Notes under the pieces: model-generated
Databases searched by the model: none
Seen by the model: only the letters and a program-made list of their open reading frames with translations
What the model was told of the DNA's origin: nothing
Made by a program: the position numbers and the translations under genes
In this document: positions 1-22,903 of the stretch, in pieces
Numbering within the stretch: position 1 is the stretch's first letter
How the letters are laid out: each line of letters begins with the position of its first letter
DNA from: a virus
Reading direction: 5' to 3' (one strand)
DNA length: 22,903 nucleotides
Virus record (IMG/VR): IMGVR_UViG_3300043436_001613
Coordinates: 1-22,903 of that record

Positions 1-141
1 GATGAGGCAAAAAAAACTGATCCGAAAATGACTTACACCATAGCTAAAAACAGAATTGGTTCAATGTGTGAAAATAACACCCTAACAAAAAGGTCAATCC
101 GCCGAAATGGGACAATGATAAATATCTATAAAAAAGCGTGA
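1..141 (+). CDS. C-terminal end of an unrecognised protein (5' truncated by window edge)
   Basis: Frame 1 is open from the first base to a TGA at 139-141, giving 46 residues that begin DEAKKTDPKMTY and end NIYKKA. The peptide is basic and contains RSIRRNGTMINIYKK, which could be the end of a small DNA-binding domain, but I do not recognise a family. Its stop overlaps the GTG of the next gene as GTGA, the same kind of overlap seen across the window, and that is the main reason to believe the frame is coding. The true start lies outside the window. This could instead be a chance open frame. Confidence 0.45.
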   Translation, partial: DEAKKTDPKMTYTIAKNRIGSMCENNTLTKRSIRRNGTMINIYKKA

Positions 142-380
142 TCGACCAAGAGCAAATTACATGGGAATCACAATTTGCAATCGTTTATTTCCGCTCAAAA
201 GCGATCCCATGCCAGACATGCGGGAAACAACCTGATCACGATTACCAACCCGGTAGCAGGTTGATTTGGTGCGGTGGAAAATCCTGCAAGCGATCGATAA
301 CCGATTCGGGTTTAGTTGATGGATTTAGCGACTGGAACACCATACAAAATAACCTTGCAATGCATAAACGAAAATCTTAA
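138..380 (+). CDS. Small Lar-like zinc-ribbon protein
   Basis: An 80-residue protein with a CQTCG pair at about residues 25-29, a second cysteine pair around WCGGKSCKR (residues 45-53), and a downstream SDWN motif. The order CxxC, then C/C, then WN resembles the restriction-alleviation (Lar) type zinc ribbons common in phage early regions, though the second cysteine pair here is spaced CGGKSC rather than CxxC. Lar-type proteins are reported to modulate host type I restriction, but most homologues are uncharacterised, so function is inferred only from the fold. The start is GTG at 138, overlapping the upstream TGA (GTGA); no Shine-Dalgarno is present. It is followed by the hairpin terminator at 423-451. 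Confidence 0.65.
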   Translation: MIDQEQITWESQFAIVYFRSKAIPCQTCGKQPDHDYQPGSRLIWCGGKSCKRSITDSGLVDGFSDWNTIQNNLAMHKRKS

Positions 381-422
381 TCTCCCGGCGGGGCGTTTGG
401 TTCGCGTTCCTGTTTCATGTTT

Positions 423-451
423 CCGCCCCGGGGTTTGATTCCCCGGGGCGG
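423..451 (+). terminator. Strong hairpin terminator between convergent genes
   Basis: CCGCCCCGGGG (423-433) and CCCCGGGGCGG (441-451) form a perfect 11-bp GC-rich stem with a 7-nt loop. On the plus strand it is followed by TTTAGTTTAG, so it best fits a rho-independent terminator for the rightward genes ending at 380. It also lies 7 bp beyond the stop of the leftward primase-helicase gene (458), so it may stop leftward transcription too, although the sequence after the stem on that strand is AAACATG rather than a T-run. Confidence 0.8.
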
Positions 452-457
452 TTTAGT

Positions 458-3022
458 TTAGATTGGGATCCAAACGCAACGTTGGCGAATCTGGGAGCCG
501 AATGCCATTACCCCCATGCGTTTTGCTCCGGTCACTCGCTCAAGTTGGTGTTTCCATTTACTTGCGCCCCATGCGGTCGGGCTGAATATCTGCTCAAGAG
601 CGGGATGGTTATTCGCTACGAATATGCCCCGGCTATCTGCGCAGAACCTAACCCCATGCCGCTGCAATGCATCCATGCGGTCTTTCCGGCGCATCATTGT
701 CCCAGCATCATCGGCGGAAAGCGGATCGCTTTGGATGTCTGCGATAACCTCAGAAATCGTGCGCTGATAATTTACCCCGGCAACATCGAACCTGATCGAA
801 CTTGCAGCGAGATGGGCAAGGCATTGGTTTTCGTCATTGTCCACATCCTCTGATTTGAATCCGGCCCAATCTTGCCGCTGCATAAATTCAAGAGCGATCA
901 CATCACTCACCTGCTTGCTTGTAGTAAGAGAATACGCCCCGGCTAGCAATGCCCCGATCTGATCTGCACTGCGTTTATCCCCGGTGAAATCAACCGCAAC
1001 ACGTGAAAAGATTTCGCAATTCTCTCGGATGATTTTTGCGTTTTTAATGCACCTTGCTCGGAATTTACTACAATAGCTATCATTTGATACAGTAGATTTC
1101 CATAATGCTACCACCTTGTCGAAATGATCGGCGGCATCCCGCCCAATGTTTTTGCGAAGTTGAAGGATTGAAATGCGACTCACATCGGACTTTTTGACTG
1201 CCGCAACTCCGATCGACGCAAAGCAAAATGCTGATCGGATCAGATAGGTGACCGAACCGCCCTGTGCCGTGCCTTTGACGATCCCAGCTCCGGTTTCCGT
1301 TGATGATTGCCGGGCAAGGGTCAGGATCGATTCAAACCTCATCTGTGACGCTTTATCCTCAGATTCCGCTTCATCAAATACCACCGGAAGAGAATCGGAA
1401 CCAAGCATCCCGCGAATGCCTGCCTCGGATGTCGCGCCCTGCACATGCAATGCAGCATCACCAACAATCGGCTGGATGATGTTTGAGACGATCCATGATT
1501 TCCCTGACCCGCTCGGCCCGGTCACCCACATATGCGGTCGCCAACGCAATGCTCCGCCGATTGGGGCGAGGGCAAGCCACCCGGCGAGCAGTTTGCCATA
1601 CAATGGACGCTCCCACGATAGCATCTCGCACAGGTCGATCAATTTAGCTGAATCAGCATTGGTCAAAATTGAATCAGTCTCGGCATCAATCCGTAATGCG
1701 CCATGATAAATCGCCCGGCGTGATGAATTGTATTTAGGGATCGGGACATCACCACCATTGATCAGCAGCCGATCGCCGGCATGGTAAACGATATCCCCGC
1801 CATCGATCCAGCAACCCCGGCCCCGGATCCTCCGGGAATCGAACATTGGCATGGATTGCGATCTCTGAATTAGTGCATTGATTGCCGCATCCCAATTCGT
1901 CCCTTGGCTATTGCCGGGAAACACGATCTCCCAAGACTGAAGTGGCGCAAGGCGCATCAGGTTATTCTTGGAATGGGCCGATGCTGCTAAACTCACAATC
2001 TGTTGCGATTTATCCGGCATGTAGTAAAACAACTCGCCATCGGCCCCGAGCAGGCGAAACGGCATGTCGGCAATCCGATCGGTCTGGAATGAATCAGTGT
2101 CTGCATCCTCGCCCGGCCCCGGCGCGATCGATGTCCGAGCCTCGGCATGATCGATCAGTTGGCGCATCTGTTCTAGGGTGGCATCGGCAGCATCCCATCC
2201 GGCTTCAGCATCAACTGGCGGCACAACCATGCTAATTCGCGCACAGATCGATTCTAGGCGCTTTGCAATGGATTCAGCGGCAAGGAACCCCGGAGAATCA
2301 TTGTCGGGCCATATGACGCATTCTCGGTCACGCAATGGCTCCCAGTAGGTTTTGCCATGCGCCGATGATCCGCCGGACCAAGTGGTCGCATTCCAGCCCG
2401 CAGCGATCAAGGCGGAGGCAGCTTTTTCACCCTCAGCAATGATGATCGGATCTGAATTCCTGATGATTTCCGGCAGATTATATAGCGGGCGAGGCTCCGC
2501 CATTGCCTTCCATTTCCACCCTGTTGCGCCTGATGTCGACTTGCACCATGTCAGCGGCAAAACCTCTTTACCCGCTGGCGTATCGAACCGGGCGACATAT
2601 CCGCGAATTTCCTTATCCTTGCCCAAATACTCCCAGACCGCTGCGGGTTTTCTGCCTTTATTCATCAGCACAAACTCATTTGCTGGCTCGGGAGCAAATT
2701 GCATCGAAACCCATGTATCGGATTTCGATGGCGCAGGGGTTGGCGCGGATCCTATTTTGCCAGCAAGCCATTCTGCCGCAGATTTTATGTCAGTATCCCG
2801 GGCGAGTTGGATCAGTCTTAAAATTCCACCCTTGTCCCCGGTGGCAAAATCAGACCACATCCCGGTTTGGGTGTTGATCGACATCGATGTTCCCGATTCG
2901 CCACTTAATGACCCGATTTTCCACTCCTTTCCCGATTTCTTCCCCTGCGGGAACATTTCGCGCACGATGGATTCGATGTATGGTAATGCCTTTTGGTTCA
3001 GTTCGCTGAAGTCATGGTTCAT
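458..3022 (-). CDS. Phage primase-helicase (Toprim plus P-loop ATPase, DUF927-like)
   Basis: An 854-residue replication protein. Residues about 1-90 resemble the front end of phage primases but lack a CHC2 zinc motif. A Toprim-like segment has IIIAEGEK at 193-200 and WPDND at 238-242, the acidic residues expected to bind metal. The region from about 320 resembles DUF927-type proteins. A P-loop ATPase follows with Walker A GPSGSGKS at 502-509 and Walker B PVVFDEAE at 546-553. The last 40 residues look like a winged-helix tail. By family it should prime and unwind DNA at the phage fork. It is the last gene of the leftward operon. Its ATG overlaps the previous stop (ATGA) and is preceded by AATAAC with no Shine-Dalgarno. 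The domain assignment is firm for the ATPase and good for Toprim; primase activity is inferred. Confidence 0.88.
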   Translation of the reverse strand: MNHDFSELNQKALPYIESIVREMFPQGKKSGKEWKIGSLSGESGTSMSINTQTGMWSDFATGDKGGILRLIQLARDTDIKSAAEWLAGKIGSAPTPAPSKSDTWVSMQFAPEPANEFVLMNKGRKPAAVWEYLGKDKEIRGYVARFDTPAGKEVLPLTWCKSTSGATGWKWKAMAEPRPLYNLPEIIRNSDPIIIAEGEKAASALIAAGWNATTWSGGSSAHGKTYWEPLRDRECVIWPDNDSPGFLAAESIAKRLESICARISMVVPPVDAEAGWDAADATLEQMRQLIDHAEARTSIAPGPGEDADTDSFQTDRIADMPFRLLGADGELFYYMPDKSQQIVSLAASAHSKNNLMRLAPLQSWEIVFPGNSQGTNWDAAINALIQRSQSMPMFDSRRIRGRGCWIDGGDIVYHAGDRLLINGGDVPIPKYNSSRRAIYHGALRIDAETDSILTNADSAKLIDLCEMLSWERPLYGKLLAGWLALAPIGGALRWRPHMWVTGPSGSGKSWIVSNIIQPIVGDAALHVQGATSEAGIRGMLGSDSLPVVFDEAESEDKASQMRFESILTLARQSSTETGAGIVKGTAQGGSVTYLIRSAFCFASIGVAAVKKSDVSRISILQLRKNIGRDAADHFDKVVALWKSTVSNDSYCSKFRARCIKNAKIIRENCEIFSRVAVDFTGDKRSADQIGALLAGAYSLTTSKQVSDVIALEFMQRQDWAGFKSEDVDNDENQCLAHLAASSIRFDVAGVNYQRTISEVIADIQSDPLSADDAGTMMRRKDRMDALQRHGVRFCADSRGIFVANNHPALEQIFSPTAWGASKWKHQLERVTGAKRMGVMAFGSQIRQRCVWIPI

Positions 3023-3300
3023 GTTATTATTTTAGCTTGGTTCGCTGCTTTGTAAATTGCTTGGAGTTGATGAAGCGGAAGTGATGCGAGTGTTGACAGA
3101 ATTTGCTGCCTTTCGTCAAGAGTATCGACGATTGTGCATAAATATCTGCAATTATCCGTTTTCTTGGTCTTCAATTTGATGCCGTAGCGTTTTGCGCTCG
3201 CCATCGCAGATGCCTTTGCCGTGGCATCTGCGATGAACGAGTCACCAACGATTGAATCGGCAAAAAATTCCTTCCAGTTTACCCGATCAGAATATGACAT
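3019..3300 (-). CDS. Unrecognised 93-residue early protein
   Basis: The protein begins MSYSDRVNWKEFF and ends AANQAKIIT. It has an alanine-rich stretch (ADATAKASAMASAKRYGIKLKTKK, about residues 23-46) followed by a basic segment, and no motif I can assign. A TTG at 3327 would extend it by nine residues, but the ATG at 3300 follows GGAGCAGGACGGAA and overlaps the end of the upstream gene by 14 nt, so I prefer the ATG. Its own stop overlaps the primase-helicase start as ATGA, so translational coupling to that gene is likely. The context suggests a replication accessory, but nothing in the sequence proves it. Confidence 0.7.
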   Translation of the reverse strand: MSYSDRVNWKEFFADSIVGDSFIADATAKASAMASAKRYGIKLKTKKTDNCRYLCTIVDTLDERQQILSTLASLPLHQLQAIYKAANQAKIIT

Positions 3301-3577
3301 TTCCGTCCTGCTCCACTTGTGCGACAACTGCCGGGTTTGGTTGTTGGGCTTGTTTCTGTCCTACGATTTTACCATTGCCCAAGATCGGCCCCTTCTCTCC
3401 GGACTCCCGTCGGGTCTGCCCCAGATCCTGAACGACCATGTAATGGTTGCCGAATCGATCTTCGCCATCCCGATTGCCCAACAGCGTGATGTCGATGTAT
3501 TTTCCTTTTTCGCCGTGATGAATTGCGGATTTATCAATCTTGGTGACATCAATTTTTACTCTAATTATGTTGCTCAT
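3287..3577 (-). CDS. Small conserved-type phage early protein, possibly ssDNA-binding
   Basis: A 96-residue protein beginning MSNIIRVKIDVTKIDKSAI, with beta-rich segments (KGKYIDITLLGN, HYMVVQDLGQTRRESGEKGPILGNG) and a glutamine/proline/valine tail. From memory, proteins with this IRVKxDVxKIDKS opening and a GPILGNG motif recur in phages of Bacteroidota and Verrucomicrobiota next to replication genes. They are usually unannotated, and an OB-like nucleic-acid-binding role is only a guess. The ATG is preceded by AAATAAC, five nucleotides after the stop of the VRR-NUC gene, with no Shine-Dalgarno. Confidence 0.75.
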   Translation of the reverse strand: MSNIIRVKIDVTKIDKSAIHHGEKGKYIDITLLGNRDGEDRFGNHYMVVQDLGQTRRESGEKGPILGNGKIVGQKQAQQPNPAVVAQVEQDGNVIF

Positions 3578-3582
3578 GTTAT

Positions 3583-3939
3583 TTATTTTTTAGTGTTATT
3601 TGGGGAGATTATCTTTTCGGCATCCTCGACTGACCGGGCAATCCCCGCCAATCCACCCGCCTGATTTACAATGTTCTGCCAAGCAATTTGATCGGGCCTT
3701 GGCTTCCCGGTTGGTGATTTTACCTCGATCGATACGAATTGGGCAATGTTTTCTCCGACATCCTCCGGGGTGATTTCACGAGATACCCATCCGATTAGAT
3801 CGGATGATCCCTTCGCTAATCCATATCGAATCAAGCGCCCCTTGCTATCCCGGGTCGCTCCGACATTGTTGCGGAACAATCGGACCGGACCATTTCCGAC
3901 TTGCTGCCGGATCAGGGATTGGATGTCGGATTCAGTCAT
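3583..3939 (-). CDS. VRR-NUC domain nuclease
   Basis: A 118-residue protein matching the compact VRR-NUC fold of phage PD-(D/E)XK nucleases. An N-terminal helix is followed by LFRNNVG (21-27), GLAKGSSDLIG (40-50, with the metal-binding Asp47), IEVK (71-74, catalytic Glu and Lys) and the RPDQ (81-84) segment typical of the family. VRR-NUC proteins cut branched or structured DNA such as Holliday junctions, so a role in resolving replication or recombination intermediates before packaging is likely. Its ATG overlaps the stop of the upstream coiled-coil gene (ATGA). The length is normal for free-standing phage members. Confidence 0.88.
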   Translation of the reverse strand: MTESDIQSLIRQQVGNGPVRLFRNNVGATRDSKGRLIRYGLAKGSSDLIGWVSREITPEDVGENIAQFVSIEVKSPTGKPRPDQIAWQNIVNQAGGLAGIARSVEDAEKIISPNNTKK

Positions 3940-4133
3940 TGCAGTTCCCGGATGCCTGATTCGATTTTTCGCATCCTGTGCTCAAGTTTTACCATTATCG
4001 TTTCAATCTGCGCGTCTTGTAGCAGTGCAACCTCGCGCCACCGATCGGCCTCCGCTTTCCAGTATTCGCATTCAGATTGCGCCTTGTTACGTTCATCAAT
4101 AATCTTGTTAATGCAGCTTTCGATATTGTCCAT
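3936..4133 (-). CDS. Short coiled-coil protein
   Basis: A 65-residue, highly charged protein (MDNIESCINKIIDERNK to ESGIRELQ) that looks helical throughout, with heptad-like hydrophobic spacing; no enzyme motif is visible. The stop overlaps the VRR-NUC start as ATGA, so it may be translated with and perhaps bind that nuclease, which is inference only. The start at 4133 follows a purine/CA-rich leader (AACAAACAATACAAAG) without a clear Shine-Dalgarno site. Confidence 0.65.
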   Translation of the reverse strand: MDNIESCINKIIDERNKAQSECEYWKAEADRWREVALLQDAQIETIMVKLEHRMRKIESGIRELQ

Positions 4134-4160
4134 CTTTGTATTGTTTGTTGATTGGGTTGC

Positions 4161-4367
4161 TCATGCGCGTTCTTTTCCGCAGTCGGGGCAGTAATCCCCC
4201 ATCGGCTCAATTCGGGAGAAATATGGATCTTTGTCGCTGCCGCAATGCGGGCAGACAATATCGTCGGTATCCTTCCTGAAGATCTCGTCATAGTTGTCGC
4301 GGTATGCCTCGCCGTCCACCGGGCGCGGGGTGTCGCCTTTACCTGCTTGGTTGTTGTTTATCTGCAT
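4161..4367 (-). CDS. Lar-like zinc-ribbon protein
   Basis: A 68-residue protein with CPHCGSDKD (about 39-47) and CPDCGKE (60-66), two CxxC knuckles about 20 residues apart, forming a zinc ribbon. The N-terminal part (MQINNNQAGKGDTPRPVDGEAYRDNYDEIF) is polar and resembles short phage proteins of unknown role. The start at 4367 sits inside the end of the upstream gene and follows AAAGGACACCCAAA, so an AGGA Shine-Dalgarno-like element is present here. The function is unknown; zinc ribbons of this size often bind nucleic acid or a host protein. Confidence 0.72.
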   Translation of the reverse strand: MQINNNQAGKGDTPRPVDGEAYRDNYDEIFRKDTDDIVCPHCGSDKDPYFSRIEPMGDYCPDCGKERA

Positions 4368-4906
4368 TTTGGGTGTCCTTTCCCCCTTAAGTCATCATTG
4401 CAGATCCCGTTCTCAAATCTCATGGAGTAAACTAGACGAAGATTGTATTCATCCTCGTAATCCGTCTCTAAATCACTGCAAAAATCCGGAACACCCCATT
4501 GTTTATAAACAAAAGCTCTCCAGTTGAACCCACAATCAGGGTTTACTGAATCTTCACCTACACCCCATTGAGTGCCTAATGAAGAAGGATTTCCTATTAC
4601 ACAATAAACCTGCCATTCATATGGGAGCAGTCCGCTTAGTTCCATCAATTTATCTAACACATTATGTGCTGCCTCTATTGTTGGTTTCACTTCAATAAAC
4701 AATTTACCAATCTGAAAATCTGGACAATAATTTCCAGTTTTCAGCGAATAACCTTCCGGCTCATAAATCCAATCTAAATTCAAAGTATCAAAATACGCGG
4801 CCCATCTAGCTTCCATTCGCGACCTAAACTCAATACCGCGATACCAAGAAGGTAGGCTTTTTGGTGAAAATCCACTAATGTCGCTTCGTATTATAAAGTC
4901 ACTCAT
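4358..4906 (-). CDS. PD-(D/E)XK family nuclease, AT-rich (probable recent acquisition)
   Basis: A 182-residue protein with a clear PD-(D/E)XK core: YRGIEFRSRMEARWAAYFD (22-40, Glu32), YEPEGY (48-53), YCPDF (60-64, Asp63) and IEVK (71-74). This pattern is common in small nucleases carried by phages and may act as a homing-type or defence nuclease; the biological target is not known. The second half (residues 85-170) shows no recognised domain. The gene is visibly AT-richer than its neighbours and uses AAA, ATT and TTA-type codons more often, which points to later acquisition. The start follows AAAGGAGGGAGCG, an excellent Shine-Dalgarno site within the end of the upstream gene (8-nt overlap). 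Confidence 0.82.
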   Translation of the reverse strand: MSDFIIRSDISGFSPKSLPSWYRGIEFRSRMEARWAAYFDTLNLDWIYEPEGYSLKTGNYCPDFQIGKLFIEVKPTIEAAHNVLDKLMELSGLLPYEWQVYCVIGNPSSLGTQWGVGEDSVNPDCGFNWRAFVYKQWGVPDFCSDLETDYEDEYNLRLVYSMRFENGICNDDLRGKGHPKCR

Positions 4907-5408
4907 CGCTCCCTCCTTTCACGGCGGCGATCTTCTCGTTCCACGGTTTAAGGTATTCGTCGATTTGCTCGATAGTGCATTCTGAAAACCGCCCCCACAT
5001 AACATTTACGCGAATCATCGCAGTCAACTCGCGAGCGATAGCCGCCAGCCTGTCGCGTTGCTCGGTGACGGCGGCGACTTCCGTAGCGAGTCCAAGATTC
5101 GCTTCACGCAGCACCTCGATATCTTTCGGAAGCATTCCATCTGGCAGCCCTTGTGCTAGTTTGTCTGCATACTCCCGCGCCTCGTCGCGCTCTTCTCTTG
5201 TCTTTTTCCAAGTTGCAATAGCTTCGTTTGCAAGTGCGCGCTCGCGTTCCACCTCGCGTTCGAGCTTGTTCAGTAGCTGACACAATGCCTGTGCCTCGTC
5301 CCTAGTGTTGATGTGAAATCCATCATTCCATCCCCGCTCGTTTTTGCGGCGAAGCCTCCACATGTGGTAATAGCCCACATCGCAGAATGTTTCCCATTGG
5401 TTGCTCAT
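4899..5408 (-). CDS. Coiled-coil early protein of unknown function
   Basis: A 169-residue protein beginning MSNQWETFCDVGYYHMWRLRRK. A short N-terminal domain (about 1-45) contains NTRDEAQALCQLLN. A long, strongly charged coiled coil (about 48-130, with EREVERERALANEA and TREERDEAREYADK) follows, then a C-terminal tail. No catalytic motif is seen. A GTG at 5424-5426 could extend the frame by six residues, but the ATG at 5408 makes an ATGA overlap with the upstream stop, the pattern used throughout this operon, so I chose it. Confidence 0.7.
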   Translation of the reverse strand: MSNQWETFCDVGYYHMWRLRRKNERGWNDGFHINTRDEAQALCQLLNKLEREVERERALANEAIATWKKTREERDEAREYADKLAQGLPDGMLPKDIEVLREANLGLATEVAAVTEQRDRLAAIARELTAMIRVNVMWGRFSECTIEQIDEYLKPWNEKIAAVKGGSDE

Positions 5409-5806
5409 GACTGAACCCCCTTCCACGCTGCAAGTGCTGATGCCGTTTCAGTTGCCTCATCAGTGTTGATCCAATGTTTGAATGTCAGCAACAATGCCTC
5501 TGCAAGCCGGGTTGCGATCGCATGATCAACATCCCGCTTGCGTTGCAGTTGTTCCAATCTTCCGCGCAAAACGCATTCACGCTCAGACGATTTCCCAAGC
5601 AGTAGACATTGTTCGTTCACTTCATCCTGCAATTCTCGATTTGCCACAATCAAGGCGGATTCCCGATTGGTTACAGCACGTAGCACTTTGCACATGGATG
5701 TTATGCTAATATGCTCGCTTGCCATCCCCCCGCATGTCGCGCATTCGTAATCATCCTCGCTCAGCATCGGCCTTGAGCATGTTGGGCAGTCTGATAGATC
5801 GCTCAT
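5405..5806 (-). CDS. Zinc-ribbon plus coiled-coil protein
   Basis: A 133-residue protein with an N-terminal zinc ribbon, CPTCSRP (8-14) and CATCGG (23-28), followed by a helical region rich in Arg/Glu/Leu (about 45-100). No enzymatic motif is seen. The ATG overlaps the previous stop as ATGA and follows CCGGAGGTGTTGCC, so a good Shine-Dalgarno-like GGAGG is available. It is one of several zinc-ribbon/helical proteins clustered between the helicase and the AT-rich nuclease. Confidence 0.7.
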   Translation of the reverse strand: MSDLSDCPTCSRPMLSEDDYECATCGGMASEHISITSMCKVLRAVTNRESALIVANRELQDEVNEQCLLLGKSSERECVLRGRLEQLQRKRDVDHAIATRLAEALLLTFKHWINTDEATETASALAAWKGVQS

Positions 5807-5991
5807 GGCAACACCTCCGGTTTGATCTCAAAATCGAATACCTCGTCAATCTCGTTCCAGATTTCAGTTTCGATGGATTCAATGATCCTTGAAGGATCGG
5901 GTGAATCAGTATGCTTATGCGCCCTATGGTATCCATAATCGATTCCCCGCTCGATTGCTTGCGTTAGTATTGTTCGTATGTTTGGTTTCAT
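5803..5991 (-). CDS. Small acidic phage protein of unknown function
   Basis: A 62-residue protein (MKPNIRTILTQAIERGIDYGYHRAHKH to IKPEVLP). The GxxxGYxRAHKH segment followed by IETEIWNEIDEVFDFE is a pattern I associate with short conserved proteins in phage early operons; no biochemical role is known to me. The predicted structure is two helices around a polar turn. The ATG at 5991 is preceded by AATCAAC, seven nucleotides past the helicase stop, with no Shine-Dalgarno. Confidence 0.72.
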   Translation of the reverse strand: MKPNIRTILTQAIERGIDYGYHRAHKHTDSPDPSRIIESIETEIWNEIDEVFDFEIKPEVLP

Positions 5992-5997
5992 GTTGAT

Positions 5998-7452
5998 TCA
6001 TTTACTTCCCTGCCGTGCTATCCACGTGTGTTTAGCCCATCCGTAGGGGTTTTTGTATCCTCGTCTCTTGCCTAAAGCCACCAACTCGTCAAGAGTTTGC
6101 GCCCGGCCTTGCTCTTTTTTCCTAGCCCTGACCGGATCATGCACCATGCCGCATTTCGGGCATGACGCATCCCACCGGGAATGGACATGCTGGCATCCGG
6201 GGCATTGCTGGAACCTTGTGTCCAAGGCAACCAGATCTCCGCCGACCACCTCGATCTGCCGCCCATCTGTGACATATTCATTGCCGCATTCAGGGCAGGA
6301 TGCCGCCCATGGGTGACAGGCGAAACATCCCGGGCATTGCCGGGTTTTGATCGCGTCCTCGGCTTTGGCTTTCTTTTTTCTCTTCTCCGCCCCATCTAGC
6401 GACCAATCCCGGACATCCTCGGCCAATCCATGCCGGGCGAGGTTGCCGGCGTGGTCTAGGATCACCGCCCGATCCTTCCCCGGGGCTGGGCGCAATACTC
6501 GTCCGATCTGCTGCAGGTGTAATCCCAGCGACTGGGTGGGGCGCAGTAGGATCCCAACCGATACGATCGGCAAGTCAAACCCCTCGTTGATGATCTCGCA
6601 GCTTGTGAGCACCTGCAATCGCCCATTGCCCAATGACCTAACCCTGTCCCGGCGATCCTCCGGTGACAGGGTGCCGTCGATCGTAGCAGCCCTAAACCCA
6701 GCCCGGCGGAATTCCTCAGCGACATGCTCGGCATGGGCAATTGATACGCAGAACACTACCGCTGGTTTCCCCGCGCAGATTCTGCGGTAATGGTCAACGG
6801 CATCCCCTGTAATTTTCGGCGCATCCATGACGGACTCTAATCCTTTCTGGTCATAATCCCCCCGGCGCAATTGAACCGATGCCATGTCGATGTGCTGCGG
6901 TGGGGCGTAGTAAACCGGGGCCGACAGATGCCCATCCCGGACAAGGTCGCGCACCTCGGGGCCGCGAACCAGATCCGAAAATACATCCCTCAAGCCCTTG
7001 CCATCGAGCCGCTCAGGGGTGGCTGTGACGCCAAGCACTCGGGCGGATCCAAACCGCTCGACTACCCTGCGCCATGACCCGGCAATCGCGTGGTGGGCTT
7101 CATCGATGACAATCAGATCAGGATCCATAACCCGATCGATCCGGCGGATTAACGTCTGAACCGATGCTACTTGGATAAGCTCAGATCCGTCCGATGTCCG
7201 CCCGGCGGCAATTACGCCATGAGGAACATCAAATGCCGTCAGCGTCCGGCTTGTCTGATCAACTAGCTCCTGCCGATGCACTAGGATGACCGTGCGCTTT
7301 TGATTATCCCGGGCCTTTTGCGCGATGTAGCAGAAAACCACAGTTTTCCCCGATCCAGTGGGACTGACCACCAGCACTCGCTGATGGCCGTCCCGGTAGG
7401 ATTGCCGGACAGAATCAATCATGGAATCCTGATATGGTCGCAGCTTGATCAT
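5998..7452 (-). CDS. SF2 DEAD/DEAH-box helicase with two C-terminal zinc ribbons
   Basis: A 484-residue superfamily 2 helicase of the RecQ/UvrB-like phage type. It has LRPYQ at the N-terminus, motif I SPTGSGKT (30-37), motif II DEAHH (117-121), motif III TATPER (143-148), the NEGFDLP region (289-295) and motif VI QQIGRVLRP (314-322). Two zinc ribbons follow: CPGC/CPEC (373-389) and CPGC/CPKC (417-434). These enzymes unwind or remodel nucleic acid using ATP and often accompany phage recombination nucleases. A start at 7503 would add 17 residues, but the ATG at 7452 overlaps the previous stop as ATGA and begins MIKLRPYQ, the usual family start. It probably works with the exonuclease encoded upstream. 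Confidence 0.93.
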   Translation of the reverse strand: MIKLRPYQDSMIDSVRQSYRDGHQRVLVVSPTGSGKTVVFCYIAQKARDNQKRTVILVHRQELVDQTSRTLTAFDVPHGVIAAGRTSDGSELIQVASVQTLIRRIDRVMDPDLIVIDEAHHAIAGSWRRVVERFGSARVLGVTATPERLDGKGLRDVFSDLVRGPEVRDLVRDGHLSAPVYYAPPQHIDMASVQLRRGDYDQKGLESVMDAPKITGDAVDHYRRICAGKPAVVFCVSIAHAEHVAEEFRRAGFRAATIDGTLSPEDRRDRVRSLGNGRLQVLTSCEIINEGFDLPIVSVGILLRPTQSLGLHLQQIGRVLRPAPGKDRAVILDHAGNLARHGLAEDVRDWSLDGAEKRKKKAKAEDAIKTRQCPGCFACHPWAASCPECGNEYVTDGRQIEVVGGDLVALDTRFQQCPGCQHVHSRWDASCPKCGMVHDPVRARKKEQGRAQTLDELVALGKRRGYKNPYGWAKHTWIARQGSK

Positions 7453-7721
7453 GCCCCGATCGCGTCCTTGATTATCAAATCCGCCACGATCGATCGATGC
7501 CATACAACACCGCGCAGATTGTAATTAACCCCGACCATGCCCTTGCGTTTTAGTTGATTCATTCTCGCTCTGGTGATGACCTGAGTTGTCCCAGTAAGCT
7601 CCGCGATTTCATCGGATGACTTCCCCTCACAAATCATCAGCGCAGCGGATTCGGCCATGCCCAATTTAACTTTAGACAAGCGGATTAACGCTCGGCTAAC
7701 CAATTCCATATTTTCTTCCAT
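7449..7721 (-). CDS. Winged-helix/HTH DNA-binding protein
   Basis: A 90-residue protein with a helix-turn-helix segment: LMICEGKSSDEIAELTGTT (about 28-46) followed by QVITRARMNQLKRKGMV, the recognition-helix and wing-like part, then LRGVVWHRS. This looks like a small regulator of the MarR/replisome-organiser size class but is not assignable further. It could regulate the leftward operon or bind the origin. The ATG is preceded by GAAATCAAC with no Shine-Dalgarno. The first 12 codons overlap the end of the 44-residue ORF (7685-7819) in another frame. Confidence 0.75.
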   Translation of the reverse strand: MEENMELVSRALIRLSKVKLGMAESAALMICEGKSSDEIAELTGTTQVITRARMNQLKRKGMVGVNYNLRGVVWHRSIVADLIIKDAIGA

Positions 7722-7819
7722 GTTGATTTCTTTTCAGGTGATGCAAGTGCTCGAATGAGCGCAATTGTTACGATCGGGTCACGCCCGATTACGATTGTGG
7801 GGGTGCGCCATGGTGTCAT
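7685..7819 (-). CDS. Hidden 44-residue basic protein
   Basis: This frame starts with an ATG at 7819 that overlaps the stop of the upstream gene as ATGA and ends with TAA at 7685, overlapping the start of the HTH gene by 37 nt. It encodes MTPWRTPTIVIGRDPIVTIA followed by LIRALASPEKKSTW and a tryptophan-rich tail. Without it there would be a 94-nt gap in an otherwise gapless operon, and the GRDPIVTIALIRAL stretch looks like real protein sequence. No family is recognised. The overlap with the next gene and the short length keep confidence moderate. Confidence 0.55.
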   Translation of the reverse strand: MTPWRTPTIVIGRDPIVTIALIRALASPEKKSTWKKIWNWLAER

Positions 7820-8223
7820 GATAATTCCTCCATGATGTCGGCTGCGGTTTTGATTGCCGATGTCCCGGGATCGATGATCCTCAGACCAGTTGTAGTTTCC
7901 CCGGTCCGACCTCCGGGTTTGCGGATCCCATCTTGGACAGTCAGCGTGACCTCTTTACCAATCCATTGTTTGGTATCCGCGCCGAATTGCCGGCTGAGGG
8001 ATTTCCGATTGGTGGCGTTCAGGATCATCTGCTTTTGGATTTTCTCAAACCCTACCGCAAACAACAGTTTCTCTTTGCGACCGCCATCCATTGGCACATC
8101 CTCATGTTTGTAAACCCCGGCAATAATGACCTGCTGAGGGCAGATGCCCAACAAATCTTCACTTGCGAGCCATGGGCTGGTTTTCATGCCCGACACTTTA
8201 CCTGTGTATTGTTCTGTTTTCAT
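7816..8223 (-). CDS. Exonuclease-companion protein, possibly OB-fold/ssDNA-binding
   Basis: A 135-residue protein starting MKTEQYTGKVSGMKTSPWLASEDL and containing KLLFAVGFEKIQKQMILNATNRKSL, DTKQWIGKEVTLTVQDGIR and GLRI. The GFE...LNxTNxKxL...WIGKEVTL order is a pattern I know from uncharacterised phage proteins found beside RecE/RecT-type genes; a beta-barrel, ssDNA-binding role is plausible but unproven. The ATG at 8223 lies two nucleotides after the exonuclease stop (TAACATG), so the two are certainly co-translated. An upstream alternative start (8259) would lie inside the exonuclease and is less likely. Confidence 0.78.
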   Translation of the reverse strand: MKTEQYTGKVSGMKTSPWLASEDLLGICPQQVIIAGVYKHEDVPMDGGRKEKLLFAVGFEKIQKQMILNATNRKSLSRQFGADTKQWIGKEVTLTVQDGIRKPGGRTGETTTGLRIIDPGTSAIKTAADIMEELS

Positions 8224-8224
8224 G

Positions 8225-9025
8225 TTATTCGATTTCGATTTCCCAATGCGGGAGTTCAATTTGGTTTATGGTTGTTGGATACCCGGGCCATTCGCCGGAC
8301 TGCGTGCATTCAAGATAGGTGTCGAGATTGCGTTTATATGCCTCCCGCCCGGCTAAAAGCGAATCTGGGCTGATCATATGGCATGCGACCAGATGCGGGG
8401 CTGACGATTCAACCGCGATAAATACCATGGGCCTTTCTTCCATGCCGCCCATGCCATCGCCGTAAAATGCAGCTTGGACATGGTAACGGTATTTGGCTAC
8501 CGATCGCGCAAACCCCGGCCCGGCATCCTGCGTTGTCTTCAGGTCGATCAGCATGCCATTGCCCAAGATCGCATCCGGGCGGCAACGGCACTCGACGCCA
8601 GTTGCCGGATCAGTCCAGAACGTGGACACCTCGACGCTTTCGATTTGATCAAGCAACTTGCGAGCGATCGGGTGCGCCATGACCGCATCCCGGATGGAGA
8701 TGATCCGGGTGTGCTCATCATTGGTAAGCAGTTCCTGATCCGGGTGGTTGGCTTGGAATTCCTCCCAGCGCAACTTCCCATCTTTAGTGCGCCGATCCAA
8801 TGTCGGCATGACGACACACTCAGAATTAAACCTATCCGGCTCGAGTGTAGCCAGATGGGTGAGTGTGCCGATCCGCATTGCTGGGGTTGCATCCTGCGGG
8901 TTGGTTTGCGCCCATCGGTAATGGGCCGGGCTGCGGTTGATGAGGTCAAGGCCGGATTTCGATATGCTCGGATGAGCGTGGTATTCAGCGTTGGTCATAT
9001 TTTTGGTAGGGGTTGAATGAGTCAT
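8225..9025 (-). CDS. RecE-type PD-(D/E)XK exonuclease (DUF3799-like)
   Basis: A 266-residue protein with the typical phage exonuclease VIII-like order: YHAHPSISKSGLDLINRSPAHY (15-36), GTLTHLATLEP (53-63), Glu132 in VEVSTFW, CRCRPDAI (146-153, Asp151), IDLKTT (160-165, the D-x-K pair) and the YRYHVQAAFYGDGM helix (179-192, Gln184). RecE enzymes degrade one strand of linear dsDNA to give 3' overhangs for annealing. No RecT gene is visible; the next gene may fill that role. The start is uncertain: ATG 9025 gives nine extra residues, while ATG 8998 (MTNAEYHAHP) gives a 14-nt overlap with the upstream gene and is about equally likely. Confidence 0.9.
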   Translation of the reverse strand: MTHSTPTKNMTNAEYHAHPSISKSGLDLINRSPAHYRWAQTNPQDATPAMRIGTLTHLATLEPDRFNSECVVMPTLDRRTKDGKLRWEEFQANHPDQELLTNDEHTRIISIRDAVMAHPIARKLLDQIESVEVSTFWTDPATGVECRCRPDAILGNGMLIDLKTTQDAGPGFARSVAKYRYHVQAAFYGDGMGGMEERPMVFIAVESSAPHLVACHMISPDSLLAGREAYKRNLDTYLECTQSGEWPGYPTTINQIELPHWEIEIE

Positions 9026-9173
9026 AATCTATTTTGTCTTCTTCTGGTTCATAATCACATTGTGAACATGCGATCCATGGTGCGGTGGGGGGTTCCCAAT
9101 AGGATCCCGAATCTCCCATGTCCCACTCGATTTTCCCGCCGCATTTCGGGCAGGGGTCATTTCGTTTAAGCAT
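8985..9173 (-). CDS. Small zinc-ribbon protein
   Basis: A 62-residue protein with CPKCGGKIEWDMGDSGSYWE (8-27) and CSQCDYEPEED (36-46): two CxxC knuckles about 25 residues apart, then an acidic C-terminal tail. The shape is like the Lar/zinc-ribbon phage proteins elsewhere in the window but lacks the WN signature. The ATG at 9173 follows AAAGGATCCTC, a Shine-Dalgarno-like AAGGA inside the end of the upstream gene. Confidence 0.7.
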   Translation of the reverse strand: MLKRNDPCPKCGGKIEWDMGDSGSYWEPPTAPWIACSQCDYEPEEDKIDYDSFNPYQKYDQR

Positions 9174-9396
9174 GAGGATCCTTTATTTCCTTTCTGGTTT
9201 GTTTGAGGACTTTTGCGACTCGGTCACGATCGATCTGCAATGGATAGTTCCCCGCCCAGATGATCGCGTATTTTCCTAGGTGGCCTGAAGCTCGGCTGCA
9301 TATTCTGACTCGCTCCGCTCCGTATGACATGGTTTCAGTCTCTATGATGTAGCTATACCCCCATTCATCGGCTTTTCTGATTAGTTTGGGTGGCAT
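9166..9396 (-). CDS. Unrecognised 76-residue early protein
   Basis: The protein begins MPPKLIRKADEWGYSYIIETE and ends TRKEIKDPHA; it is mixed alpha/beta with a basic C-terminal helix (DRDRVAKVLKQTRKEIK). No family is recognised. The frame extends to 9447, but the ATG at 9396 is preceded by AAGAAC and lies four nucleotides after the TAA of the 35-residue membrane protein, matching the AACATG start context of this operon, so I prefer it. Confidence 0.65.
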   Translation of the reverse strand: MPPKLIRKADEWGYSYIIETETMSYGAERVRICSRASGHLGKYAIIWAGNYPLQIDRDRVAKVLKQTRKEIKDPHA

Positions 9397-9400
9397 GTTC

Positions 9401-9508
9401 TTAGTGGGTGAGATAATGCAGCGCGATGATTGCTCCGATGAATGCAAATCCGGTCAGGGCGGCAAGGCATGCGCCTAGCCAAAGCGGTGGTTCTGGTGGG
9501 AGTTTCAT
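9401..9508 (-). CDS. 35-residue single-span membrane protein
   Basis: The ATG at 9508, preceded by ACCAGAACCAAC, opens a frame to TAA at 9401. The product has a short polar start (MKLPPEPP), then one hydrophobic helix of about 22 residues (LWLGACLAALTGFAFIGAII continuing to AL) and ends HYLTH. That is a convincing single transmembrane segment, probably in the inner membrane. The spacing to the next gene (4 nt) fits the operon. Small membrane proteins early in phage infection often act on host membranes or block superinfection, but nothing here shows which. It is far from the usual position of a holin. Confidence 0.6.
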   Translation of the reverse strand: MKLPPEPPLWLGACLAALTGFAFIGAIIALHYLTH

Positions 9509-9509
9509 G

Positions 9510-9523
9510 TTGGTTCTGGTTGG
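9510..9523 (-). repeat. Leader repeat, copy 2
   Basis: CCAACCAGAACCAA (read on the minus strand) lies immediately before the ATG of the 35-residue membrane protein gene. The identical 14-mer occurs at 9701-9714 before the preceding gene. It forms a CA-rich, G-poor and therefore unstructured leader, which may replace a Shine-Dalgarno site. Confidence 0.6.
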
Positions 9524-9554
9524 TTGAGCCGGGGATGGAACCCGGCGGGGTTGG

Positions 9555-9695
9555 TTAGATCATTTCAATTCTGCCGTTGCGATAAACGCGCACCATTCCA
9601 AATGCAGCATCGATGTCGATGGATAAGATTGCTTTGTCGTTGAACATAAATTCAGCGATGTTGCGGATTTGGTCGAGTGTGGATGGTTTGTTCAT
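9555..9695 (-). CDS. 46-residue first gene of the leftward operon
   Basis: ATG at 9695 to TAA at 9555 encodes MNKPSTLDQIRNIAEFMFND, then KAILSIDIDAAFGMVRVYRN and a short GRIEMI tail. It looks like a compact helix plus beta-hairpin; no family is recognised. Support comes from the start context (ACCAACCAACATG), which shares a 14-bp motif with the leader of the next gene, and from natural-looking composition. It would be the first gene transcribed leftward from the divergent control region. Confidence 0.58.
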   Translation of the reverse strand: MNKPSTLDQIRNIAEFMFNDKAILSIDIDAAFGMVRVYRNGRIEMI

Positions 9696-9698
9696 GTT

Positions 9699-9726
9699 GG
9701 TTGGTTCTGGTTGGGTTGGGGTTGGG
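9699..9726 (+). other. G-quadruplex-prone GT tract / leader repeat copy 1
   Basis: The plus strand contains GGTTGGTTCTGGTTGG at 9699-9714, continuing with GGG, GGGG and GGG runs separated by TT. This satisfies two-tetrad quadruplex rules with very short loops and nearly satisfies three-tetrad rules. The plus strand is the template for the leftward transcript. The complementary strand forms the CA-rich leader in front of the first leftward gene and includes the 14-mer repeat at 9701-9714. Confidence 0.5.
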
Positions 9727-9727
9727 T

Positions 9728-10168
<441 letters not shown>

Positions 10169-10351
10169 GTGGCACATATACGCCCAACCCCTTACGCATT
10201 ACGGCTCATTGCAAAAGCCGATGTGGCGAATGTGTCACGATACTCCACCCCTCACAAGATACGCCCACTCAAACCAAAACCGATGCAATCCATCCCCGGT
10301 CTTGCATCATCCGCATTCCAAGCAATCCAGAAACAGACTGAAGGACGATAA
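10169..10351 (+). CDS. Possible 60-residue leader protein of the late operon
   Basis: A GTG at 10169 opens a frame ending at TAA 10349-10351, which overlaps the start of the MuF gene as TAATG. The product is basic and proline-rich (start MAHIRPTPYALRLIAKADVA, end AFQAIQKQTEGR). The coupled stop/start supports it, and it would fill an otherwise empty stretch; but the start is GTG with no Shine-Dalgarno site, no family is recognised and a second frame is also open here. It may be untranslated leader instead. Confidence 0.35.
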   Translation: MAHIRPTPYALRLIAKADVANVSRYSTPHKIRPLKPKPMQSIPGLASSAFQAIQKQTEGR

Positions 10352-12087
10352 TGCAGACCTACCTCGATGGCTTAAAGTATCTCGCCCGGCGGAAAGTGTT
10401 CCCCGGGCCATTCAACTCGCAGGATTGGGCGTCTGTAGCACCTGCAATCCGCCAAAGGGCATTCTTTAGCTCCACAATCAATTCTGCGCGGGTTCTCCAC
10501 CGGATGCGCTCCATGTTGCTGGATTGGCAGTCCGGGGCCGTAGAAACGATCCTAACGCCATCTGGGGCAACCGAAACCGCATTCAAGGAATCAGGCCTTG
10601 CCAAGTTCCGCGAGAAGGCATCTGAATTGCTCATCAGCGAGGGGCTGGCAACACCCTCCGACTTTAAGAATGAATCGATCCAGAATGTAATCAGCGCATC
10701 CCGGCTTAAATTGATCTTCAACACCAATACCGCCCAAGCCCAAGATTTTGCCATCTACCAATCCCGGGTTGCCGATCCAGTCAGGATCAATCGTTTCCCA
10801 GCCGCTGAATTCGTCCGCACACCGGGGGCAAGGGTTCCCCGGACGCTCCATGTTGCCAACGAGGGCGCTGTGCGGCGCTATGATGACCTTGATTTCTGGC
10901 TTGCTCAAAACTCCGCTGACATCGGCGGGTTCGGCGTTCCATGGGGGCCATGGGGATTCAACAGCTTCATGACCACATTCCCAGTGAGCCGCGCCCGGGC
11001 AGAGAAGCTGGGACTGGTCAAGCCCGGCGAAAAGGTCATGCCTCCCGACCTTACTCAATTCGGCGTAACCTTACCCGCTCGATTAAACAAAGGAGTGACT
11101 GCTGATGTGGATGACATCACGCCGGAGATCAAGCAGCAGGCGATCAACACGATTACATCCAGACTTGGCCCACAGGCTGTCAGGCCGGATGGTAAGTTGA
11201 CGCTAGAGGCACTTCAGGCACTGAGGGGTGGCGGGGCATTGCCTCCGGCTGCCGCTCCGGCTCCTGTTCCGGTTGTTGCTAGGACTAGGTCATTCGATGA
11301 TGTGATTAAAAAACTGAACAAATCAATTACCCCTGAGGTTGAGGAAATTATTTTCAGATATGAGAAGGCAGCCAATAATAAGACCCGGCTTCACAAGGAG
11401 ATGTTAGATCACATGGTCAACAATAGAGAAAAAGAAAGACTGGAAACTAGGGATAAATGGTATGAATCTATAGAACAATTAAATAAACTTCGACCGCAAT
11501 ATCAAATTCAAGTAGATAAGCTAAGGGATGCTGTAAGCATACCAGTTTCGGATAGGGGTGATTTAAAGTGGAGCACTAATAGCATGGAGTCTAAGTATTG
11601 GGCCGCCAATGGGTCTAAGTTAGAGGAGGGAATTGAAATAGTTAAGAGATATACATCTAAGAATGCTTTGGTTGATGTAAGAGTCGCTAGATACAATGAT
11701 CGTGAATATCAAAGCGGCGGGGTCATCTATATAAGCGCAGGCACAAGCCCATCTACTGTAGCGCATGAAATTACTCATGCAATCGAGATAGCAAATAAGG
11801 ATGTTTTGCAGAAGTCTAATGCGTTCCTAAAGAAGAGGGCGAATGGGCAAAAGTTAAAATCGCTAAAGAAACTCACTGGTATCGGGTATAAGAGATATGA
11901 GATGGCATATGAAGATGAGTGGGAAAAACGAGGCGGCAATGTCTATTCAGGGAAATACTACAATGATGCAGCTACAGAAATCCTAACCATGGGCATCGAG
12001 AGACTCCATGCTGACCCCCTGAAATTCTATCGATCCGATCCAGACTACTTTGAGTTTGTGGTTAAGACATTACAGGAATTGCCATGA
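10351..12087 (+). CDS. MuF-like minor head protein fused to a zincin-like metallopeptidase domain
   Basis: A 578-residue protein. Residues about 40-230 match the MuF/SPP1 gp7 minor head fold: RLKLIFNTNTAQAQDFAIYQ (118-137), FPAAEFVRTPGARVPR (149-164), WGPWGFNS (198-205). A linker rich in Ala/Pro (about 293-312) leads to a C-terminal module with VAHEITHAIE (470-479; HExxH, His472, Glu473, His476) and a likely third zinc ligand in ATEILTMG (Glu543), followed by DPLKFYRSDPDYFEFV. MuF proteins sit inside the capsid near the portal and can be ejected into the cell. The C-terminal half is clearly AT-richer than the first half. The peptidase may process virion proteins or act as a polymorphic-toxin tip. 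The start follows GAAGGACGATA, a real Shine-Dalgarno site. Confidence 0.88.
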   Translation: MQTYLDGLKYLARRKVFPGPFNSQDWASVAPAIRQRAFFSSTINSARVLHRMRSMLLDWQSGAVETILTPSGATETAFKESGLAKFREKASELLISEGLATPSDFKNESIQNVISASRLKLIFNTNTAQAQDFAIYQSRVADPVRINRFPAAEFVRTPGARVPRTLHVANEGAVRRYDDLDFWLAQNSADIGGFGVPWGPWGFNSFMTTFPVSRARAEKLGLVKPGEKVMPPDLTQFGVTLPARLNKGVTADVDDITPEIKQQAINTITSRLGPQAVRPDGKLTLEALQALRGGGALPPAAAPAPVPVVARTRSFDDVIKKLNKSITPEVEEIIFRYEKAANNKTRLHKEMLDHMVNNREKERLETRDKWYESIEQLNKLRPQYQIQVDKLRDAVSIPVSDRGDLKWSTNSMESKYWAANGSKLEEGIEIVKRYTSKNALVDVRVARYNDREYQSGGVIYISAGTSPSTVAHEITHAIEIANKDVLQKSNAFLKKRANGQKLKSLKKLTGIGYKRYEMAYEDEWEKRGGNVYSGKYYNDAATEILTMGIERLHADPLKFYRSDPDYFEFVVKTLQELP

Positions 12088-12368
12088 TAGCACCGGACAT
12101 GCAAATCGTTGAATTCAGCCTACTAGGGGTTACTTATCTCTATGAAGGTAGCAAGCCGCCAGTCATTATTACGGACGGCATTGAGAGAACGCCAATAGCT
12201 GAGCAGCTTAACGAGATACTAGCCAGATCAGTTACCCAGCATATCCCCGCTGACGAGCAAATTAGATCGGCATTAAATCAGATAGGGATTCCGGCATCCG
12301 CTAAGTTCAAAATACAATATGCCAGCGATCAGCCTGATGATAACTTGCCTGATGGCGCAATCTACTAG
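12084..12368 (+). CDS. Small acidic partner ORF of the MuF-peptidase gene (possible immunity/regulator)
   Basis: A 94-residue acidic protein (MIAPDMQIVEFSLLGVTYLY at the start, DQPDDNLPDGAIY at the end) whose ATG overlaps the MuF stop as ATGA. It shares the lower G+C of the preceding peptidase-encoding half, while the following ParB-like gene returns to normal composition, so the two probably moved as one block. No family is recognised. Polymorphic toxin genes are commonly followed by a coupled small immunity gene, so an inhibitor of the peptidase is the most attractive guess. A structural chaperone is the alternative. Confidence 0.75.
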   Translation: MIAPDMQIVEFSLLGVTYLYEGSKPPVIITDGIERTPIAEQLNEILARSVTQHIPADEQIRSALNQIGIPASAKFKIQYASDQPDDNLPDGAIY

Positions 12369-12387
12369 CCCATAACACTTCCCACCT

Positions 12388-12882
12388 ATGAAAATAGAAT
12401 CGATAAAACTAGAGAAGCTAATCCCGTATGGAAAAAATTCAAGAACGCACGATGATTTTCAAATCCAGCAGATCGCTGCATCAATCCGGGAATTCGGTTT
12501 CACCAATCCTGTGCTGATCGATTCCGAGGATGGTATCATCGCTGGTCATGGCCGGGTCATGGCTGCGCGGAAGTTAGGGCTGACTGAGGTTCCCTGCATC
12601 CGGCTGGGGCATTTGACCGAGACGCAGAAAAGGGCGTACATCATTGCTGACAACAAGCTGGCGTTGAATTCTGGTTGGGATGAGGAAATGCTTGGGCTGG
12701 AATTGGCTGATCTGCGCGAGGCTGATTTCGATCTGGATCTGATCGGGTTTGATGCCGGGGAGATTGAGGCTGCGCTTAATCCGGCTGAACCTATCCAGTC
12801 TGATAGTGATGATGGCGATAAGATCCAAGATGTTAAGGAACCGATCGAGTGTCCGCATTGTCACATGCACTTTGCCCCATGA
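12388..12882 (+). CDS. ParB/Srx-like nuclease-domain protein with C-terminal zinc knuckle
   Basis: A 164-residue protein with the ParB N-terminal fold: LIPYGKNSRTHDDFQIQQIA (11-30), SIREFGFTNPVLID (32-45), IAGHGRVMAARKLG (51-64) and RAYIIADNKLAL. The C-terminus carries an acidic linker and a CPHC knuckle (155-158) followed by HMHF. In phages this domain is often fused to a DNA methyltransferase; here no methylase follows. Phage ParB-like proteins next to terminase genes may nick or bind DNA during packaging or counter host restriction; the role is not established. It begins 19 nt after the previous stop, without a Shine-Dalgarno site. Confidence 0.88.
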   Translation: MKIESIKLEKLIPYGKNSRTHDDFQIQQIAASIREFGFTNPVLIDSEDGIIAGHGRVMAARKLGLTEVPCIRLGHLTETQKRAYIIADNKLALNSGWDEEMLGLELADLREADFDLDLIGFDAGEIEAALNPAEPIQSDSDDGDKIQDVKEPIECPHCHMHFAP

Positions 12883-13250
12883 ACCCACACGAACCGACAG
12901 ACGAAAATAGACGCCTGATCTCTACCCTGTGTGGCATCGGGGTTCCGCAGAAAATGATCGCTGCTCAAATCGGCATCGATGAAAAGACGCTGAAGAAGTA
13001 TTATGATGATGATATGAGCAAAGGCAGGGCAAAGGCAACCAGTCAAATCGCCAAGCGCTTGTATGACATTGCAATGAGCGATTCCAAGGAAGCCCTGACT
13101 GCTTGTATCTTTTGGCTTAAATGCCGGGCCAACTGGTCAACGCTTGATGGCCCAGAGGTACAGGTGAATGTTCAGAATAACTCAATCGTCCATTCCGATG
13201 ATGGAGAGATAAAGGAATTCAAGAAACGTTGGAACGCAATCGATGTCTGA
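12879..13250 (+). CDS. Terminase small subunit (TerS)
   Basis: A 123-residue protein with an N-terminal helix-turn-helix: RRLISTLCGIGVPQKMIAAQ (residues 11-30), then IGIDEKTLKKYY, as in small terminase subunits that recognise phage DNA for packaging. The rest is helical (ATSQIAKRLYDIAMS, ACIFWLKCRANW) and matches the TerS pattern seen before large terminase genes. The ATG at 12879 overlaps the ParB stop as ATGA; a GTG further upstream (12849) is less likely. It overlaps TerL by 8 nt, as is usual for terminase pairs. Confidence 0.85.
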   Translation: MNPHEPTDENRRLISTLCGIGVPQKMIAAQIGIDEKTLKKYYDDDMSKGRAKATSQIAKRLYDIAMSDSKEALTACIFWLKCRANWSTLDGPEVQVNVQNNSIVHSDDGEIKEFKKRWNAIDV

Positions 13251-14607
13251 TATCAAACCCGATCTTGATCTTGGCCCGTTCGCGTTCGGTGTCCTTGGGC
13301 TGCGTCCGTATGACTGGCAGATCAAGGCATTCAAGGGGATCAATGATCATCCTCGCACATCCCTAGTCGCCGCGAATGGATCCGGCAAGACCGCTGCCGT
13401 GATCGCCCCGGCAATTCTATGGTGGCTAGCAATGTTCCCCAAAGGCCGGATTCCTGTCACATCTGGCTCATGGCGGCAGGTGCTGCTTCAGCTATGGCCC
13501 GCCATGGAGAAATATCGGGGGCATCCATTATTCCAAGGGTGGACATGGAATCAGGCTGAGATCAGAACCCCGGAGGGCGGATGGGCATCGGGATTCTCTA
13601 CTGACAACCCGGGCCGGGCTGAGGGATATCACCGGACAGATGATAGCCCTGTCCTGTATGTGTTGGATGAGGCTAAGACCATTCCAGACGGCATCAAGGC
13701 TGCGGTTGACCGATGCACGACAAACCGGATCCTTGCCGCTTCATCGCCGGGCGCTCCGATGGGGTGGTTCTTCCGCTCGCAGCATGAGGAATCCTCGCAT
13801 TGGTGCAGGGTCAAGGCTAGGTCGGATGAATGCCCCCACATCGACCCGGAGAAGAGAATCCGGGATCTTGAGATTTATGGGGAAAAGCATCCGATCTTTA
13901 GGTCAATGCACCTTGCCGAGTTTGCCGAGGATGTTGATCGCTTGATCCTGACCAGCGATGCGCTGATCGGCGCTGTTGATAACCCACCTGAGCCACATGG
14001 TGATACTGTGGTTGCATTCTGTGACTTTGCCGCCGGGCGGGATGAGAATGTCCTTGCCGTGCGCCGGGGTAACTCCGCCCGGATCGTTAAGGCATGGGCT
14101 GAGAAGGATACCATGCAGGGCGTCCGGCAGTTCATCCGGGCATTTGAGGGTGAACAATTGAAGGCATCACAGATTTGGGGCGATGCTGATGGGTTGGGTA
14201 CTGTCATGATCGATGCGCTTGCCGAGCATGGCTGGCGGATCAACCGATTCCATGGCGGAGCAAGATCGCGTGAGCCGAATGAATATATGAACCTGATTGG
14301 CGAAGTCTGGCATGTAGGATGTCGGGAGATCGCCCGGGGCCGGATCAGGTTGGATGGATTGGATCAGGTGGCATTTAAGCAGTTGACCAGTCGCAAGACC
14401 GAATGGAGTGAGAATGGTAAGCTAAGGGTTGAATCCAAGGAAACCATGAGAGCATCCGGGTTGAAATCTCCCGACCGGGCGGACGCATTGCTTGGCTGCA
14501 TTGTCTGTGGGCCATCGATGCAGGGTATGATGACTGGTGATGATCCGGTTAGGTCGCGCCGATCTGACTTCTCTTCCCCGCGCCGATCAGGGTTCAATGC
14601 TATGTGA
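13243..14607 (+). CDS. Terminase large subunit (TerL)
   Basis: A 454-residue packaging motor and nuclease. ATPase: Walker A AANGSGKT (43-50), Walker B VLYVLDEA (137-144), coupling motif ASSPG (166-170). RNase H-like nuclease: FCDFAAGRDEN (259-269, Asp261), GDADGLG (313-319), and SPDRADALLG near the C-terminus. TerL drives DNA into the procapsid through the portal and cuts the concatemer. Length and motif order are those of a complete protein. It overlaps TerS by 8 nt and lies immediately before the portal gene. Confidence 0.95.
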   Translation: MSDIKPDLDLGPFAFGVLGLRPYDWQIKAFKGINDHPRTSLVAANGSGKTAAVIAPAILWWLAMFPKGRIPVTSGSWRQVLLQLWPAMEKYRGHPLFQGWTWNQAEIRTPEGGWASGFSTDNPGRAEGYHRTDDSPVLYVLDEAKTIPDGIKAAVDRCTTNRILAASSPGAPMGWFFRSQHEESSHWCRVKARSDECPHIDPEKRIRDLEIYGEKHPIFRSMHLAEFAEDVDRLILTSDALIGAVDNPPEPHGDTVVAFCDFAAGRDENVLAVRRGNSARIVKAWAEKDTMQGVRQFIRAFEGEQLKASQIWGDADGLGTVMIDALAEHGWRINRFHGGARSREPNEYMNLIGEVWHVGCREIARGRIRLDGLDQVAFKQLTSRKTEWSENGKLRVESKETMRASGLKSPDRADALLGCIVCGPSMQGMMTGDDPVRSRRSDFSSPRRSGFNAM

Positions 14608-14654
14608 ACTATGGCTTGCAATTTGAGTTTTAATATGTTAATCGGAAACCTCAC

Positions 14655-16343
14655 ATGACTATCGACGAGCGCAAAGGTGTTGTTTGGCCCATCCCTGCAC
14701 AATACCGAACCAATGATTACGATCTGGCAAATGTAACCCCGGATCAGGTTCGCACTATCTTGCGCGGCGTTCGCACTGGCAAGCTAGAGGATCAGGATCG
14801 TTTGTTCCGTTTGATGCTCGATACGTGGCCAAGGCTGCGTAAGGCATTGAATGAGGTTGCCGGGTCTGTGGCTAGGCTGGAGCTTGAGATCAAGCCAGCG
14901 ATTCGGGAGGATGCCGAGGAACCAACCCCGGCAGCAGTTAAGATTTACGAGACAGTTGAACGTGCGCTTGAGTCATATTCTCCCCGCCCGGGATATTGGG
15001 AGTTAGACCTTTCCGGCATGGTTAAGGCTATCATCGATGCATACGCCAAGGGGATTTCTGTACTGGAGATCGTATGGCAATCCGAGAATGGCGTCATTAG
15101 CCCAAGGTGTTATGCTCCGGTTCCTGCTAAGTATCTCGCCTATCCTTCCGCATCAAATGATGTTGATCGGCTCATGATCGCCCCTAGTGGCGTCAATTAC
15201 GCATCGCTGGTTGATTTCCCGCCTGATCGGTTCTTGATCGGTATTTGGTCGCAAGGTGGAACACATCCGATCCATGCGGCGAACTTGCGGACGCTGACGA
15301 AGTATTGGTTGGCGTCTGTCTATGGTCTTGGTTGGCTGATGCAATTCTCGCAGTTGTTCGGTATTCCGATGCGGACTGCAAAGACCGATGGAACCGAGGA
15401 TGCGTTGAACAAGGCTGAGGATATGCTGGAATCGATCGGATCATCCGGTTGGGCCGCTACCGGGCCGGGTGTTGATTTCGAGATCCATTCCGCTGTGACT
15501 GGTGGTGACAACCTGCCGCAATCGCACATGATGGATGTGGCGGACAGAGCTTGTGATATTTTGTTGCTAGGTCAAACGCTCACAACCGATAACACCGGGA
15601 CAGGATCCAGAGCATTGGGTGATGTCCATTCCAGCATCCGGTCTGAGGTTCTGCAATCTGTGTCCTCATGGGTGGCATCGATTATCACAACTCAATTGAT
15701 CCCGGCAATCGTGCGGATGAATTTCGGCAAGGTGGCTTCCGAGGATATGCCGTATTGCGAGCTGGAGATTCCAGTTCCAAAGGATGAGAAGGCAATTGCC
15801 GAGCGGGTTAAGATTTACAACGAGATCGGGGTCAAGATGCCTCGTGCTTGGGTTTATGAGGAACTAGGTATCCCGATGCCGATCGAGGGTGAAGAGGTTT
15901 TCGGTGATGATGATCCGCCTGAGCTACCGGAGCTGGAGCCGGACGCTGAGGATGTACCTCAGCCGGAACCGGAAGATGCTCCCGATCTGTCTGATATCGA
16001 TGAGGTTGAGTCAGCCGCATCGGTTGATTTGCGTCCGACTGAAGAGATGGCACGTAACGCAATAAATGCCCTAGAAATTCGTCGAGCAAAGCCGCAATCT
16101 GAGCGTGGCATGACATCTGTCGGCCTCGCCCGAGCGCGTGATATCTCCAACCGGGCAGAATTGTCTGAGGATACTGTCCGCCGGATGGTTTCCTACTTCC
16201 AGCGTCATGAGGTTGATAAGAAAGGATCGACTTGGGATGAGCAGGGTAAAGGATGGCAAGCATGGAATGGATGGGGTGGCGATGCTGGATACGCATGGGC
16301 AAAGCGGATTGTTGATAAGCTAGATTCCGGCAATGACCGATGA
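14655..16343 (+). CDS. DUF935/Mu gp29-like portal protein with extra C-terminal domain
   Basis: A 562-residue protein. Residues 1 to about 410 match Mu gp29-type portals: DLANVTPDQVRTILRGVRTG (24-43), DLSGMVKAIIDAYAKGISVLEIVW (about 118-141), a central GLGWLMQFSQLFGIPMR region and LLLGQTLTTDNTGTGSRALGDVH. After an acidic Pro/Glu/Asp linker (about 415-455) comes a separate domain with SVGLARARDISNRAELSEDTVRRMVSYFQRHEVDKKG and GWGGDAGYAWA, which I know as a module attached to various phage structural proteins. The portal ring is the DNA gate and head-tail connector. The start ATG at 14655 has no Shine-Dalgarno site and lies 47 nt after TerL. Confidence 0.9.
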   Translation: MTIDERKGVVWPIPAQYRTNDYDLANVTPDQVRTILRGVRTGKLEDQDRLFRLMLDTWPRLRKALNEVAGSVARLELEIKPAIREDAEEPTPAAVKIYETVERALESYSPRPGYWELDLSGMVKAIIDAYAKGISVLEIVWQSENGVISPRCYAPVPAKYLAYPSASNDVDRLMIAPSGVNYASLVDFPPDRFLIGIWSQGGTHPIHAANLRTLTKYWLASVYGLGWLMQFSQLFGIPMRTAKTDGTEDALNKAEDMLESIGSSGWAATGPGVDFEIHSAVTGGDNLPQSHMMDVADRACDILLLGQTLTTDNTGTGSRALGDVHSSIRSEVLQSVSSWVASIITTQLIPAIVRMNFGKVASEDMPYCELEIPVPKDEKAIAERVKIYNEIGVKMPRAWVYEELGIPMPIEGEEVFGDDDPPELPELEPDAEDVPQPEPEDAPDLSDIDEVESAASVDLRPTEEMARNAINALEIRRAKPQSERGMTSVGLARARDISNRAELSEDTVRRMVSYFQRHEVDKKGSTWDEQGKGWQAWNGWGGDAGYAWAKRIVDKLDSGNDR

Positions 16344-16581
16344 GCAATTGAGAGATGTGGCGGGTGAATGGCTCGCCCCGGTTGATCAGGTTTTAGCCGA
16401 TCTGATGGACAAGTCGCAGCGCATGACTATCGGCGCATTTGTCCGAGAGGTTGAGCAGGTGATCGAGCGCATTCCGCAGATGTATGGGATGCTTAATGCT
16501 CAAGCGCTGACATCGGCGCTTGAGGATGAAATTGGCAAGGCGATGCTGAAAGGAATAGAGGATGGCATTGAAGACAGGTAA
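16333..16581 (+). CDS. Detached portal C-terminal helical tail (gp29-tail-like)
   Basis: An 82-residue helical protein (MTDEQLRDVAGEWLAPVDQV to KGIEDGIEDR). The order of an LAPV motif, helices and a final GIEDGIEDR-like end resembles the last part of Mu gp29-type portals, normally continuous with the portal. Here it is a separate gene overlapping the portal stop by 11 nt, after the extra RRMVSYF domain. It may still assemble with the portal, or have become an independent head protein. The homology is recalled from pattern, not aligned. Confidence 0.6.
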   Translation: MTDEQLRDVAGEWLAPVDQVLADLMDKSQRMTIGAFVREVEQVIERIPQMYGMLNAQALTSALEDEIGKAMLKGIEDGIEDR

Positions 16582-17179
16582 ATCATTCATCACGATTGAG
16601 GCGACTGGTCTGGATGAGGCTAAGTTAGCGGCATTGAAGTTGGCTACCCCCGCTGTCCGCCGGGCCGCTGTATTGCAGGGTGGTGAGGATGCTATCGAAG
16701 AGATTCGCAAGTATTACGCCATGGCTGGGCGGACAAAGTGGGTTAATCCGTCCCTGCCGACTCATGGCCCGGGGCGTGAGATGACAAGGTGGTGGGAGGG
16801 AACTGCTCGAGGTTGGAGTTTATCGCAGCCGAATAATAACAAGGTCACATTTAGTAATTCGACAATTGGTTTCGCCCATAAAGTTACGGGTGGCGTGATT
16901 CGGGCAAAGCGAAAGCGATCGCTGACGATACCAATCGTTCCTGAAGCTCACGGAAAAACCGCGAAGGAATACTCAAACCGGGTTAATCCTTTGTTCCGGG
17001 TCAAAGGTGTGTTGGCCGAAGCGGATCCGAATGCACCTAACGGAATCCGCGCAATCTATGCTCTCAAGAAATCAGTAACCCATTCGCCATGGAAGAATGC
17101 TCTGCCACCTGAGCAATCATATACCGATGCATTTTTGAATGGTGCGCTTGATTACCTTATATCTCAATTCGATAGTTGA
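16562..17179 (+). CDS. Mu gpG-like phage virion morphogenesis / tail completion protein
   Basis: A 205-residue protein. The middle segment GFAHKVTGGVIRAKRKRSLTIPIVPEAHG (about 101-129) matches the H-x-x-G-x-I...aLxIPl pattern of phage virion morphogenesis proteins (Mu gpG/HK97 gp10-like), which finish heads or attach tails. The N-terminus (LDEAKLAALKLATPAVRRAA) is helical and also typical. The start at 16562 follows AAAGGAATAGAGG (a usable Shine-Dalgarno) and overlaps the previous gene by 20 nt. It ends 5 nt before the protease/scaffold gene. Confidence 0.8.
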   Translation: MALKTGKSFITIEATGLDEAKLAALKLATPAVRRAAVLQGGEDAIEEIRKYYAMAGRTKWVNPSLPTHGPGREMTRWWEGTARGWSLSQPNNNKVTFSNSTIGFAHKVTGGVIRAKRKRSLTIPIVPEAHGKTAKEYSNRVNPLFRVKGVLAEADPNAPNGIRAIYALKKSVTHSPWKNALPPEQSYTDAFLNGALDYLISQFDS

Positions 17180-17184
17180 CATTT

Positions 17185-18198
17185 ATGGCTTTATATGATT
17201 ATCTCCCCTCGATGTTTCGCAGTTCCGAGATCGTAACCGCTGCAATCCAGTCTGAGCTATCAGACTTGGCCGGATCGATTGTCTACCTACCTGAAGGTCA
17301 ACACCGCATCAATGCGACTGTCGGAGGTAAGGCTAAATCGGTTGATGTCCTAGTTGATTCCCGGGTTGCTGCTTCATTCTCTGAAGACCTCAACAAACGC
17401 TTTGAATCTAATGTCCGCCCATTCGCCGGGTTCGACCACAAGCAAGGCGCTGCGTCATTCATCCCCAAGGAATTCCGCTACGAAGATGGCGTTGGCTTGG
17501 TTCTGGATGTCGAATGGACTGAAGCCGGACGCAAGGCTGTTGAAGGCCGCGATTACTCCTACTTCTCCCCTACTTTCCTTCTCTCCAAAGATGGCGTTCC
17601 GATCGGCCTCGCAAAGCGTGGTGAAATTGGTTCTCTGGTAAATGATCCAGCATTTGAGGAAATCCCGCGCATTGCCGCATCTCACAACGAACAAATTGAT
17701 ATGACTGAACAACTGATCGAATTGGGTCTGGTTGAGGCGAGCGAATCGCCCGATACCGCCCTTGAAACCGCCAAGGCAAATCTTGCCGCTCTCCGTGAGT
17801 CTGCTTCACTTGCCGAGCAAGTCGAAGCTGCTAACGCCAGCAAGAAAACCGCCGAGGAACAACTCGCTGACATGGAAGCAGCATACGCCAAGCTGAAATC
17901 GGAATACGAAGACATGAAGAAGCAACTTGGCGACAAGGCCATGGCTTCCGCTGATCTCGTAATCGATGAAGCAATCAAAGCCGGACGCATTGCCCCTCAA
18001 GATGAGGATGCCAAATCGTTCTGGAAAACCGCAATTCTCGCTGATGAGAAAGCTGCCAAGGTTCTCGCATCGCTTCCGGGCAATGAGGCCATTAACGGAG
18101 CTACGATCCTTGCTGGTCGCATCGAAGAAACCCCTGCTGTTGAACTGACCGGGCTTGCTCGCGTCGAAGCAGCATTTAAAGCACAACAATCCAAATAA
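17185..18198 (+). CDS. Mu gpI-like head maturation protease/scaffold
   Basis: A 337-residue protein. The N-terminal part (about 40-165) resembles the Mu I protease family: FAGFDHKQGAASFIPKEFRY, VLDVEWTEAGRKAV, RDYSYFSPTF, with His and Ser residues in the DH and YFSP motifs as expected. Residues about 175-260 form a coiled coil (AEQVEAANASKKTAEEQLAD, KLKSEYEDMKKQLG), the scaffold part. In Mu an internal in-frame start makes a free scaffold, and a Met at residue 173 (17701) sits exactly at the domain boundary here. ATG 17185 is preferred over the TTG at 17176, which lies inside the previous stop. Codon use is biased toward CGC/CTC, like the capsid gene. Confidence 0.9.
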   Translation: MALYDYLPSMFRSSEIVTAAIQSELSDLAGSIVYLPEGQHRINATVGGKAKSVDVLVDSRVAASFSEDLNKRFESNVRPFAGFDHKQGAASFIPKEFRYEDGVGLVLDVEWTEAGRKAVEGRDYSYFSPTFLLSKDGVPIGLAKRGEIGSLVNDPAFEEIPRIAASHNEQIDMTEQLIELGLVEASESPDTALETAKANLAALRESASLAEQVEAANASKKTAEEQLADMEAAYAKLKSEYEDMKKQLGDKAMASADLVIDEAIKAGRIAPQDEDAKSFWKTAILADEKAAKVLASLPGNEAINGATILAGRIEETPAVELTGLARVEAAFKAQQSK

Positions 18199-18207
18199 CA
18201 CAAATAT

Positions 18208-19146
18208 ATGCCTAATAACACTACGCTACTCGATCTCGCCAAATTGAATGGTGCTGATCCTGTTGTCGGTCTGATCGAGGAAGTGGCTACCGCTTCTCCT
18301 GAAGTCGTGACCATCCCCGCTCGCACGATTCGCGGAACCAGTTACAAAACCGTGGTTCGCAACTCGCGCCCATCCGTTGCATTCCGTTCCGCTAACGAAG
18401 GAACTGCCGCAACCAAATCCAACTTCACCGAGCGTCTCGTCGAAGCATTCATCCTCTCCGCTCGCATTGAGGTCGATAAGGCTGTTGCTCGCGGTTATGA
18501 GGATGGCCCAGAAGCTCTCCAAGCAATCGAAGGCGCAGGCGTCATGCGTGCCGCTCTCTCGACTGTCGGCTCGCAAACCATCTATGGTCGCAGCGCAGGC
18601 GCAAAGGGATTCATCGGCCTCCAAGAATTCATCACTACTTTCGGTGACGAACTTGTGGTTGATGCTGGTGGTACAACCTCCGCAACTGGTTCCTCGGTTT
18701 ACGCCATCAAGGCTGGCGCTCAAGGCGTTCAGTACGTCTACGGCAACGGCACTAGCTTTGACCTCTCGCCATTCCGCGAAGGTGACGCAACAGACGCATC
18801 CGGTAATCGCTTTGCCGCTTACATCGCTGACCTTACCGCTTGGGTTGGTCTTCAGTGCGTCAACAAGTACGCGATTGGCCGCTTGAAGGATTGCACCGCC
18901 GACTCCGGCAAGGGCGTGACCGATGCTAAGATCGCTGAACTTCTTAGCAAGTTCCCAGTTGGCGAGCGCCCGACTCATCTCTTGATGAGCCGCCGTTCCG
19001 CATTCCAACTTCAGACGAGCCGCACGATGACCGCAAGCACCAAACAAGAAGCCTTTACTGGCATCCTTCCGGGTGTCCCAACCGAATCTTTCGGCATCCC
19101 GATCATCATCACCGACTCGATCGCTGATAACGAGGCATTGAGCTAA
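18208..19146 (+). CDS. Major capsid protein
   Basis: A 312-residue protein directly after the protease/scaffold. The pattern LIEEVATASPEVVTIPARTIRGTSYKTVVR, SARIEVDKAVARG, IEGAGVMRAALSTVGSQTIYGRSA and HLLMSRRSAFQLQTSR matches HK97-fold capsid proteins of the group often annotated as major capsid protein GP7/Bbp17-type. Length is normal. Arginine codons are exclusively CGC/CGT and leucine CTC is common, unlike TerL or the portal, which supports very high expression. The ATG at 18208 is preceded by AAATAACACAAATAT with no Shine-Dalgarno. Confidence 0.92.
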   Translation: MPNNTTLLDLAKLNGADPVVGLIEEVATASPEVVTIPARTIRGTSYKTVVRNSRPSVAFRSANEGTAATKSNFTERLVEAFILSARIEVDKAVARGYEDGPEALQAIEGAGVMRAALSTVGSQTIYGRSAGAKGFIGLQEFITTFGDELVVDAGGTTSATGSSVYAIKAGAQGVQYVYGNGTSFDLSPFREGDATDASGNRFAAYIADLTAWVGLQCVNKYAIGRLKDCTADSGKGVTDAKIAELLSKFPVGERPTHLLMSRRSAFQLQTSRTMTASTKQEAFTGILPGVPTESFGIPIIITDSIADNEALS

Positions 19147-19174
19147 TCCTAACCCCTAAATAGATAATACGACA

Positions 19175-19573
19175 ATGGCCTTTGAATTCAATCGCAATCA
19201 ACAAGATGCCGCCTACACCTCGTCGGTGGCAATCGCCCAAGCTGGCGCTAACTCCGCAGTCTTTGACCTTGAACAGGTTTTCGCTGGTGACATCGAAGAT
19301 GTTGTAGTGGAAGTATCTGCTCCAGCCGCATCTGGCATTACCAGCACTAAGGTTCTTACCTACACCTTCAAAGACAGCGCCGATGGCGTGACCTTTGCCG
19401 CTCTTGATCCAGCAGTCGCAACTACCCAAACCGCTACCGGATCTGGCGTTGCCGCCAAGTCGGTTCGCTTTCGCCTTAGCCCGGCTTGCCGCCGCTATGT
19501 GCGAGTCGAGCAGACATCGGATGCGACCGCTGGAACCTTTAGTGGTTCCTTTGTGACCAAGCTCCTGTTCTAA
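19175..19573 (+). CDS. Capsid cement/decoration protein candidate
   Basis: A 132-residue beta-rich protein (AFEFNRNQQDAAYTSSVAIA near the start, a VEVSAPA and TYTFKDSADG beta region, end TFSGSFVTKLLF). Length, beta composition and position right after the capsid gene fit the small decoration/cement proteins such as the Bbp16 type, which bind the outer head surface. Codon use resembles the capsid gene. The assignment relies on position and appearance, not a diagnostic motif. Confidence 0.72.
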   Translation: MAFEFNRNQQDAAYTSSVAIAQAGANSAVFDLEQVFAGDIEDVVVEVSAPAASGITSTKVLTYTFKDSADGVTFAALDPAVATTQTATGSGVAAKSVRFRLSPACRRYVRVEQTSDATAGTFSGSFVTKLLF

Positions 19574-19590
19574 TACTGGGTTGCTAATCG

Positions 19591-19641
19591 TGCCGCTGGT
19601 CTGGGGTTTGTTCATTTCCCTCGGATCAGCGGCAATTTTCT
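19591..19641 (+). terminator. Hairpin after capsid and cement genes (partial terminator or RNA-stability element)
   Basis: TGCCGCTG (19591-19598) and CAGCGGCA (19627-19634) form a perfect 8-bp outer stem around 28 nt that can pair further (CTGGGG with CCCTCGG, imperfectly); ATTTTCT follows. It lies between the cement gene (stop 19573) and the next gene (start 19651). A leaky terminator or 3' stabiliser here would give capsid and cement more transcript than the connector genes. Confidence 0.6.
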
Positions 19642-19650
19642 AAATATAAT

Positions 19651-20103
19651 ATGGCATGGGCTGAACTGACATTTGCAGGATTACAGGGCCGACTTGGTTC
19701 TGATGAGATCGCTGCATTGCTCGCTGAATCTGCTGCACCTGAAGCAAAGGTGACGGAGGTTCTGACCCATGTTGCATTGGACATTGCCAGCCGGGTCAAT
19801 ACTGGGCGCAGGAAGCGCGGATTGCCGCCTGTGGTCAATTCTAGTGTCTATGTGCCACCCGGGGCGCAACGCCATGCATATGCCCTTGCAAGGCGTTTGC
19901 TGTCCGATGCTTTTCCTTCCTTGGCTGAATTCAATGGCGATGATCGCAAATCATCCATTGAGGAAGCTGAGAACTACCTTGATGACCTAGCCAAGAATGA
20001 TGCTGATTCGGATGATCCCGGGGCATCTTCTTTCTCATATTCCAGCAATTCCTCATTCCGCTACGGAGGATCCCGGGTTATGGATTTCTCCACCTCACCA
20101 TGA
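19651..20103 (+). CDS. Head-tail connector / adaptor protein (Mu gp36-like)
   Basis: A 150-residue protein beginning MAWAELTFAGLQGRLGSDEIAAL and containing LTHVALDIASRVNTGRRKRGLPP and RHAYALARRLLSDAFPS, the layout of DUF1320/gp6-type adaptors that dock below the portal. The C-terminal tail is Ser/Tyr-rich and low complexity. Position after the capsid and cement genes supports the call. The ATG follows AAATATAAT without a Shine-Dalgarno site; the stop overlaps the next gene as ATGA. Confidence 0.75.
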   Translation: MAWAELTFAGLQGRLGSDEIAALLAESAAPEAKVTEVLTHVALDIASRVNTGRRKRGLPPVVNSSVYVPPGAQRHAYALARRLLSDAFPSLAEFNGDDRKSSIEEAENYLDDLAKNDADSDDPGASSFSYSSNSSFRYGGSRVMDFSTSP

Positions 20104-20579
20104 GCATCATTCGCCAGATCGTGGAAAGCATAGCCAAGAGATTGGCTGACCATGATTATTTCCGCACAGTTCCAAAGATTCCTGTGCTGGTCGAGGATCA
20201 AAAGGACGTTGAGAAGTCGATCTTGAATGCAATGCAGACCGCAGGGGCATTCGTTCTGATCAATTTCGATTCCGCAGATGCCGACTCCCCGGATACACCC
20301 GGCCCATATCTTAACAATTCCTCATTTAAAGTCACCATATCTGAAATTCCATCATTGTGGAGATCAAGGGGAAATCACCAACCATCCTGCACAGAGATCG
20401 CTGAGGCGATTTGCAGACTAATTCATCATCACCAACCGCTGGATGCAGATGGGCTTGCATTGTCCGGTGGGGTTTTATTGTTCGATTCAATGTCTCAACA
20501 GGCGAATGAGTCGATGCTTCAGCAAGTCATCACATTCACAATACCAATCGGTTTAACCAACACAGACCCAGAAAGATAA
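20100..20579 (+). CDS. Tail completion / terminator-type protein (Mu gp37-like)
   Basis: A 159-residue protein (MSIIRQIVESIAKRLADHDYF; PVLVEDQKDVEKSILNAMQT; end IPIGLTNTDPER). The arrangement of an N-terminal helix, a PVLVEDQ-type strand, AFVLINFDSADADSP and a long middle with paired histidines is similar to DUF1834/gp37-like proteins between connector and tail tube. It overlaps the preceding stop as ATGA, suggesting coupled translation. Confidence 0.65.
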   Translation: MSIIRQIVESIAKRLADHDYFRTVPKIPVLVEDQKDVEKSILNAMQTAGAFVLINFDSADADSPDTPGPYLNNSSFKVTISEIPSLWRSRGNHQPSCTEIAEAICRLIHHHQPLDADGLALSGGVLLFDSMSQQANESMLQQVITFTIPIGLTNTDPER

Positions 20580-20583
20580 AATT

Positions 20584-21495
20584 ATGGCAACATTTGATAG
20601 AGCAACAATCGTTCGAGGCCCATGTAAGATCGGTTACGATGGAGCAACATTCTACTCCAAGGGCGGCGTTTCGCTGACCATGACCAACTCGACCTTTGAC
20701 AAGGAAACCGATGCCTATGGCATTGTTGGCAAGGCAAAGACAGACTTCCAAGTTGTTGTTGAGTTTGAACCAGTTGGCGAGATCGAGGCATTAACTACGC
20801 TTTTCCCATATGGCAGCACAGCAATCGGTGGATCGATTTATGGATCAGCCGACAAGCCGCTTGTGATCACATCCGTTGATCAGACTTACACGATCAACAA
20901 TGCTGCCGTGACGCAGATGCCCTCGATTCGATGCACAGCTAACAACACCGCATTCGGATCGGTTCAATTCACCGGATTAGTGGATAAGAGCGGCGACCCA
21001 AGTTCATTAGCTGATTATTATTCTGCTACTGCTGGCGCAGCGATTGGCTCGGCATTCAGTCCGTCTTTGATCGTTACTGCTCCATACCAAGCAACGCTAG
21101 GCGCAGTCGGGCCTTTCTACTCCGAGGCTGGATTTGAGATCGCATTCGACTTAAGTCTTAACCCCGTAACTGTTGATGGTATGGGTACGGTTGATATGTC
21201 GCTCCAGAATCTCGGCGTGAACATCACCTGCATTCCGACTGGGGCTTTAGCTAATTCATTCGATACCTATTTCGGATCGTTGGATGTTGGTGAGGATCTC
21301 GCAAACTCAACGCTCGATATCAGCACTAGCACATCTGGCGGATTGAATTTCGACTGCCTTGCTGTGCAAGTGATCGATATTCAGAAACGATTCAGTCCAA
21401 CCGACAATCGAGTCGGTCAGCTTACCATGGCGGCTCGGCGCACATTCACATCTGGATCACCTAACGCATTGTTCACTGTTCTCACAGTCGCATAA
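20584..21495 (+). CDS. Tail tube (major tail) protein candidate
   Basis: A 303-residue beta-rich protein (ATFDRATIVRGPCKIGYDGA at the start; GGVSLTMTNSTFDKETDAYG; end ALFTVLTVA). Repeated GTVDMSLQNLG-like and TxTxxSGG stretches, and the position between the connectors and the tape measure, fit a tail tube subunit. No tail-assembly chaperone with a frameshift site is found downstream, where it is usually located. The ATG follows AAGATAAAATT, without a strong Shine-Dalgarno. The stop overlaps the next start as TAATG. Confidence 0.75.
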   Translation: MATFDRATIVRGPCKIGYDGATFYSKGGVSLTMTNSTFDKETDAYGIVGKAKTDFQVVVEFEPVGEIEALTTLFPYGSTAIGGSIYGSADKPLVITSVDQTYTINNAAVTQMPSIRCTANNTAFGSVQFTGLVDKSGDPSSLADYYSATAGAAIGSAFSPSLIVTAPYQATLGAVGPFYSEAGFEIAFDLSLNPVTVDGMGTVDMSLQNLGVNITCIPTGALANSFDTYFGSLDVGEDLANSTLDISTSTSGGLNFDCLAVQVIDIQKRFSPTDNRVGQLTMAARRTFTSGSPNALFTVLTVA

Positions 21496-22292
21496 TGTAC
21501 GCTGCCGCATTCATAGGCGATAAGATCATCGATCTTGCTGGATGGGATCAAGGCCCTGGGGCTGAGACATCAAATCTCAGCATCTCGTATGATAGCCAAT
21601 TCCAATCGGTGTCCTATGTTGGCGGCACTTGGGGGCGTCAATTCTGGCGTCCCGGAACAATGGCGACTGTGTCGTTTGATAGTCGGTTTAGTTTGGTTGA
21701 TGCAGAAAGTAATCAATACCAGAGATTCGTTTCATACTTTCTACTTGTATTGCCTACTTATTTCTCAAATCAGCAAAATTCTATATTTAAACTGACCCAA
21801 CCTTACCCAACTTTTATGGGAACTAGGCAGGTCGAAACTACAACTGGCGTGGGTACAGTAACTGGGGCAGGAAATGTGCGAGCAATCCTGACTGCATCTG
21901 GCATTGATTCCAATCCATTTGCGTTTGATGTCCCGGTAACTCTTGGACAGACTGCATCACAATGGATGGCAACAGTTCGGGCTTATTTTTCCATAATCCC
22001 TCAGATTCAAATGCTTTTTGCTGTATCTGGATCCGGAGCTGATATGATCCTGACTCGACGCAGCCCATATGCTTCTAACGATTCAACTTTGAACATCTCG
22101 ATTGGCGGAACCGGAACCACTGCAACCGGAATTACTGCATCCCCAACATCGGTAAATACGACAGCAGGGGTTGCATTCAGTCCGATGAATGAGATTACAT
22201 TCTATGACGCAAATGTATCCGTTGCCGCATCACAAGTAGGCACATCCGTCCTGCTCAACACATCCGTAACTGGACGATTAATCGCCCCATAA
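21495..22292 (+). CDS. Tail protein with inserted Ig-like phage domain
   Basis: A 265-residue protein. Residues 1-111 and 227-265 form the host protein (FIGDKIIDLAGWDQG; FMGTRQ; SPMNEITFYDANVSV). Residues about 112-226 look like the widespread Ig-like module found in many phage tail proteins: TTTGVGTVTGAGNV, FDVPVTLGQTASQWMATVRAYF, FAVSGSGADMILTRR, NDSTLNISIGGTG and GITASPTSVNTTAGV. The module may bind cell surfaces or stabilise the tail. Its position before the tape measure suggests a tail-tube-associated or tail adaptor protein. The ATG overlaps the previous TAA. Confidence 0.7.
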   Translation: MYAAAFIGDKIIDLAGWDQGPGAETSNLSISYDSQFQSVSYVGGTWGRQFWRPGTMATVSFDSRFSLVDAESNQYQRFVSYFLLVLPTYFSNQQNSIFKLTQPYPTFMGTRQVETTTGVGTVTGAGNVRAILTASGIDSNPFAFDVPVTLGQTASQWMATVRAYFSIIPQIQMLFAVSGSGADMILTRRSPYASNDSTLNISIGGTGTTATGITASPTSVNTTAGVAFSPMNEITFYDANVSVAASQVGTSVLLNTSVTGRLIAP

Positions 22293-22293
22293 T

Positions 22294-22903
22294 ATGGCAT
22301 CGAAAAAGGTCAACATTGACATCAGCACTACGGCTAATACGGCTGGGGCTACGCAAGCTGCTGCTGCGATGGATAAGCTGTCTACGGCTAATACGAAAGC
22401 AGCTACTGCTACTGGCAATGTTGGAAGCCTAGCAGCACAGGCTGGCTATCAGGTTCAAGACTTTGCGACTCAGGTTTCCATGGGAACCAGCGCATTTACG
22501 GCATTCGCTCAACAGGCTCCACAACTACTTGGCGCATTCGGCCCAAAAGGGGCAATCATCGGGGCTTTCGTTGCCGTTGGTGCAATTGTTGCCAAAGTCG
22601 CCTATGAGATAGTAACTGGATCCGGTGATGCAGAGGAGGCGTTAAGAAAAACCACAGAAGCAACAGAGGAGTTCCAAGATAAGTTAATAAAACTTTATGA
22701 AGCTCAAGGCGGCGAGAAATCCAAGGCTGCGATTAGCTCAATTGAGAGGCAATCCCAATTAACGAACATCCTCCGTGAAAGTGAACTTGGCTTAATTGAT
22801 GTAAAAAACAATAGGATCAAAACCGAAGAGGATTTAGCTAAGAAGCAAGATGATCTAACGGAAAAAGCCATTAGATATTTGGCGCAGATCGGGCAGATTA
22901 CAA
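22294..22903 (+). CDS. Tape measure protein, N-terminal part (truncated by window edge)
   Basis: From ATG 22294 the frame stays open to the window end, about 203 residues. The start is Ala/Thr-rich, then comes a classical tape measure signature, AGYQVQDFATQVSMGTSAFTAFAQQAPQLLGAFGPKGAI, running into a hydrophobic helix (IIGAFVAVGAIVAKVAYEIV) and a charged helical region (TTEATEEFQDKLIKLYE). Tape measure proteins fix tail length and may form a pore in the host membrane. Its presence implies a long, probably non-contractile tail. It starts two nucleotides after the previous stop (TAATATG). Confidence 0.88.
   Translation, partial: MASKKVNIDISTTANTAGATQAAAAMDKLSTANTKAATATGNVGSLAAQAGYQVQDFATQVSMGTSAFTAFAQQAPQLLGAFGPKGAIIGAFVAVGAIVAKVAYEIVTGSGDAEEALRKTTEATEEFQDKLIKLYEAQGGEKSKAAISSIERQSQLTNILRESELGLIDVKNNRIKTEEDLAKKQDDLTEKAIRYLAQIGQIT

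Follow-up and report, generated by a model that had tools for sequence, protein, structure and literature searches.

A zincin-like tip on a MuF-like phage head protein and its adjoining small gene: an exchangeable cassette and candidate toxin-immunity pair

Polymorphic toxins built on MuF proteins have been described (Jamet et al. 2017, PMC5576092; Zhang et al. 2012, PMC3482391), with metallopeptidase tips as a known minority among them (20% of 191; PMC5576092; PMC3482391). The MuF protein gp7 of SPP1 lies near the portal inside the head (cited in PMC5576092). The general kind of system considered here is thus already known, since MuF toxins that have both a metallopeptidase tip and a small ORF downstream have been described. 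Zincins of the MPTase type are also found in polyvalent proteins (Iyer et al. 2017, PMC5512222), where the passages of that paper dealing with them tie them mainly to the processing of large proteins and describe no cognate small partner. Bxa, a prophage toxin, is blocked by an immunity protein, Bsi, that binds it (PMC11699363).

The locus under study lies in a 22,903-base virus record (IMGVR_UViG_3300043436_001613, positions 1 to 22,903; the whole stretch is referred to as the window) and encodes a 578-residue protein consisting of a stem, a linker, and a C-terminal HExxH-bearing tip (type A), followed by a gene for a 94-residue partner (Table 1). As in MuF polymorphic toxins, a MuF stem is joined to an exchangeable and presumably enzymatic C-terminal tip, with a small ORF directly behind. 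Unlike those toxins, the type A tip falls outside the Pfam, NCBIfam, and PADLOC models searched and has no solved relative, is also carried by non-MuF head proteins (PF06152), and occurs in phages in which no integrase was detected, and its partner has a conserved C-terminal end. With the MPTase zincins of polyvalent proteins, so far as the relevant passages of PMC5512222 describe them, the tip shares an HExxH helix followed by a Glu helix and a place on phage head or injected proteins. Bxa with Bsi and BAH is similar in that a prophage toxin is accompanied by cognate immunity proteins, Bsi acting by binding; unlike the type A tip, Bxa is an experimentally proven ADP-ribosyltransferase (PMC11699363).

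Table 1. Positions of the head protein gene, its parts, and the adjoining partner gene in the window
Feature	Position	Strand	Basis
MuF stem, linker, and type A zincin-like tip; 578 aa, intact ORF	10351..12087	+	ORF translation, PHROG 220, hhalign
MuF-like stem, residues 1-292	10351..11226	+	PHROG 220; hhalign to PF04233 stems; tipless sisters
Pro/Ala linker, residues about 293-312; exchange site	11227..11286	+	DNA similarity to L010-L014 ends at 11274
N-terminal helical part of tip, residues 313-395	11287..11535	+	AlphaFold model helices 3-13, 16-44, 48-83
Zincin-like domain, residues 396-578	11536..12084	+	Conservation, AlphaFold model
HEITH, residues 472-476	11764..11778	+	H, E, H invariant in 50 tips; HExxH in 80/80 loci
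Tyr532, invariant	11944..11946	+	Alignment of 50 dereplicated tips
Glu543 in TEILTMG, probable third zinc ligand	11977..11979	+	Invariant in tip alignment
Partner gene, 94 aa, candidate cognate inhibitor	12084..12368	+	Pairing with tip A, dN/dS, AlphaFold
Partner C-terminal residues DGAIY, conserved [IVLM][YHF] end	12351..12365	+	23/35 partners vs 9/516 control ORFs
Exchange segment: linker end, tip, and partner	11275..12367	+	One-block replacement in L010-L014

The MuF-like stem and the zincin-like tip

A sequence-only reading of the window had assigned a MuF domain to the head protein, and profile comparisons indicate that this assignment of the stem is right but remote. A Pfam search with the 578-residue protein did not reach PF04233. 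The stem is matched by PHROG 220 ("minor head protein"; E = 6e-8), and a stem profile compared with true PF04233 stems by hhalign gave 95.8% probability (E = 8e-9 over the MuF core). Proteins annotated as "head morphogenesis" in the Akkermansia phages Chambord and Chantilly are 37% identical. Sister stems occur with or without a tip, the tipless forms being about 295 residues long. Two further features named in the same reading were also located, namely the Ala/Pro-rich linker, at about residues 293-312, and a separate gpI-type protease, encoded at 17176-18198 (PF10123 match in the Pfam search). The MuF gene of the window stands upstream of the terminase and portal genes (10351-14607), while in Mu and SPP1 it comes after the portal gene; the head-morphogenesis gene of Akkermansia phage Chambord likewise precedes the terminase genes.

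Residues 472-476 of the head protein read HEITH and residue 543 is Glu, the candidate third ligand. An HExxH motif turns up in 0.5% of shuffles of the 578-residue protein, which makes a chance origin of the motif by itself moderately unlikely; conservation decides whether the site is real. All 80 viral loci recovered with two bait peptides (E[IV]L[TS]MG[IAM][QE] and [SNR]DP[DE][YF][FY][ESQ]F, neither of which contains HExxH and one of which contains Glu543) keep the HExxH motif, the conservation on which the sequence-only reading had staked its claim, followed by E-[IVD]-[LFV]-[TS]-M. A first alignment of eight rows was too divergent to supply bait, and a closer alignment was used. Across 50 dereplicated tips, H472, E473, H476, Y532, E543, L545, M547, and G548 are invariant, and R451, R496, E517, G534, Y537, D563, and P564 are nearly so. 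Among close relatives the dN/dS of the tip is 0.05-0.10, and the type A tip is under purifying selection.

The AlphaFold model of the tip (residues 313-578; pLDDT about 97, pTM 0.91) contains a helical part followed by a core of one helix, three strands, the HExxH helix, and the Glu helix. The order of these predicted elements is that of a zincin, a judgment made from topology because Foldseek returned no significant fold match in the PDB. The three best PDB matches, PprI, LTA4H, and M61 (E 0.76-1.7), are sub-significant and all zincins, and at E<=0.001 Foldseek found only uncharacterised viral proteins (BFVD). The zincin region is covered by PHROG 33618 (E = 1e-15), 20397, and 8561, all uncharacterised families. 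Searches of Pfam, NCBIfam, and PADLOC with the tip gave no reliable match, a PDB sequence search with the 578-residue protein gave nothing, and a PDB search with a tip profile gave sub-significant similarity to snapalysin and ArdC (E 0.09-0.65). Weak matches of the tip to YlqD, DUF7041, and 4HPPD were discarded as chance. Significant matches of the tip are thus confined to uncharacterised PHROG and BFVD viral proteins, with none in Pfam, NCBIfam, or the PDB; as for the gluzincin fold anticipated in the sequence-only reading, the model has a confidently predicted zincin-like topology and no significant gluzincin match (best Foldseek E = 0.76). Conservation and the confident model support a zinc-peptidase-like tip on a MuF stem, as had been proposed; such a tip would bind zinc and act as a protease.

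Exchange and recurrence of the cassette

Several phages possess stems that are 95-99% identical and C-terminal ends that are different. The window is 96% identical to its sister L010 up to position 11274, followed by an unrelated block, and similarity returns from 12368, the last base of the partner stop codon. Throughout L010-L014, DNA similarity ends at window position 11274, within the linker, and resumes at 12368-12370; the tip and the 94-residue gene are therefore one exchanged block. In L010-L014 this block is replaced by another HExxH protein, the type B tip (HEIGHW...E[MI]FARAY), followed by a small gene of its own (53-58 aa). The type B tip resembles LPD1 weakly (E = 1.7e-4, below cut-off) and fits the MPTase description given in the pertinent passages of Iyer et al. 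2017 (PMC5512222), with an Asp three residues after HExxH and a conserved upstream His. When tips A and B were compared by hhalign, only the HExxH half was common (93%). In two other pairs of sisters, L021/L022 and L071/L072, tip and small gene are present in one and absent from the other between flanks that are 92-97% identical.

Pairing was counted over 68 unique sister MuF proteins and is strict. Tip A occurs with partner A (4/4), tip B with partner B (15/15), and tipless proteins have no partner (49/49), such that a small downstream ORF is present behind 19/19 tip-bearing sisters and 0/49 tipless ones. Types A, B, and none are found on stems that are at least 55% identical. The tip and the adjoining 94-residue gene form one cassette; that the gene at 12084-12368 belongs to it had been missed by the sequence-only reading. 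The polymorphic-toxin character proposed there gains strong support from the swapping of tips between near-identical phages, the second zincin type, and the tipless form.

These observations bear on two other explanations. Small genes are common in head operons, and the partner could be an ordinary head or neck gene unconnected to the tip. This is already contradicted by the pairing of tip and partner, the gene being missing from 49/49 tipless sisters and swapped along with the tip; moreover, tip B has a different partner, and the C-terminus is conserved across unrelated phages, which leaves the explanation barely credible. Head maturation, which the sequence-only reading had offered in the alternative, would have the tip cleave capsid or scaffold proteins, and the position of a peptidase-like domain on a head protein would suit this. 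Such a role is disfavored, and appears very improbable, because the tip is dispensable (49/68 sister MuF proteins are tipless) and the window has a gpI-type protease gene of its own elsewhere (17176-18198); in addition, some sisters have a different zincin in place of the tip.

In L032 (2231-4861; a Verrucomicrobia MAG) the same stem carries a very long and different C-terminal part (876 aa in total), which looks kinase-like and ART-like by eye and has no Pfam match. A second variable site lies beside the cassette (window 12388-12882, and between 12788 and 12877). Its ParB_N gene is short in the window and fused to an N6/N4 DNA methylase in L010; in sister phages it is followed either by a gene for Mom DNA modification (L011) or by genes for an ABC-ATPase and a GNAT protein (L026).

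Beyond the sister group, type A tips are found on PF04233 and PF06152 head proteins and on other head-related PHROG families, in phages of Flavobacterium, Planktothrix, Bacillus, Xanthomonas, Lactococcus, Streptococcus, and Akkermansia, and also in Verrucomicrobiota genomes, one of them in a 1.8-Mb contig. A small gene recurs behind the tip on unrelated head proteins in Lactococcus, Streptococcus, Bacillus, Planktothrix, Flavobacterium, and Akkermansia phages, and tip and small gene occur together in the cultured phages Lactococcus 62503, S. pyogenes 315.3, Bacillus vB_BboS-125, PaV-LD, and pippi8-1. In Bacillus phage vB_BboS-125 (L195 2834-3438) an unannotated partner-like ORF ending in EGAIV lies behind the tip-bearing head protein, and Planktothrix phage PaV-LD (L003 4100-6622) encodes two type A-domain proteins in tandem, the second followed by a partner gene. 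Type A-like domains are also present on plasmids (L196 2963-4725, L197 3074-4480, and L198 3038-4789; Leptolyngbya, Rhodococcus, and Spartinivicinus); the gene adjoining the Rhodococcus tip looks unlike a partner, and no partner was seen in Spartinivicinus. Searches for integrase, resolvase, and rve domains (PF00589, PF00239, and PF00665) found none in five sister contigs of 33-36 kb, which may be incomplete. Integrase-bearing phages with tips include 315.3 and PaV-LD (type A) and Chambord (type B).

Some type A proteins invite a reading in which the tip cuts its own or a neighbor's polypeptide, in the procapsid or after injection, so that the stem is freed or made to fit, with the partner setting the timing. 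Some of them are long and multi-domain (L128, with MuF-like and ART-like PHROG matches), others have sequence after the zincin (Rb1 and L161), and autoprocessing has been proposed for zincin domains of polyvalent proteins, the P1 protein DdrB being processed before packaging, according to the passages of PMC5512222 on these domains. In the window and most relatives, however, the zincin stands at the end and no further enzyme-like domain is present, which leaves no second effector that could be freed, and sister stems work without any tip. We consider autoprocessing unlikely.

The partner gene and its conserved end

A simple scan found an ORF of 55-130 residues behind 51/54 dereplicated tips, although for at least three tips the ORF picked was in an incorrect frame and a better candidate was available; corrected frame selection gave 45 plausible partners. 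The window partner starts within the tip stop codon, the two overlapping as ATGA (12084), and the same start at -4 is seen in 25/45 partners. The partner dN/dS is 0.02-0.07. AlphaFold predicts for the window partner a beta-beta-beta-alpha-alpha-beta arrangement and a loose tail (pLDDT 81 overall, about 56-63 in the tail); a structure search of the PDB found no relative, and the protein is in no PHROG.

Outside close relatives the partners are hardly alike (8-20% identity), and the pattern common to them consists of strands, G.W, two helices, a strand, and an acidic end. An [IVLM][YHF] end is present in 23/35 dereplicated partners as compared to 9/516 control ORFs (p = 7e-25, which takes the dereplicated proteins as independent, as they are only in part). 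Single-linkage clustering of the tips at 40% gave 8 groups, 3 of them with the [IVLM][YHF] motif (p = 3e-4); dereplicated partners were used for the end-motif test because this clustering collapsed to so few groups. Few partners were recovered in a held-out five-fold HMM test of the partner family, in part because the decoys still contained true partners, and a search with the full-set HMM gave four extra matches with E<0.3, all of them just behind a tip. Since the sequences diverge and the HMM recovers few, it is by position, size, pattern, and C-terminus that the partners are grouped into one family. In an Akkermansiaceae MAG (L039 4228-5247; L192) the tip is without its HExxH half and the partner gene is intact. 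This state would be expected if immunity outlives the toxin; an assembly error is another possible explanation.

Proposed function and its meaning

The reading we favor, and regard as fairly probable, is that of a virion-packaged protease effector with its cognate inhibitor, i.e., a MuF polymorphic toxin-immunity pair. The stem would place the head protein near the portal inside the capsid, and the C-terminal zinc metallopeptidase would be carried as capsid cargo; given the location of MuF proteins close to the portal within the head, packaging of the tip and its entry into the host along with the DNA would follow. The translationally coupled 94-residue protein would bind the peptidase and keep it off in the producing cell, and perhaps also protect lysogens or superinfected cells. 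Upon infection the head protein would enter the next host, where the peptidase, away from fresh partner, would cut a host target. Synthesis of a peptidase late in infection would damage the producing cell, a problem that a coupled small inhibitor, swapped along with the peptidase, would solve. As a counterpoint to this toxin reading, no integrase was detected in the sister contigs, while MuF toxins have been reported only from temperate phages. Since the five sister contigs are without detectable integrases, protection of the producing cell may outweigh that of lysogens.

Inhibition would probably be effected by the acidic, [IV][YHF]-ended tail of the partner placed in the active site. A hydrophobic-aromatic C-terminus on a loose acidic tail is, as a conjecture, what may be expected of a product-like plug of the zinc site. 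More tentatively, and with less confidence than the pair itself, we suggest that the partners constitute a new inhibitor class, whose disordered acidic [IV][YHF] tail would lie product-like in the zinc site, and that the pair would be a portable two-gene module silencing a capsid protease until the next host, employed by widely differing phages, among them some without a detected integrase.

The injected peptidase might instead remove a restriction or other defence protein early in infection, with the partner protecting only the producing cell or the virion proteins. This possibility is consistent with the weak profile similarity of the tip to the antirestriction protein ArdC (6i89, E = 0.65) and with the DNA-modification genes (N6/N4 methylase and Mom) that sisters hold at the second variable site, 12388-12882. 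It is rather doubtful, as the ArdC similarity is not significant and may reflect just the common HExxH core, and there is no known host target. An anti-defence effector is a sub-case of the virion-packaged toxin-immunity pair and does not contradict it.

Compared with the described systems, the tip A family (the 12 MPTase clades of Iyer et al. 2017 standing outside this comparison), the partner family and the conserved end of its members, and the natural exchanges with their exact boundaries appear new, as does the use of the tip on head proteins other than MuF and in phages in which no integrase was detected. Published metallopeptidase tips on phage head proteins are apparently known as domain predictions only. 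Here, natural swaps and deletions between near-identical phages tie each tip to one small gene. Because of these natural swaps and the presence of the pair in cultured phages (e.g., Lactococcus phage 62503), the delivery of a protease by the capsid and the survival of its maker can be tested by ordinary biochemistry. A tail-type inhibitor family, if true, would enlarge the small set of protein inhibitors known to act on zinc proteases.
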